This document shows, one piece after another, positions 1 to 64,000 of a stretch of 64,000 nt of DNA; position 1 is the first letter of the stretch, and each line of letters starts with the position of its first letter. The stretch comes from an uncultured Sphingomonadaceae bacterium (GTDB taxonomy: Bacteria; Pseudomonadota; Alphaproteobacteria; Sphingomonadales; Sphingomonadaceae). The DNA is taken from assembly GCA_947493215.1 (NCBI GenBank), contig CANLQE010000001.1, forward strand, positions 2,109,404-2,173,403, in the 5' to 3' direction. Position numbers and translations under genes: made by a program. The notes under the pieces are model-generated. The model saw nothing but the letters and a program-made list of their open reading frames with translations, was not told where the DNA came from and did not search any database.

Positions 1-1
1 T

Positions 2-1189
<1,188 letters not shown>

Positions 1190-1292
1190 TCCCGGCGCGA
1201 ATAAGAGGCAGTTTAGCGGTTTAAAACGGGCTATTTGAAATAAAAGTGTTAATGCGCTTGCCAGCGAATCAATATTCTGATTCAAGAGGATT

Positions 1293-1604
1293 ATGGCTCA
1301 CAAAGAGAAAATTGGTGGTTTGATCAAAGCGGCGCTTGGCCCCGGCTTTGCGCTGCTAACTTTGCTCGCCATTGCGGGCTATGCTGTGCTTGGCCCTACC
1401 GGTGTATTGGCGTGGGGCGAATATCGGGCGGCATTGGATGAGCGCGGCACCCAGCTTGCCGCTCTTGAGACTGAGCGCGATGCATTGAAAAATCGGGTAA
1501 AACTTCTCGATCCCGATGGTGCGGATCCCGACTTGGTAGGCGAATTGCTTCGTAAGGAAGGTAATTTTGTGCACCCGGACGAGATTATCGTCCCGCTTAA
1601 ATAG
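1293..1604 (+). CDS. Septum formation initiator family protein (FtsB/DivIC-like)
   Basis: A 103-residue single-pass membrane protein. Residues about 16-37 form a hydrophobic helix, followed by a charged coiled-coil stretch (about 43-72, rich in Glu/Arg/Leu) and a C-terminal part containing DPDLVGELLRKE, typical of the alphaproteobacterial FtsB/DivIC family. Such proteins scaffold the FtsQLB-type division complex at the inner membrane. Its place between eno and pdhA is the same in many alphaproteobacteria, which supports the call. The start ATG follows an AAGAGGA-type ribosome site. Assignment to FtsB in particular rests on family and position. Confidence 0.85.
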   Translation: MAHKEKIGGLIKAALGPGFALLTLLAIAGYAVLGPTGVLAWGEYRAALDERGTQLAALETERDALKNRVKLLDPDGADPDLVGELLRKEGNFVHPDEIIVPLK

Positions 1605-1677
1605 CATCCCTGACATCTCCTGACTTTTTGTAGGCTTTTCCGACGTATAAGGCATTGGAATCTGATCTTATCTGTTT

Positions 1678-2814
1678 ATGGTATCGCAGAACCAAAAAAC
1701 ACAGGAAGATGCAAGCGTGGCAAAGTCTCCCCAGAAAGCCTCACCAAAAGCAAAAACCCCAGCTAAACGGGTATCAAAATCAGCCCCGAAAAAAGCGCCA
1801 GCGCGAGCGCCCAGTCGTTTGCCTGTTTTGAAAACACCAATCTACAAGGCCAACAAAGCCGAGTTGATGGAGTTTTATGAACAAATGTTGCTCATCCGAA
1901 GGTTTGAGGAAAAAGCTGGGCAGCTTTACGGTCTAGGTCTGGTCGGTGGCTTTTGCCATTTGTACATCGGTCAAGAAGCTGTTGTCACAGGTTTGCAGTC
2001 AGCGATTGAGCCAGGCAAGGACAGCGTAATTACGGGTTACCGCGATCATGGTCACATGCTCGCCTGTGGCATTGATCCTAACATCGTGATGGCGGAACTC
2101 ACGGGCCGGGCCTCCGGAATTTCCAAAGGCAAAGGCGGCTCGATGCACATGTTCTCGGTCGAGCATGGTTTCTATGGCGGACACGGCATTGTCGGCGCGC
2201 AAGTATCGCTTGGTACCGGTCTCGCATTCGGTCACAAATATAAGGAAGATGGCGGTGTGTGCCTTGCTTATTTTGGTGATGGTGCGTCGAACCAGGGACA
2301 GGTTTACGAAAGCTTCAACATGGCAGAGCTTTGGAAGTTGCCGGTGATCTTCGTGATTGAGAATAACCAATATGCGATGGGCACCAGTGTCAATCGTTCG
2401 TCGTCCGAAGACCAGCTTTATCGGCGCGGTGAAAGTTTCCGTATTCCGGGTATGCAGGTCGATGGTATGGATGTCCTTGCGGTGCGCGGTGCGGTTGAAG
2501 AGGCTTTGAAATATGTTCGCGCCGGTAAAGGACCGGTGTTGATGGAACTTAAAACCTATCGCTATCGTGGTCACTCCATGTCTGATCCGGCCAAATATCG
2601 CAGTCGTGACGAAGTGCAGGATGTGCGCGAAAAATCCGATCCGATTGAACGGTTGAAAGCCATGTTGATGAAACAGGGCGTGAAAGAAGAAGACTTAAAG
2701 GCATTGGATAAAAAAGTTCGCAAAACGGTTATGGAATCAGCGGACTTTGCTGAAGAGTCACCAGAGCCGGAACTTTCTGAGCTTTATACAGATATACTGG
2801 TGGAGCAATATTGA
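1678..2814 (+). CDS. pdhA: Pyruvate dehydrogenase E1 component subunit alpha
   Basis: Thiamine-diphosphate-dependent E1-alpha of the pyruvate dehydrogenase complex; it decarboxylates pyruvate and passes the acetyl group to lipoyl-E2. The ThDP/Mg motif is clear: GDGASNQG from residue 200, closing with ENN at about 228-230. The phosphorylation-loop region [11 protein letters not shown] is present. The first 50 residues are a Lys/Ala/Pro-rich low-complexity extension before the conserved core ([18 protein letters not shown]). The stop overlaps the pdhB start by one base (TGATG), so the two subunits are translationally coupled. Length 378 is slightly above the usual 330-350 because of the extension. 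Confidence 0.97.
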
Positions 2815-4184
2815 TGGCAATTGAACTGAAAATGCCGGCGCTGTCGCCAACAATGGAAGAAGGAACGCTGGCCAAATGGTTCGTCAAAGAAGGCGATGAG
2901 GTCAGCTCTGGTGATATTCTGGCAGAGATTGAAACGGACAAAGCCACGATGGAATTTGAAGCCGTGGATGAAGGCGTGATATCGAAAATTATCGTGGCCG
3001 AGGGTACGGATGCAGTAGCAGTGGGAGCGGTTATTGCAGAAATGACAGGGGAGGACGATGAGGAGAGCGCATCACCTGCGCCTGTTGCCTCGCCCACAGT
3101 AGCGGCTGAAATGGAACAAGAGACAAAACCGGAAACAATCGAGGAAGCGCCAGCAGCGCCTGTGTCTCGTGCAGATGATCCGGCTATTCCTGAAGGTACA
3201 GCGATGGTGACCGTTACCGTTCGCGAAGCATTACGGGATGCGATGGCAGAGGAAATGCGGGCGGATGAAACTGTCTTTATAATGGGCGAAGAAGTCGCTG
3301 AATATCAGGGCGCTTACAAGGTTACGCAAGGGTTGCTCGATGAGTTTGGCGGCAAGCGAGTTATCGACACACCCATTACCGAGCACGGTTTTGCCGGTAT
3401 TGGTGCTGGTGCGGCGATGGGTGGACTAAAACCCATTGTGGAGTTCATGACTTTCAACTTCGCGATGCAGGCAATTGATCATATTATCAATTCTGCAGCC
3501 AAGACCAACTACATGTCCGGCGGTCAGATGCGTTGTCCGATTGTTTTCCGTGGGCCCAATGGCGCGGCATCGCGTGTTGGCGCACAGCATAGTCAGAATT
3601 ATGGACCCTGGTATGCCAGTGTTCCAGGTCTGATCGTAATCGCCCCTTATGATGCCGCTGATGCGAAGGGTCTATTGAAGGCAGCGATCCGTTGTCCTGA
3701 TCCAGTTGTATTTCTCGAAAATGAATTAATTTATGGGCGCTCTTTCGATGTCCCTGAGATGGACAATTATGTGCTTCCGATTGGCAAAGCGCGGATCATG
3801 CGTGAAGGCGCGGATGTCACAATCGTGAGCTATTCGATAGGCGTTGGTTTGGCGTTGGAGGCAGCCGATACCTTGGCAGGTGAGGGCATTGATGCGGAGG
3901 TCATTGATCTACGCACGCTGCGTCCGCTGGATACGGAAACCGTCCTAAAGAGTTTGGCGAAAACCAACCGTCTCGTGGTCGCTGAAGAAGGCTGGCCGAC
4001 TTGTTCCATCGCTAGCGAAATTATCGCTGTGTGCATGGAAGAAGGCTTTGATGATCTGGACGCACCAGTTGTTCGGGTGACGAATGAAGATGTGCCGTTG
4101 CCATATGCCGCAAACCTTGAGAAAGCGGCTCTAATAGACAGTGACCGGATTATCGCAGCGGCGAAGAAGGTTTGTTATCTGTAA
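2814..4184 (+). CDS. pdhB: Pyruvate dehydrogenase E1 subunit beta with N-terminal lipoyl domain
   Basis: E1-beta partner of PdhA, 456 residues. Residues 1-80 are a biotinyl-lipoyl domain with the modified lysine in ETDKATME (about K43). An Ala/Glu/Pro-rich linker follows (about 85-125), then the transketolase-like beta subunit ([20 protein letters not shown] onward; [31 protein letters not shown]). This fusion is characteristic of alphaproteobacteria. The ATG at 2814 shares its A with the pdhA stop and is preferred over an in-frame TTG at 2811. The lipoyl domain is nearly identical to that of PdhC at 59147-60448. Confidence 0.96.
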
Positions 4185-4205
4185 AATCGCGGACGTCTAA
4201 GCAGT

Positions 4206-4910
4206 TCAGCTTACACCATCGTAAGTGTCACAATCAGACACCGGATCGCTTCCTGTGCGATCATAAATCTGCGTCAAATCACGGCGATCGCGGACATTAA
4301 AAGCACTTCGGGTTGTTATGGTTTGAGTGTTTGTGAAAGTTCCCGATATCAAAGGTTGATAGTCATAGACTACTTCAACGAAGATAACTGCTTGCCCACT
4401 TGGAGCGGTTACTTTTTTCCCTGTGGGACCCATACCATTGACGGGACGGTCAGCCGCATCTTCGCCTTCAGTTCCAAAGGTCGATACGTGTGCCTTTCGG
4501 CCTTTGCATCTCTGCCAACTGATCACCTGATCGCCATCGCTATGCTCTTGAAGACTGCTTATAATGACACGACCGTTTTCATATATATCGATATATTGAC
4601 CAGCCTGAAGGTTTGCACCTACGAACAGGTCATTAATGTCGCTTTCATATATCATTTTCTCAGCCAATAGCGCCCCTTCACCAATACGGGCCGCGTTATC
4701 AGCTGCATGCATGGAAACCTGATTTACCCGCATTCTTACCATAGCGACGTTTGCAACTTCGGCGCCATACATGCCAATGCCCATCACAAACGGCAGGGAA
4801 TATGCAAGTTCAATAAGCGCAAGGCCGCTCGTATTGGCTGCCAAAGCGGATAATGTCCGCTTGACAAACAAGAGGGGTTTTAGACCGGTGAGTTTTTTTC
4901 TTAAGTACAA
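4206..4910 (-). CDS. TadE-like pilus assembly protein (pseudopilin-like), TTG start
   Basis: A 234-residue protein with an N-terminal TadE signature: SGLALIELAYSLPFVMGIG contains the processing-type Glu within a hydrophobic helix, as in type IVb minor pseudopilins of Flp/Tad systems. The rest is a predicted extracytoplasmic domain with several Cys. The start is a TTG at 4910, supported by a strong GGAGGGG ribosome site just upstream (about 4917-4923) and a 10-base overlap with the preceding TadE gene. It is the last of three co-oriented genes (TadG-like, TadE, TadE) and converges with pdhB. Which Tad function it serves cannot be read from the sequence. Confidence 0.8.
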   Translation of the reverse strand: MYLRKKLTGLKPLLFVKRTLSALAANTSGLALIELAYSLPFVMGIGMYGAEVANVAMVRMRVNQVSMHAADNAARIGEGALLAEKMIYESDINDLFVGANLQAGQYIDIYENGRVIISSLQEHSDGDQVISWQRCKGRKAHVSTFGTEGEDAADRPVNGMGPTGKKVTAPSGQAVIFVEVVYDYQPLISGTFTNTQTITTRSAFNVRDRRDLTQIYDRTGSDPVSDCDTYDGVS

Positions 4911-5533
4911 TTTTTTACCCCTCCACGTGCAGCCTGTTCGCCAAACGGTTGGTTCCGAACGACTGTGCTGGCTTCAATAGTTTCGCGTTGCGGCAGCCCG
5001 ATTAATCCCGCCATCGGAAATAACCGAGGATATGTAACTCTAGCCGTGTACAAAACAGCATCACGCGCATTACCTTGTCCGACCGCACCTCGGTCAGCAT
5101 CCCAGGTATCGTTGCCGTTGAGATCGTCATAAGGTTCGCCATTGTTACAGATGCCGTCGCTGTCGGTGTCGGTAAAATCCTCTGGTTGCGAAACATCAGA
5201 AAAACTGCTGTAGTTACGCCGATCAAAGTCGAAAGGCTCGTAGCCAAGAGCGTCAGGATCCTGAAGCACTTCTGGCGGTAGAATCGGCAACATCAGCTCT
5301 TTTACACGGTCGTCAAGAGCACTGGCAATTGCCGCTCCATCATCCAAACTGGCATCGCGAGCAGCCTTCTGTACAGCACCTTGCAGAATGGCTGTCGCAT
5401 AAATGCGATGTCCCAGATCCAAAATACCCATAATCAAGAGGATCAGGACCGGTGCGACGAATGCGAATTCGACAAGTGCCGCGCCGGTCTCATTCTTTTT
5501 AAGGCTCGCGATTTTTTTGCGGAAACTTGACAT
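4901..5533 (-). CDS. TadE family protein with Asp-rich calcium-binding-like insert
   Basis: A 210-residue pseudopilin-like protein. The TadE motif GAALVEFAFVAPVLILLI (about residues 18-35, Glu22) marks the prepilin-like helix. Residues about 122-148 form a dense Asp/Asn/Gly block (TDTDSDGICNNGEP then NGNDTWDAD), which resembles a calcium-binding loop of the dockerin or thrombospondin type 3 kind. Its ATG overlaps the TadG-like stop by one base (TGATG), and its stop overlaps the next TadE start. The insert suggests a metal-stabilised surface-exposed domain; this is inference. Confidence 0.82.
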   Translation of the reverse strand: MSSFRKKIASLKKNETGAALVEFAFVAPVLILLIMGILDLGHRIYATAILQGAVQKAARDASLDDGAAIASALDDRVKELMLPILPPEVLQDPDALGYEPFDFDRRNYSSFSDVSQPEDFTDTDSDGICNNGEPYDDLNGNDTWDADRGAVGQGNARDAVLYTARVTYPRLFPMAGLIGLPQRETIEASTVVRNQPFGEQAARGGVKNCT

Positions 5534-7596
5534 CAGTTCGTCAACCTTAGTTGGGAGATATCGTTGGCGATGGTCCGGAAGTCATCCAGCAACTGAGCAC
5601 CGTTACTTGCGTTGAAGAATTTTCCGGATGTAGCGCAAGTTTGCAAATTGGTACGCGAAGTGCTGCTGACGCCGGTACCGTATGAGACAACCCACAGCGT
5701 GATATTCTGATTCTTGATGGCTTCACACATCGCCAGGAAACGTTCATTCACTTGAGTTGTCAGGTCGTTGCCTGATGGTGCGCTGCCGGTAGAAGTTCTG
5801 CGGCGATCATACCATTCGACACCATAGGCTGTATATTCCGTACTGCTAGTAACCGTGTCGCCATCCGTCATGAAAATCATGTGACGATCAATAGTTCCTC
5901 CATTCGCCGTTGCAGCATTATCTGCTGCGAAAATCCCAGTGGGAGAGAGAAAGCGAGCACCCCAGATTAACCCAATATCGTGATAAGTCCTGCCGTAGGC
6001 GTCAAGCGAATCGAGGTAACTATCAAGATCAGAAGGAGTGTCCCATCTTTGCAACCTGCGTCCTTCGGTGGCACATGAATAGCTAAAAGCTCTGCCTAGG
6101 TTGTTGGCAGTAGAAACGGTACCATATTGCCGCCAGCCATCACTGTCATATCTTCCCCAGACGGCCTCATCCAGCAGCGGTCCCCATTGCGTGTTCGGAT
6201 CACCGGTGGTTGGCATGCGATCTATATCGAGATCGAATGCGGCCGTTGGTATGGGATCGAAATTGGTGGTTCTTACGGTTTGACGTTCCTCGATACAGCC
6301 ATCCCAAGAGATTCCGGTATCCAGGCCTTGATTTCCTACCGGAAGGTCAAGCGAATCGTTCCAAGTCGATCCGCCTGCTTTCAGGGCACTGACATCGAAA
6401 GTAACGGGTTTATAATCATACCGAGAAAAGACCTCTTGTTGTTCAAATATCGGCGTGTCTTCTCTCCGATATTCACGTCTTTCAATAAGGGTCCGTGTCC
6501 GGAGTCTGATGCGGCAGCGGTCCCGATTACTATTGTAACTGGTGCTGTAGTCATATCTGGTTCCGGATTCATCTGTATACCACCGGGTAATCTGATTTCC
6601 TCCGGAGTTCCATGTCGACTCGTTAAATGGCGAGCCTTCATTACCTGACATGTCATCATAATCGGCGGGCCGAAGTGCATTACAATCGTTCTGGTTATTG
6701 ATATTAAAGTGCGTTTCGACAGTTGTTCTGCTGCTCCAGCTGCCTTGAAAGGAGAAAGTGCTGCCGAAGAGATATGGCGTACCCTCATCATAATCGACGA
6801 CCACATTCCTTAGCTCGGTAACAGCTTCGCGTGACTGATATGTCCAGTTATCTGCCAAAAAGTCATTCGGTAGAAGCTTTCCTATGTTGACATTTGTGCT
6901 GTACGGCACAAACCCAAAGCGAAGATGAGCATTATTCTCGCTGCCGGATGCGGGTGTTGATCCGCAATCCTCAGCGCTATCTCTTTTTGCCAATGTCTCA
7001 TAAAAGCATTTTACGGCAGATCGCAGTCCTATAATCCTGGCATTTGAAGCTTCTACATTGCCATTATTGCCGCTTGGGCAACTTGACCCATCATCAGGGC
7101 AGTTCATTGAGCCAGTGGTATCAAGAACAAACATTACATCTGTGTTAGGGATGCTCATTGAGGCATCGCAATCCACGCTGATAGTTTTGGTTCCGTAGCC
7201 GAACATCTGCATCACTGCCATATCCAGTTTGACCGAGGCTGTGCCCGTTACTGTTCCAGCATTTTCGGAAAATGTTTGGGATCCATCGAAAGACCCGTAT
7301 GCGTCGGTATCAAAATTGGCATTGAACATATTGTTCGCTGCCGTTTGGGCTGCATTGCTGTCGGCCGTCCAACTGCCGTTCGCCATCTGACGCCGGCCAG
7401 CAAGTGCGCCCGCATCACATGCTTGTTGCAACCGTGTTTGCACGAGATAGATTCGACTGACATCGACGCCACCACCAATCATGGCGGCCATAGGGAACAG
7501 TGCCATTCCTGCCATGGCAAGGGTATTACCCGCTGTATTCGAGCGTAGCTTTTGCAAAAAAGATTTTGCAGATTTCGCTTTATTCTTGTCAACCAT
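5533..7596 (-). CDS. TadG-like pilus assembly protein with von Willebrand factor A domain
   Basis: A 687-residue protein. The N-terminal TadG/TadE-like segment (about 20-60; a hydrophobic helix, then DVSRIYLVQTRLQQACDAGALA) is followed by a vWA domain. Its MIDAS motif is DTTGSMN at about residues 159-165, and a late metal-site segment is MTDGD near the C-terminus. A long, Tyr/Arg/Asn-rich insert of some 350 residues splits the vWA domain. Family members are envelope proteins of Flp/Tad pili, possibly adhesive. No tadA, tadB, tadC, cpaB or rcpA homologue occurs in the window, so the three genes form a stand-alone group. Confidence 0.85.
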   Translation of the reverse strand: MVDKNKAKSAKSFLQKLRSNTAGNTLAMAGMALFPMAAMIGGGVDVSRIYLVQTRLQQACDAGALAGRRQMANGSWTADSNAAQTAANNMFNANFDTDAYGSFDGSQTFSENAGTVTGTASVKLDMAVMQMFGYGTKTISVDCDASMSIPNTDVMFVLDTTGSMNCPDDGSSCPSGNNGNVEASNARIIGLRSAVKCFYETLAKRDSAEDCGSTPASGSENNAHLRFGFVPYSTNVNIGKLLPNDFLADNWTYQSREAVTELRNVVVDYDEGTPYLFGSTFSFQGSWSSRTTVETHFNINNQNDCNALRPADYDDMSGNEGSPFNESTWNSGGNQITRWYTDESGTRYDYSTSYNSNRDRCRIRLRTRTLIERREYRREDTPIFEQQEVFSRYDYKPVTFDVSALKAGGSTWNDSLDLPVGNQGLDTGISWDGCIEERQTVRTTNFDPIPTAAFDLDIDRMPTTGDPNTQWGPLLDEAVWGRYDSDGWRQYGTVSTANNLGRAFSYSCATEGRRLQRWDTPSDLDSYLDSLDAYGRTYHDIGLIWGARFLSPTGIFAADNAATANGGTIDRHMIFMTDGDTVTSSTEYTAYGVEWYDRRRTSTGSAPSGNDLTTQVNERFLAMCEAIKNQNITLWVVSYGTGVSSTSRTNLQTCATSGKFFNASNGAQLLDDFRTIANDISQLRLTN

Positions 7597-7684
7597 GCCC
7601 CTGGCCTCTGATCTGTGCGTAAGTATTTCACGCAGGTGGATTTCAATTCAGGGTGTCTGATAGAGAGAAAAGGGTTAGCGGCTG

Positions 7685-7699
7685 ACCAAAGGCTTTGGT
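7685..7699. promoter_or_regulatory. 15-bp perfect palindrome in a divergent intergenic region
   Basis: ACCAAAG-G-CTTTGGT is a perfect dyad with a one-base centre. It lies between the start of the TadG-like gene (7596, leftward) and the phytoene synthase-like gene (7751, rightward). A one-base centre cannot form an RNA hairpin without losing pairs, so a protein-binding operator is the more natural reading. No regulator is identified. Confidence 0.35.
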
Positions 7700-7750
7700 T
7701 AAAGCGATCTTTACCTTGATTTCTGGCAGAAAACTGTGGACGGCATCGTC

Positions 7751-8422
7751 ATGAGTGACGCAATTTTACAGCATGATCCCTTACAGCGACTGATTTTGGC
7801 CTATGCGAAACGGACAGATCGTCCGCGATATGCTCTTGCTTTTGCTCTAGATTCGAGATTTGCTGGGGTTATCCGCTCCACGTCGGAAACATTGATTGGA
7901 CAAATGCGGTTAACATGGTGGCGGGATAATTTAACCAAGCCCTTGGAGGCACGACCGACTGGCGAACCGCTGATAGCTTTGATCAATGAAGCGGAAGAGC
8001 AAGGCAGTGATCTCGCGCCGCTATTGAATCTTTTGGAAGGCTGGGAATTTTTGTTCGATGATTTTCCCTGGGATGATGGGCAGTTTGATCAATATGCTGT
8101 GAAACGCGGAGAAGGCCTTTTCTCCTTTGCCCTTGGCGGAGATGGACTGTTGACCGAGGATCAAAAACGTGGCGCCCAAGCATGGGCGCTTTGGGATTTT
8201 GCACGCCACTGTTCGGATGAAAATATCCGCAAAAAGGCATTTCAAAAATGCGGCAATCTGATGAACGCTATAAAGCCCGTAGCTTTTGACAGAAGCGGAC
8301 GCCCACTCTCAATTTTCTGTAAATTGATGCAAGGCGATGTAACAAGAGGAACGTTAACAGCCGACTTGTATCGTCCAGGGATCGCAAGTAAGATTGTTTG
8401 GCACGGCGTAACCGGCTGTTAA
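7751..8422 (+). CDS. Squalene/phytoene synthase family protein (NDUFAF6-like)
   Basis: A 223-residue protein resembling trans-isoprenyl diphosphate synthases of the squalene/phytoene family (opening DPLQRLILAYAKRTDRPRYA; later GQMRLTWWRDNL). The two Asp-rich DxxxD substrate motifs of true phytoene synthases are not evident. This fits the shorter NDUFAF6-like subgroup common in alphaproteobacteria, whose role may be non-catalytic. The chosen ATG at 7751 follows an in-frame GTG at 7736; neither has a strong ribosome site. It is a single gene divergent from the pilus cluster. Carotenoid function should not be assumed. Confidence 0.75.
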   Translation: MSDAILQHDPLQRLILAYAKRTDRPRYALAFALDSRFAGVIRSTSETLIGQMRLTWWRDNLTKPLEARPTGEPLIALINEAEEQGSDLAPLLNLLEGWEFLFDDFPWDDGQFDQYAVKRGEGLFSFALGGDGLLTEDQKRGAQAWALWDFARHCSDENIRKKAFQKCGNLMNAIKPVAFDRSGRPLSIFCKLMQGDVTRGTLTADLYRPGIASKIVWHGVTGC

Positions 8423-8456
8423 CACCAAAAATTCCGACATCAGGAAGGGGTGGCAC

Positions 8457-8924
8457 ATGAAAAGATATGTTGCCGGTGCTGGAAGTATGATGTTGTTAAT
8501 GGCTGCAGGCTTGTTCTTCTGGATCGGTGCGAATGGACAAGAAGTGGTCATTCCAGACGCACCGCCGCCGCCGGAATTGTTGGAACCAGAAGAGCTGCCC
8601 AAAGCCGATGAGGCCGCTCCAGCTGTAGGTTTACCGCCACCGACTCCGCCTAAAGCTTATAAAGCATCTCGCGAGGAAAGGCGGTTCAATCGCTATGACC
8701 GTAATCGTGATGAGGCGATTACACGCCTTGAACTCATGAGCAGCCGCACCAAAGCGTTCAAGGCGCTCGATAAGGACGGAAACAACCTGCTAACCTTTGA
8801 AGAATGGGCTGTCGCAACCAGTGATCGTTTTGTGAGTGCAGACGCCGATATCGACGGCAAGCTAACTCGAACCGAGTTTCGAACAACGCGGCCAAAACGC
8901 AAGGCATCGCGTTGTAAATGTTAA
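8457..8924 (+). CDS. Secreted or membrane-anchored EF-hand protein
   Basis: A 155-residue protein with an N-terminal hydrophobic helix (about 8-24) and a Pro-rich linker (about 34-66). Three EF-hand-like loops follow: DRNRDEAITRLE (81-92), DKDGNNLLTFEE (105-116) and DADIDGKLTRTE (129-140). The second and third loops have the full Asp/Asn-Gly-Glu calcium pattern; the first is weaker (Glu where Gly is expected). The C-terminus is basic. A good ribosome site (AGGAAGGGG) precedes the ATG. Probably a calcium-binding envelope protein of unknown role. Confidence 0.8.
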   Translation: MKRYVAGAGSMMLLMAAGLFFWIGANGQEVVIPDAPPPPELLEPEELPKADEAAPAVGLPPPTPPKAYKASREERRFNRYDRNRDEAITRLELMSSRTKAFKALDKDGNNLLTFEEWAVATSDRFVSADADIDGKLTRTEFRTTRPKRKASRCKC

Positions 8925-8932
8925 GGAAAATA

Positions 8933-10282
8933 TTATGCGGCCTGTGACTCACCTATCAAAGATTGTTGCCAATCGGCGAAATCCTTGCGCGCACGAACGG
9001 TGTAAGCTTCTTTCCGTTCTTTCTTTTTGATGCGCTGTTCAAAAGGTGGAAATAGGCCAAAATTGACGTTCATGGGTTGATAATCCCGTGCGTCCGCGCC
9101 GCCGGTGATATGTGATAGTAATGCACCAAATGCGGTGGTTTGTGGGGGATAAGCAAATGTCTCGCCTTTAATCTCCGCTGCTACCATCCGGCCAACCATA
9201 AGACCAACCGCTGCGCTTTCGACATAGCCTTCACAGCCAGTAATCTGGCCCGCAAAGCGAATATGTGGCGCTTTTTTAAGGCGCATTTCTTGATCGAGCA
9301 GCTTGGGTGCATTGATGAACGTGTTCCGGTGCAATCCACCCATCCGTGCAAATTCAGCATTCTCCAACCCAGGTATGGACCGCAACAAGTCAGCCTGCGC
9401 GCCATATTTCAATTTCGTCTGAAAGCCGACCATGTTCCACAATGTACCCAGCGCATTGTCTTGACGCAGCTGGACCACTGCATAAGCGCTCTCGCCCGTA
9501 TGCGCGTTGGTCAGACCTACCGGTTTCATCGGACCAAAACGGAGTGTCTCGGGGCCACGTGACGCCATGACTTCAATGGGCATACAGCCCTCAAAATAGG
9601 GTGTATTTTTCTCCCACTCCTTGAAATCTGTCTTTTCGCCTTCGAGTAGTCCCTGAATAAACGCTTCATATTGCTCGCGGTCCATAGGACAATTGATATA
9701 GTCTTTGCCATCGCCTTCGGGCCCGACCTTGTCCCAGCGTGACTGCATCCAGGCGATATCCATATTGATGCTGTCTTTGTGGGCAATCGGCGCAATGGCG
9801 TCAAAAAAGGCGAGGGAGTCTTCGCCAGTCGCCGCACCGATGCTTTCCGCCAGCGTCATGGCGGTCAGGGGGCCAGTAGCGACAATGGTCAGGCCGCTAT
9901 CGGGCAATTGATCAACTCTTTCACGAACAAGTTCGATATTTGGGTGTTCGCTCAGTAGTTTGGTTACCCCATTTGAGAAATGATCGCGATCGACAGCCAA
10001 TGCCGAGCCAGCCGGCAAACGATGTTTGTCGCCTTCACTCATAATAATCGAGTCTAAGTCGCGCATTTCGGCGTGGAGCAAACCAACCGCGTTTTTCTCC
10101 GCATCATCGGATCGAAAACTGTTGGAACAAACCAACTCCGCCAGCCCGTCGGTCTGGTGGGCCGGCGTCATTTCGCCGCTGCCGCGCATTTCGGAAAGGC
10201 GCACTTTTATACCTGCCTCTGCCAATTGCCATGCTGCTTCTGATCCGGCGAGTCCGCCACCAATGATATGTACCTGTGTCAT
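8933..10282 (-). CDS. trmFO: Methylenetetrahydrofolate-tRNA-(uracil-54-C5) methyltransferase
   Basis: Folate- and FAD-dependent enzyme making 5-methyluridine at position 54 of tRNA. The N-terminus carries the Rossmann FAD motif ([19 protein letters not shown]). The 449-residue length and internal segments such as [18 protein letters not shown] and [11 protein letters not shown] are typical of TrmFO. The flavin-linked Cys region ([17 protein letters not shown]) is present. It stands alone on this strand, convergent with the EF-hand gene, leaving only 8 bases between them. Alphaproteobacteria commonly use TrmFO instead of TrmA. Confidence 0.95.
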
Positions 10283-10354
10283 GGCGTCTCTGTGTTGCGG
10301 GATGGAGTAAAAGTCAATCTGGCAGAGAGGGAGAGAGCATGATAGGCCGGTGGA

Positions 10355-11020
10355 ATGAAACGCGCGATTATCGAGTCTCGACCCTATTTACTGCTCAGCT
10401 TGCTGTTCGGGATCAGCTATTTCTTTGTAAAAGACAGCAATATACCGGGCATGTACCTGATGTTCTGGAAAGGGGCAGGCGTCGGTTTTCTGGCCGTTTA
10501 CGCCATGCGGCGCGCACATAATTTTGAGGGCAAGCTGATCGCTGCCGTTATGGCATTTGGCGCTTTGGGCGATATGTTGATCGAATTTGACCTCATGGCG
10601 GGGGCGGGGGCGTTTGTTGTCGGACATTGCATCGCGATTGCCCTCTATTGGCGGCATCGTCGGGCTCAGACGTCCTTTAGTCAGAAGGCCTTCGCCATTT
10701 TATTAGTGCCGATCACAATGTTCATTGCTTGGTCGCTGCCGTTTGACCGGTCAGAAGCGCTGGGCCTTGCGGTTTACAGCCTGTTTCTAGCGGTCATGGC
10801 GGCAATGGCCTGGACCAGCAGTTTTCCGCGTTATCGTGTCGGTATCGGCGCGCTGCTGTTCGTGATCTCTGATCTGTTCATATTTGCGCAAATGGGTTTT
10901 CTGGAAAACTCAATCATTCCAGGCTGGACGATTTGGCCTCTTTACTATGTTGGGCAGTTCCTGATTGTGACCGGCGTGGTGCGGACATTACGTAAAGAGA
11001 TGTCGATACCAAATCCTTGA
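10355..11020 (+). CDS. YhhN family integral membrane protein (lysoplasmalogenase-like)
   Basis: A 221-residue, mostly hydrophobic protein with about eight predicted membrane helices. The YhhN pattern is visible: [10 protein letters not shown] in the middle and ISDLFIFAQ near the C-terminus, each carrying acidic residues inside helices, followed by a final helix. Family members include lysoplasmalogenases that hydrolyse vinyl-ether lysophospholipids; the substrate here is not known. The gene sits between trmFO (divergent) and a TauD-like gene (convergent, 3 bases between stop codons). Confidence 0.8.
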
Positions 11021-11023
11021 ATA

Positions 11024-11863
11024 TCAGGCGCTGGCCGCAATTGTGGTCCGGTGCAGCAATCGGTCATGTCCTTCATAGCCGCCGGTGGCGCAGTGCAGCA
11101 CAGAACGGTTGTCCCACATTACCAACATGCCGGTTTCCCATTTGTGGCGATAGACGAATTGGTCGCGGCTTTGCCAAGCGTAAAGTTCCGTGAGTAGGGG
11201 CAGAGCTTCTGTCTGCGACATGTCCTCGAAACCGATGATATAGCCCATGCAGCTAAAAAGGCCGAGCTTACCGGTCTCAGGATGGGCGCGGATAAGGGGA
11301 TGTAATTGCGTTTCCCGCGCCGATTCATCGGGTCGGATGGCCATGCTGCGCCCTTCGTCCTTTTCGCCATAGGCACCATCGGGCGCATAAGCCATCTGGG
11401 CGCTATGAATAGCGATCTTGCCTTCAAATTTTTCACGCATGTCTGACGGCATGACGTCAAGCGCAGCATGTTGGTTAGAAAACAGAGTGTCGCCGCCCAT
11501 TGGAGGTATCGTGATGCCGCGCAAGCAAGTGCCGGCAGGAGGATGTTCCTGAAAGCTCCAGTCGCTATGCCAATTTTCAGCGAAAAGTGGTGATGTCTCA
11601 TCCGCATCGCGCCGGATCGCCGCTATATGCGTGCGGCCTTCAATCGGATCGAAGAACGGGTCGTGGCCAAAACCGCCAAACGACAGCGTGAAGCGCTCCA
11701 GATCGTCGTCAGAAATATCCTGTCCTGGAAATGCAAGCACGTGGTGTTCCAGCCAAGCCGCTCTGATTTCGGTAACCTGTTCTCCGCTTAATGGATGCGA
11801 TAAATCGATCCCGGTCACTGTGGCTCCACAAGCTTGTCCTGAGGGGGTAACAATAATCGACAT
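11024..11863 (-). CDS. TauD/TfdA family Fe(II)/2-oxoglutarate-dependent dioxygenase
   Basis: A 279-residue cupin-fold oxygenase. The iron facial triad is visible as H-x-D in NWHSDWSF (about residue 97) with the distal His in RLLHRTTI near the C-terminus. The 2-oxoglutarate-binding Arg is probably the one in this last motif, and MGGDTLFSN matches the family. Members hydroxylate taurine, 2,4-D or similar sulfonates and aryloxy acids; the substrate here is unknown because no transporter or sulfonate gene is nearby. Convergent with the YhhN gene. Confidence 0.88.
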   Translation of the reverse strand: MSIIVTPSGQACGATVTGIDLSHPLSGEQVTEIRAAWLEHHVLAFPGQDISDDDLERFTLSFGGFGHDPFFDPIEGRTHIAAIRRDADETSPLFAENWHSDWSFQEHPPAGTCLRGITIPPMGGDTLFSNQHAALDVMPSDMREKFEGKIAIHSAQMAYAPDGAYGEKDEGRSMAIRPDESARETQLHPLIRAHPETGKLGLFSCMGYIIGFEDMSQTEALPLLTELYAWQSRDQFVYRHKWETGMLVMWDNRSVLHCATGGYEGHDRLLHRTTIAASA

Positions 11864-11901
11864 AAAGCTATTCCTCTAAATACCAGATATGTTGGTGTTT
11901 T

Positions 11902-12434
11902 TCACCATGGTAAACCGCATAAGTCCAGTTTTCCGTTTAATATGGCTGGCTCGGCTAACGGTAACACCATTACGTTGCGGAATGCAAAGGGACCCGTTTT
12001 GCCGTGCTGTTCGACAAGCATTTCACCTTCAAACATCGTCCATCCGAGTTTGCTGTAGAATGCGACATTATGATCTTCACAAAATAACAACCCGAATGCG
12101 CACCGGTTTTCAGCCCGCAAAAGCTCCATAAGATAGAGCATGACCTGTTTGCCATAGCCTTTTCCCTGAAATTCGGGTTCGGTCATTACACCACCAATGC
12201 CAGCGACATGGACGGGTTGGCCGTCACGCAGTATCTGACGTTCATAGATTCCGGCCACCGCACGGATCGCATTATCAATATAGAGCAACACACGGCGCTC
12301 GGCATGCGCCCATTCTATCCCGTGCATCGGCGTATTTATGAGCTTTTCAGGCGGGTAAATTTTTTCCCGCATCGGCGCTATTTCAGGCCAGCTCAACGCG
12401 CCGTCTTTAACCAAAAAGACTGGCGCGCTGACGG

Positions 12435-12438
<4 letters not shown>
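11902..12438 (-). CDS. GNAT family N-acetyltransferase
   Basis: A 178-residue protein with the acetyl-CoA pyrophosphate loop pattern in VMTEPEFQGKGYGKQVM (R/Q-x-x-G-x-G/A type), preceded by the expected beta strand (VAGIGGVMTEP) and followed by FGLLFCEDHNVAFYSKLGW. The start ATG overlaps the gyrA stop by four bases (ATGA), so it is probably translated from the gyrA message. The acetyl acceptor is unknown. A pure shared-transcript coupling with gyrA need not mean shared function. Confidence 0.85.
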
Positions 12439-15182
<2,744 letters not shown>

Positions 15183-15288
15183 AAACGGGCCTTTTTCATA
15201 GGTTTTTTGGTTGCCGTTCTTCTAGGGCAGGCGGCAAGCAAAAGCCAGCTTTTCAGGCTCAATTTACATTAATAATCAGTCCTGGATT

Positions 15289-15993
15289 TCAGGGTTTGAT
15301 TTCTTCGCCATCCCACGCAAAAATCTTGCCGGTATCAACCGGTTTCAGGCCGTCGAGAACGTCGAGCAATTGCAGCGCGGCGCGTTCGGAATCAAACAGT
15401 TTTCCGGGCGGAACATTGCTCTGAAACGGCTTGCTGAGCCCGGTGTCTACTGTGCCGGGATGTAGGGCAACAATGATACTACGTTTATTCTTACGCGCCC
15501 ACTCGATCGAAAGGTTGCGAATAATCATGTTGAGCGCAGCCTTGGCCGCGCGATAGCCATACCATCCGCCAAGTCGATTATCCGAAATACTGCCGACCCG
15601 CGCCGACATGGCGGCAAATATTGTGACCTCATTTTTTGGCATCAGCGGCAGGAAATGCTTGGCGATCAGGGCAGGGCCAACGGCGTTGACCCGATAATTT
15701 TCCTGCATCCAGTCTGCATTTAGGTCGCTCATACTCTTCTCGGGCCCCTGCTGGCCATTGTGGAGCAACCCTGTGGCTACAAAGACCAGATTCGGTTTGA
15801 TGCCCTGGTCTTGAAGCCACTTAGCGGCCAGGGTGATGGAATCTTCTGATGACAGCTCCAGTTTGATCGGGCTTTTGGCGCCGCGGGACAGTCTGATGAT
15901 GCGGCTATATTGGTCTTCTTGCTCCAGCACATCCGCCATTGCGCCGCCTATGCCGCCGGAAGCGCCAATGATAACCGCAGTTTTGTTGCTCAT
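15289..15993 (-). CDS. Short-chain dehydrogenase/reductase (SDR) family oxidoreductase
   Basis: A 234-residue Rossmann-fold enzyme. The nucleotide motif is VIIGASGGIGGAM (about 7-19) and the catalytic Tyr-x-x-x-Lys is YRAAK, within GGWYGYRAAKAALNMI. The catalytic Ser context is AAMSARVGSISDN. The NAD(P) preference and substrate cannot be told. Its ATG overlaps the yaaA stop by four bases (ATGA), so the two form an operon; SDR genes of this kind often sit beside yaaA in sphingomonads, but no shared pathway is established. Confidence 0.88.
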   Translation of the reverse strand: MSNKTAVIIGASGGIGGAMADVLEQEDQYSRIIRLSRGAKSPIKLELSSEDSITLAAKWLQDQGIKPNLVFVATGLLHNGQQGPEKSMSDLNADWMQENYRVNAVGPALIAKHFLPLMPKNEVTIFAAMSARVGSISDNRLGGWYGYRAAKAALNMIIRNLSIEWARKNKRSIIVALHPGTVDTGLSKPFQSNVPPGKLFDSERAALQLLDVLDGLKPVDTGKIFAWDGEEIKP

Positions 15994-16748
15994 GAACGGA
16001 TAAAGCGCAGGCTATTCTCAGTGCTGCTTTCGGCGTCAAATTTATAGCCATCGCTGTCGAAGCCTTGCAGCGCTTCGGCATCTTGCAGATGATTTTCGCA
16101 GATATAGCGGGCCATCATGCCGCGAGCGCGCTTGGCTTCAAAGCTGATAAATTTTGGTCCATCGGGACCATCTTTGCGGAAATCGACTTCGATAATCCGG
16201 GCATTCAGCTTTTCGGTATGAGGTTTGACCGCCGCCCAATATTCATTGCTGGCCAGGTTGACGATGACCTGTTCATTCGTCTCTTTGAGATCGTTGGCCA
16301 GCTCGTTGGCTATTTTGTCTTTCCAGAAATCAGTCAGTTTCTTATATCGCGGAGCCCATCTGGTGCCCATTTCAAGGCGATGAGGGCGAATTGGATCGAA
16401 TGGGCGCAGCAGGCCATAGAGCCCCGATAATATCCGCAAATGGCTTTGTGCGAAATTCAATCCTTCTTTGCTCAAGCTCTTGGCTTCAAAGCCAGTATAG
16501 ACATCGCCGCTATAGGCAAAAATCGCCGCTCGTTCGGGTTGATCGAAAAACCGGCCATAGCGCCCGTGGTTGAGGTCAATCAGATTGTCTGAAACCGGCA
16601 TGATCGATTTCAGCTTTTTTTTCGATAGATTGGAAATCGCTCCTGCCAAACGCGACGTTTCTTCCTGAAAACGACTATCTGTTAGCTTATGGCCGGGAAG
16701 GGGACTGTCAAAATCAAGCGACTTGGCGGGAGAAATAATAGCAATCAC
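15990..16748 (-). CDS. yaaA: Peroxide stress protein YaaA (DUF328/UPF0246)
   Basis: A 252-residue cytoplasmic protein of the YaaA family. Recognisable segments are IISPAKSLDFD at the N-terminus, GDVYTGFEAKSLS, LSGLYGLLRPFD and the late FISFEAKRARGMMARYI. In E. coli YaaA lowers intracellular iron during peroxide stress and binds DNA. It is first in a two-gene operon with an SDR gene. It is divergent from the secreted repeat protein gene, with 218 bp between them. Confidence 0.93.
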   Translation of the reverse strand: MIAIISPAKSLDFDSPLPGHKLTDSRFQEETSRLAGAISNLSKKKLKSIMPVSDNLIDLNHGRYGRFFDQPERAAIFAYSGDVYTGFEAKSLSKEGLNFAQSHLRILSGLYGLLRPFDPIRPHRLEMGTRWAPRYKKLTDFWKDKIANELANDLKETNEQVIVNLASNEYWAAVKPHTEKLNARIIEVDFRKDGPDGPKFISFEAKRARGMMARYICENHLQDAEALQGFDSDGYKFDAESSTENSLRFIRS

Positions 16749-16872
16749 GTTAAACTGACCTCATGGCTTCAGGAATTTACACCTTTATACAATTTATTGA
16801 CGCTGCACTGCGGCTTGAGACATCTCTGTTCAACCACTATTCAGCGGATTCACTATATAAAAGCATGTGAAA

Positions 16873-16890
16873 CTTGGTAATAATGCCAAG
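16873..16890. promoter_or_regulatory. Short inverted repeat upstream of the secreted repeat protein gene
   Basis: CTTGG-taataatg-CCAAG is a 5-bp dyad with an AT-rich 8-base centre, 76 bases before the ATG at 16967. It lies in the 218-bp gap between yaaA and the repeat protein gene. It could be an operator half-site pair or a weak 5' leader hairpin. The gap otherwise shows only an AT-rich stretch (TATAAA near 16855). Confidence 0.2.
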
Positions 16891-16966
16891 ACAGTTTATG
16901 GTGCAACCATATTCGGGCCATCAACGATGGTCGGGTAACCACAAAGTTTTTATTCGGAGGAATTTT

Positions 16967-18265
16967 ATGCGTTTTCTATCTCATTTTTCTATGGCTGTTG
17001 CTCTAGCGGCCGCTGGGACATTAGCTGTTTCGGCCGTGCCGCAGGAAGCGCAAGCTCAGAAAAAGAAAAAAGATAAAGCTGCCAAAATTAAAATGAGCGA
17101 CGAGATCAAACCCAAAGTAGCTGCTATTCAGACAGCGATGGCGAGTGAGACTCCTGCGACAGCAAAGCCTCTTGTTGAATCACTGTTGGCGGAACCGTTG
17201 ACCGGAGACGATCAATTTGTCGCGGGGCAATTGGCGATCCAACTTGGTTCAACCTTGAAAGACATCGGCCTTCAAGAAAAAGGCATTAATGCTTCGCTTG
17301 CCAGCGGAAAAACTTCTGCGGAGCAGCAGCCATCGTTCTTGTTCTTCTCAGGCAACTTCGCTTACGGCGCGGGACGCTATCCTGAAGCTGTGCAAAAATT
17401 GCAGCAGGCATATGACGCGGGTTACACACAGAACAACGTCGCAGCTCTGATTGCGGAAGCTAATTTCAAGCAGAATAAATTTGCTGAGGGCTTGGCAGCG
17501 CTGGAGCGCGCGATTGCAGCGGAACAATCCACAGCTGGTAAAGCACCAGAAGATTGGTACCGCCGCGGCGCAGGTATTGCGATGAAAAATAATACAAATG
17601 GGGCTGCTGGAAAGTGGACCTATAAATTGGTGGAAGCTTATCCCACGGGCGAAAACTGGCGTGCTGCTTTGTCAGTTTATCGCGACTCAGCTACTCCAAA
17701 GCTCTCAAATCAAGAAAATCTTGAACTGATGCGTCTGATGCGAAAAGCCGACGCGATGGAAAGCGAGCGGGATTATTTCGAATATGCTGACGCCGCCGAT
17801 CCACGCAGATTGCCCGGTGAAGTTGTGTCTTTGTTGGAAGAAGGCCTTGCAAAGGGCGATGTGCCGTCTTCAAGCTCCTATGTTAAAGAGACATTGGCGG
17901 CCGCGCGAAGTTCTGTTGCCGCCGATAAAGCAAGCTTGGCTGCTTCTGAACGGGACGCCAATCGCTCTGCCAACGGCAAAATCGCCCTTGCTACGGCGGA
18001 TGCTCTGCTGGGCTATGCAGATTATAGCAAAGCCGCATCGCTTTATCAGACAGCAATCACCAAAGGTAATGTCGACGTAGCGCGCGCGCAGATTGGTCTT
18101 GGTATTGCCAATGTCGGCCAGAGCAATTGGAATGGCGCAAAACAAGCGTTTTCAAGCGTTACCGGTACCCGTAAGGACATTGCCAATTTCTGGTCACTGT
18201 GGATTGATCAGCAAGCTGCTGGAACAGCTGCCGAAGTACCCGCTCCCGCTCCAACGGCTAGCTAA
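16967..18265 (+). CDS. Exported tetratricopeptide-like repeat protein of unknown function
   Basis: A 432-residue protein with a signal peptide (MRFLSHFSMAVALAAAGTLA..., cleavage after EAQA at about residue 29) and then a strongly basic patch (QKKKKDKAAK). The rest is helical and Ala/Leu/Gln-rich with TPR-like stretches (FFSGNFAYGAGRYPEAVQKLQQAYDAG is one, near residue 125). The ATG at 16967 has an excellent ribosome site (CGGAGGA), so upstream in-frame starts from 16874 are rejected. A strong intrinsic terminator follows. The good ribosome site and own terminator suggest high expression. Role unknown; a periplasmic scaffold is plausible. Confidence 0.8.
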   Translation: MRFLSHFSMAVALAAAGTLAVSAVPQEAQAQKKKKDKAAKIKMSDEIKPKVAAIQTAMASETPATAKPLVESLLAEPLTGDDQFVAGQLAIQLGSTLKDIGLQEKGINASLASGKTSAEQQPSFLFFSGNFAYGAGRYPEAVQKLQQAYDAGYTQNNVAALIAEANFKQNKFAEGLAALERAIAAEQSTAGKAPEDWYRRGAGIAMKNNTNGAAGKWTYKLVEAYPTGENWRAALSVYRDSATPKLSNQENLELMRLMRKADAMESERDYFEYADAADPRRLPGEVVSLLEEGLAKGDVPSSSSYVKETLAAARSSVAADKASLAASERDANRSANGKIALATADALLGYADYSKAASLYQTAITKGNVDVARAQIGLGIANVGQSNWNGAKQAFSSVTGTRKDIANFWSLWIDQQAAGTAAEVPAPAPTAS

Positions 18266-18284
18266 ACTTCGCTTTCGAATTGAG

Positions 18285-18312
18285 AAAAAGGGCGCTTCCG
18301 GCGCCCTTTTTT
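18285..18312. terminator. Intrinsic terminator, probably bidirectional
   Basis: An 11-bp perfect stem (AAAAAGGGCGC / GCGCCCTTTTT) with loop TTCCG starts 19 bases after the repeat protein stop. Because A and T tracts flank the GC stem symmetrically, it can also end transcription of the convergent Lrp/AsnC gene. Confidence 0.9.
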
Positions 18313-18329
18313 ATGGCGGAGTGCCAAGA

Positions 18330-18803
18330 CTATTTTTCGATCGGCACACCGGGCAGGTTTTTGGCCGATCTAATCGTCAGCGAAGTTTTAACGCTGGCTA
18401 CATTAGGAGCAGCCGTTAATTTGCTGGTCAAGAAGCTTTGGAATTCCTGCAGGTCTTTCGCAACGACTTTCAGCATGAAATCAATTTCGCCATTGAGCAT
18501 ATAGCATTCCCGTACTTCGGGAAGCTGTTCAACATGCTCCTCGAAGGCTTTGAGGTCCGATTCTGCCTGACTTTTAAGACTAACCATTGCGAACACCGTG
18601 ATAGTGAAACCCATTTTCGTGGGATCGATTGCAGCATGATATGCTGTTATGATCCCATTGTCTTCCAGCGCCCGCATCCGCCGTAAACAGGGCGGGGCGG
18701 TCAGTCCGACGCTGTTGGCCAGCTCGACATTGGTCACACGCCCCTCACTCTGGAGTCGCTCCAGAATCTGTAGGTCAATTTCATCCAAATTTATATCGGG
18801 CAT
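18330..18803 (-). CDS. Lrp/AsnC family transcriptional regulator
   Basis: A 157-residue regulator. The N-terminal winged helix-turn-helix (about 7-55) includes LDEIDLQILERLQSEGR and SVGLTAPPCLRRMRALEDNG, classic for Lrp/AsnC. The C-terminal RAM/AsnC ligand domain follows (FTITVFAMVSLKSQAESDL; VRECYMLNGEIDFML). Family members bind amino acids and form octamers. The divergent neighbour is a histidine kinase gene across a 51-177 bp AT-rich gap that could be autoregulated. The ligand and targets are unknown. Confidence 0.92.
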   Translation of the reverse strand: MPDINLDEIDLQILERLQSEGRVTNVELANSVGLTAPPCLRRMRALEDNGIITAYHAAIDPTKMGFTITVFAMVSLKSQAESDLKAFEEHVEQLPEVRECYMLNGEIDFMLKVVAKDLQEFQSFLTSKLTAAPNVASVKTSLTIRSAKNLPGVPIEK

Positions 18804-18839
18804 GGCTTTGCAATTTCCGTTCGCGAATCAATATCTTCT

Positions 18840-18845
18840 TATAAT
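18840..18845 (+). promoter_or_regulatory. Candidate -10 element for the histidine kinase gene
   Basis: A consensus TATAAT lies in an AT-rich block between the divergent lrp-like and kinase genes; the matching -35 is weak. Initiation here would start transcription at about 18852, only a few bases before the in-frame GTG at 18855, which argues for the downstream TTG start at 18981. Confidence 0.3.
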
Positions 18846-18980
18846 ATAATTAGCGTGCCAAGCAACAGCTGCTCACTTGTCCCACATTGTGACGAGAGAT
18901 ATTCAGGGCTTACTGTCTCTGGCTATTGGGGTTATCAACTTATTAACAAACATATCGAAACTCTTCTTACCGGAACAATT

Positions 18981-20675
18981 TTGCGCTACGATGATCGCCT
19001 GAAAACAGTGCTTAGAGGCCCCTTGCCAGAGGGTAGTGCTGCTGCATTGCAATGGCGCCAGGTTGCTGATCTTATGGCGCAAAAGCCAGGGCGTCTGGTG
19101 AATGACGATGTGCAATCCGGGCTTACCCGATTACGTGACTTACATGACCATGTTGAGGAAGCGGATCGAATTGCAGCGGTACAGGCGTTAAACGGCCGCC
19201 TAAGGTCCGCGCCGCTGCTTGTATATCTTTGCGCGGACAATGACCGGGTTTGTGATGCCGCCATTCTAGCAGCAGATTTGCCGGACGAAGAGTGGGTTGA
19301 TGTCATCCCGCAATTGTCACAACGCGGCTGTAACAGTTTGCGAGATCGGTCAGATTTGGGGGCGCTGACCAGAGAGCAGCTAAATCAGGCGATGTGGGGC
19401 GGCACAGACCTTCCCAAACCCATGGTCTCGGCCAATGATGATAGTGCGGAAGATCCACTAGAAACTGCCAATGATGCGGCGGAAGTTGATTTGCCCGAAC
19501 CGGAAACGAGTGATACGTCGCAAATCAGCACCTTAGTTGCGAAAATCGCAGATTATCAACGCAATCGCGAAGCGAAAATAGACCAGTCGTCGATAAGTGA
19601 TCTGGAGCACCGGAGCTATTTTGTCGAAACGATTGATGCGATTAATTTCGAAACGGACGATAGCGGTACAATTATTTGGGCAGAAGGCCCGCCGAAAGGC
19701 GCGATTGTTGGTGTGACCATAGCGGAACCAACCTTCGATGATGGGCCCGGTCCCGATGCTTATGGTGCAGCAGCCTTTCGCCAGAGAATGCCGCTTGAAA
19801 ATGCGCGGATGCGCCTATGTGGGGCACCAATTGTCTCAGGGGATTGGCGTATGTCTGCAATCCCTTATTTTGGCGAAGAGACTGGTCGTTTTAAAGGCTA
19901 TCGTGGTGTCATGCGGCGTCCCAACGCCGCAGAAGACGCGGGGCACAATAATCTTGATGTGGAACGCCGGGAACAGCTGCAGCAGCTTATCCATGAACTG
20001 CGGACGCCGCTCAATGCTATTATTGGGTTTAGCGAGATTATCGAACAGCAGCTTTTTGGACCTGCATCGTTTGAATATCGGAATCTTTCTCGCAATATCA
20101 TGGATGAAGCGCAACGATTGCTGACGGGGTTCGAGGATTTGGACATTGCAGCGAAGATTGACGCTGGCCAAATGGAAAGCCAATCCGGGTTGACTGAACC
20201 CGATTGGTTGATGGAACGGCTTGCGGAACGTTTGCAGAGTTTGACGGAAAGCAAGTCGGTTGATCTGCACATGACCAAAGCCGAACCCGTCCGCCCTTTT
20301 GCATTGGATAGCGAATCGGTCGAACGCATATTCGCGCGGCTATTGTCGGCGGCAATCATCGCTTGTGAAAATGGCGAAAAACTAAAAGCGGATTTACGGA
20401 CCCGGATCGGATCACAACCGGTTAATTATTTCAGCCTGTCCCGACCTTCGCGTATTCAGGGTATTTCGGAAGAGCAACTGCTTGATCCTTCCCATGGAAT
20501 CGAAGGGGAAGCCAGTGATGCACCGTTGTTAGGGCTTGGGTTTTCGCTTCGTTTGGTGCGGAACTTGGCGAAATCAGCCAATGGAACACTCACCATCTCG
20601 AACGATAGGATTGGCTTGACCCTGCCAGCAGCCGCGACTAGCGAAATTGGTATTAGAGAAACGGAATTCGAATAG
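18981..20675 (+). CDS. Sensor histidine kinase with degenerate ATPase domain
   Basis: About 564 residues, soluble, no clear membrane helix. A poorly characterised N-terminal half (acidic linker about 150-190) leads to a PAS-like region and then HisKA with H-box HELRTPLNAIIGFSE (His about 338). The C-terminal HATPase region ends in LGLGFSLRLVRNLAKSANGTL (a G2-like box), but the N-box asparagine pattern and the DxGxG G1 box are not recognisable. Whether it phosphorylates is doubtful. Start uncertain: TTG 18981 (with CCGGA upstream) was preferred over GTG 18855. The polysaccharide deacetylase-like gene follows 38 bases later. Confidence 0.75.
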   Translation: MRYDDRLKTVLRGPLPEGSAAALQWRQVADLMAQKPGRLVNDDVQSGLTRLRDLHDHVEEADRIAAVQALNGRLRSAPLLVYLCADNDRVCDAAILAADLPDEEWVDVIPQLSQRGCNSLRDRSDLGALTREQLNQAMWGGTDLPKPMVSANDDSAEDPLETANDAAEVDLPEPETSDTSQISTLVAKIADYQRNREAKIDQSSISDLEHRSYFVETIDAINFETDDSGTIIWAEGPPKGAIVGVTIAEPTFDDGPGPDAYGAAAFRQRMPLENARMRLCGAPIVSGDWRMSAIPYFGEETGRFKGYRGVMRRPNAAEDAGHNNLDVERREQLQQLIHELRTPLNAIIGFSEIIEQQLFGPASFEYRNLSRNIMDEAQRLLTGFEDLDIAAKIDAGQMESQSGLTEPDWLMERLAERLQSLTESKSVDLHMTKAEPVRPFALDSESVERIFARLLSAAIIACENGEKLKADLRTRIGSQPVNYFSLSRPSRIQGISEEQLLDPSHGIEGEASDAPLLGLGFSLRLVRNLAKSANGTLTISNDRIGLTLPAAATSEIGIRETEFE

Positions 20676-20713
20676 TTGAACGAAGCAGGTGCGATCGAGT
20701 AAAAGGGCCCGCG

Positions 20714-21730
20714 ATGTTTTCAAAGGTGAAACAAGCCTCTGACAATTTTGACAAAGACAGCCACGTTCAGCTGCCTGCTGATTTTGGTCGTCGTTTTCTT
20801 ATCAGTATCGACACGGAAGAAGAGTTTGATTGGGACGGCCCTTTTAAACGATCAGGTCATACCAATGTTTCAGTTGGAAAACTCCTGCGATTTCAAAGTT
20901 TTGTCGAAAAATATGCTATCAAACCGACCTATTTTATCGATTATTCGATCATCGAAGATGATGAGGCCGCGGCGTTTTTGAAATCGGTAGTGTCCAAAGA
21001 CTCAGCGTCCGTAGGCGTTCACTTACATCCATGGATTAATCCGCCTTTTGAAGAAGAGATTAATCCGTATAATAGCTTTGCCGGTAACCTCCCCAAAGAA
21101 CTGGAGGAGGCGAAGATTGTCGCGCTGACCGGAGCGATAGAGGCTAAGCTTGCAATGCGGCCGATAATCTATCGGGCAGGGCGCTATGGTGTGGGGCCCA
21201 ATAGCATCGAAATTCTCAAGAAGCATGGCTTTTCCATTGATAGCAGCGTGCGCTCTCGCTTTGACTATAGTGATCAATCAGGCCCGAACTTTGCCCATAT
21301 TGGTCCGGAACCGTTTTGGCTTGATGGCTCGCAAGATCTTGTGGAATTGCCACTAACTACTGTTTTTTCAGGGCTTTTACGGAAACAGGCTGATCTGATA
21401 TCACCTTTGTTCAATCGATCAAAAGCCGCGAGCGGCCTGTTGTCAAAGTCGGGGATGTTGGAACGAATCCCGCTAACGCCCGAGGGTGTTTCGGCACGGG
21501 AGGCGAAAGAAGCCATTGATATAGCCTTTGATGATCAGCTTAAATTGCTGGTATTCTCCTTTCACTCGCCATCTCTTTCCGTGGGACATACACCTTACGT
21601 GCAATCCAGCTCCGACTTGGATCAGTTTTATGATTGGTGGCGAGAGGTTATTGATCATTTGTTGGAGCGTGAAGCATCGCCAATCAGCGTTGACGAATTG
21701 ATCGCGGCGACAGGGTTAAACGGCAAATAA
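20714..21730 (+). CDS. Polysaccharide deacetylase-like protein (WalW type)
   Basis: A 338-residue protein with features of the NodB/carbohydrate esterase 4 fold: an early acidic motif ISIDTEEEFDWDGP (about 30-43), the metal-type His pair in GVHLHPWINPP, then YRAGRYG and a late FSFHSPSLS. It resembles WalW-type proteins linked to exopolysaccharide gene clusters. No signal peptide is seen. It is co-oriented with and close behind the histidine kinase gene, suggesting a shared transcript. No other polysaccharide gene is nearby, so the substrate is open. Confidence 0.78.
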   Translation: MFSKVKQASDNFDKDSHVQLPADFGRRFLISIDTEEEFDWDGPFKRSGHTNVSVGKLLRFQSFVEKYAIKPTYFIDYSIIEDDEAAAFLKSVVSKDSASVGVHLHPWINPPFEEEINPYNSFAGNLPKELEEAKIVALTGAIEAKLAMRPIIYRAGRYGVGPNSIEILKKHGFSIDSSVRSRFDYSDQSGPNFAHIGPEPFWLDGSQDLVELPLTTVFSGLLRKQADLISPLFNRSKAASGLLSKSGMLERIPLTPEGVSAREAKEAIDIAFDDQLKLLVFSFHSPSLSVGHTPYVQSSSDLDQFYDWWREVIDHLLEREASPISVDELIAATGLNGK

Positions 21731-21859
21731 TTCTTCCGAGTTTCTGCTGCGATTTGGCCATAAACAATTATTTCGTTTAGCTGCTTGCCAAATCGACTGT
21801 GCATCCGCTATCGGAGCGAACCTTGAGGAGCCGAATTTCATAGAAATACGGTTGTTCTG

Positions 21860-21936
21860 GGGCCTGTAGCTCAGTTGGTTAGAGCTGGCCGCTCATAACG
21901 GCTAGGTCGGGGGTTCGAATCCCTCCGGGCCCACCA
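21860..21936 (+). tRNA. tRNA-Ile2 (anticodon CAU, lysidine type)
   Basis: A 77-base cloverleaf with encoded CCA. Acceptor GGGCCTG pairs with CGGGCCC, the anticodon loop is CTCATAA, and the T loop is TTCGAAT. CAU could be Met, but the acceptor is that of alphaproteobacterial isoleucine tRNAs, the discriminator is A73, and pairs C4-G69 and C5-G68, known TilS recognition elements, are present. So Ile2 with a lysidine-modified wobble base, reading AUA, is preferred. Confidence 0.8.
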
Positions 21937-21941
21937 ACCTC

Positions 21942-21975
21942 TCGTAAAGTGAGGCGACATGTCGTCCTTTTTACG
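21942..21975. terminator. Hairpin with T-run after tRNA-Ile2
   Basis: TCGTAAA pairs with TTTACGA, enclosing a second stem built on AGGCGACATGTCG-T-CCT and ending in five T. It begins six bases after the tRNA CCA. It may terminate or process the tRNA-Ile2 transcript; the T-run lies partly within the outer stem, so strength is uncertain. Confidence 0.35.
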
Positions 21976-22041
21976 ATAGGATAAAGTTTGACGTAAAAAC
22001 TCTTTGCTTTTCCCTAAATGACAGCTAGGGGAAGCGCGCGT

Positions 22042-22121
<80 letters not shown>

Positions 22122-22303
22122 TTCGGATCAAAGTCGATCCGGGGGATCGGCGACCGAAAAAATCCCAAGCGTAAGCATAGGGCGGCCTGACGCCGCAGTG
22201 ACGATAAATCAAAACATATATAGCTCCCGGACCCTGATCCGAGAAATCTATGAATGGCCTATCCGTTAGCTAAGGCACACTGCGCCTAGCCTCAGACGGT
22301 CTC

Positions 22304-22600
22304 TCAAACGAAGGCTTTTGCCCGTTTGCGGTCAAGACGTTCCATCATGCTTTTGATAACCGCTGGATGGAAGGTATAATCGATCTGGCAACCATATTCG
22401 TCATTCTTCTTCCACAGAAGATTGGCCGACAAAATGTTCATGCTCGGAATTTTAAGCGTCAAGCCGATTTCTGGATTGAGTTGGGCCGTGCATTCGATTT
22501 TGATGATCGTGTCCGATATCGTTTTCACGACGCAGGGAAAATGCCCTGAGTTGCTTTGCTTGACCTGCGCATCAATATGCAATGAATCGCCGTAAATCAT
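22304..22600 (-). CDS. PilZ-like domain protein
   Basis: A 98-residue single-domain protein with a beta-rich pattern resembling small PilZ proteins of sphingomonads (a mid region with LTLKIPSMNILSANLLW and a late YGCQIDYTFHPAV). The canonical c-di-GMP residues (N-terminal RxxxR and D/NxSxxG) are not apparent: the corresponding region reads CVVKTISDTIIKIEC. Binding of c-di-GMP is therefore uncertain. It stands alone downstream of, and opposite to, the tRNA pair. Confidence 0.6.
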   Translation of the reverse strand: MIYGDSLHIDAQVKQSNSGHFPCVVKTISDTIIKIECTAQLNPEIGLTLKIPSMNILSANLLWKKNDEYGCQIDYTFHPAVIKSMMERLDRKRAKAFV

Positions 22601-22773
22601 TCTCGTTCTCCGATCGTCGCAAACGCCATAGGGCTTGCAATTGGCACCGGCGCTTTAACCGATGATCAGGAGATAGGCGATGCAGCCTAAAGCCAACTGT
22701 CGGAATAAAGTTAATAAAGTCTACGGAAATTTAACTTTAAAATATCGGCCAAAGCCGAGCTTTCCCGGTTAGG

Positions 22774-23022
22774 TCATTGCTGATTTTCGGTGGGCCTAGG
22801 TGTTGTCGCAACCGGACGGGGAAAGCCATCGGCGTTTAATTCTTCGTCAATTTCCGTTTCCAGGACCTTGACGGCCTCCTCGGCTGCTTCTTCCAATGAT
22901 TTGGCATCACCCTCAATCTGTTTTTCGATTGCAATTGCCGCTTCCTCGCTCCCATCCTCAAGTGGGGTTTCAGAACAAGCCGCGAGACCGGAAAGACTGG
23001 CGAGAAGCAAGAGCTTACGCAT
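22774..23022 (-). CDS. Small acidic lipoprotein
   Basis: An 82-residue protein with a lipobox LAAC at residues 13-16 (MRKLLLLASLSGLAAC), so it should be lipidated at Cys16 and membrane-anchored. The mature part is Glu/Ala-rich and helical (EAAIAIEKQIEGDAKSLEEA). It begins two bases after the M28 peptidase stop and is cotranscribed with it. Function unknown. Confidence 0.75.
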   Translation of the reverse strand: MRKLLLLASLSGLAACSETPLEDGSEEAAIAIEKQIEGDAKSLEEAAEEAVKVLETEIDEELNADGFPRPVATTPRPTENQQ

Positions 23023-23024
23023 CT

Positions 23025-24413
23025 CTAATTTTTAGGTGGCATGGTGAAATCGGCATCGCTGTTAGCAATGATCGAAAGCACCGTGCTCCACGCTGCAACA
23101 TTTTGACGCATTTGTTTAGGATCGATTTTGTCCAAAGTATCATCCGGCGTGTGGTGCAGATCGAAATAGCGTGTGCCATCCTGTTGAAGGTCAATAACGG
23201 CCAGATTGTTGCTGGCAATAATATCGCGTACGTCCGCTCCGCCCGTCGCCGTGGGGCCGTTTGCGGCAACGCCAAGCGGTAACAAGGCTTGAGCAATCTG
23301 TTTTTGTAGATCCTTGGTAGCTTCTGGGAGGTTGAACTCGACACGCCAAATATTATCCGCACCAAAATCGGATTCCATCGCAATGGCATGATCGCTTCCG
23401 GCATGCGCCTTGGCATAGGACTTCCCGCCCCAAAGTCCGACTTCCTCTGCACCGGCCCATAATATGCGGATCGTGCGCAATGGCTTGCCATCGTCCATGA
23501 TTTTTTTGGCCGCAGCTGTCACAATACCGCAGCCAGCGGCGTCATCAAAAGCGCCCGTTGCGAGGTCCCAGCTATCCAGATGGCAGGCAATTAGGATCAT
23601 GCCCTTGGACGGGTCGCTACCTGTGACTTCTGCGATGACATTGCCGGATTCTTGCTGGCCGATATTCTTTGGCGTCATCCTCAGCTTCATGGTCACCGGT
23701 TTACCCAGTTTGACCATGCGCTCCAGATTGTCGGCGTCAGGTAATGATAGTGCGCCTGCTGGTATCGGCTTCACCCCTTCGGCAAAATTCATGTTTCCGG
23801 TATGTGGGTTGCGGTGATGATCCGTACCAATGGATTTGATCACATAAGCCAAGGCGCCTTTCTTTGAGGCGACGCTCGGCCCTATCCAACGCACTGGGCC
23901 ATAGGCACCATAGCTTGAGCCGTCCTGTGTCCGATGCATATCATGCGTTACAAACGCGATCTTGCCTGCAAGACTGCCATCCGGCGCTGCCTGCATTGCG
24001 GCAAGGGAATCGAAATAAGCCACTTCAGCCTCAATTCCCGCTTCACCGGTGCTTGCACTGTTACCGAGCGCAGTCACATGAAATTTCTGAGGGTAGGGGG
24101 CTGTCACTTCTGCCGTTTCGTCTCCGCGCACCCAAGTTGGCATCATAAACGGTTCATTGCGAACATTTTGAAAGCCCAGCGCTTTCAGCTTTTTAACCGA
24201 CCAATCCCGCGCGCGGGCCTCTGCTTCGGTTCCAGCCTGACGTGGCCCGACTTCCGTCGTTAGTCCTTCGGTGATTTCATAGGCGACCTTATCATCAAGC
24301 GCTTTGGCTTGAATCGCTAAAGGATCGTGCGAATCCGCAAAGGCGGCCGTAGAGAAGAGAAGGGCCGTCGCGGCGGTTCCAAGAGGGGCGAGCAGGTTAT
24401 GGGTTTTTATCAT
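23025..24413 (-). CDS. M28 family metallopeptidase, exported
   Basis: A 462-residue zinc exopeptidase. It has a signal peptide (start MIKTHNLLAPLGTAATALLF, cleavage after AAFA). M28 zinc-ligand motifs are ACHLDSWDLATGAFDDAAG and the WAGAEEVGLWGG segment with catalytic Glu; MESDFGAD and a late DLHHTPDDTLD supply further ligands. An N-terminal PA-like insert is present (about 130-250). The ATG at 24413 is preferred because an upstream in-frame TTG at 24449 adds a non-signal-like prefix. Probably a periplasmic aminopeptidase. Divergent from ettA. Confidence 0.9.
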   Translation of the reverse strand: MIKTHNLLAPLGTAATALLFSTAAFADSHDPLAIQAKALDDKVAYEITEGLTTEVGPRQAGTEAEARARDWSVKKLKALGFQNVRNEPFMMPTWVRGDETAEVTAPYPQKFHVTALGNSASTGEAGIEAEVAYFDSLAAMQAAPDGSLAGKIAFVTHDMHRTQDGSSYGAYGPVRWIGPSVASKKGALAYVIKSIGTDHHRNPHTGNMNFAEGVKPIPAGALSLPDADNLERMVKLGKPVTMKLRMTPKNIGQQESGNVIAEVTGSDPSKGMILIACHLDSWDLATGAFDDAAGCGIVTAAAKKIMDDGKPLRTIRILWAGAEEVGLWGGKSYAKAHAGSDHAIAMESDFGADNIWRVEFNLPEATKDLQKQIAQALLPLGVAANGPTATGGADVRDIIASNNLAVIDLQQDGTRYFDLHHTPDDTLDKIDPKQMRQNVAAWSTVLSIIANSDADFTMPPKN

Positions 24414-24527
24414 AGGCCACTGCCTAACTTGCCTTTTGTCGTTTGCCAATGCTCTCTTGCGAGTCCGCGTTCATTTCGCTAGGCGATGCGCAAATCTAAT
24501 CACATCGAAATCAAAGGATACCGCCAA

Positions 24528-26207
24528 ATGGCCGTCCAATATAGCTATGTCATGAAGGGTCTGACCAAGACCTTCCCCGGTGCACCAAAGCCAGTGCTCG
24601 ACAATATTCACCTGCAATTCCTGCCGGGCACCAAAATTGCCATCATCGGTAAAAACGGTGCAGGTAAATCGACCTTGATGAAAATCATGGCGGGTCAAGA
24701 TGATGAATTTCAGGGCGAGGCTTGGGCAGGCGAGAATATTCGCGTCGGCTATCTTGCGCAGGAACCTGAGCTAGACGAGACCAAGACGGTCAAAGAAAAT
24801 GTAATGGACGGCGTCCGTCCGGTGGCTGATTTGGTTGAACGGTTCAACGAGATTTCTACCATCATGGGTGATCCGCCAGAAGATGCGGATTTTGATGCGT
24901 TGATGGAAGAAATGGGCACGCTGCAGGAAAAGATTGATGCGGTCGATGGCTGGACACTCGACAACCAGCTGGAAATCGCGATGGAAGCGTTGCGCTGCCC
25001 TCCTGGTGATAGCCCGGTGACTGACCTATCCGGCGGTGAGAAGCGTCGTGTGGCGCTGTGCCGCTTGCTGCTCGATAAACCGGAAATCCTCATGCTCGAT
25101 GAGCCAACCAACCACCTTGATGCCGAAAGCGTTGCGTGGCTGGAGAAGCATTTGATCGACTATGCTGGCAATGTCATTCTCGTAACCCATGACCGCTATT
25201 TCTTGGACAATGTTGTGAACTGGGTGCTCGAAATTGATCGCGGTCGGGGCATTCCGTTTGAAGGCAATTATTCCAACTGGCTCGACGCGAAAGCCAAGCG
25301 GATGGCACAAGAAGAGCGCGAAGACAAAAGCCGCCAGAAAGCTATTGAGAGCGAGCTGCAATGGATGCGGCAATCGCCCAAAGCGCGGCAAACCAAGTCC
25401 AAGGCGCGTATCAAATCCTTTGATGATCTGGTCGCTGCGCAAGAAACTCGCCAAATGGGCAAGGCGCAGATCCTAATCCAGACTCCAGAACGTCTTGGTA
25501 GTAAAGTGATCGAAGCCAAGGGGCTGACCAAGGCTTATGGCGACAAACTGCTATTTGAAAATCTTGAATTCTCGCTGCCACCCGGCGGAATTGTGGGTAT
25601 TATCGGCGCCAACGGTGCCGGTAAAACAACGCTTTTCCGGATCATCACCGGGCAGGAAACGCCCGATAGCGGGTCTCTCGAACTTGGCGATACCGTGAAG
25701 CTGGGATATGTCGATCAAAGTCGTGATACACTCGACGCGTCGAAAAATATCTGGGAAGAAATTTCCGGCGGCCATGACTTTTTCACATTCGGAAAAAATG
25801 AAGTTCAGACGCGGGCCTATGTCGGGGCGTTCAACTTTAAGGGTACGGATCAGCAGAAGAAAGTCGGTCAGCTATCTGGCGGTGAACGGAACCGCGTTCA
25901 TCTTGCCAAAATGCTCAAAGAAGGCGGCAACGTGCTGCTACTCGATGAGCCGACCAATGATCTTGATGTGGAAACCTTGCGCGCGCTCGAAGACGCGCTG
26001 GAAACCTTCGCCGGTTGTGCCGTGGTTATTTCGCATGACCGCTTCTTTCTCGATCGGCTTGCGACACATATTCTTGCCTTTGAAGGTGATAGTCATGTTG
26101 AATGGTTTGAGGGCAATTTCGAAAGCTATGAAGAAGACAAGCGCCGGCGTCTGGGCGATGCTGCCGATCGGCCAACGCGCGTCGCTTACAAGAAACTGAC
26201 GCGTTAA
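24528..26207 (+). CDS. ettA: Energy-dependent translational throttle protein EttA (ABC-F)
   Basis: A 559-residue ABC-F ATPase with two nucleotide-binding domains and no membrane part. Walker A motifs are GKNGAGKST and GANGAGKTT; signatures LSGGEKRRVALC and LSGGERNRVHLA; Walker B DEPTNHLD and DEPTNDLD. The linker (about 245-305) is Lys/Arg-rich. EttA binds the ribosomal E site and couples early elongation to energy state. Start MAVQYSYVMKGLTK is preceded by AAAGGA, so the upstream in-frame ATG at 24486 is not used. Confidence 0.95.
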   Translation: MAVQYSYVMKGLTKTFPGAPKPVLDNIHLQFLPGTKIAIIGKNGAGKSTLMKIMAGQDDEFQGEAWAGENIRVGYLAQEPELDETKTVKENVMDGVRPVADLVERFNEISTIMGDPPEDADFDALMEEMGTLQEKIDAVDGWTLDNQLEIAMEALRCPPGDSPVTDLSGGEKRRVALCRLLLDKPEILMLDEPTNHLDAESVAWLEKHLIDYAGNVILVTHDRYFLDNVVNWVLEIDRGRGIPFEGNYSNWLDAKAKRMAQEEREDKSRQKAIESELQWMRQSPKARQTKSKARIKSFDDLVAAQETRQMGKAQILIQTPERLGSKVIEAKGLTKAYGDKLLFENLEFSLPPGGIVGIIGANGAGKTTLFRIITGQETPDSGSLELGDTVKLGYVDQSRDTLDASKNIWEEISGGHDFFTFGKNEVQTRAYVGAFNFKGTDQQKKVGQLSGGERNRVHLAKMLKEGGNVLLLDEPTNDLDVETLRALEDALETFAGCAVVISHDRFFLDRLATHILAFEGDSHVEWFEGNFESYEEDKRRRLGDAADRPTRVAYKKLTR

Positions 26208-26248
26208 AATATTCCGGTATAAAACTCTTTAGATAAGGAGCTTAGGCC

Positions 26249-26417
26249 ATGAAAATCAACATGGGAGCATTGCTAAGGTAAGTCGGACTTTGCCGAAATA
26301 CGGGATGCTCGGGAAGCAAACGGGATGTTAAATGGACTGAAGCTGGTCAAATGGAAATAGCCTGACCTTGCCGGTATCTATTTTGAAGCCGGTATCTATT
26401 TTGAAGATAGCGATCTT
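26249..26417 (+). pseudogene. Possible decayed short coding region
   Basis: After a good ribosome site (AAGGAG) an ATG opens a 10-codon ORF (MKINMGALLR, TAA at 26279). If one base is skipped at the stop, the next frame reads KSDFAEIRDAREANGMLNG and onward to LVKWK, then an amber codon, then PDLAGIYFEAGIYFED into the NYN gene's 3' end. The last part contains an in-frame 18-bp duplication. It looks like the remains of a small gene with a frameshift and a nonsense mutation. No family is recognised; chance cannot be excluded. Confidence 0.3.
26371..26406 (+). repeat. Perfect tandem 18-bp duplication
   Basis: CCGGTATCTATTTTGAAG occurs twice back-to-back, immediately before the 3' end of the NYN-domain gene on the other strand. 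Because 18 is a multiple of three it preserves frame in the possible relic coding region. Confidence 0.95.
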
Positions 26418-27113
26418 TTAGCGCAATCGCCTTACCCAAACACTGCCTCCTTCGCGGCGTTGGACGTCGAAACTAGGTACAGTGTCGAACATATCGACCA
26501 ATTTGGTGAAACCATAATTCCGGACATCGAAGCTTGATCGATTTCCCGCTAACTTGCCAACTTCGCTGAGACTTGCGAAACCTTTTTCGTCACGACTGCT
26601 AGCCTTATAGGCATCGACCAAAAGCTTTTGCAGATCCTCGTCGACCTTACCGCTATCATCGTTCGACTCTGCCTTCATCAAAGCATCAACGTCGATAAAC
26701 CGGCTGCATGCCTGCCTGAACCCCTCTGGTGTTTTGGCGCTACCAAAACCATAGACCGGAATGCCTTCCTGACGAATCCGCATCGCTAGCGGCATGAAAT
26801 CACTGTCGCTGCTCATAATCCCAAAGCCGCTTACATTACCGCGGAACAGCAAATCCATTGCGTCGATGGTCATTTTCATATCGGTCGCATTTTTGCCCTT
26901 GGTAATATCGAATTGCTGTTGTGGTTCGATACCATATTTATGCAATATCTCAGACCAGCCCTTAAGAGCGGATTTGGTCCAATTGCCATAGGCACGCCGG
27001 ACATTGACTGTTCCAAGCTCGGCGAGCGCAGTCAGAACGGGATCAAGTCCTGAAGCTCCGATATTGTCGGCGTCGATCAACAGGGCGATATTGTCATCAT
27101 GTGATTTGGTCAT
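26418..27113 (-). CDS. NYN domain RNase-like protein with C-terminal OST-HTH/LOTUS domain
   Basis: A 231-residue protein. The NYN (PIN-like) domain (about 1-145) shows Asp-rich metal contacts: ALLIDADNIG, DMKMTIDAMD and GIMSSDSDFMPLA. The C-terminal 70 residues (LLVDAYKASSRDEKGFASL to SVWVRRLR) match an OST-HTH/LOTUS RNA-binding domain. This pairing suggests an RNA-targeted nuclease. The ATG at 27113 removes a non-conserved prefix and starts MTKSHDDNIALLIDADN. It lies 60 bases downstream of the carbonic anhydrase operon on the same strand. Confidence 0.87.
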   Translation of the reverse strand: MTKSHDDNIALLIDADNIGASGLDPVLTALAELGTVNVRRAYGNWTKSALKGWSEILHKYGIEPQQQFDITKGKNATDMKMTIDAMDLLFRGNVSGFGIMSSDSDFMPLAMRIRQEGIPVYGFGSAKTPEGFRQACSRFIDVDALMKAESNDDSGKVDEDLQKLLVDAYKASSRDEKGFASLSEVGKLAGNRSSFDVRNYGFTKLVDMFDTVPSFDVQRREGGSVWVRRLR

Positions 27114-27173
27114 GAGCAAGATGATGAACTTTAAGAGGCGAGGCTTCAAGCCGAAAATCAGGACTGCCGCCAT

Positions 27174-27800
27174 TCACGGCACCAGCCATTCGCCCTCCCA
27201 TTCGTTGCCGCTAGTGTTCCATGTGAACAAAGCGCGCCGATGGCCCGTGTGCGCCAGGTAGAGCCATTCGATCTGGCGAATTTCTACTAATAATATCGCA
27301 AAATTCTCGCGGGCAGGGGCGACTTCAAAACCTTCTGGCTTGCGCCCCTCCATCAATGGATCAAGTCCCGATGTCGGTGCACCAACAGTGCTACCGGGCG
27401 CAGGGTCCGCAAGATAGCATCGTTTTCCGTAGAGAGTCGCCTCATTCCATGCCGCCTCGCAGACGGCGCTGTCGTGCTCAACCCGTCCAATACCTGACAA
27501 ACGCAATTGTATTTTGGCGTCTCGATGATAGCCTAGGATTGATACAGGTCCGCTTTGATTTATGTCGGCAACCTTTGAAGCGCGATGGTCCGTATGAAAG
27601 CGAACAGTCCGAGTCTCCCGAGCGGCTTCGCGTAACACCATGATCCGCTGGCTTGGCGCACCATCAGAACGAACGGTAGCCACGGCAGGGGTATGCAGTG
27701 AAGACTTGCGGTCATTTGCCCCTTCAAGGAGCAACCGCCATGCTTCCTCTAACGAGGCTGCAATATCGTTGAAAAAAGGTTTCTCAGACGCATTGCTCAT
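27174..27800 (-). CDS. Pyridoxamine 5'-phosphate oxidase family FMN-binding protein
   Basis: A 208-residue split-barrel flavoprotein. PNPOx features are PAVATVRSDGAPSQRIMVLR (FMN-phosphate region), RTVRFHTDHRASKV, VSILGYHRDAKIQLRLSG and the C-terminal IEWLYLAHTGHRRALF. It differs from classic PdxH (less conserved pyridoxal site), so a general flavin oxidoreductase is safer. Its ATG overlaps the carbonic anhydrase stop by four bases, placing it as the fourth gene of the sbtA operon; why a flavoprotein sits there is unclear. Confidence 0.82.
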   Translation of the reverse strand: MSNASEKPFFNDIAASLEEAWRLLLEGANDRKSSLHTPAVATVRSDGAPSQRIMVLREAARETRTVRFHTDHRASKVADINQSGPVSILGYHRDAKIQLRLSGIGRVEHDSAVCEAAWNEATLYGKRCYLADPAPGSTVGAPTSGLDPLMEGRKPEGFEVAPARENFAILLVEIRQIEWLYLAHTGHRRALFTWNTSGNEWEGEWLVP

Positions 27801-28423
27801 TCGACAGCCGCAAATTCGCCGCTGGCTTCATCAAGAGTGAATAGCGTGGCCTCACCAATGGCGTACCACGCGCCATGGAGTTTAATTTCCCCGCTAGCTT
27901 CGCGTTCTGCGATGAACGGAAAGCTCCGTAGATTTCTCAGGCTGATTTTGATCGCTTCGAGTTCAAGCTCTCTTTGCGGGTCAGGCGGTGCGGTGCGAAC
28001 CACATTGTCTCGCGCATCGGTGATGATTGTCATCCACTCGTCGATGAAGCTGTGACCGGGTTGCCCAAGTTCCCCGCCTTTCAAAGCGGCACTGATACCG
28101 CCGCATTGGCCGTGACCAAGCACCACGATATGCTTCACGTTAAGGCCGGTTACACCAAATTCAATTGCGGCAGATGCTCCATGCATCCCGCCACTGGAAT
28201 CATAAGGCGGAACAAGATTGGCGACATTGCGTAGAGCGAACATCTGCCCGGGACCGGTGTCAAAGATCGTTGCCGGGTCAACCCGGCTGTCACAGCATGA
28301 GATAACCATTATTGGCGGAGCCTGACCCTCTTTGGACAAGGCATCATAACGCGCCCGTTGCTTGGGATAGGCCTCTTCTCGAAAGCGCTTATATCCGTCT
28401 AGCAGTGCATGAAATTCTGGCAT
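27797..28423 (-). CDS. Beta-class carbonic anhydrase
   Basis: A 208-residue zinc enzyme interconverting CO2 and bicarbonate. Zinc ligands are visible as C-x-D-x-R in SCCDSRVDP (about 44-52) and the H-x-x-C pair in VLGHGQCGG (about 105). The Asp-Arg dyad of the active site is intact. No signal peptide, so cytoplasmic. Its start overlaps the PII-like gene's stop by one base (TAATG). Position after sbtA and sbtB points to a role in handling imported bicarbonate. Confidence 0.94.
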   Translation of the reverse strand: MPEFHALLDGYKRFREEAYPKQRARYDALSKEGQAPPIMVISCCDSRVDPATIFDTGPGQMFALRNVANLVPPYDSSGGMHGASAAIEFGVTGLNVKHIVVLGHGQCGGISAALKGGELGQPGHSFIDEWMTIITDARDNVVRTAPPDPQRELELEAIKISLRNLRSFPFIAEREASGEIKLHGAWYAIGEATLFTLDEASGEFAAVE

Positions 28424-28734
28424 TAGAAGCGATCTCCCCGGACCACCTCCACATTTGCGATGGTCAACAACAAACTATGACTATCCAGTAACGGCGCCAA
28501 TACATCCGTCAACTGGTTCGCCTTCTCCTCATTAGCAATGAGCAATACGATTGATTTTGCAGCCGCGCCGCTAACCTCATCCTGTTGCCAGCGACCATCA
28601 CGCCCACCACCGGACGCAATCTTAATCACGCTCCACCCGGAAATATCAACTTTTTTCACATAGTTGACAATTTTCGGGACCAATGGATTGTCGACCAATA
28701 TCTCAATCCGTTTGCGTCTAACTGTAGCGACCAT
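28423..28734 (-). CDS. PII-like regulatory protein (SbtB-like)
   Basis: A 103-residue ferredoxin-like-fold protein of the PII superfamily, placed directly after the bicarbonate permease gene. The T-loop region contains GGGRDGRWQQ (about 42-51), and the C-terminal strand region is TIANVEVVRGDRF. It lacks the conserved PII Tyr51 context and the C-terminal Cys pair of cyanobacterial SbtB. By position and fold it is the probable nucleotide-responsive gate of SbtA. The ligand (AMP, ADP, cAMP) cannot be read from sequence. Gap to sbtA is three bases. Confidence 0.8.
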   Translation of the reverse strand: MVATVRRKRIEILVDNPLVPKIVNYVKKVDISGWSVIKIASGGGRDGRWQQDEVSGAAAKSIVLLIANEEKANQLTDVLAPLLDSHSLLLTIANVEVVRGDRF

Positions 28735-28737
28735 ATC

Positions 28738-29712
28738 TTACCCCAGAAGTTTAGCGATTGCGGCAAATAAAGAAATACCGAACAGGATGTTGAATGGAAA
28801 GGTGATACCTAATGACATCGCCAAATAGATGCCGGGATCAGCTTGAGGCAAAGCAAGACGCATAGCTGCCGGGACCGCGATGTAAGATGCGCTGGCGCAC
28901 AATACGCCCAATATTGCTGCAGATCCAGGATCAAGACCGACCAGGGTTCCGACGACGGTGCCTATTGTACCGTTGATGATCGGCAATACTATGGCAAGTG
29001 TCGCTAGTGGTATCGTAATTTTGCGCGTTTCCAGCAGCCGGCGGGCAGCAATCAGCCCCATGTCGAGCAGGAAGAGGCAGAGCACGCCTTTAAAGCCGAC
29101 GGCGAACAGCGGTTCGATCGGCGCAAAGCCTTCGGCTCCGGCAATGAAACCGATTATAAATGCGCCAAGTAGCAATATGACTGAGCCGTTGGTCAAAACC
29201 TCATGCATCAGGTTGGAGCCGCCATCGCTGTCTGCCTCTTCGCTCTCTTTCAGTCTTTTGGAATAGGCCCGGGCCAGCAACAAGCCGGTGATAATCGCGG
29301 GTATCTCCATGAGCGCCATCACTCCGACCATGAAGCCATCTGGCCGCAAACCGGTTGCTGCGAGTAGCTCTATAGCGGTCACGAAGGTCACGACACTGAC
29401 GGATCCGTAATGAGCCGACACTGCTCCAGCATCAATCGCGCTTAGCTTTGCAAAAGACCGCAATAATATGAAAGCAAGAATGGGAAGCGTGAAGCCAAGC
29501 AGAACACCGGAAACGGCGGCTGCGGCGAGGTCTATGGAGAAGCCCGTCGAAGCTACTTCGACGCCGCCTTTCAATCCAATGGCTGCCATCAAATAGATAG
29601 ACATAGCTTTGGCGAATGCCTCGGGAATCGCGAGATCGGATCTGATAACTGCCGCAATAAAGCCCAAGATGAAGAAAAGAATGACGGGAGAGGTGAGTGT
29701 GTCGAGGATCAT
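28738..29712 (-). CDS. sbtA: Sodium-dependent bicarbonate transporter SbtA
   Basis: A 324-residue inner membrane protein with roughly ten hydrophobic segments ([18 protein letters not shown] at the start). The N-terminal half reads [24 protein letters not shown], matching SbtA, and a second inverted-type half starts after a charged loop ([13 protein letters not shown], about 170). Cyanobacterial homologues are high-affinity Na+/HCO3- symporters. It heads an operon with a PII-like gene, a carbonic anhydrase and a PNPOx-like gene. No Rubisco or carboxysome gene is in the window. Confidence 0.9.
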
Positions 29713-29798
29713 GGCGGCTCACTATCAAATTTAAGTTTCAATGGACTAGCAGCCTGATCGTGGTTGGCAAGCGAGGTTGTGATCGCTATCTAATAGAA

Positions 29799-30737
29799 AT
29801 GAACGAAATCACAAAAATACCTGCGCCTTCTGGAAAGCCTGTTCGTCAGCGCAAGCCGGACTGGATTCGGGTGAAAGCGCCGATGGGCAAAGGCTTTGAA
29901 GAAACGCGCAAGCTGATGCGCGAACATAAGCTGAATACCGTTTGTGAAGAGGCCGCTTGTCCGAATATCGGAGAATGCTGGACCAAGAAACACGCGACGG
30001 TCATGATTCTGGGCGATGTCTGCACAAGGGCCTGTGCTTTTTGCAATGTGAAGACCGGCATGCCGATGCCAGTGGATGCTTTGGAGCCGCAGCATACCGC
30101 TGATGCCGCTGCAAAGCTGGGTTTGGAGCATATTGTTATCACATCAGTGGATCGTGATGATCTGCCCGATGGTGGTGCTAGCCAATTTGTTAAAGTCATA
30201 GAGGCGCTGCGCCGGACGACACCGAATACAACGATTGAAATTCTGACACCCGATTTCCGTAACAAGGCGGATGCGGCGGTCGAGGCCATCGTGGAAGCAC
30301 GTCCCGATGTGTATAATCATAATCTGGAGACCGTGCCCCGGCTTTATCCAAATATTCGGCCTGGCGCGCGCTATTACGCCTCGTTGCGGCTTTTGGAACA
30401 AGTGAAACGGCTTGATCCATCGATCTTCACCAAATCAGGCATTATGTTAGGACTAAGCGAGCAACGGCTTGAGGTGCATCAGGTGATGGACGATATGCGG
30501 TCTGCCGATATCGATTTCTTGACGATGGGGCAATATCTCCAGCCTACTCCGAAACATGTAAAGGTGGATGAATTTATCAAGCCGCAGGCTTTTGATGCTT
30601 ATGCATCCATTGCCCGCGCCAAAGGCTTTTTGCTCGTCGCATCCAGCCCATTGACCCGGTCCAGCTACCATGCCGGCGATGATTTTGCGAAAATGCGTCA
30701 GGCACGAGAGGAAAAACTAGCCCGTGCCGGCGCATAG
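29799..30737 (+). CDS. lipA: Lipoyl synthase
   Basis: Radical SAM enzyme inserting sulfur into octanoyl groups on lipoyl domains; it should serve the lipoylated PdhB and PdhC encoded in this window. The auxiliary cluster motif C-x4-C-x5-C is [12 protein letters not shown] (about 48-59) and the SAM cluster CxxxCxxC is CTRACAFC. Length 312. The ATG at 29799 ([12 protein letters not shown]) is chosen; the upstream GTG at 29697 would give an unusual leader that overlaps the sbtA promoter side. Overlaps the COQ10-like gene by 14 bases. Confidence 0.96.
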
Positions 30738-31212
30738 AGAAACGCGTGAATTGCCGCACAGCGCCGAACAGATGTATGCTCTGGTAGCAGATGTTGGGCG
30801 CTATGAAGAGTTTTTACCCTGGGTTGTCGGAACGAGGGTTCGGTCGAACAGCGATACCGAAATGGTCGCAGATGTGATCGTCGGCTTCAAAGGATTGAGA
30901 GAGCAATTTGCCTCCCGTGTTGTCAAAAATGCTGCAAATCGGACGATTGAGGTCGATTATCTTGATGGCCCGCTGAAACAGCTTCACAATGAATGGGTGT
31001 TTCGCGAACGCGAAGGTGGTGGCAGCTACGTTGATTTCTACGTAGAATTTACCTTTAAAAACCGGATGTTTGAAAAACTGGCAGGCCAAATGTTTTCCAA
31101 GGCCCTCCATAAAATGACGAGCGCCTTTGTTGACCGCGCCAGCGACATTTATGGCAGCAACTATTCAGAAGTGCCGGGCAACAACAGTTCAAGCGCGACC
31201 AGTGTGGCTTGA
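30724..31212 (+). CDS. COQ10/RatA family START-domain protein
   Basis: A 162-residue SRPBCC (START-like) protein. The family pattern is visible as [31 protein letters not shown] and a C-terminal [15 protein letters not shown]. Homologues are the coenzyme Q-binding COQ10 proteins needed for respiration; E. coli RatA was described as a ribosome-association toxin, but this is not implied here. It starts with GTG within the end of lipA, so the two are coupled. Its 3' end overlaps the convergent CinA-type gene by 52 bases. Confidence 0.9.
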
Positions 31213-31676
31213 AGCCTTATATCCGCGCGGCTTTTATCAGCACCAAAATTATGGCGATCGGCAACCACGTCATCAATGCTTTTGCCTTTTTCAGCCTTTG
31301 CAAAAACAACCGTTCCAACAGGTTTTTTCTCGGTCCCGCCGCCGGGGCCAGCCACGCCGGTAATGGCAACCGCAACATCGCAACCTGACTTTTCCAAGGC
31401 CCCTTGCGCCATACCCCACGCGACCGCGATGGATACTGCGCCAAATGTCTCCAACATGTCATCACTGACATCGAGCATATTCTGTTTGGCGGCATTGGAA
31501 TAGGTGTTGAACCCGCATTCGAAAACGTCGCTGCTTCCTGCGATCTCCGTCAATGCTGCGGCGACAAGACCGCCGGTACAGCTTTCCGCAACCGCAATAT
31601 GTCGACCCGCTTCGCGATTGGCGTCAACGACTTGTTGCGCCAAATTGACGAGCTCTTCTGGCAATAGGTTTTGCAT
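31161..31676 (-). CDS. CinA C-terminal family nicotinamide-nucleotide amidohydrolase (PncC-type)
   Basis: A 171-residue single-domain amidase; only the C-terminal half of full CinA is encoded. Conserved motifs are AVAESCTGGLVAAALTE (catalytic Ser at about 33), YSNAAKQNML, and GVAGPGGGTEKKPVGTV. Such proteins deamidate nicotinamide mononucleotide in pyridine nucleotide recycling. It is downstream of ispDF and a secreted protein on the same strand. The overlap with the convergent COQ10 gene covers the last 17 codons. Confidence 0.92.
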   Translation of the reverse strand: MQNLLPEELVNLAQQVVDANREAGRHIAVAESCTGGLVAAALTEIAGSSDVFECGFNTYSNAAKQNMLDVSDDMLETFGAVSIAVAWGMAQGALEKSGCDVAVAITGVAGPGGGTEKKPVGTVVFAKAEKGKSIDDVVADRHNFGADKSRADIRLQATLVALELLLPGTSE

Positions 31677-31690
31677 GAAGCCCCGCTAGC

Positions 31691-32221
31691 CTATTCCGCT
31701 GGTGCTTTGCAAATGTTGAAAGGGTCTTTTCTGCCTTCTTCCTCTCCGTTGCTGCCCAGCTGTGCCAGCATTACAGTTAAGCTAGCAAGGTTCGCCGTGG
31801 GCATCGGTTCTAGCAAGCTATAGACTTTGTCGATTGTGGGGCAGTCCTTGGCCTTGATTTCCTGCGCCAACATCGTGGGGATCATTGCGTCAACAAACGG
31901 GCGTATCGCGTCGACGCTCAGGTTTTCCGGTAAATCCTGTCCGACCATTAATCCGATGGCAGTGCTCGCCTTTGGCCAAGCTTGCTGAGAATCGGCTTTA
32001 TATCGCTGCATTCGCGCAGAATCGGCTTGCAGCAACGCGGCAGAAGCGGGCAGGCTACTTAAGCATTTGGTTCTAGCCGCGCCCAAGGCGCCCGGTAAAA
32101 CATAAGTAATCAGCGATTCGGCTGTTTCTGCCGGAATACACTGCTTGGGTTCAGCTGCTTGCACAGACGTTGCACCTAATAGGGCGATTATGGCCGAAAC
32201 GGCTGATATTTTGCTCAACAT
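31691..32221 (-). CDS. Exported protein of unknown function
   Basis: A 176-residue protein with a signal peptide (MLSKISAVSAIIALLGATSV..., cleavage after VQA, about residue 22). The mature part has four Cys in a C...C...C...C spacing (CIPAETAES, KCLSSLPAS, DCPTIDKV, NICKAPAE) that could form two disulfides. Its ATG overlaps the ispDF stop (TAATG), so it is cotranslated with ispDF. No family was recognised; a periplasmic role is inferred from the signal peptide. Confidence 0.75.
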   Translation of the reverse strand: MLSKISAVSAIIALLGATSVQAAEPKQCIPAETAESLITYVLPGALGAARTKCLSSLPASAALLQADSARMQRYKADSQQAWPKASTAIGLMVGQDLPENLSVDAIRPFVDAMIPTMLAQEIKAKDCPTIDKVYSLLEPMPTANLASLTVMLAQLGSNGEEEGRKDPFNICKAPAE

Positions 32222-33396
32222 TACACTAACTCCATCGATATTGTTGCAACGGCTTGCGCTGCGATGCCTTCACCGCGACCGGTAAAACCAAGCCGCTCTG
32301 TCGTCGTGGCCTTCACGCTCACCCGATCGACAGAAATATCAAGCATATTAGCGACATTTTGTCGCATAGCTTCGCGATGTGGTTTGATTTTCGGCGCTTC
32401 GCAAATCACGGTCATATCCACGTTATTGATGCAGCCACCTTTCTCTTTGATGACCGACGCGGCAAATTCGACAAATTTATCTGACGATGCCCCACGCCAC
32501 TTTGGATCAGAAGGCGGGAAATGATCGCCGATATCTCCTGCACCAGCGGCCCCTAACAACGCGTCAGTCAGCGCATGCAGCAGAACGTCTGCATCACTAT
32601 GTCCGGCTAGTCCCTTATCATGATCAATCTTCAATCCACCCAACCAAAGCTCTTCGCCAAAAACCAATTGATGAACATCAAAACCCATTCCGGTGCGAAT
32701 TTGCGTCATATTGTCTTTCGATGTTTCAGCAAAATCAGATGCTGTGGTGTATTTGTTGAGGGCTTCATCGCCCTCAACTATGGCGACCTGATGTCCGGCA
32801 GTCCTAAATATTTGCGCATCATCAGTCGCATCATTGCCCCCCATCCATTGGCTATGGGCTTGGATTAGCTTATCAAAATCAAAAGCTTGCGGGGTCTGTA
32901 CGCGCCAAAGTGAATTTCTATCAACCGTATCACTGGCCCGTCCATTACTGACGTTAATCATGGTATCGATTGTTGGCAGTACCGGTATTGCGGCGGATTC
33001 TTCAACAAGCGCTGAAACCAGCCTGTCGATCATTGCAGAGGACAGAAAGGGTCGGGCTGCATCATGGATCAGAATATTTTTTGCGCCGCCGGCAGCGGCA
33101 ATGGCGGATAAACCGTTGCGAACACTTTCCTGTCGTGTCGCGCCACCGACAACGACTTCATAACCGGGCAGTTTGGCTAGCGCGTGATCCAATTGTTGTT
33201 CTTGGCCGGCACCGATTACAACCCATAGTTTCGCAATATTCGGATGATTGAGGAGGCTCGCCGCGCTGTGGCGCACCATCGCTTGTCCCTTAACCATGGC
33301 ATATTGTTTAGGGAGATCAAGGCCCGATCGTTCTCCCTGTCCAGCAGCGACAATAAGCGCGTGATTTTCTTGAGTAAGAGCAGCAGAATCATTCAT
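32221..33396 (-). CDS. ispDF: Bifunctional IspD/IspF isoprenoid enzyme (MEP pathway)
   Basis: A 391-residue fusion. The N-terminal IspD domain (about 1-225) is the CDP-ME cytidylyltransferase with ALIVAAGQGERSGLDLPKQY and HDAARPF. The C-terminal IspF domain (from about 233) is the MECDP synthase with metal ligands in GMGFDVHQLVFG and GHSDADVLLHAL, plus the late SVKATTTERLGFTGRGEGI. Fused IspDF is common in alphaproteobacteria. It supplies precursors for ubiquinone and membrane isoprenoids. Divergent from dusB. Confidence 0.96.
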   Translation of the reverse strand: MNDSAALTQENHALIVAAGQGERSGLDLPKQYAMVKGQAMVRHSAASLLNHPNIAKLWVVIGAGQEQQLDHALAKLPGYEVVVGGATRQESVRNGLSAIAAAGGAKNILIHDAARPFLSSAMIDRLVSALVEESAAIPVLPTIDTMINVSNGRASDTVDRNSLWRVQTPQAFDFDKLIQAHSQWMGGNDATDDAQIFRTAGHQVAIVEGDEALNKYTTASDFAETSKDNMTQIRTGMGFDVHQLVFGEELWLGGLKIDHDKGLAGHSDADVLLHALTDALLGAAGAGDIGDHFPPSDPKWRGASSDKFVEFAASVIKEKGGCINNVDMTVICEAPKIKPHREAMRQNVANMLDISVDRVSVKATTTERLGFTGRGEGIAAQAVATISMELV

Positions 33397-33475
33397 TATG
33401 GGTGATCTAGCCCAGTCCCTTCTTGCCTGCCAGTCGCTTTGACGATAAAGGCTGCTTAAATTTTAGGCATATGAT

Positions 33476-34471
33476 ATGAAACTGAACCCCATCTCGATCG
33501 ATAAAATCACGATCAATAGTCCCGTATTACTGGCGCCGATGACGGGCGTTACCGACTTGCCGTTTCGCAAATTGGTTCGGCGCTTTGGTTCTGGTTTAAA
33601 TGTAACCGAGATGATCGCGAGCCAGGCGATGATCCGGGAAACGCGTCAGTCTTTGCAAAAATGCGCATGGGACCCGACCGAAGAGCCGGTGTCGATGCAA
33701 TTGGCTGGCTGTTCGCCGGACGCCATGGCAGAAGCCGCAAAACTCAATGAGGACCGTGGCGCACAGATTATCGATATCAATATGGGATGTCCGGTCAAAA
33801 AAGTCGTGAACGGAGATGCTGGTTCTGCGCTGATGCGGGACTTGCCGTTGGCTGCTGCGCTTATCAAAGCCACCGTCAAAGCCGTCAATGTTCCCGTGAC
33901 CGTCAAAATGCGGATGGGCTGGGATCATAATAGTTTGAATGCGCCGGAACTTGCCCATATTGCCGAAGATCTGGGCGCGAAGATGATCACGGTACATGGC
34001 CGGACCCGCTGTCAAATGTACAAGGGTAGCGCCGACTGGACTTTTGTGAAGCAAGTCAAGAATGCGGTTTCAGTGCCCGTAATCGTAAACGGTGATATCT
34101 GCACGATTGATGATTGCGAGCGCGCGTTAACGGAAAGCGGTGCTGACGGCCTGATGATCGGGCGTGGGGCTTATGGAAAGCCATGGCTGCTGGGGCAGGT
34201 GATGCACTGGTTTGAACATGGAACCACGCTGGCCGACCCTGATCTGCAGGCGCAATATGCGGTTTTGGAAGAACATTATCGCGCGATGTTGGATCTTTAC
34301 GGTGAAGATATTGGCGTCAAAGTCGCGCGCAAACATATTGGGTGGTATACCAAGGGCCTGCCGGGATCTGCTGACTTTCGCAATCAAGCGAACAAAGAGA
34401 TTGATGCTTCGAAAGTACTCTCCATGTTGCAAAATTTTTATGCGCCTTGGCTCGATAAAGCGGCCGCCTGA
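33476..34471 (+). CDS. dusB: tRNA-dihydrouridine synthase DusB
   Basis: FMN-dependent TIM-barrel enzyme reducing uridine in tRNA, 331 residues. Signatures are [16 protein letters not shown], the catalytic Cys in [20 protein letters not shown] (about 103), [17 protein letters not shown] and [12 protein letters not shown]. It is the first gene of the dusB(nifR3)-ntrBC-ntrYX-hfq-hflX block. Its stop overlaps the ntrB start by one base (TGATG). Confidence 0.96.
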
Positions 34472-35544
34472 TGATGGGCTTGCCGACGGCAGAGCAGATT
34501 TTCGCTGGTCTGCCGGACGCTTTGTTGATCATTGATGAAACGCACCAGATCGCAAAGGTCAATCCGGTAGCCGAGAATTTCTTTGGGCAAAGCGCAAAGC
34601 ATCTCATCGGAGACCATATTTCCAATCAACTACAGTTTGAGGACGATCGTCTGGTCAACGCGCTGACCGATAGGGACGCTAATATGGCAGCGCGGCGGGT
34701 GGCTGTTTCTTTGAAAGGGCGTGAGGCGGGATTGGTGAATTTTGACATTCATACCATACCTGCAGATCAGCGCTGGCGGATCGTATCCATCGCTCCGCTT
34801 CCCGCTGATGGGCCGGTGGTCGAACGGCAGCAAGGTGAACAAGATCAGTTTTCGGTACGCGCGCCCGATATATTGGGCCATGAAATTAAAAACCCGCTGG
34901 CTGCCATTAAAGGCGCTGCGCAGCTGCTTGATCGTTCTATAGACGACGATCAACGGGCGCTGACCCATATGATAAAGGGGGAAGTCGAACGGATCGCGAA
35001 ATTGTTGGACCGGATGCAAAGCCTGTCGACGAACCAACCTGCCAATGTGGAAGCGGTGAATGTCCATTCGCTAATTGATCGCGCGCGGCAATCAATTGAG
35101 ACTGCGCAAAATGGTGACCTTAAAATCGGGGACCAGTTTGATCCGTCATTGCCGGATGTTTTGGTAGACCCAGACGCATTGATGCAGGTATTGACCAACC
35201 TGTTGTCCAATGCCGTGGATGCTACCAAAAATGTCGAACAGCCTGATATTCAGGTCATAACACGTTATAGCTTTGGCGCCTCTCTCTCGGTCCACGGCTC
35301 CGACCAGATGGTTCGGCTGCCGGTTGAAATCATTGTCAGGGATAATGGGCCCGGTGTCCCTCCTGAACTGGAGCGAGATATATTTTCGCCTTTTGTATCG
35401 ACAAAAAGGGAAGGGCAGGGGCTTGGCCTGGCCCTGGTGCGCAAATTGATAAACGATATGAATGGCCGCGTGAGATATGAACGTTCTGCCAACGCGCAGC
35501 ATACTCAATTCGTTCTGTTTTTACCGATAGCGACCAAAGGATAG
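34471..35544 (+). CDS. ntrB: Nitrogen regulation sensor kinase NtrB
   Basis: A 357-residue soluble histidine kinase that senses nitrogen status through PII and controls NtrC. An N-terminal PAS domain (about 1-110) precedes HisKA with LGHEIKNPLAAIKGAAQLL (His about 135). The HATPase shows LLSNAVDATKN, VRDNGPGVP and GQGLGLALVRKL. Start ATG is coupled to dusB, and ntrC starts three bases after its stop. No membrane helix, as in E. coli GlnL. Confidence 0.95.
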   Translation: MMGLPTAEQIFAGLPDALLIIDETHQIAKVNPVAENFFGQSAKHLIGDHISNQLQFEDDRLVNALTDRDANMAARRVAVSLKGREAGLVNFDIHTIPADQRWRIVSIAPLPADGPVVERQQGEQDQFSVRAPDILGHEIKNPLAAIKGAAQLLDRSIDDDQRALTHMIKGEVERIAKLLDRMQSLSTNQPANVEAVNVHSLIDRARQSIETAQNGDLKIGDQFDPSLPDVLVDPDALMQVLTNLLSNAVDATKNVEQPDIQVITRYSFGASLSVHGSDQMVRLPVEIIVRDNGPGVPPELERDIFSPFVSTKREGQGLGLALVRKLINDMNGRVRYERSANAQHTQFVLFLPIATKG

Positions 35545-35547
35545 CCC

Positions 35548-36966
35548 ATGGCTAAACAAACTATACTACTGGTCGAGGACGATCCTTCCGTTAGCCATAT
35601 CATATCGACCGCTCTTAAAGCAGAAGGCATGGCGGTAGATAGCTGCAAGACGGTACCGGACCGTGATGCGCTACTGGCTAGCGGTAAATATGATCTTTTG
35701 ATCACCGATGTCGGCTTGGGCGAAGAGGATGGTATCGCGACATTGGATGCGGTCAAAGCCCGCGATGCTGATCTTCCCATCATCGTTATTTCTGCGCAAA
35801 ATACTTTAAATACGGCCGTGCGCGCATCGGAGACCGGCGCGTTTGAATATTTTCCGAAACCGTTCGACCTCGATGAGCTTGTCGAAGTCGTTCAGCAAGC
35901 CATGAAGCCGCGAAGCGAGGGCTTTTCGACCGAGGATATGGATGATGACAATCTTCCTTTAGTCGGTCGCAGTCCGGCAATGCAGGAAGTCTATCGGATG
36001 ATTGCGCGCCTTTTGCGCAATGATCTTTCTGTTTTGATTTTGGGCGAATCAGGAACCGGTAAAGAGCTGGTTGCTGAAGCCATCCACAATTTGGGTCATC
36101 GCAAAACGGGTCCTTTCATCGCGGTCAATATGGCCGCTATTCCTACTGATCTGATTGAAGCGGAGCTGTTCGGACACGAGAAAGGGGCGTTTACGGGGGC
36201 TGTGAATAGTGCTGCCGGTAAGTTCGAGCAGGCACAAGGCGGGACGCTATTTCTCGATGAAATTGGCGATATGCCAATGCATGCGCAGACCCGTCTGCTG
36301 CGTGCTTTGCAATCGGGTGAAATTAATCGCGTGGGCGGCAAAGGGCTGATCAAGCTGGATGTTCGCATCGTCGCAGCCACCAATCAGGACTTTGTGAATT
36401 TGATCGAGGAAGGCAAGTTCCGCGAAGACCTCTATTACCGGATCAATGTCGTTCCGATAGAATTACCGCCGTTGCGGGACCGTGCCAGCGATGTTCCGGC
36501 CTTAGCAAATCATTTTCTCAATCTGGCGGTTTCCGAGGGACTGCCACAGAAAGTTTTGACGAAAGAAGGGATGGAGCTGCTGTCTCGCCATGGTTGGCGC
36601 GGCAATGTTCGGGAACTTAAAAATCTGATTTATCGATTGGTTGTGACGGCGCGTGAAGAGGAGCTATCCGAAACGGCGATACGCCAGATTTTACAGTCTC
36701 AACAAAGTGACGAGCAAGGGCAGGCGGCGGAATCCCATTTTTCAGACCGGGTAAAGTCCATCGTTGGAGATTTGCTGCTGGATGAAGCCGATGGAAGCTC
36801 GCTGTATATGCGAGCATTGGAGAAATTCGAACGGCCGATGTTGGAAGAAATATTGCGGAAGGCCAATGGCAATCAGATAAAGGCTGCGAACATGCTGGGG
36901 ATTAACCGCAACACGCTGCGCAAAAAGTTAACCGAATATGAGATTGATCCGACGCAATCACGATAA
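35548..36966 (+). CDS. ntrC: Nitrogen regulation response regulator NtrC
   Basis: A 472-residue sigma-54-type activator. The receiver has its phospho-acceptor in LLITDVGLGEEDG (about Asp54). The AAA+ core carries Walker A GESGTGKE, the sigma-54 contact loop GAFTGA (in HEKGAFTGAVNS), and Walker B GTLFLDEIGDM. A Fis-type HTH (GNQIKAANMLGINRNTLRKKL) ends the protein. It pairs with the preceding ntrB. Confidence 0.96.
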   Translation: MAKQTILLVEDDPSVSHIISTALKAEGMAVDSCKTVPDRDALLASGKYDLLITDVGLGEEDGIATLDAVKARDADLPIIVISAQNTLNTAVRASETGAFEYFPKPFDLDELVEVVQQAMKPRSEGFSTEDMDDDNLPLVGRSPAMQEVYRMIARLLRNDLSVLILGESGTGKELVAEAIHNLGHRKTGPFIAVNMAAIPTDLIEAELFGHEKGAFTGAVNSAAGKFEQAQGGTLFLDEIGDMPMHAQTRLLRALQSGEINRVGGKGLIKLDVRIVAATNQDFVNLIEEGKFREDLYYRINVVPIELPPLRDRASDVPALANHFLNLAVSEGLPQKVLTKEGMELLSRHGWRGNVRELKNLIYRLVVTAREEELSETAIRQILQSQQSDEQGQAAESHFSDRVKSIVGDLLLDEADGSSLYMRALEKFERPMLEEILRKANGNQIKAANMLGINRNTLRKKLTEYEIDPTQSR

Positions 36967-37049
36967 ACTGATCGTTCGATGCGTCAAATCGTGACATATT
37001 TGTGTCATTAGTGCTTTTTTTACAACGAAACTGTTGTATCAAGAGCACA

Positions 37050-39386
37050 ATGAGAGCCCAGCAACCCCCTTTCGAAAAACGGACTCCAAAGTGGTTGCGC
37101 CGCTTATCGCTGGTCGCCGAGAACGATATCGCGATGAAGCGGGTCGAGTGGATCGTCATTTTATTGCTTTTGGCGACGGCAGGCGGGAGCTATTTTCTAC
37201 TGAACTCTCAATCCGGTCGGACGGATTTCATTTCACCTCCGCTCACAGCAGCGTTGCTTGTCGCTAACCTTATTCCAGCGATTATTTTACTGGTACTGAT
37301 GGGGCGCCGGATAGCCAAGGGCAGGGCGGCTAAGTCAGCTGTCGGTAGCAGTGGCCGCTTGCACGTTCGGCTTGTGGCACTATTCTCGCTTGTTGCCAGT
37401 GTCCCGATGTTATTGGTCGTTATTTTTGCCTCGCTGCTCTTTCAATATGGTGTCGAATTCTGGTTTTCTGATCGCGCGCGAGGGATGCTTGAAAATGCGA
37501 ACAGTTTAGCCCGGGGATATTATGATCAAAACCGCCGGGATGTTGGCGAAGAAACCATCACGATGGCGAGTGATTTAAGAAGTTTTCTTAACGAGAAGGG
37601 TATTGATCATCCTGAATTTGCTGAAAATTATTCATTTCAGGTGCTTACACGAAAGTTGAATGAATCAGCCATTATTCAATATGGCGAAGACGGTGTTGTC
37701 CGCACGGCCGCCGCGGTTAACCCCGACAATAGCGAGCAAGACGCGAAAATTACCAGCGAAGTGATCAGTCAGCTTATGGCCGGGCAAAACTACGTGGTCA
37801 CTGCAAAGGCAAATAAGATTGAGGCCGTCACGGCCCTTGATCTTGAGTCACAGGTTTTCCTCTATGCAGGCCGGGATTCAGACATGCTTGCGCTCAGTCA
37901 ATGGGAGAGGGCACAATCGGTTCTGGCGGATTATGATAATTTGTTCACCCGGTCCCGCAGCCTCCAACTGCAGTTTAACATAGCCCTGTTTGTCGTGTCA
38001 TTGTTCATCGTCGGGTTGGCATTATGGGTGGCGCTCATAGTTGCCGATAGGATGGTCAGACCAGTCGGCGAATTGGTAGATGCTGCGAAACGGATCACGG
38101 AAGGGGACTTGGCGACCCGGGTGCCAGCGCCCATCGCGAAAGACGAAATCGGCACGCTAGGCAGAGCGTTTAATCGCATGACCGAGCGGTTGGAAACCCA
38201 AACAACAGCATTGCTGACCGCCAATGAGCAACTGGGTACACGGCGTGTTTTTATCGAAACAGTGCTGGAATCAGTAACGGCAGGTATCATCAGTCTTGAT
38301 GAGGCTGGGCAAGTGCGATTGGTCAACTCGCGCGCGCAGGCGCTGCTCGCGAAGGAAAGTGAATATCTCCTCGACAAGCAAATAGAGGATGTTGCACCGG
38401 AATTTGCTGAACTAATTGGTGAGAGCGTAGAGAATACGATCATCCAGTTTTCTTCTGGTAATGAAATTCGTACGCTTGAGGTGAAAATCGTAAGCGGGCC
38501 GTCAGGCCACGTCATTACCTTCGAAGATATTACCCAGCGACTGTTGGATCAACGCCGCGCCGCTTGGTCAGATGTCGCGCGCAGGATCGCCCACGAGATA
38601 AAAAACCCACTGACGCCCATTCAATTGGCTGCCGAGCGATTGCAGCGGCGCTTTGGTAAAAATATCGACGAGGGCGCGTCGATATTCTCGCAACTGACGG
38701 GCACAATTGTCCGGCAGGTCGGAGACCTCAGAAATATTGTCGACGAGTTTTCCTCCTTTGCCCGCATGCCAAAGCCGGTATTCCGTGACGAAAATCTGAC
38801 TGATCTCGTGAAACAGGCGGTTTTCCTGCAAGAAGTGGCGCAACCCAAAATAACGTTCCGGTTTGAAACAGATGACCCGCAGCTATCCTTAGTGTGCGAC
38901 CGCAGGCAGCTGGGTCAAGCGCTTACCAATATCGTCAAAAACGCGGTGGAGGCGATCGAGCAAAGAGCGGAAGCCGATGGGGAGTTTTCTTTGGACGATG
39001 GACAAATTTCTATGCGCGTCCATCATAATGACGACGATGTCGAGATACAGTTGGATGACAATGGTATTGGCCTGCCGGCGGAGCGGGAGCGTATCGTCGA
39101 GCCCTATATGACTACCCGCGAAAAGGGCACGGGACTAGGTCTCGCGATTGTTAAGAAAATCATTGAAGAGCATTTTGGTAACATTGCCTTCACCGATTCA
39201 TGCACCGCAGAGCAGGGCGGGGGCACGCGTGTGACGATCAGCCTGAACCCCACAAAACTTGCCCGGTTAGGCGACAGTTTCACTGCTCGAAATACAGCGA
39301 CCGAAACGAGCGATATTGCCGACAACGAAGTCGGCAAGACAGACTTTCGACATATCCAAAACACAGATAAATTACCCCCAAAGTAA
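37050..39386 (+). CDS. ntrY: Membrane sensor kinase NtrY
   Basis: A 778-residue transmembrane histidine kinase. Helices lie in the N-terminal region (WIVILLLLATAGGSYFLL; LVANLIPAIILLVL; VALFSLVASVPMLLVVIF) and just before a HAMP segment (LFIVGLALWVALIVADRMVRPVGELVDA). A PAS domain and HisKA follow (VARRIAHEIKNPLTPIQLAAERL), then HATPase (NIVKNAVEAIEQ, DDNGIGLP, GTGLGLAIVKKI). The ATG at 37050 (MRAQQPPFEKRT) is chosen over GTG 37002. Partner NtrX follows 12 bases later. Confidence 0.93.
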   Translation: MRAQQPPFEKRTPKWLRRLSLVAENDIAMKRVEWIVILLLLATAGGSYFLLNSQSGRTDFISPPLTAALLVANLIPAIILLVLMGRRIAKGRAAKSAVGSSGRLHVRLVALFSLVASVPMLLVVIFASLLFQYGVEFWFSDRARGMLENANSLARGYYDQNRRDVGEETITMASDLRSFLNEKGIDHPEFAENYSFQVLTRKLNESAIIQYGEDGVVRTAAAVNPDNSEQDAKITSEVISQLMAGQNYVVTAKANKIEAVTALDLESQVFLYAGRDSDMLALSQWERAQSVLADYDNLFTRSRSLQLQFNIALFVVSLFIVGLALWVALIVADRMVRPVGELVDAAKRITEGDLATRVPAPIAKDEIGTLGRAFNRMTERLETQTTALLTANEQLGTRRVFIETVLESVTAGIISLDEAGQVRLVNSRAQALLAKESEYLLDKQIEDVAPEFAELIGESVENTIIQFSSGNEIRTLEVKIVSGPSGHVITFEDITQRLLDQRRAAWSDVARRIAHEIKNPLTPIQLAAERLQRRFGKNIDEGASIFSQLTGTIVRQVGDLRNIVDEFSSFARMPKPVFRDENLTDLVKQAVFLQEVAQPKITFRFETDDPQLSLVCDRRQLGQALTNIVKNAVEAIEQRAEADGEFSLDDGQISMRVHHNDDDVEIQLDDNGIGLPAERERIVEPYMTTREKGTGLGLAIVKKIIEEHFGNIAFTDSCTAEQGGGTRVTISLNPTKLARLGDSFTARNTATETSDIADNEVGKTDFRHIQNTDKLPPK

Positions 39387-39398
39387 GAGGTCAAGAAA

Positions 39399-40781
39399 AT
39401 GGCATTAGACATCCTGATTGTTGACGATGAACCAGATATCCGGGAATTAATTTCCGGCGTATTAGAAGATGATGGTTATGACACGAGAGTTGCTGCGGAC
39501 AGTGATTCAGCCCTGGCGGCCGTCAAGGAACGCAAGCCGTCTTTGGTCTTGCTGGACGTATGGTTGAGGGGGTCGCGCTTGGACGGTCTGGAATTGCTGA
39601 CCGAGATCAAGAATATCGACCCCAAATTGCCGGTTATTGTAATTTCTGGTCATGGCAATATCGATACAGCTGTCGCTGCTATCTCTCAAGGCGCGGTTGA
39701 TTTCATAGAGAAGCCTTTTGAAGCCGAACATTTGATGCATCTCGTTGCGCGGGCGACGGAAACGGAGAGTCTCCGCAGGGAAAATGAAGACCTGAAAGCC
39801 CGGGTTGGTTTTGCCGATGAGCTAACGGGCAATAGCGCGGCGGTAAATGCTGTCCGCGCTACGTTAAAGCGCGTCGCTGGTACTGGCAGCCGTCTGCTTA
39901 TTTCCGGCCCAGCCGGCGTTGGTAAAGAAGTCGCCGCGCGTCTCATGCATAATTGGAGCACAAGGGCCAATGCGCCATTTGTGACGATAAGTGCTGCCCG
40001 TTTGTCACCGGAAAGCGTGGAAGAAGAACTTTTTGGAACCGAGAAAAACGGTGCTGTCGAAAAAATCGGTTTAATGGAAGAAGCGCATAGCGGGACGCTG
40101 TTTATCGATGAAGTGGCGGATATGCCGCTGGATACTCAAGGCAAGATATTGCGTGTCTTGACCGAGCAAAGCTTCACCAGATTGGGCGGGACCCAACGCG
40201 TTAAGGTCGACGTTCGGGTGGTTTCCGCTACATCCCGCAATCTTGATGAAGAAATTCAGGAAAAGCGTTTTCGCGAAGATCTGTTCTACCGGCTAAATGT
40301 CGTGCCTGTAGAATTGCCGCCATTGAACCAGCGCCGTGAAGATATCCCGACACTTGTTGAGCATTATTCTGCCCGTTTCGCCGCTGACCAGCGTCTTAAT
40401 CCTCCGGAAATTTCTGCGGAAGCCATGGCGGCGCTGCAGGCGTGTGACTGGCCGGGCAATGTCCGCCAATTGCGTAATGTTATAGAACGGACGATCATAT
40501 TAGCGCCAAAGGACAATTTTGCAAAAATCGAGATAGAAATGTTGCCACCGGAAATATTGGGCAATGACGATGATCTGGACCAAGGCGTAGCCTCTTTAAT
40601 GGGGTCTCCGCTGCGTGAAGCGCGTGAAAGTTTTGAACGGGAATATCTTAAAGTTCAAATTCGCCGGTTTTCCGGAAACATATCAAAAACGGCGAATTTT
40701 ATAGGGATGGAACGTTCTGCTCTACACAGAAAACTAAAAATTCTGGGGCTTGCAGCGAAAAAGAAACAGAACGCGGAATAA
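39399..40781 (+). CDS. ntrX: Response regulator NtrX (sigma-54 loop absent)
   Basis: A 460-residue NtrC-family regulator paired with NtrY. The receiver phospho-site is VLLDVWLRGSRLDG (about Asp53). The AAA+ core has Walker A SGPAGVGKEV and Walker B GTLFIDEVADM, but the GAFTGA loop of sigma-54 activators is replaced by KNGAVEKIG, so it probably does not activate sigma-54 promoters. The C-terminal Fis-type HTH is present (GNISKTANFIGMERSALHRKL). The same loss is typical of alphaproteobacterial NtrX. Confidence 0.95.
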   Translation: MALDILIVDDEPDIRELISGVLEDDGYDTRVAADSDSALAAVKERKPSLVLLDVWLRGSRLDGLELLTEIKNIDPKLPVIVISGHGNIDTAVAAISQGAVDFIEKPFEAEHLMHLVARATETESLRRENEDLKARVGFADELTGNSAAVNAVRATLKRVAGTGSRLLISGPAGVGKEVAARLMHNWSTRANAPFVTISAARLSPESVEEELFGTEKNGAVEKIGLMEEAHSGTLFIDEVADMPLDTQGKILRVLTEQSFTRLGGTQRVKVDVRVVSATSRNLDEEIQEKRFREDLFYRLNVVPVELPPLNQRREDIPTLVEHYSARFAADQRLNPPEISAEAMAALQACDWPGNVRQLRNVIERTIILAPKDNFAKIEIEMLPPEILGNDDDLDQGVASLMGSPLREARESFEREYLKVQIRRFSGNISKTANFIGMERSALHRKLKILGLAAKKKQNAE

Positions 40782-40906
40782 AGCTTGCTCCGATTGCGGT
40801 TGTAGCTTTTGGATCAAGTCCATATATAGCGAAAAGGCGGTCCCCCCGAATATCACTGGCCGCAACTTAGCCCCCCATCTGCGGCTTTAGCGTCGCCAAA
40901 AACCGG

Positions 40907-41410
40907 ATGTCAAAAATGACCGATAAATCAAATAACTTACAAGATCTCTTCTTAAACTCTCTGCGCAAATCCAAAATGCCGGTAACGATGTTTCTGGTCA
41001 AAGGCGTTAAGTTGCAAGGTATCGTCACTTGGTTCGACAATTTTTCGATATTGTTGCGCCGCGATGGTCAGTCGCAGTTGGTCTATAAACATGCAATCTC
41101 GACGATCATGCCGTCACAAGGCCTTGATATGCAGGCTTTTACTGATTTAATGGAACGCGCTAAAGCCAAAAATGGCGTGTTGCAGGAAATATTCCTGACC
41201 GCTGTTCGGGACAGCAATGATCCAGTGACCATGTTTCTCGTCAACGGTGTGATGCTGCAAGGTGAAGTGGCTGCCTATGATTTGTTCTGCATATTGCTGG
41301 AACGTGAAGGCTTGGCGCAGCTGGTATACAAGCATGCAATTTCGACGATTCAGCCGACCGGTGCGATTAATCTGGCCGATTACAACAACACAGATGAAAG
41401 CTCCCATTGA
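40907..41410 (+). CDS. hfq: RNA chaperone Hfq with two tandem Sm domains
   Basis: A 167-residue Hfq made of two Sm repeats, about residues 9-70 and 89-150, joined by an 18-residue linker; ordinary Hfq is about 80. Both repeats end in YKHAIST, the Sm2 motif. Repeat 1 keeps LQD, basic rim residues (SLRKSKMP) and KLQG. Repeat 2 has LQE, a depleted rim (AVRDSNDP) and MLQG. A ring of three such chains would mimic the usual hexamer with alternating subunits. The gene sits between ntrX and hflX, the usual hfq locus; hflX overlaps its stop by four bases. ATG 40916 is an alternative start. Confidence 0.95.
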
Positions 41411-42702
41411 TTCCATTTGAAAAAAATGAGCTAGACGGGTCAGAAGATAAAGCCGTCATTGTTCACCCCGATCTGGGATTATTGAGCCAGAATGCGTTGG
41501 AATATCGGCTTGAAGAAGCCGTGGGCCTAGCTTTGGCCATTGGGTTGGAAACGACATCTGCACAATATTTCACTGTGCGTGCGCCCAAACCCGGCACGCT
41601 ATTTGGTTCCGGTCAGGTGGGGCAAATTAAAACGATATTGGCGCAAGATGATGCGAACATATTGATCGTTGATGGCACGCTGAGTGCCATCCAGCAGCGA
41701 AATTTGGAAGAAGAATTAAAGGTCAAAGTTATTGATCGAACGGGCCTGATTCTAGAGATTTTTGGTGCCAGAGCGGCAACGGCCGAGGGACGGCTTCAAG
41801 TGGAATTGGCCCATCTTGACTATCAAGCGGGCCGCCTAGTGCGTAGCTGGACCCACTTGGAACGGCAGCGTGGCGGTTTTGGTTTCCTTGGCGGTCCGGG
41901 CGAAACCCAGATTGAATCTGATCGCCGGATGATTCGTGACCGGATGGCGAAATTGCGCAAAGATCTGTCACATCTGCGCAAGACCAGAACCCTTCACCGA
42001 TCCCGGCGTCAAAAAGCGCCGTGGCCCGTCATTGCTTTGGTCGGCTATACAAACGCTGGTAAATCCACGCTTTTCAATCGTTTAACGGGCGCCGAAGTGT
42101 TTGCGGAAGACTTGCTTTTCGCCACGCTTGATCCGACAATGCGGCAATTCCCATTACCGGGATATGACAAAGCCATTATCTCCGACACTGTGGGTTTCGT
42201 GTCCGATCTGCCGACGCAGCTGGTCGCTGCGTTTCGCGCGACGCTTGAAGAAGTTACGGCAGCAGATGTTGTTATCCATGTCAGAGATATATCCCATGCC
42301 TCCAGCGACGGGCAGGCCCATGATGTCGAACAAATCCTGTTAGAGCTGGGCATGGAGTTAAACGACGGGGAGGGCGCGCCGATAATTGAAGCGTGGAATA
42401 AGATAGACTTGATCAACCCCGATGATCCAGATGGCGTGAAATTGCCGCAGAGCATACCTGAAAATGTTTGCCCGATATCCGCCGTAACTGGGGAGGGTGT
42501 CGATGCGCTGATTGAGATGGTTACGGAGAATCTATCACGGCACCACGATATTGAGACCGTGACATTGCCGGTATCAGACGGAAAGCGTTTGGCTTGGCTG
42601 CATGAAAATGGCCGCGTTCTGGAATCAGAGCAAGAAAATAACGATCTTATACTGGCTGTACAAATGTCTAATCGGAACTGGGGGCGTTTTCACGCGCTCT
42701 AA
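41407..42702 (+). CDS. hflX: Ribosome-associated GTPase HflX
   Basis: A 431-residue GTPase that splits stalled ribosomes after stress. The N-terminal nucleotide-binding domain includes [13 protein letters not shown] and [16 protein letters not shown]. The G domain has G1 [13 protein letters not shown]2 TLDPTMRQ, G3 [10 protein letters not shown] and G4 NKID. The start is a TTG that overlaps the hfq stop (TTGA); no other good start is near, and coupling with hfq is conserved in alphaproteobacteria. It converges with mazG with a four-base overlap. Confidence 0.95.
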
Positions 42703-43433
42703 GGAGTGCGTTTAGCCTTTTGCCATTCTTCCTCCAGCTCATCGATTGACATTTCTTTCATGTCACGCGCAACAGTCTCTTCTACCTTATTGAACCGTTT
42801 AGAGAATTTCCGCGTAGCGTCAGCCAGCGCTTGTTCCGCATCGACGCCGTAATGGCGTGATAGATTCACCGCTGAAAAAAGCAGATCACCAATTTCTTCA
42901 TGGATATGTTCTTCGGTTTCGGCTTGTTCGACTTCTTCCAATTCTTCGAGCAACTTCGCCTTTACTGGTGATTTATCAGGCCAATCAAAACCCACCCGAG
43001 ACGCGCGTTTTTGAATTTTTTGGGCGCGTAATAATGCGGGCAGGGCCATCGCAACGCCATCCAAAGCACTAGATTTTCCAGTGTCAGCGCGTTCTTCCGC
43101 CTTAATCTGCTCCCAACCAGGCGTATCTTTGGCTTCGCCGAAAATATGCGGATGGCGTCGTATCATCTTTTTGCATATCGCATCGACGACATCATCAAAC
43201 GAGAAATGACCGTCATCTGTCGCAATCTGGCTGTGAAAGACGACTTGAAGCAAGAGATCGCCAAGCTCATCTTTCAGGCCGTCCATATCCTTACGCTCAA
43301 TGGCATCGGCCACTTCATAAGCTTCCTCGATGGTATAGGGCGCGATGGTTTCAAAAGTCTGGACCGTGTCCCATTCGCAGCCGGTTTTTGGGTCGCGTAA
43401 ACGTCGCATGACATCGAGAAGGGGCTCAATCAC
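42699..43433 (-). CDS. mazG: Nucleoside triphosphate pyrophosphohydrolase MazG
   Basis: A 244-residue two-domain MazG that hydrolyses NTPs to monophosphate and pyrophosphate. Each helical domain shows the EExxE...ExxD metal pattern: first TIEEAYEVADAIE with DELGDLLLQVVFH, second LEELEEVEQAE with EEIGDLLFSAVNL. It is the most downstream gene of the leftward block, separated from the retropepsin gene by 56 AT-rich bases. Confidence 0.95.
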   Translation of the reverse strand: MIEPLLDVMRRLRDPKTGCEWDTVQTFETIAPYTIEEAYEVADAIERKDMDGLKDELGDLLLQVVFHSQIATDDGHFSFDDVVDAICKKMIRRHPHIFGEAKDTPGWEQIKAEERADTGKSSALDGVAMALPALLRAQKIQKRASRVGFDWPDKSPVKAKLLEELEEVEQAETEEHIHEEIGDLLFSAVNLSRHYGVDAEQALADATRKFSKRFNKVEETVARDMKEMSIDELEEEWQKAKRTP

Positions 43434-43489
43434 TGATACTCTATCCTTACATCAATTAGGTTGATAATATATATTATGTTAAATTATTA

Positions 43490-44104
43490 TTACGGGATGG
43501 AACCTTGCGGTTCTAAGATCATCTCTCGTCCCTCTACCCGCCAGCTTTTCATTTGCGACAGAAAGTTCATGCCTAACACATTGGAATCGCCAAAGGCTTC
43601 GGCAACAACCACGGGCAGATCGACGGCCGTCATTGGTCCGACTTTCAATGTTCCTATCGTGCCGCGTTGGGCTTCGACTGTTCCATTAGCGGTGCTGAGA
43701 TATGTTGGAAAACCGCCTTCATTAATATCAACATTGGCCGCTTGTGCTGTTTTCAATGTCATTGCCGTTGTCGTAGCGCCGCTATCGATCAAGAATCGAA
43801 CCGCCATGCCATTTACTTCGGCATCGGCCCAATAGTGGCCATCTGGTGATTGGCGTATTTTCAATGTGCTGCCGACAACTTGCTGCTCATTTGATCCCGT
43901 TAACTCGCCAGTTACACGGTTCCACACGCCGGTAAGTTCGTGTTGGTAGGAGAATATGACGATAAACACGGCAAAAATGGCAACCCAGCCAAGCACCGAG
44001 CGGACGATTTCGCCAAAACCGATGCGCCGGGAGAATAATGCGCTCGCAACCAGCACCAAAGCGCCAATTGCAAAAACGAGGTTGATATTCTGATCTTCGG
44101 TCAC
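43490..44104 (-). CDS. Retropepsin-like clan AA aspartic protease, membrane-anchored
   Basis: A 204-residue protein. The N-terminus has two hydrophobic segments (about 7-24 and 38-54), followed by a retropepsin-like domain. Its catalytic motif is FLIDSGATTTAMT (Asp at about 108), and a later hydrophobic-hydrophobic-Gly motif is NVLGMNFL. Such bacterial proteins act as homodimers like viral proteases. It lies two bases downstream of the MBL hydrolase gene. Substrate unknown. Confidence 0.87.
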   Translation of the reverse strand: MTEDQNINLVFAIGALVLVASALFSRRIGFGEIVRSVLGWVAIFAVFIVIFSYQHELTGVWNRVTGELTGSNEQQVVGSTLKIRQSPDGHYWADAEVNGMAVRFLIDSGATTTAMTLKTAQAANVDINEGGFPTYLSTANGTVEAQRGTIGTLKVGPMTAVDLPVVVAEAFGDSNVLGMNFLSQMKSWRVEGREMILEPQGSIP

Positions 44105-44106
44105 GG

Positions 44107-44871
44107 CTAAATCTCTATCACAAATCCATCAAAAGCGGGCTGGATATCTTTCGGTAACGTGGAACATAGCCGCTTATAATCCATCGACTTATCCATATGG
44201 GTCAGCAGGCTTAATCGCGGGTTTACGGTTTTTATGAGGTTCAACGTCATATCCAGATGCGCATGGGTTGGATGCGGTTTCTCACGCAAGGCATCGACGA
44301 CGAATATATCGCTATCCTTGTAGTTTATCAGCATGTCTTCGGTCACTTCACCAAAGTCTGTTGCATAGCATATCGACTTATCGGCATGTTCAAACCGCAG
44401 TCCGGCAGAGGTTATCCCGCCGTGCGGTTGATCAACCGTTTTTACGACTATATCGCCAATTTGCATTTCACTTTCCAGCGCGCGGCCGTCGCAAATCGAC
44501 GGATAATATTTGTGCCCATCAAAAGCATAAGCAAATCGCTGTTGTAAACTTTCCAGCGCAAATGGCCGCGCATAGGACGGTATCGGTTCGCGTTTTTTAT
44601 GAAAAACCTGCCGTAAGTCATCGATACCATGGCAATGATCGGCATGATCATGCGTCCATATGACATTATCAACCGCATCTATATCACAAGCCAGAAATTG
44701 CGCGCGTAAATCCGGTGATGTATCCACCAATATGCTGGTTGTTGGGCTTTCTACGATGATCGACACCCTGCTCCGCCGGTTTTTCGGTTCATCCGGGTCG
44801 CAATCACCCCAGTCATTGCCTATCCGCGGCACGCCAGAAGATGTTCCGCAGCCCAATATGGTGAGCTTCAT
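44107..44871 (-). CDS. MBL-fold metal-dependent hydrolase (PhnP-like)
   Basis: A 254-residue metallo-beta-lactamase-fold enzyme. The metal motif HxHxDH is THDHADHCHG (about 74-83), with more ligands at DQPHGGIT and CYATDFGE. The opening LGCGTSSGVPRIG resembles the phosphodiesterases PhnP and RNase Z relatives. No phosphonate genes are nearby, so the substrate is open. The ATG at 44871 is preferred to an in-frame TTG two codons upstream. It follows tatD by eight bases. Confidence 0.88.
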   Translation of the reverse strand: MKLTILGCGTSSGVPRIGNDWGDCDPDEPKNRRSRVSIIVESPTTSILVDTSPDLRAQFLACDIDAVDNVIWTHDHADHCHGIDDLRQVFHKKREPIPSYARPFALESLQQRFAYAFDGHKYYPSICDGRALESEMQIGDIVVKTVDQPHGGITSAGLRFEHADKSICYATDFGEVTEDMLINYKDSDIFVVDALREKPHPTHAHLDMTLNLIKTVNPRLSLLTHMDKSMDYKRLCSTLPKDIQPAFDGFVIEI

Positions 44872-44879
44872 GGCCAAGG

Positions 44880-45656
44880 TTAAGGACGCGCCTTGTTAAA
44901 CAGCCGATAGAAATTTTCGGCTGTCGCTTCACAAAGCGCCGTATATTCCTCACCGCGCAGTTCGGCCAGAAATCTGGCCGTATCGGCGACGAAAGCCGGC
45001 TCACCGGTCTTGCCGCGATGCGGTACAGGAGCGAGGAACGGGGCATCGGTTTCGACCAGCAAACGATCTATAGGGAGTTTCGCGGCCGTTTCCTGCAAAT
45101 CCTTGGCATTTTTAAAGGTCACAATGCCCGAGATCGATATATAAAGCCCTAAATCCAATGCTTTATGCGCAAATTCTTCGCTCGCAGTGAAGCAATGGAT
45201 CACGCCCGTATAGGCGCCCTGCTCCATTTCTTCGGCCATGATAGCGGCGGTATCATCCTCCGCATCACGGGTATGGACAATGATCGGCAAACCGGTTTCC
45301 CGGGCGGCGTGGATGTGGGTACGAAAGCTTTGCCTTTGGCGATCGCGATCGCTGTGGTCGTAATAATAATCAAGGCCCGTTTCGCCGATGGCGACAACCC
45401 GCTCATGCTTTGCTTCGTCAACCAGTTTCGCAAGATCAATGTCAGGATGCGCGTCGGCTTCATGGGGATGAATTCCGATGCTTGACCAAACGTCACTTTC
45501 GCGTTCTGCAGTAGCAACAATATCGCGCCACTCACTCTCGCGGGTTGAGATGTTGAGCATCGCCGTGACACCGCTTTCGCGCGCACGTTCCAGAACAGCG
45601 CTCTGATCTTCGATCAAGCCCTTGTAGTTGAGATGGCAGTGGCTATCGACAAGCAT
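44880..45656 (-). CDS. TatD family hydrolase
   Basis: A 258-residue TIM-barrel metal-dependent deoxyribonuclease. Metal ligands are the early His pair in VDSHCHLNY, Glu in AIGETGLDYYYD, His in PIIVHTRDA and HCFTAS, and Asp in VETDAPFLAPVPHRG. The family acts in DNA repair or quality control. It sits five bases downstream of metG, the usual metG-tatD order. Gene name tatD or ycfH is not separable by eye. Confidence 0.93.
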   Translation of the reverse strand: MLVDSHCHLNYKGLIEDQSAVLERARESGVTAMLNISTRESEWRDIVATAERESDVWSSIGIHPHEADAHPDIDLAKLVDEAKHERVVAIGETGLDYYYDHSDRDRQRQSFRTHIHAARETGLPIIVHTRDAEDDTAAIMAEEMEQGAYTGVIHCFTASEEFAHKALDLGLYISISGIVTFKNAKDLQETAAKLPIDRLLVETDAPFLAPVPHRGKTGEPAFVADTARFLAELRGEEYTALCEATAENFYRLFNKARP

Positions 45657-45661
45657 AGGAG

Positions 45662-47236
45662 CTAGCCCTCCCCTACGGCTGCTGGCATTTCCAGGCGTGG
45701 GAATATCCCGGTTGGCGCTGGCAATGTCAGGCCCGGTTCAATGGCTTTGGCCAAATAGCCAAAATCCCGACTATTTGCATCTTGCGCCAGCAGATCGAGC
45801 ATTTTGTCACAGCTTTCGGGAATGACCCAGCGCAGCATGATGGCCAGCTGGCGAATGGATTCTGCGGTATAATATAGCACAGTATCAGCGCGCTCAGGGT
45901 CGGTTTTGCGCAAAGCCCAAGGCGCCTGATCGGCAAAATATTGATTGGTCGCGCTGAGCCGCTCGCGCAGCAGATCAATGGCTGCATGTATCGGAAATTC
46001 ACCATTTTCAAGCAATGCAGTAATATTGGTAAAACAGGCTTCCAAGTCATTGAAAAGCTGATCTTCGGCTTCGGTTTTCGGACCGGCAGCCGGAATTTTC
46101 CCGTCACAATTTTTCGCAATCATGGAAAGGCTGCGCTGCGCCAAGTTGCCAAAATTATTGGCCAGGTCCGCATTTGTCTTGGTGACGATCATCTCCGCTG
46201 AATAGCTGCCATCCTTGCCGAAAATCACTTCGGACAGCAGAAAATAGCGCAGTTGATCCACGCCAAAAGTGTCCGCCAATGCGATCGGGTCAACGACATT
46301 GCCCACCGATTTTGACATTTTCTCGCCGCGATTGAGCAGAAAACCGTGGCCAAATACCTGTTTGGGCAAGGGCAAGTCCGCGCTCATCAGAAATGCGGGC
46401 CAATAGATGCTGTGGAAGCGCACGATATCCTTGCCGATGATATGCGCAATGTCGCCGCCTTCAGACCAATATTTCGGATAAAGATCGGTTTCTTGCGGAT
46501 AGCCCAGTCCGGTTAGATAATTGGTCAAAGCATCGACCCAGACATACATTACATGATTTTCGCTGCCCGGGACTTTCACTCCCCAGTCGAAGCTTGTCCG
46601 GGATATGGACAGATCATTGAGGCCGCCTTCGACAAATTTGATCATCTCGTTGCGGCGGCTATCCGGTTTTAGAAATTCCGGATTATCCTTGAAGAGTTTC
46701 AGCAATGGTTCTTGATATTTGGACAGCCGGAAAAACCAGCTTTCCTCAACCGTCCATTCCACCGGTGTACCCTGCGGAGACAGCTTTTCCTTCGCGCCGC
46801 CATCGCCTTCAGCCTCGATCAACTCGCTTTCATCATAATAAGCTTCGTCGCGAACCGAGTACCAACCTTCATATTTGTCGAGGTAGAGATCGCCCTTTGC
46901 TTCCATCGCTTGCCAAATGGCCTGACTGGCTTTGTGGTGCTCCGCCTCTGTCGTGCGAATGAAGCGATCATAAGAAACATTAAGTGTATCGCACATCACT
47001 ATGAATTGACTCGCCATTTCGTCGGCAAGCTCCTGCGGCGTGATGCCCTTTGTTAAGGCGGCCTGGGCCATTTTCAGGCCATGTTCGTCGGTACCCGTCT
47101 GGAAACGGACATCACGGCCAGATAACCGCTGAAACCGCGCAATAGCATCGGTTGCAATGGCTTCATAGGCATGGCCAATATGCGGGGGGCCGTTGGGATA
47201 GCTGATCGCTGTCGTGATATAAAAAGGCTTGGACAT
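45662..47236 (-). CDS. metG: Methionyl-tRNA synthetase
   Basis: A 524-residue class I aminoacyl-tRNA synthetase. The HIGH signature is [11 protein letters not shown] (about 15-25) and the KMSKS signature is [10 protein letters not shown]. The C-terminus ends after the anticodon helical bundle, so the extra EMAP tRNA-binding domain found in E. coli is absent. It lies between holB (72 bases upstream) and tatD (downstream). Confidence 0.96.
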
Positions 47237-47308
47237 GAATTACTTTCCCGAATCTTGGTCTGAATCTCGGTCCGAATCCCGTCAAGACCTGCCGTTTACC
47301 GGTTCTCT

Positions 47309-48337
47309 TTATGCGCGCTCATCCCGTTGAGCAAGCGATCCCATCAAGCTTCCAAGGCGAAATATAACGGCTTGGTTATCGAGCGCCTTTGGAGAAGCCA
47401 TAGAGGCAAGATCAGAGGCTTCGCGCCAGAGCTCAATCGCTTTGCCGCTATTGATGCTATCAGAAGATTTTATATGCTGTGCCATCAAACTCGGCGCTCT
47501 CGACAAAAAGGCCTGATATCGCGGTGTTGCGGCTTTTAGCGATAATTTGCGCGCAAGATCGCTTTTGATCTGATTGCTCTTATCACCGGTCCGCATGATG
47601 TCACGGGCCAGACTTTCGAGCTCAGCCAATCCCGCGTCCACATATTGTAACGATCGCCCGGGTGATCCCTCACCCGCGGCAATCAATGCTGTGAGTTCCA
47701 CTTCGTCTAATTTCGGCGCGGCACTGGCAAGTGCCTGACGCATCTGATCATCGTTCAGCGGATCAAAGCGCAGGATTTGGCAGCGGGACCGAATTGTCGG
47801 CAACAACCGCTCCGGAGCGTGGCTCACAAGCAGGAAAACCGTTTTTTTGGGCGGTTCTTCAAGATTTTTGAGCAATGCGTTGGCGCCGCCGCGCTCCAAA
47901 TCGTCAATCGCATCGATGACGACGACGCGGTAGTTTGAGATAGATGATTGTGTCGCAAATAGGGATTGCAAGCTTCGGATTTGCGCGATCGAAATATTCC
48001 GCTTTAATTCATGCTCTTCCAGTGTGTCGATGCCCTCTTCCCGCGCCCTTTTCTCTTCCTTATCGGTTTTGCCGCCGCGTTGAACGAGCCTGAAGTCGGG
48101 ATGGGAACGGGCGGCCAAAAGCTTGGCGCCCTGACTGTGATCATTCAGGTCAAAACCTGTATCGGCGGTGTGCCGCTCGCCGTCCGAATCCAACAAAAAT
48201 TGCGCCGCTTGTTTGGCAAAGCCGGCTTTCCCTATGCCTTTTGGGCCGGCCAATATCCACGCGTGATGCAATGTCCCTTTGTCAAAAGACTGCCGGAATA
48301 TATGCTGTGCTTTCTCATGTCCCAAATATGACGTCAT
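47309..48337 (-). CDS. holB: DNA polymerase III subunit delta prime
   Basis: A 342-residue clamp-loader subunit. The AAA+ region has a Walker A-like loop HAWILAGPKGIGKAGFAKQ and the family sequence VVVIDAIDDLERGGANALLKNLEEPP (given here in pieces), with SRCQ in TIRSRCQILRF, the SRC arginine finger motif. It loads the beta clamp with the gamma/tau and delta subunits. It starts four bases after the tmk stop, the usual tmk-holB order. Confidence 0.94.
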   Translation of the reverse strand: MTSYLGHEKAQHIFRQSFDKGTLHHAWILAGPKGIGKAGFAKQAAQFLLDSDGERHTADTGFDLNDHSQGAKLLAARSHPDFRLVQRGGKTDKEEKRAREEGIDTLEEHELKRNISIAQIRSLQSLFATQSSISNYRVVVIDAIDDLERGGANALLKNLEEPPKKTVFLLVSHAPERLLPTIRSRCQILRFDPLNDDQMRQALASAAPKLDEVELTALIAAGEGSPGRSLQYVDAGLAELESLARDIMRTGDKSNQIKSDLARKLSLKAATPRYQAFLSRAPSLMAQHIKSSDSINSGKAIELWREASDLASMASPKALDNQAVIFRLGSLMGSLAQRDERA

Positions 48338-48341
48338 GCCG

Positions 48342-48968
48342 TCAACCTATCAGATCGCTCAGATTATGCATCAAATTCGCGGTCACATCGTCGGGTGACT
48401 GTGCAGCGTCGATGAGTCGCACGCGATCCGGTTCTTCATCGGCATATTGCCGGAATTTAGCCATTACCGCACGGTGATAGTCACTATCACGGCCACCGAT
48501 CCTGTCGCTGTCGCCCCGATCCCGTGCCTCAGCACGGCGTGCGGCCACGTCTTCGGGTAAATCGAGGATAAACGTACGATGTGGCATCAGGCCCTCACTG
48601 CCCACATGATGCAGCGCCATGATATTCTCATCGCTCAACAGACCGCCAACGCTTTGGTAAGCGCGGCTGCTGTCGATAAATCGATCGCTGATAATCCATT
48701 CACCGCGGTCGAGCGCCGGTTTAATGAGCGACTGACAATGTTCAGATCGCGCGGCGGCGAACAACAAAGCCTCGGTGCGCATGTTCCATTTCTCATCATG
48801 GCCACTTAACAGCAGTTCGCGAATGACTTCTGCGCCCGGTGTGCCTCCCGGTTCGCGCGTGAGATGAACTTTATGCCCTTTGGCCTCCAGAGCCGCGGCC
48901 AAAGCTTTGGCTTGCGTCGATTTGCCCGTGCCTTCGCCGCCTTCCAGACTGATGAAGCGTCCGGTCAC
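48342..48968 (-). CDS. tmk: Thymidylate kinase
   Basis: A 208-residue enzyme phosphorylating dTMP to dTDP. P-loop FISLEGGEGTGKSTQAK (about 5-21), the DR-type motif TREPGGTPGAE, and the LID region RRAEARDRGDSDRI are visible. Its ATG overlaps the dacC stop by four bases, and holB follows. The enzyme supports DNA replication next to the clamp loader subunit. Confidence 0.96.
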   Translation of the reverse strand: MTGRFISLEGGEGTGKSTQAKALAAALEAKGHKVHLTREPGGTPGAEVIRELLLSGHDEKWNMRTEALLFAAARSEHCQSLIKPALDRGEWIISDRFIDSSRAYQSVGGLLSDENIMALHHVGSEGLMPHRTFILDLPEDVAARRAEARDRGDSDRIGGRDSDYHRAVMAKFRQYADEEPDRVRLIDAAQSPDDVTANLMHNLSDLIG

Positions 48969-50125
48969 GCCATGCCAAGCAGTGATTTAAGGCCTGCCCA
49001 GACCCGGTCAAAGAAACCGGCTTCTCCAACGGCTTCGGCAGCCACCAGTGGCATGGTTTGCGTCCCGCCATCACCAGTGGACACGATTAATGTCGCAATT
49101 GGTTGGCCTGCGACAATCGGCGCTTTGATAGGGCCGTTATAGCGAACAGACATGGAAAGCTTGTCATCGGAACCCTTTGGAAGCGTAGCAAACATATCTT
49201 TTGGGGCAACGAGATCCACAGAGGAGCTATCGCCCAATTGAACTTCGGCTGTTTGAACCTTTGCACCCTTTTTAAACAAGGACTTGGGTTCCCAAGCATT
49301 AAAACCCCAATTCATAAATTTGACGGACTCGCTGCTGCGGCCGCCATAGCTGTTCAAGCCCGCGAGCACGGAAACGATGCGGCGGCCCTTTTGTTCAGCA
49401 GAACCGGTAAAACCAAAGCCCGCCTCTTCGGTATGTCCGGTTTTCAGGCCGTCGGCCCCGTCAATCTTGCCCAATAGTGGATTACGATTTGGCTGTGTGA
49501 TCGGTTGGCCGCTGTTGGTTTTTCCCCAGGTAAACTCCGTTAATCCAAAAAAGTCGTTGTAGAGCTTAGGAAAATCATCCGACAGTCTGGCGCCCAAGAG
49601 ACCAAGATCGCGGGCAGTTACCATCGTCTTGCCTTCGTCAGGCCAGCCGGTGCTATTACCAAAGCGGCTGTTTTTCATGCCGATCCGCTTGGCTGTTTTC
49701 GTCATTAATTCTGCAAAATTTTCTTCGGTACCGCCGATAGCTTCGGCCAAAACCACGCTGGCGTCATTGCCCGACAGCGTAATGACTCCGTGCAGAAGGT
49801 CTTTAACCGTCGGTTCGTCATTGATGCCGAGAAACATGGTCGACCCCTGCCCCGTCCATTTTTGCCACGTCGCTCTTTGAATTTTGACTTTTTGGTCGAG
49901 CGGCAACTTGCCTTTCTCAATCTGGTCAAAAGCGACATAAACAGTCATCATTTTGGCCATGGAGGCTGGCGGAATTTGTTTGTCCGCGTTTTTTTCAAAC
50001 AATATCGCGCCAGATGACAGATCCGTCATATAGGCGATGGGGGCGTCCGTCTCAAATTTCGGTGCCGCCATAACAGCAGAAGAAATGGCAATAAGTGGCA
50101 GCGAAGCCAAAAAAATCTTGTTCAT
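48965..50125 (-). CDS. dacC: D-alanyl-D-alanine carboxypeptidase (penicillin-binding protein 5/6 type)
   Basis: A 386-residue periplasmic enzyme trimming peptidoglycan stem peptides. A signal peptide (MNKIFLASLPLIAISSAVMA) precedes active-site motifs SxxK in PPASMAKMM (about 54), SxN in TLSGNDASV and KTG in GLKTGHTEEAG. A C-terminal beta domain and an amphipathic tail (FFDRVWAGLKSLLGMA) suit membrane association. The symbol dacC is one choice within the dacA/C/D group. Upstream neighbour is rlpA. Confidence 0.93.
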   Translation of the reverse strand: MNKIFLASLPLIAISSAVMAAPKFETDAPIAYMTDLSSGAILFEKNADKQIPPASMAKMMTVYVAFDQIEKGKLPLDQKVKIQRATWQKWTGQGSTMFLGINDEPTVKDLLHGVITLSGNDASVVLAEAIGGTEENFAELMTKTAKRIGMKNSRFGNSTGWPDEGKTMVTARDLGLLGARLSDDFPKLYNDFFGLTEFTWGKTNSGQPITQPNRNPLLGKIDGADGLKTGHTEEAGFGFTGSAEQKGRRIVSVLAGLNSYGGRSSESVKFMNWGFNAWEPKSLFKKGAKVQTAEVQLGDSSSVDLVAPKDMFATLPKGSDDKLSMSVRYNGPIKAPIVAGQPIATLIVSTGDGGTQTMPLVAAEAVGEAGFFDRVWAGLKSLLGMA

Positions 50126-50177
50126 TAATTTCCCGGTTTCAGATCAGATGTTAGCATGAGGCCCTTTTTGCGCGGAG

Positions 50178-51212
50178 TTACTTTCCGACGCGCAGGATTC
50201 TAGCATTGTTATAGCCGCGCTTTTGCGCTTGCGCGAGTCCAGCTTTGGCATCATTTTCGCTTGCATAGGGTCCATAGCGGACCCGCCAAATCCGGCCGCT
50301 GCCATCGGACATTACCTTTGCGCCAATTTTGCGCGCCATCGTGTTTGCTCGGTTTTTGTCACCAAAGGCAGCAACTTGAACAACATAGTTTCCCGATGCT
50401 GTAGCCGCCTTGCTTTCTACGGCGCGTTTGGGCGGGTTGCTTGCGCGGCCCGGTCCTTCGATGATAAATTTACCGTCTGTTGATCCAGCTTGGCGAGGCG
50501 CTGGGCCGGTGGAAGGCACATAGGATGCGCCGACACCGCTCTTATTGACGGGTGTTGCTCCTGCTGGAGCGGCGGCTTGTTGAACCGGGGCTTTTGGTGT
50601 CGGCAGTTTTGCGAGGTTTTTGCGAAGGATGGACAGCAGAGAATCCGGTGTTCCTATCCGCTCTGTCGCGACGCTGCCGTTGCGCAATACGGCGCGTTCC
50701 TGTTCATTGGGATTGACTTTGCGCACCCGGACGCCAGCAACGCCTTGTTGATCAATACCCAGCTGCTTAGCCGCGCCATGGGACAGATCAATCAGACGAT
50801 CATTAGCAAAGGGCCCACGATCGTTGATCCGAACCAAAATTGTACGCCCCGTGTCGAGCGCCGTAACTTCTACATAGCTGGGTAGCGGCAGAGTTTTATG
50901 GGCAGCGCTAATCCCCTCAGGATTAAACCGTTCGCCATTGGCTGTTGGATTGCCCGCCAGTTCCTGACCATACCAGCTGGCATAACCGACATCATCATAG
51001 CTTGCGACATCTTCTGGCGTATAGGTTTTGCCGCGAACTTTATAAGGTTCGCCGATTTTCACCGGATAGTCGGATACGGCGCCATAGGCGGAGCCGGGCG
51101 CTGTTGACGGTACACGGACATCGGCATTGTCGTTAACCCCATCAAGGGTGCCGCAACCGGCAAGCAGAGCGGAAAACGCGCTAACGCCTAATAGTTTAAC
51201 TGCGAATTTCAT
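50178..51212 (-). CDS. rlpA: RlpA septal ring lytic transglycosylase with SPOR domain
   Basis: A 344-residue lipoprotein (LLAGC, about residue 20). A double-psi beta-barrel RlpA domain (about 75-160) holds GYASWYGQELAGNPTANGE and the catalytic-type VRINDRGPF. A low-complexity linker leads to a C-terminal SPOR domain (NYVVQVAAFGDKNRA to ARILRVG) that binds denuded septal glycan. Its start overlaps the end of the mltB-like gene by 17 bases, and dacC follows, so three wall enzymes are coupled. Confidence 0.93.
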   Translation of the reverse strand: MKFAVKLLGVSAFSALLAGCGTLDGVNDNADVRVPSTAPGSAYGAVSDYPVKIGEPYKVRGKTYTPEDVASYDDVGYASWYGQELAGNPTANGERFNPEGISAAHKTLPLPSYVEVTALDTGRTILVRINDRGPFANDRLIDLSHGAAKQLGIDQQGVAGVRVRKVNPNEQERAVLRNGSVATERIGTPDSLLSILRKNLAKLPTPKAPVQQAAAPAGATPVNKSGVGASYVPSTGPAPRQAGSTDGKFIIEGPGRASNPPKRAVESKAATASGNYVVQVAAFGDKNRANTMARKIGAKVMSDGSGRIWRVRYGPYASENDAKAGLAQAQKRGYNNARILRVGK

Positions 51213-52236
51213 CTGCCAATAACCCCACTGATAGTCCGTAAAAATTTGAACAATTATAATCCAATATCACGCGGTAATTGCCGGTGAGTAGATAGGCTGT
51301 TTTGCCCGGACCATCGGGCTCGAGCAAGGTTGCCAACACGTCGTCCTTCAAACGACGACCGGTAACCGGAGCGATACCCAGCGCGCGCCATTCGGCCATG
51401 TTCTTCCATTGACTATGGCGTTCGTGAACCCTTGGGCATCGCACAGCTTTAGTCTTATTTTTGATACTGTCCCGATTGAGAGACGCTGGAACGCGAACTG
51501 CGACGCCCCATGGCACGCCACGCCGCCAACCCGCATTGACGAAATAATTAGCGATCGAGGCTACCGCATCAGCTTCACTATTCCAGATATCGGCATAGCC
51601 GTCACCGCTGCCATCTTTGGCTAGACGGAGATAAACAGAGGGCAGAAACTGCGGCTTGCCCATCGCCCCTGCCCAGCTACCCTTCATCGCGGATTGCGGG
51701 ACACCATTGTCGATCATTTTCAGCACTGCGAGAAATTCTGCTTCAAACAAGGATCGCCGCCGACCTTCATAGGCCAGGGTGGCCAACGCTCTGGGAATAT
51801 CGAAATTACCAGTGATCCGGCCGTAATTGGTTTCGTGGCCATAAATGGCCATGATCATCGGGCCGGGCACGCCTGTTTGCCGCTCTACGTCGGCCAGGGT
51901 AGAGATGAGTTGGCGATATTTCGCCTTCCCACCATTAATCCGTGCAGCGTCGACATGCCGGCGCTTATAGGGCGCGAATGGAGGAATTGCGCTATTTGGC
52001 CGGCCGCCAGGTTGGGATTGATCAAGCTGGATGACACGGGGGTTGTACGTCAGACCGGGAAGCACTCTGTCCAGCGTGCGTTGGCTGACGCCCTGTTGCA
52101 GGGCCTTTTGGCGTACCTCTTGTAGATAGCTGTTAAAGCCGCTTGTCGACTGCGCAACCGCAGCATTGTCACTATGGGCGGACGGCAGGCTAAAAAATGC
52201 AAGAGCGCTACAGGCAATCGCAGTGGTTAAACGCAT
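51196..52236 (-). CDS. Lytic murein transglycosylase (MltB family)
   Basis: A 346-residue periplasmic enzyme. A signal peptide begins at ATG 52236 (MRLTTAIACSALAFFSLPSA), with AAGGGAAG-type ribosome site (GAAGGGAAG). The lysozyme-like core has the catalytic Glu in IMAIYGHETNYG and the conserved GSWAGAMGKPQFLPSVYL, DIWNSEADAVASIANYF. Longer in-frame starts up to 52380 add a Cys-rich prefix that is not signal-like and are rejected. Rest of the family cleaves glycan strands to anhydro-products. Confidence 0.92.
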   Translation of the reverse strand: MRLTTAIACSALAFFSLPSAHSDNAAVAQSTSGFNSYLQEVRQKALQQGVSQRTLDRVLPGLTYNPRVIQLDQSQPGGRPNSAIPPFAPYKRRHVDAARINGGKAKYRQLISTLADVERQTGVPGPMIMAIYGHETNYGRITGNFDIPRALATLAYEGRRRSLFEAEFLAVLKMIDNGVPQSAMKGSWAGAMGKPQFLPSVYLRLAKDGSGDGYADIWNSEADAVASIANYFVNAGWRRGVPWGVAVRVPASLNRDSIKNKTKAVRCPRVHERHSQWKNMAEWRALGIAPVTGRRLKDDVLATLLEPDGPGKTAYLLTGNYRVILDYNCSNFYGLSVGLLADEIRS

Positions 52237-52465
52237 GAAAAACTTCCCTTCTTCAATATGTTGTCGCACAATCTGACTCCGAGGGGAATCCCTAAATATC
52301 GCAGATGAACAACAGCTTGCCGGATAAGCGCATTTATAACAGCCTTTTCCCCCAAAGTTTCCTCCAAATTGGTTGTGCATGATTCAAGATCGCTGTGAGC
52401 GGCTCACAGACTGAATTACAGGGCTTGCGTTGTCGCGGTTCGCTATGTAATGCGGCGCCCAGTGA

Positions 52466-52555
52466 GGTGCGGTGGCAGAGTGGTCGATTGCTCCAGTCTT
52501 GAAAACTGGCGGGCCAGCAATGGTCCCGAGGGTTCGAATCCCTCCCGCACCTCCA
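52466..52555 (+). tRNA. tRNA-Ser (anticodon UGA)
   Basis: A 90-base class II tRNA with long variable arm and encoded CCA. Acceptor GGTGCGG pairs with CCGCACC, anticodon loop CTTGAAA, variable arm about GCGGGCCAGCAATGGTCCC, T loop TTCGAAT. The base before CCA is T, not the usual G for serine tRNAs. Confidence 0.93.
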
Positions 52556-52597
52556 CTATCTTTTCGGCCAGCAATATCTCTAAACCTTGATCGGTTC

Positions 52598-52807
52598 TTA
52601 ACCGTTAGCGGTACCTGGCTCCGGCCCTTCCTCACTTCTTTCAGGGACATAGGGCTCGTCCTCCGATTCACTGGGCTCCACAGGGCCTGCGTCAGGATCA
52701 TATCCTTCCGGAATATATTCATCGGATGATGACTCGACATCGTCATTGGCCGATACACAGGCGCTCAACAACAAAAGTGCGGCGCCGGACAGGGCTAGCT
52801 TATACAT
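52598..52807 (-). CDS. Small highly acidic lipoprotein
   Basis: A 69-residue protein with lipobox LLSAC (Cys17) after a short signal (MYKLALSGAALLLLSAC). The mature 52 residues are almost all Glu, Asp, Ser, Pro and Gly with no hydrophobic core, so it is probably disordered. A ribosome site (AAGGAAA) precedes the ATG. No function is recognised. It is alone, downstream of tRNA-Ser on the opposite strand. Confidence 0.65.
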   Translation of the reverse strand: MYKLALSGAALLLLSACVSANDDVESSSDEYIPEGYDPDAGPVEPSESEDEPYVPERSEEGPEPGTANG

Positions 52808-52965
52808 GATGGATTTCCTTCTTGCCGGTCCCGCCTGCTTTAAGGAATGCCACAGCTACAATAGCCAATGAGTCGCGCGAATATTATGCGATGTTATGAG
52901 CAATAGCTGAGACTTGTAACAATCTTGCAATCGCCCAAATAATAACGAAAAAGCCGAGAATTGCG

Positions 52966-53310
52966 CTATTCTTCTCGAACCGGCCTCGTGCTGGAACTCA
53001 GATATCCTGCATAACCCTCGGTAAAAGCAGTCAAGACACCGTCCGCTTCTTCCGTTGCATAGGCCATCGCCTCTTGTTCGGTGCTGCCAAATTCCATCTC
53101 ATCCTTTTTCATCGCAGCAATCATCGCGCTGCGTTCATCCGGGCAAGCGTCGACAACCGCTTTTCTGAAAGCGCCGCGTGCAGTCTTCTTGTCCAAATGA
53201 GTGATCGTGAAATCGGTAACACAATTGGAATAGTTAACCCGGCTCGTTTCTGCATCGGCCATACCGGCGGTGGCAGCAGTTAAGAGGGCGACAGTTGATA
53301 AAATAAACAT
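52966..53310 (-). CDS. Small exported protein of unknown function
   Basis: A 114-residue protein with a signal peptide (MFILSTVALLTAATAGMADA). The mature part has two Cys (SNCVTDF and DACPDERS) that may pair, and is charged and helical. A very strong ribosome site (TAGGAGGA) precedes the ATG. It lies between the acidic lipoprotein gene and the sulfotransferase operon, with 128 and 158 bp gaps in which nothing else was seen. No family recognised. Confidence 0.7.
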   Translation of the reverse strand: MFILSTVALLTAATAGMADAETSRVNYSNCVTDFTITHLDKKTARGAFRKAVVDACPDERSAMIAAMKKDEMEFGSTEQEAMAYATEEADGVLTAFTEGYAGYLSSSTRPVREE

Positions 53311-53438
53311 AAAATCCTCCTAAAATTTATATCGCAATATATCATATTCTGCTGGTTTGACGCTATGAAAACTGCAGAGGATAGCGATTGAAAACACCCG
53401 CTAACAACTGACGGAAAATCAGCATTTTTATCCAAATA

Positions 53439-54179
53439 TTAGAGAATCTTGAGCCGATAGGCTGATAACTGGTTGTAAAATTCTCTGCACGCATCCGCGA
53501 CTCGCTGTTGTGGATCGGACAGCGTCGGCGTCGTTTCTTTGGGGGGAGCAAATGTGGTTGTGTCCACCACCCGGTTATACCAATGAGATGCCCAAATTCC
53601 ATCCGTATCCCGCGTGCCCGTTTGCCAAGCTAACATCGCGGCATCCCAAGCAATGCCAAGCGCTTGACATAATGCTTTCAAATAGCCTTCCGGATTTTGC
53701 AATATGTCGGCGCTATCCAGCACGATAGGCGCCACTCCGGTCATCTGCGCGGCTTGATCCAGATAATTTAACTGCCGCTCATAGCCCAGATCATCGGGAG
53801 TCACTTCTACCCGCTTGGCAGCATAGCTGGCAACAACATGGCCAGGATCGCGGATCAGGAAGGCGTGGCGATGATCCGGAAAGTCCGCGATAGAAACCTT
53901 GTCGACCATGTGGTGCGGCATATGTTTCTGATACCAGAGCGTCTTTCCTTCAGGAACTGATCCATTCATCGCCTTTGTCACAGAGGACCAGTTTATATCC
54001 ATCGACGCGATAATATCGTCAGCCATAGGCTGGCGCATGCCGGTCGTTTTCAGAAAAGCCCCATAAAAAGGTTCATCGGTCACCGCGCAGTCGCCGCGAC
54101 TGCCAAAGCTGCGCATCATCGCGGTTGAGATATTGCGCGGTCCGGACCACATAGCGATGCGAACAGGATGTGACGTCAT
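53439..54179 (-). CDS. Sulfotransferase family protein
   Basis: A 246-residue P-loop protein resembling sulfotransferases. The phosphate loop for PAPS is in MWSGPRNISTAMMRSFGSR (about 9-27), and the 3'-phosphate-binding-like segment is HRHAFLIRDPGHVVASYAAKR. Its ATG overlaps the stop of the class IV aminotransferase gene by four bases. The acceptor substrate is unknown; pairing with an aminotransferase suggests modification of an amino compound, but this is inference. Confidence 0.82.
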   Translation of the reverse strand: MTSHPVRIAMWSGPRNISTAMMRSFGSRGDCAVTDEPFYGAFLKTTGMRQPMADDIIASMDINWSSVTKAMNGSVPEGKTLWYQKHMPHHMVDKVSIADFPDHRHAFLIRDPGHVVASYAAKRVEVTPDDLGYERQLNYLDQAAQMTGVAPIVLDSADILQNPEGYLKALCQALGIAWDAAMLAWQTGTRDTDGIWASHWYNRVVDTTTFAPPKETTPTLSDPQQRVADACREFYNQLSAYRLKIL

Positions 54180-55084
54180 GCCGCCGTGTCGCTTTCGATC
54201 AGGCCTTTGTAAAGCGTCTGCAATCGCTCCACCACCGGTCCCCTGCCCTTGCTCAATATCCGTCCATCAACCTCGATCGCAGGCACCACTCCGGCGAAAG
54301 TTCCCGTTACAAAGGCTTCGTCCGCGCCGTAAACATCAGTGAGAGAGAAATTCTTCTCAAACACAGGAATATCATTCTCGCGGCATAGCTTGATAACATT
54401 GCTCCGCGTAATCCCGCCGAGGCAATAATCACCGCTACTGGTCCAAACTTCACCTTTGCGAACGATGAAAAAATGGGTGCTGTTGCAGGTCGCAACAAAG
54501 CCCTGCGGATCAAGCATCAGCGCTTCATCCGCCCCCGCCTGTGTCGCCTGAATACAGGCGGTTATGCAGTTTAATTTGCTATGTGAGTTTAATTTCGGGT
54601 CCTGTACTGCCGGATCGCCGCGCCGGACATGCACGGTAAACAGGCGGATGCCATTTTCCACCGTACTGGGAAGCGCTTCTTTATATTCCGGAATGATCAC
54701 GATGGTTGCCGGCGAAACGATCACCCGGGGATCCTGATAAGGCGTGGAACGGATGCCCCGCGTCACCATCAGGCGAATGTGACAGCCCGTCATACCATTG
54801 GCTTCAATCGTCTCGTAAAGGCGCGCAATCAAATCGTCCCGGCTAATGCCGATATCCATCGCAATCGCTTTTGCGCCCTCGAACAGGCGGTCCATATGCG
54901 CATCCAGAAAGGCAATCTGCCCCTTATGCACACGCAGCCCTTCCCAAACCCCGTCACCAAGCATGAAACCGCTGTCAAACACCGACACCATGGCCTCGGC
55001 CCGCGGCGTTATCGTGCCATTGACGTTAATCAGGATGGTTTCGTTACGAGGGTCCTCGACATAATCATGAGTGCCTTTTGCCAT
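54176..55084 (-). CDS. Class IV PLP-dependent aminotransferase (branched-chain/D-amino acid type)
   Basis: A 302-residue fold-type IV enzyme. The PLP lysine is in LNSHSKLNCITACIQA, with family motifs SVFDSGFMLGDGVWEGLRV near the N-terminus and YCLGGITRSNVIKLCREN with FVTGTFAGVVP at the C-terminus. It may act on branched-chain keto acids, D-Ala, or aminodeoxychorismate; sequence alone does not decide. A good AAGGA site precedes the ATG. It is second in an amidohydrolase-aminotransferase-sulfotransferase operon. Confidence 0.9.
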   Translation of the reverse strand: MAKGTHDYVEDPRNETILINVNGTITPRAEAMVSVFDSGFMLGDGVWEGLRVHKGQIAFLDAHMDRLFEGAKAIAMDIGISRDDLIARLYETIEANGMTGCHIRLMVTRGIRSTPYQDPRVIVSPATIVIIPEYKEALPSTVENGIRLFTVHVRRGDPAVQDPKLNSHSKLNCITACIQATQAGADEALMLDPQGFVATCNSTHFFIVRKGEVWTSSGDYCLGGITRSNVIKLCRENDIPVFEKNFSLTDVYGADEAFVTGTFAGVVPAIEVDGRILSKGRGPVVERLQTLYKGLIESDTAA

Positions 55085-55085
55085 C

Positions 55086-56357
55086 CTATTGTCCTTTTAT
55101 AACTGTTCCGCCTTTGACGACGATATCGACATCTTCCAATTCGCGCACATCGGCCAGTGGATCACCGTCAACGGCGATAAAATCAGCGTGATATCCGGCC
55201 TTTATCCGCCCGACCTGATCGGCTTTGCCAAGCGCATCGGCGGCATTAATTGTGGCTGAGCGAATGGCTTCCAGCGGCGTCATGCCGTAGTCGACCATGA
55301 TCTTAAACTGCCCGCCCGCTATGCCATGCGGCATGACGCCGGCGTCAGAACTGAATACCATCTTCACGCCCGCCTGATGTGCAGCGCGGAAGTTATCGCG
55401 TTGCAGCTGCGCAATCTGCCGATCTTTGAGAAGATTTTCCTCCAACACCCCGTTTTTCTTACCTTCTGACTGGGTATATTCGGTGTTGAAAATATCCATC
55501 CCGAAATAGGTGCCGTTCTTTTTCGCTAGATCAATACCTTCTTTGTCGACCAGGCTGGCATGCTCGATTGTCGTAAAACCGGCGCGGATAGCCGTTTTAA
55601 TCCCGGCAGCGCCATGGGCATGAGCGGCGGTCTTCAGACCCCATAGCTTCGCTTCATCAACAATAGCGCTGAGCTCCTCCAGCGACAATTGCTGTTGCCC
55701 TGGCTCGGTATTGCGAGAAAACACGCCCCCTGTGGCACAGACTTTAATGACTTGAGCGCCATATTTGCGTTGTTCGCGGACCTTTTTGCGCAGTTCCCTG
55801 GGCCCATCCCCCACTGCAGGCGATTTGGCCTTGAACGAAGGCGGCAGGAACGTCTGATCGCAATGGCCCCCGGTTGCGCCCAAGGAATAACCTGCCGGCG
55901 TGATCCGCGGTCCAGCAATCAGGCCTTCGTCAATCGCCTGCTTATAGGCAATATCCGAATAGTTATCGGAACCGATGTTCCGAACGCTGGTAAATCCTGC
56001 CTCCAGCATAGCGCGCGCATTGGCGACACCCTGCACGGTGAAAAACTGATCAGTGAATTGCAGACTGCTATAGCCGCCATAAAGCGGATTAGCGTCGAGA
56101 TGGACGTGCATGTCGATCAGGCCAGGCAGGATTGTGACGTCACCGAGCGCTATGGTGCGCGACTCCGCTGGTTCAACCGGGTCATTTTGATCCGTAACGC
56201 GAGCGATTTTGCCATCGGTGACGATAATGACGGGATATTCGATATATTTGCCGCTATCGACATCCAGCATCCGGTCGGCCGTATAGACGATGCTTTCTGC
56301 ATTGGCAGTCGCAGAGAAGGTGAGAGATAGTGCCAGTAAGCCTTTGATCGGATTCAT
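55086..56357 (-). CDS. Exported amidohydrolase family protein (imidazolonepropionase-like)
   Basis: A 423-residue metal-dependent hydrolase. A signal peptide (MNPIKGLLALSLTFSATANA) targets it to the periplasm. Metal ligands are the HxH of GLIDMHVHLDANP, the Lys in VIKVCATGG, His in TAAHAHGAAG and TIEHASLVD, and Asp in FSSDAGVMPHG. Relatives are Xaa-Pro and aryl dipeptidases; the substrate is undetermined. GAGGGGAA precedes the ATG. The aminotransferase starts one base after its stop. Upstream lie palindromic repeats. Confidence 0.9.
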   Translation of the reverse strand: MNPIKGLLALSLTFSATANAESIVYTADRMLDVDSGKYIEYPVIIVTDGKIARVTDQNDPVEPAESRTIALGDVTILPGLIDMHVHLDANPLYGGYSSLQFTDQFFTVQGVANARAMLEAGFTSVRNIGSDNYSDIAYKQAIDEGLIAGPRITPAGYSLGATGGHCDQTFLPPSFKAKSPAVGDGPRELRKKVREQRKYGAQVIKVCATGGVFSRNTEPGQQQLSLEELSAIVDEAKLWGLKTAAHAHGAAGIKTAIRAGFTTIEHASLVDKEGIDLAKKNGTYFGMDIFNTEYTQSEGKKNGVLEENLLKDRQIAQLQRDNFRAAHQAGVKMVFSSDAGVMPHGIAGGQFKIMVDYGMTPLEAIRSATINAADALGKADQVGRIKAGYHADFIAVDGDPLADVRELEDVDIVVKGGTVIKGQ

Positions 56358-56378
56358 CGATTGTTCCCCTCTTTCATT

Positions 56379-56449
56379 CCTCTCCCCTTTGAGGGAGAGG
56401 ACAACGAAGACTTAGCGCCGCCGGTGCTTAGTCGCAGTCGGAGAGGGGG
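56379..56449 (+). repeat. Palindromic repeat unit A (forward)
   Basis: Starts with the GC hairpin CCTCTCCC / GGGAGAGG (loop CTTTGA), then a second imperfect hairpin built on GACTTAGC ... GCTTAGTC, and ends in GGAGAGGGG. First of five related copies around the DUF559 gene; it is the most divergent at its 3' end. Confidence 0.85.
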
Positions 56450-56481
56450 CAGCGTCTGAACACAAAGCCAGTGCATGTTGC

Positions 56482-56554
56482 CCACCCCTCTCTAAGACTT
56501 GCTAAGGCAATAAATTGCCAAGCCAAGTCTTTTCTCTCCCTCAGGGGGAGAGAA
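56482..56554 (-). repeat. Palindromic repeat unit B (reverse)
   Basis: Same architecture in reverse orientation: read on the minus strand it runs from the CTCTCCCCCTGAGGGAGAG hairpin through GACTTG ... GCAATTTATTGC ... CAAGTC to AGAGGGGTGGG. Faces unit A, making an inverted pair. Confidence 0.85.
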
Positions 56555-56615
56555 GTAAAATCTACATCCCTCAATCTGCGCTCATATGATCGGATTTACG
56601 ATATTATTCTATTTT

Positions 56616-56684
56616 CCTCTCCCCCTGAGGGAGAGGAAACCAAAGCCTTAGCAATTTATTGCTTAGGCGACGTTGGTGAGGGGT
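56616..56684 (+). repeat. Palindromic repeat unit C (forward), encodes the DUF559 C-terminus
   Basis: Hairpin CCTCTCCCCCTGAGGGAGAGG, then ACCAAAGCCTTAGCAAT paired with ATTGCTTAGGC...TTGGT, then TGAGGGGT. The reverse strand of its right half supplies the last nine codons and stop of the DUF559 gene. Confidence 0.9.
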
Positions 56685-57027
56685 GCTGAGAAAGCGCATC
56701 CAATATCGCAGTCAAAACTCCCTCTAAATTCTCGTTTATCTCATTATTCCAGAAACGTAGTACCGTATAGCCACGTTCCTCCATCCATTTATCGCGCCTT
56801 GCATCATGTCCACTATCACTATGCTGCGATCCATCTGCTTCAACAACCAGTTTCATTTCCTGACAAACAAAATCAGCGATATACGGGCCAAGTGGCTGCT
56901 GCTTGCGGAATTTGAAATTACTCAACTGTCGGTTGCGGATGCGATTCCACAGAATGTTTTCTTGTGGCGTCATTTCGCGGCGTAGATGTTTGGCGCGTTT
57001 GAGTGTGATTGGCTCATATCCAGTCAT
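56656..57027 (-). CDS. DUF559 domain protein (Vsr-like endonuclease fold)
   Basis: A 123-residue protein of the DUF559 family, related to very-short-patch-repair and PD-(D/E)xK nucleases. The N-terminal LRREMTPQENILWNRIRNRQ is diagnostic, and the nuclease-type residues appear as PYIADFVCQEMKLVVEADGSQH and VLRFWNNEI. Its last residues (HPSPTSPKQ) are encoded by repeat unit C, and its start lies 20 bases from repeat unit D. The gene and its two inward-facing repeats form a compact cassette of about 500 bp. DNA nicking or cleaving is inferred from the fold, not shown. Confidence 0.88.
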   Translation of the reverse strand: MTGYEPITLKRAKHLRREMTPQENILWNRIRNRQLSNFKFRKQQPLGPYIADFVCQEMKLVVEADGSQHSDSGHDARRDKWMEERGYTVLRFWNNEINENLEGVLTAILDALSQHPSPTSPKQ

Positions 57028-57045
57028 AACCTTCTGCGCGCCTTC

Positions 57046-57114
57046 TACCCCTCACCAAGATTTTCTAACGAACAAGTTCGTAAGCAAATCTGTCCTCTCC
57101 CTCAAGGGGAGAGG
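57046..57114 (-). repeat. Palindromic repeat unit D (reverse)
   Basis: Read on the minus strand: CCTCTCCCCTTGAGGGAGAGG hairpin, AGATTTGCTTACGAAC paired with GTTCGTTAG..AAATCT, then TTGGTGAGGGGTA. It mirrors unit C across the DUF559 gene. Confidence 0.88.
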
Positions 57115-57145
57115 AAAAGTGGCCGAAACTGCAAAGAACAACCCT

Positions 57146-57216
57146 CCTCTCCCCTTGAGGGAGAGGAAACCAAAGCCTTAGCGCCGTAGGCGGTTAGGCG
57201 ACGTTGGTGAGGGGTA
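57146..57216 (+). repeat. Palindromic repeat unit E (forward)
   Basis: CCTCTCCCCTTGAGGGAGAGG hairpin, ACCAAAGCCTTAGCGCC paired with GGCGGTTAGGC...TTGGT, then TGAGGGGTA. It lies nine bases from the 3' end of lpdA and could end its transcript. Very similar to unit C outside the inner stem. Confidence 0.9.
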
Positions 57217-57224
57217 ACGTCTGA

Positions 57225-58625
57225 TCACATATGCAAGACGCGCTCATAGGCGTCGAGCACGCTTTCGTGCATCATTTCGCTGAGCGTCGGATGTGGGAAG
57301 ACCGTGTTCATCAGTTCCGCTTCGGTCGTTTCCAGTGTCTTGCCGACGGTATAGCCTTGGATCAGCTCGGTAACTTCAGCCCCGATCATATGCGCGCCCA
57401 GTAATTCTCCAGTTTTCGCGTCAAATACGGTTTTCACAAAACCTTCGGTCTCGCCCAGAGCAATCGCCTTACCATTGCCGATAAACGGGAAATTACCGAC
57501 TTTGACGTCATGACCCGCTTCTTTGGCCTTGGCCTCGGTCAGGCCGACGCTGGCAATCTGGGGATGGCAATAGGTACAGCCGGGGATATTGTTTACATCC
57601 ATGGCATGCGGGTGGCCGCCTGCTATCGCTTCCACCGCGATGACGCCTTCATGACTGGCCTTGTGCGCCAGCCACGGTCCGCCGGTGACGTCACCAATGG
57701 CATAAATGCCTTCAACATTGGTCCGGCACATAGCGTCGGTCTTGATATGAAAGCGTTCGTCCGGTTCGATACCAAGCTCGTCCAGACCAACCGTTTCGAC
57801 ATTGGGCTGGATGCCGACCGCAACAATGACGTGACTGAAGTCATGGCTGGCTTTCTTGCCCTTGCTGTCCTCAATCTCCGCCTTGACGCCCTTGGCCGAT
57901 GTCTCGATGCTTTTGACGCCAGCTCCGGTCATGATGGTCATGCCCTGTTTTTTCAGTGACTTTTCGAGGAATTTCGAGATTTCCTCATCTTCAACCGGAA
58001 CGACGCGATCCATCATCTCGACCACGGTCACGTCCGCGCCCATGTCGTTATAGAAGCTGGCAAACTCGATCCCGATCGCGCCGGAGCCGATAACCAGCAG
58101 TTTCTTGGGCATTTCCGGCGGCGTCATGGCGTGGCGATAGGTCCAGATGCGCTTGCCATCGGCCTTGGCAAAGGGCAGATCACGGGCCCGCGCGCCGGTC
58201 GCAATAATGATATTCTTGGCGGTGAGCTCTTCCTCGCTCTTTTCAGTCTTAACCAAGACCTTGCCCTTTTCCACAATCTTGCCGTCGCCCATGATGACGT
58301 CGATCTTATTCTTCTTCATCAGGCCGGTGACGCCTTTGTTAAGCTGGCTAGCCACGCCGCGGGAGCGTTTTACCACTGCATCGATGTCGGCGCTGATATT
58401 CTCTGCCGTCAGACCATAGTCTGCCGCCCGTTTCATATTGTGAAACACTTCGGCCGAGCGCAGCAGCGCCTTGGTCGGTATGCAGCCCCAGTTGAGGCAG
58501 ATGCCGCCGAGGTTTTCGCGTTCAACAATGGCGGTTTTTAGCCCGAGTTGGGAGGCGCGGATCGCCGCGACATAACCGCCGGGGCCGGAACCGAGGATGA
58601 CGAGGTCGTACGAACTGTTAGTCAT
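57225..58625 (-). CDS. lpdA: Dihydrolipoyl dehydrogenase (E3)
   Basis: A 466-residue FAD disulfide oxidoreductase that reoxidises dihydrolipoyl groups on the PDH E2. Motifs in order: FAD site LVILGSGPGGYVAAIRA, redox disulfide GGICLNWGCIPTK (about 40-52), NAD site LLVIGSGAIGIEFASFY, FAD site GIYAIGDV, and the C-terminal His-Glu pair in FPHPTLSEM. AAAGGA precedes the ATG. Last gene of the pdhC-membrane protein-lpdA operon. Confidence 0.96.
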   Translation of the reverse strand: MTNSSYDLVILGSGPGGYVAAIRASQLGLKTAIVERENLGGICLNWGCIPTKALLRSAEVFHNMKRAADYGLTAENISADIDAVVKRSRGVASQLNKGVTGLMKKNKIDVIMGDGKIVEKGKVLVKTEKSEEELTAKNIIIATGARARDLPFAKADGKRIWTYRHAMTPPEMPKKLLVIGSGAIGIEFASFYNDMGADVTVVEMMDRVVPVEDEEISKFLEKSLKKQGMTIMTGAGVKSIETSAKGVKAEIEDSKGKKASHDFSHVIVAVGIQPNVETVGLDELGIEPDERFHIKTDAMCRTNVEGIYAIGDVTGGPWLAHKASHEGVIAVEAIAGGHPHAMDVNNIPGCTYCHPQIASVGLTEAKAKEAGHDVKVGNFPFIGNGKAIALGETEGFVKTVFDAKTGELLGAHMIGAEVTELIQGYTVGKTLETTEAELMNTVFPHPTLSEMMHESVLDAYERVLHM

Positions 58626-58634
58626 ATCATTCCT

Positions 58635-59144
58635 TTAAAATACACGTCCCAAATCCGAAATTCGAGAAGCTGGCAGGTGTTTCCACCAGACAAAAGCCGC
58701 CACACAGGCTGGAAGTGCGATATCAAATGTCACAATTTTTACGTTAAATGACCATAGCGATCTTTGAGCCGCCAAGCTTGTAAGAACATCAATAAAAATC
58801 GACCAGGTCACCCAGAAAACAATAGCTATCACCAGCCAATTTAAAACATGTGACGCATCGAAAACTTTAGACATTCGCTCGAAAATTCCCACAGGCAAAA
58901 GTGTCAATACCAGAATAAACAGCCATCCAACTGCATGCATGTATAGAGGTGTTCCCGGTGCACCACCGGTTCCGGTAAATTGTGCTTGAAGCATTGAAAA
59001 AATTTGCATCAACACATAGGCGCCGACCGAATAAAATATTCGTTTCCAATGATCTTGGAGAAACTTATCGTCACCTACAAAGTACACTAGCACGGTGACC
59101 GCGACAAAAATTAGCAGAACAGCAATTATTAACAGTCTGATCAT
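58635..59144 (-). CDS. Multi-pass membrane protein of unknown function
   Basis: A 169-residue protein with about five hydrophobic segments (MIRLLIIAVLLIFVAVTVLV at the start; YSVGAYVLMQIFSML; AVGWLFILVLTLLPVGIF; LNWLVIAIVFWVTWSIF; IALPACVAAFVWW). No catalytic motif or family was recognised. It is inserted between pdhC and lpdA with two- and nine-base spacing, so it is expressed with the PDH E2 and E3 genes. Codon use looks AT-richer than its neighbours. Confidence 0.7.
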   Translation of the reverse strand: MIRLLIIAVLLIFVAVTVLVYFVGDDKFLQDHWKRIFYSVGAYVLMQIFSMLQAQFTGTGGAPGTPLYMHAVGWLFILVLTLLPVGIFERMSKVFDASHVLNWLVIAIVFWVTWSIFIDVLTSLAAQRSLWSFNVKIVTFDIALPACVAAFVWWKHLPASRISDLGRVF

Positions 59145-59146
59145 TA

Positions 59147-60448
59147 CTAAGCCAACATCCCCAGTGGGTTCTCCACCAGCTCTTTAAACACCTGCATCAA
59201 TTGCGCACCGTCTGCGCCATCAATCGCACGGTGATCAAAGCTGCCAGTGGCGCTCATGATCGTTGCGATTTGCAGGCTGTCATCGATGACATGCGGGCGC
59301 TTCTGCCCTGCCCCGATGGCCATGATCATCGCTTGCGGCGGGTTGATGACCGCATCGAAATTCTTGATGCCGAACATGCCCATATTGGAAATGCTGGCGG
59401 TGCCGCCTTGATATTCATGCATCTTGAGCTTGCCGTCTTTGGCGCGGCCAGCGAGATCTTTCATCTCGGTGGAGATCGCGCTGAGCGATTTGGTGTCGGC
59501 GCTGGTAATGATCGGCGTGATCAGGCCGCCGGGAATGCTCACGGCCACCGAGATATCTGCGCGTTCAAATGTTTTGAGCTGATCGCCGTCGATTGAAACA
59601 TTGCATTTCGGCACCTGCATCAACGAGACCGCCAGCGCCTTGATCAGCAGATCATTGACCGACAGTTTGACGTCGCGTGGTTCCAGCGTTGCGTTCAGTT
59701 CGCTGCGCAATTTGAGCAGCTTGTCGAGCTGGATATCCACGGTGAGATAGATATGCGGAATGGTTTGCTTCGCCTCGGTCAGGCGGCGGGCAATGGTCTT
59801 GCGCATGCCGGACAATTTTTGGGTTGTATGCGGAATATCGAAATCGTTGGCGGCAGGCTGTGGTGCCGGAGCAGTGGCAGGCGTTGGCGCAGGAGCTGCG
59901 GCTTCGCTTTTAACCGGCGCACTGCCACCTTCGGCCGCATCAATGTCGGCTTTGATAATCCGTCCACCGGGGCCAGAGCCGCTTAGGGCGCCGAGATCAA
60001 CGCCTTTCTGTTCGGCCAAACGGCGCGCCAGCGGGCTGACTTTAATTCGACCATCATCCGATGCGGACGGCGTAACCTTTGGAGCCGGTTCCGCGGCCTT
60101 TTTCGGCGCAGGCGCCGCTTTTGCCGCGGCTTTCTCAGCCACCGGTTCCGCTTTAGGCGTCTCCGCGGAACTTTCGCCACCTTTTGAAGCGGCGGAAACA
60201 TCCTCACCCTCTTCAGCAATAATCGCGATCACTTCTCCGACTTTGACGTTATCAGTCCCTTCCGCAACGACGATTTTCGCAATCGTGCCTTCATCAACGG
60301 CCTCAAATTCCATCGTCGCCTTGTCGGTCTCAATCTCCGCCAGTAAATCACCTGAAACGACCTCATCTCCTTCTTTTACCAGCCATTTGGCTAGCGTCCC
60401 CTCTTCCATTGTCGGGGACAAGGCGGGCATTTGAAGGTTAATCGGCAT
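59147..60448 (-). CDS. pdhC: Pyruvate dehydrogenase E2, dihydrolipoyl acetyltransferase
   Basis: A 433-residue E2 with one N-terminal lipoyl domain (lysine in ETDKATME, about 43), an Ala/Pro/Lys-rich linker, a peripheral subunit-binding domain ([19 protein letters not shown], about 135-170), a second linker, and the C-terminal acetyltransferase domain with catalytic HRAIDGADG. It transfers acetyl to CoA and forms the core of the complex whose E1 genes are 55 kb away. Heads the operon with the membrane protein and lpdA. Confidence 0.96.
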
Positions 60449-60596
60449 GGAGAGAAAACCCTTATTCTATATCAGCGTTGAAGCGTTTATGCGCAAAAGA
60501 CAGGAAAGCGCAAGCTGCGTAAACCTTGCATATCACAGGCTTTTATCGCAAGCATGATTTTAATAGTTAAAATGCGCAGTTAGTTGGGGAGTTTTC

Positions 60597-61052
60597 ATGC
60601 GTACTTACCTGGTGGTTATCGACGAAACTGATGAAGCGAGTATCGCGCTTCGCTTCGCCTCGCGCCGTGCGATGAAGACCAACGGCGCCCTTCATATTCT
60701 GGCTTTGGTCGAGAGCGAGGGATTTGTGGCTTGGGGCGGTGTTCAGGCCACGCTTGAGGAGGAAGCAAAAAACCGCGCAGAGGCACTGGTATCCAGCGCC
60801 GCTGGCACTTTGTTCGAGGAAACAGGTATTCGCCCGTCGATCACTGTCAAAGAAGGCAAAGGCGCTAAAGATGTTCGCCGACTGATGGATGAAATCGACG
60901 GTCTCGCCGCTCTTGTGCTGGGAGCCGCCGGAAATGGTGCCCCTGGGCCATTGGTAACCCATTTTGCTGCTACGGAAGTCGGTAATCTTCCTTGCCCAGT
61001 GATGGTCGTACCTGGATCATTGAGCAAGGAAGAGATTGATCGATTAAGCTAG
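60597..61052 (+). CDS. Universal stress protein (UspA) family
   Basis: A 151-residue single Usp domain. The ATP-binding pattern G-x2-G-x9-G is represented by GAAGNGAPGPLVTHFAATEV (about 114-133), and the first strand is TYLVVIDETDEA. The family helps survive starvation or oxidative stress. It is divergent from pdhC across a 148-bp gap and converges with the peroxiredoxin-like gene four bases away. Confidence 0.9.
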   Translation: MRTYLVVIDETDEASIALRFASRRAMKTNGALHILALVESEGFVAWGGVQATLEEEAKNRAEALVSSAAGTLFEETGIRPSITVKEGKGAKDVRRLMDEIDGLAALVLGAAGNGAPGPLVTHFAATEVGNLPCPVMVVPGSLSKEEIDRLS

Positions 61053-61056
61053 GAAC

Positions 61057-61578
61057 CTAGCCCAGCTCTCCACGGGCCGGATAGTCATTTGCAAGCGCGT
61101 AATCGATACCCATCATTAGTTGATCCAACGGCGGCCGTGTAAACGGCATGCTTTGAACGCTGGCGAAATAGAGTGTCTGATCAGGGCGAACCAGAAACAA
61201 GGCCGGTTCAGAGAATATCGCAGGTTCCGGGCTGTCTGGCCGTCCGACAGAAACATAGAGGCCCAGTTGCCGTGCCATCTCTTCGCTTAGACCGTAACCG
61301 AGCATGAGTTCGTCAATACCCCAATCTTCAGCCGACTTTTGGGCGCGTTCTTGATCATCCATGCTGATTGCTACTACGGCAACACCGCGTTCAGAAAAAT
61401 CACTCAATTTGCTTTGCAAGTCTCGTAGTTGCCCTTTGCAGATTGGGCAATGCAGGCCGCGATAGAAAAGTAGTAGCGTAAAATTATCACCGGCGCGTTG
61501 GTTCAACTGAAACTGGCCGCCATCAGTCATCGGGACGGTGAAATCAGGAACCGGCTTTGTCGGAATTAAGGTGGGCAT
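61057..61578 (-). CDS. Peroxiredoxin-like AhpC/TSA redoxin family protein
   Basis: A 173-residue thioredoxin-fold protein. The active site is a CPxC-type motif in FYRGLHCPICKGQLRDL (about 45-48), so a dithiol rather than only a peroxidatic Cys is present. Its N-terminal PDFTVPMTDGGQFQL and mid VVAISMDDQERAQ fit AhpC/TSA relatives. Cytoplasmic; partner reductant unknown. Next to a universal stress gene, suggesting oxidative stress context. Confidence 0.87.
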   Translation of the reverse strand: MPTLIPTKPVPDFTVPMTDGGQFQLNQRAGDNFTLLLFYRGLHCPICKGQLRDLQSKLSDFSERGVAVVAISMDDQERAQKSAEDWGIDELMLGYGLSEEMARQLGLYVSVGRPDSPEPAIFSEPALFLVRPDQTLYFASVQSMPFTRPPLDQLMMGIDYALANDYPARGELG

Positions 61579-61637
61579 GATAACATCCTTTTTTGAGTAT
61601 ATCCGCCTTATTCGCGCCTAGCATCAATCGGGTTACA

Positions 61638-63923
61638 TCATCTTCTGCGGTGCTTAATATTCGCTGGACGGCCGCGTTTTCCTTTGCGATGCGGCTTACC
61701 CTTCGCGCCGCTCCTGCCGCGCCTCGGTTCATAGCTGCCTTTCATATGGTTTGCGCACTCGGCCAATTCAAAGACTAGGCTGCCCGTCGCTGCATTAGCT
61801 TCTACTAAACGCAGATCCAGCTTTTGACCGATATTATAGACGATACCACTATCCATACCTTCAAGCTGTTGTTTCTGCTCATCATAATCAAACCGTTCGG
61901 CGCCCAAGGTGCGCACCGGAACAAGGCCGTCTCCACCCAATTCTTCGACCGTCGCGAAAAACCCGAAATTCTGAACACCAGTAATCCGGCATTTTAGCAC
62001 CTGACCAACTTGATCGGACAAATGGGCAGAGATATAACGATCCACTGTTTCCCACTCGGCCTTCATGGCGCGGCGCTCCAACTGACTGATTTTCTCGGAA
62101 ATCATGTCGAGCTTGTCGGCCATATCCTTGCTCAACCCGCTTAGCGGGGAAATATTGTCGTTCTCTGGCTTAGGCTGCTCGAGTTTGCAGCCACTAACCA
62201 AAGCGCGATGAACGATAAGATCGGCATAACGACGGATAGGACTGGTAAAATGGGCATAGCTGCCAAGAGACAGGCCAAAGTGCCCCATATTGGTGGCACC
62301 ATAATAAGCCTGTGTCTGGCTACGCAAAATTTGTTCCATTACAAGCGGCAAAATTTCTGCTTCGCCAACTTGTTCGATAAGACGGTTGAATACCGAAGGC
62401 TTGATCACCTGACCCATGGCAAAGCTGACATCAAAGCTCTTCAGATAGTCTTTCAGCGCGATCAGTTTTTCGCGAGAAGGCGTTTCATGGACGCGGTATA
62501 TTAATGGCGATTTCTTGGACTCGAGCATCTTTGCTGCTGCCACATTGGCCGCGATCATATAATCTTCGACTAACCGGTGTGCATCCAGCCTTTCCCGTAT
62601 CGCTATTTCGGCAATTCGCCCCTGATCATCGAGAACAACCCGTTTTTCAGGCAAATCGAGGCTCAGCGGCTCTCTTCCATCACGGGCCTTTGCAAGCAGC
62701 TTCCAGCAAGCCCAAAGCGGCTCCAGAGCTGAGGCCTTCATCGGGTGATCCATGTCTCCATTTATCGCTGCCTGTGCATCCTCATAAGCGATATTACCGG
62801 TAAGCCGAACAATCGCACGGGTGAAGCGCGAGGAAATAACGTTGCCCTTGGCATCGATTTTCAGATGGCAAGCCAGTGCCGCGCGGTCGACATCCTGTTT
62901 GAGCGAACAGACATCCGTAGATAGCGCTTCGGGTAGCATAGGAACCACCCGATCCGGGAAATAGACGCTATTGCCGCGCTTATAAGCTTCACGGTCCAGT
63001 TTGCTGCCGCTGCGTACATAGAATGACACATCGGCAATCGCGATTATGGCTTTGAACCCGCCAATATTATCTGCATCATCATCCGGAGCGGCCCAAATGG
63101 CATCATCATGATCGCGGGCATCGGCAGGATCGATTGCGACAATCGGTAAATCGGTAAGATCTTCCCGGTCCTGCGTGCTGAGCTTTAGTTTCGTCGCCTG
63201 CTCTGCTTCTGATACGACGTCAGATGGAAATTCTAGCGGAATCTCAAACTTGTGAATTGCGATAAGGCTGAAAGATTTCGGCGCAAAAGGATCGCCGAGA
63301 ACCTCTTTTATCTGCGCCTTAACCTGCGTGCCGCGACCAACCGGTTCTGCGAGCACCAAATTTCCGACTTCGGCTTCACCAAGATCGGAAATGGCAGTAC
63401 TGCGTCTAATCTTCCGATCGACGGGTTTGAGCCAGAACCGATCCCGCTCATCTTTCTCGACTACACCCAGCAACATTTCACTGCTCTGGGCGATTTTCTT
63501 CATCATATAGGCGATATGCCCCTGCCCGCGCTCTTCTGTTCGGGCTAATATCCGATCCCCAACAGCCAAAGCGGCACGGCGGCCCCGTTCCTTGATACGA
63601 AGGCGTGGCGCTGGAGTACCCGCTTCCCAACGCTCGGGCATTCCGATCGCTTCATTGCCATCTATTTCAACGATTTTGAGCACAGTAACCTTTGGAACGC
63701 CGCCCATTTTATGAAAGGCGCGCCCCGGTGTGCTATCGATCAGGCCCTCATCGGCCATGTCTTTCAGCAAAGCTTTAAGCGCAATTTTATCCGACCCGCG
63801 CAGCTGAAAGGCCTTCGCGATCTCCCGTTTGCCAGCGGGTTGCTCTGATTTTTCAATAAATTCCAATATCTTCGCGCGCGAAGGAACTTGTTTCGGTTTG
63901 TGAGCTTTATACGGTTTGGCCAT
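61638..63923 (-). CDS. rnr: Ribonuclease R
   Basis: A 761-residue 3'-5' exoribonuclease that degrades structured RNA. A winged-helix/cold-shock N-terminal part precedes the RNB catalytic domain, with its Asp cluster in VAIDPADARDHDDAIW and GGFKAIIAIADVSFYV. A C-terminal S1 domain (VGQVLKCRITGVQNFGFF) and a basic tail rich in Lys/Arg/Gly follow. ATG 63923 shares bases with the upstream gene's stop (TAATG), so the longer in-frame start is rejected. Confidence 0.96.
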   Translation of the reverse strand: MAKPYKAHKPKQVPSRAKILEFIEKSEQPAGKREIAKAFQLRGSDKIALKALLKDMADEGLIDSTPGRAFHKMGGVPKVTVLKIVEIDGNEAIGMPERWEAGTPAPRLRIKERGRRAALAVGDRILARTEERGQGHIAYMMKKIAQSSEMLLGVVEKDERDRFWLKPVDRKIRRSTAISDLGEAEVGNLVLAEPVGRGTQVKAQIKEVLGDPFAPKSFSLIAIHKFEIPLEFPSDVVSEAEQATKLKLSTQDREDLTDLPIVAIDPADARDHDDAIWAAPDDDADNIGGFKAIIAIADVSFYVRSGSKLDREAYKRGNSVYFPDRVVPMLPEALSTDVCSLKQDVDRAALACHLKIDAKGNVISSRFTRAIVRLTGNIAYEDAQAAINGDMDHPMKASALEPLWACWKLLAKARDGREPLSLDLPEKRVVLDDQGRIAEIAIRERLDAHRLVEDYMIAANVAAAKMLESKKSPLIYRVHETPSREKLIALKDYLKSFDVSFAMGQVIKPSVFNRLIEQVGEAEILPLVMEQILRSQTQAYYGATNMGHFGLSLGSYAHFTSPIRRYADLIVHRALVSGCKLEQPKPENDNISPLSGLSKDMADKLDMISEKISQLERRAMKAEWETVDRYISAHLSDQVGQVLKCRITGVQNFGFFATVEELGGDGLVPVRTLGAERFDYDEQKQQLEGMDSGIVYNIGQKLDLRLVEANAATGSLVFELAECANHMKGSYEPRRGRSGAKGKPHRKGKRGRPANIKHRRR

Positions 63924-64000
63924 TAATAGGCTTTGCCGATGAGAATCCGTTCGACCGCAGGTTTCCCGGTAAAAATACAACTGCCATCAACTGCAGCGGC
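63923..64000 (-). CDS. C-terminus of an upstream gene, possibly prolyl-tRNA synthetase
   Basis: The last 25 codons of a gene entering from beyond the window, coupled to rnr by TAATG. The residues end ...GSCIFTGKPAVERILIGKAY, which resembles the C-terminal tail of type 3 prolyl-tRNA synthetases (short Cys segment and final Tyr). The identity rests on this tail only. Confidence 0.4.
   Translation of the reverse strand, partial: AAAVDGSCIFTGKPAVERILIGKAY

Follow-up and report, generated by a model that had tools for sequence, protein, structure and literature searches.

In the REPIN-RAYT system, a nuclease gene is bracketed by its own repeat, the gene is vertically stable, and gene-less inverted doublets of the repeat are dispersed through the genome, as set out in the available parts of PMC8049555 and PMC3733652. 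The former text describes RAYT as vertically inherited and REPIN singlets as remnants of doublets, and it reports more copies in those E. coli strains that have the gene. A second family, the CGTC REPs, is described in the accessible text of PMC3733652 as palindromic, arranged in inverted dimers and having no known transposase, with a CGTC tag and a stem whose first and second positions are AT. A third is the intrastrand triplex motif BoxC/PIT/TM, which the part of PMC4666352 available to us documents in E. coli and more than 260 genomes and names a class II purine triplex, built from a pyrimidine arm, a purine arm and a mirrored purine third strand. According to the same text, these motifs are intergenic and spread over many species, some of them stand in inverted pairs in E. 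coli, and where motifs are paired, small deletions occur that leave a hairpin; the triplex was demonstrated in vitro for the E. coli motif, its formation in vivo was not supported, and neither an association with transposons, phages or plasmids nor a partner gene is given there.

Here we describe repeats that resemble the BoxC/PIT motif and bracket a nuclease gene. The window, a stretch of 64,000 nucleotides from an uncultured Sphingomonadaceae bacterium, contains within about 840 bases five repeat units, in the orientations described in a first-pass annotation, and a gene for a 123-residue DUF559 (PF04480) protein of predicted endonuclease fold (56656..57027, minus strand), identified by its open reading frame, Pfam match, AlphaFold2 model and fold match. 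Unit A (56379..56449, plus strand) consists of a hairpin (CCTCTCCC/GGGAGAGG), a second hairpin and the tail GGAGAGGGGG, and forms the left half of a gene-less inverted pair whose right half is unit B (56484..56553, minus strand), which ends in AGAGAGGGGT; in this pair the hairpins lie outside and the tails inside, with no gene between them. The same topology recurs around the DUF559 gene, which, as had been noted, is flanked by unit C on its left (56616..56684, plus strand; tail GGTGAGGGGT) and unit D on its right (57047..57114, minus strand), both with their tails facing the gene. The coding sequence runs with its final codons into unit C, and some 20 bp upstream of its start codon lies unit D. 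Unit E (57146..57215, plus strand) is solitary and adjoins lpdA; in the relative G027 its place is taken by a pair of the A/B type. The terminal motif that had been assigned to all five units holds for C, D and E (TGAGGGGT) but not for A and B. Folded as single-stranded DNA, each unit forms two hairpins, with z values against shuffled sequences from -1.9 (A) to -5.6 (D).

Judged by motif, the window repeats are related to the BoxC/PIT intrastrand triplex: they combine a pyrimidine/purine hairpin with a following purine third strand that mirrors the purine arm. In sequence the tail mirrors this arm except that T may stand for A, as in GGGAGAAGG with GGATGAGGG and GGGAGGGG with GGGGTGGG, and this is the code of a purine-motif triplex; in principle the four G-runs might instead form a quadruplex. 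Third strands fit their own arm better (0.915) than do permuted tails of other loci (0.828; highest of 200 permutations 0.841), and of 254 cases, a mirror of the arm describes the tail better than a direct copy does in 106, less well in 9 and equally well in 139. This third-strand mirror goes beyond what the first-pass annotation saw. Unlike BoxC/PIT, the window type carries a further hairpin, placed between the arm and the third strand, and the stem of this hairpin covaries: across 30 distinct segments it is 82% paired, compared with 55.5% when partners are shuffled, and none of 5,000 shuffles was as high, which bears out the earlier proposal of selection on its folded structure. For this comparison segments were cut by flanking anchors, and the 5 of 44 units that had no anchor were left out. 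The anchored test replaced the best-stem length in shuffled linkers, which was dropped as uninformative because long loops allow chance stems; a MAFFT alignment of the units placed the second hairpin out of register. An Rfam search gave 13 matches, all below their gathering scores. Two other identities were considered and rejected. GTAG REPs of the RAYT kind do not fit, as no GTAG was seen by eye at the hairpin foot, and CGTC REPs do not fit either, the stems here starting CCTCTCCC and both stems and CGTC tag differing at the DUF559 genes examined.

The protein encoded between units C and D belongs to PF04480 (E = 2.4e-41; 140.4 bits against a curated cut-off of 20.6). The AlphaFold2 model of the matched 103 residues has a mean pLDDT of 87, and a Foldseek search with it returned 3HRL (NGO0050; E = 2.9e-9), 3R3P (I-Bth0305I; E = 1.7e-4) and 1VSR (Vsr; E = 4.1e-3). 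I-Bth0305I is an EDxHD homing endonuclease whose catalytic-domain fold the DUF559 model resembles (TM-score 0.72 by query length; sequence profile E = 0.00075); its PDB entry names it a "mobile intron protein", whereas DUF559 here is a lone domain bracketed by repeats. Residues R7, E14, W18, Q34, D43, E54, D56, G57 and H60 (numbered along the matched stretch; add nine for the protein) are each conserved at 1.00 among 161 proteins, and the modelled fold together with E14, D43, E54, D56 and H60, putative residues of catalytic type, places the protein in the Vsr/EDxHD group of the PD-(D/E)XK fold. The protein is under strong purifying selection, with dN/dS between 0.04 and 0.25 in nine pairs. It thus differs in kind from RAYT, an HUH tyrosine transposase: Pfam at E up to 10 gave DUF559 and MTES_1575 and nothing of the HUH tyrosine type, and among the PADLOC anti-phage defence profiles no family matched the window protein at E of 0.01 or below. 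Its DUF559 domain and Vsr-like character are shared with Caulobacter VsrA, which the accessible part of PMC12907096 presents as a DNA-damage-inducible, proposed mismatch-repair nuclease tied to a cytosine methyltransferase, without mention of repeats. As separate observations, the DUF559 model also matched apicomplexan and ciliate mitochondrial ribosome proteins in the fold search, and the DUF559 matches at G004:C1:3533879 and G024:C4:121558 (L196, L197), at G024:C2:653536 and at G010:C36:13337 lie within open frames, of 442 aa and of 1997 and 1959 aa, that may encode fusion proteins.

Further copies of the repeat exist elsewhere in the same genome. The pattern CCTCTCCCN2-8GGGAGAGG occurs at nine places in the 3.69-Mb genome, four of them inside these 840 bases. 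Outside this stretch, four places are parts of three inverted pairs (L003/L004, L005 and L010) and the fifth is solitary (L011); the arms of the pairs lie about 137 bp apart with no DUF559 gene between them, and in L005 and L010 one arm each carries a mismatch. The A/B pair and these three pairs are therefore REPIN-like doublets, that is, two inverted units with a short spacer, dispersed in the genome. A second DUF559 gene of this genome (G000:C4), with a neighbour that we take to be a recN-like gene, is likewise bracketed by an inverted pair, but of another palindrome, CCCCTCC/GGAGGGG, that has the tail TTGGGGTGG.

Bracketing by inverted repeats proved to be general among DUF559 genes. Within the genus, PF04480 is present in 29 of 32 genomes, and 54 of the 60 scored genes have flanks inverted to each other, mostly hairpins, at a score of at least 30 (the best local alignment of the left flank against the reverse complement of the right flank). 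The 60 come from 67 rows found and include two split or broken genes and one partial match; left unscored were G012:C150, which lies at the edge of its contig, along with three fragmentary rows and three weak matches, two of the latter in very long frames. Thirty of 31 loci in a first genus set reached this score, as against 2 of 93 outer control placements; in a second set 24 of 29 did so, and of the 28 loci in it for which 10 or more controls were available, 23 had the true gene ranked above all controls from the same locus. For comparison, 1 of 25 ParE toxin loci in this genus reached a score of 30, a further locus having been left out as truncated.

Beyond the genus, 21 of 29 alphaproteobacterial loci, chosen as best-scoring genes and not by random draw, scored at least 35. 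A scan of bacterial genomes supplied a set of named loci, and in 61 of the 74 with at least 10 controls the true gene outranked all of these; the sample is not random for DUF559 because it was picked by similarity to the window type. Of 80 named loci 79 could be scored (L146 was too short), and L090 was dropped as an artefact of a run of N; the two figures for this set are 61/74 and 58/78 without L090, and 62/75 and 59/79 with it. Bracketed named loci include metagenome-assembled genomes (MAGs) labelled Gastranaerophilales, Chloroflexi, Nitrospira, Spirochaetae, Desulfarculus and Desulfococcus; those failing the flank ranking include both Buttiauxella loci and the Desulfobacterota locus L145. 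Plasmid-borne DUF559 genes of Deinococcus, cyanobacterial and Azospirillum isolates ranked top in six of seven cases, against 14 controls each. Units of hairpin plus third strand were detected in 113 of 170 gene flanks compared with 5 of 717 control windows, the latter taken from longer loci. Over 168 loci the same detector found a unit on at least one side in 142, on both sides in 97 and on neither in 26; it misses most of the P2 group, which has a long hairpin loop and passes the flank alignment only. The idea that DUF559 is the partner of these repeats, raised from the single locus, is thus strongly and generally supported by the flanks, the units and the copy numbers given below, and the enrichment of DUF559 genes beside such repeats in related genomes extends far beyond the window.

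DUF559 genes might merely lie in repeat-rich intergenic stretches, with the repeats acting as terminators or arising by replication slippage. Different repeat families do occupy the same intergenic place in different species, as seen at two sites, but the same-locus control placements and the ParE genes do not show the effect, the third-strand side faces the gene in 168 of 199 one-way flanks, and the type of the arm follows the protein. Already disfavoured on these grounds, passive neighbourhood is, in our estimate, very improbable.

The match between protein and arm is evident both across loci and within the genus. Arm sequence and protein distance correlate with a Mantel r of 0.159 over 138 loci and of 0.296 within the genus (n = 45), in neither case equalled by any of 2,000 permutations, and the arm of the nearest protein neighbour lies within one mismatch in 85 of 138 loci, where 31% is expected. 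Kinship of the loci contributes to this correlation.

The number of repeat copies also tracks the gene. Among 337 alphaproteobacterial genomes, at least three copies of the pattern were present in 55 of 84 with a strong DUF559 match, compared with 12 of 228 without one, so that gene and repeats co-occur between genera (odds ratio 34; Fisher p = 5.6e-28, descent ignored); genomes with a weak PF04480 match (E > 1e-10) reached three copies in 2 of 25. The comparison within families is the one that allows for descent: across all 33 taxonomic families holding both states, including f84 and f90 (both ties), 22 showed the expected direction, 6 were tied and 5 were opposite. Inside the genus the effect is weak: remote copies matched by type were slightly more numerous where the matching gene was present (p = 0.03 and 0.04), and a gene of non-matching type had no cross effect (p = 0.61 and 0.87).

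In E. coli the DUF559 gene is ycjD (sapF-ycjD-fabI), which carries BoxC-type repeats on one side only. The T-T-A second loop of the repeat by ycjD/fabI corresponds to type A as given in the available text of PMC4666352. With ycjD plus the neighbouring repeat as query, at least 80% was covered in 3365 of 5426 E. coli genomes; the repeat alone matched 5357 of 5426, at 1 to 26 places (median 14), so ycjD is not needed to keep some copies. Further BoxC-like places numbered a median of 13.5 (4-21) in 38 E. coli records with ycjD and 3 (1-10) in 21 without (p = 1.5e-9, descent ignored), the sample being 60 rows taken at even steps from which one 155-kb plasmid record was dropped. At least 10 further places were present in 35 of the 38 records with the gene, whereas those without it held 1-5 places in 14 and 7-10 in the other 7; five of the 21 still hold 10 places, among them two records labelled O157:H7 with 10 each. 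Strains of one lineage share both the loss of the gene and the copy number. A first count gave 4-5 places for each of 12 rows that have ycjD and 3-5 for each of 7 that cover only sapF, but it is uninformative on BoxC number because its places include sapF and fabI. Three examined strains without ycjD have at that place an efflux operon, which is described in the available part of PMC12817139. More copies accompany the partner gene, then, in the class and in E. coli, as they do in REPIN-RAYT systems according to the available text of PMC8049555.

Such a difference in copy number could also arise if DUF559 served the host, trimming or repairing folded strands or T:G mismatches without spreading the repeats, the brackets then being binding or autoregulatory sites. 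The strong purifying selection, the vertical stability of the gene and the fold match to Vsr suit a repair or clearance role, as do the inducibility by DNA damage and the proposed repair function of VsrA in the accessible text of PMC12907096; the deletions leaving a hairpin in that of PMC4666352 resemble the single-hairpin sites found here, and a nuclease that shields cells from repeats would also let more copies persist. An extra step is nonetheless needed to explain why genomes and strains with DUF559 hold many more copies and why arm and protein clade match. We regard such a host-serving function as unlikely, though it is the strongest of the alternatives.

The gene itself barely moves within the genus, where the protein tree follows chromosomal position. 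The 60 DUF559 genes occupy 9 shared positions and 3 single ones (the lpdA position lumping both sides of lpdA), and a protein tree of 57 rows, with few columns and many open forks, implies 9 changes of position, close to the minimum possible of 8 and far from the shuffled mean of 35.8. On the time scale of the genus, the mobile cassette envisaged in the first-pass annotation is therefore not supported, and it is improbable that C-DUF559-D is itself a selfish cassette, a homing or transposable element of minimal size (about 500 bp) moving as one piece. That possibility accords with the inverted ends around the gene in most scored loci, the closeness of the fold to the homing endonuclease I-Bth0305I, the permuted order of cassette and pair in G027, the presence of DUF559 genes on either side of lpdA in different species, and the different slots of the hpa operon that the gene occupies in plasmids of two Deinococcus species; the few shared positions and the near-minimal number of changes speak against it. 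The cases of G027, lpdA and the hpa operon do show that rearrangement takes place locally. DUF559 genes were also observed inside hpa and paa catabolic clusters on Deinococcus plasmids (L314, L315, L319).

The gene-less pairs vary between species at fixed sites, two of which were followed, in 13 and 15 of the 32 genomes. At the L003 site (13 genomes) a pair of the window type is present in 4 (one flipped), a pair of the recN type in 3, a single hairpin in 5 and another hairpin in 1. At the L005 site (15 genomes) there is a window-type pair in 6 (one flipped), a single hairpin of the window type in 2, another hairpin in 1, a CGTC-like pair in 3, an unrelated insert in 2 and nothing in 1, so that a single intergenic site can hold one or another of several unrelated families of repeats. 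The CGTC-like REP pairs there are L271, L277 and L283 (G006, G023 and G012). It is G030 whose gene-less pair has the opposite orientation to that in the other species, at L003 as well as at L005 (L287 and L259), which suggests inversion between the arms of the pair. At the window's own site, seven genomes have both neighbour genes: four carry the cassette, and in three (G024, G030 and G031; L155, L156 and L161) a different inverted palindrome pair, ACTCCTGCGCAGGCAGGAGT-CCATCTCC ... GGAGATGG-GCCCCTGCCTGCGCAGGGGC, replaces it between ami and lpdA. Gene-less pairs thus turn over at fixed sites, but at the two sites followed most "empty" places hold a single hairpin or another repeat; among the few clean ones no clean pre-insertion site was found, and no target-site duplication was seen by eye.

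We consider it probable that this locus is the home copy of a two-part system resembling RAYT-REPIN, made up of a structure-specific DUF559 nuclease and its own repeats of the BoxC/PIT type. In such a system the nuclease gene would sit inside one inverted pair and stay put by vertical descent, and gene-less inverted pairs of the same family would be its satellites elsewhere in the genome. The DUF559 protein would bind repeats of its own family in their folded form, probably where replication leaves the strand single, and may nick at the boundary between hairpin and tail; repair of the break could then copy a pair to other sites, often ones with a GC hairpin in place beforehand, or, alternatively, collapse a pair to one hairpin. 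The partnership of gene and repeats is established here by association. It is likely that the protein acts on them, with copying by the nuclease as the leading, still unproven, mechanism.

More broadly, we lean towards seeing in DUF559/YcjD the nuclease dedicated to BoxC/PIT triplex repeats throughout bacteria, and in the two together a mobility or maintenance system of non-HUH type in which each nuclease clade would recognise its own fold of hairpin plus third strand and copy gene-less pairs as its own gene stays in place. The open-access literature searched, which leaves aside preprints and most subscription journals, yielded no link of DUF559 or ycjD to BoxC or triplex repeats, and to our knowledge BoxC-type repeats have had no known partner for three decades. 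Because it is bracketed by them in several phyla, DUF559 is a prime candidate for spreading or processing such repeats. The bracketed loci come from Proteobacteria, Deinococcota and cyanobacteria as well as from several further groups, in part as MAGs; the repeats thereby gain a candidate partner and DUF559 a candidate substrate. If this reading is true, the system would represent a second, unrelated solution to the RAYT-REP arrangement.
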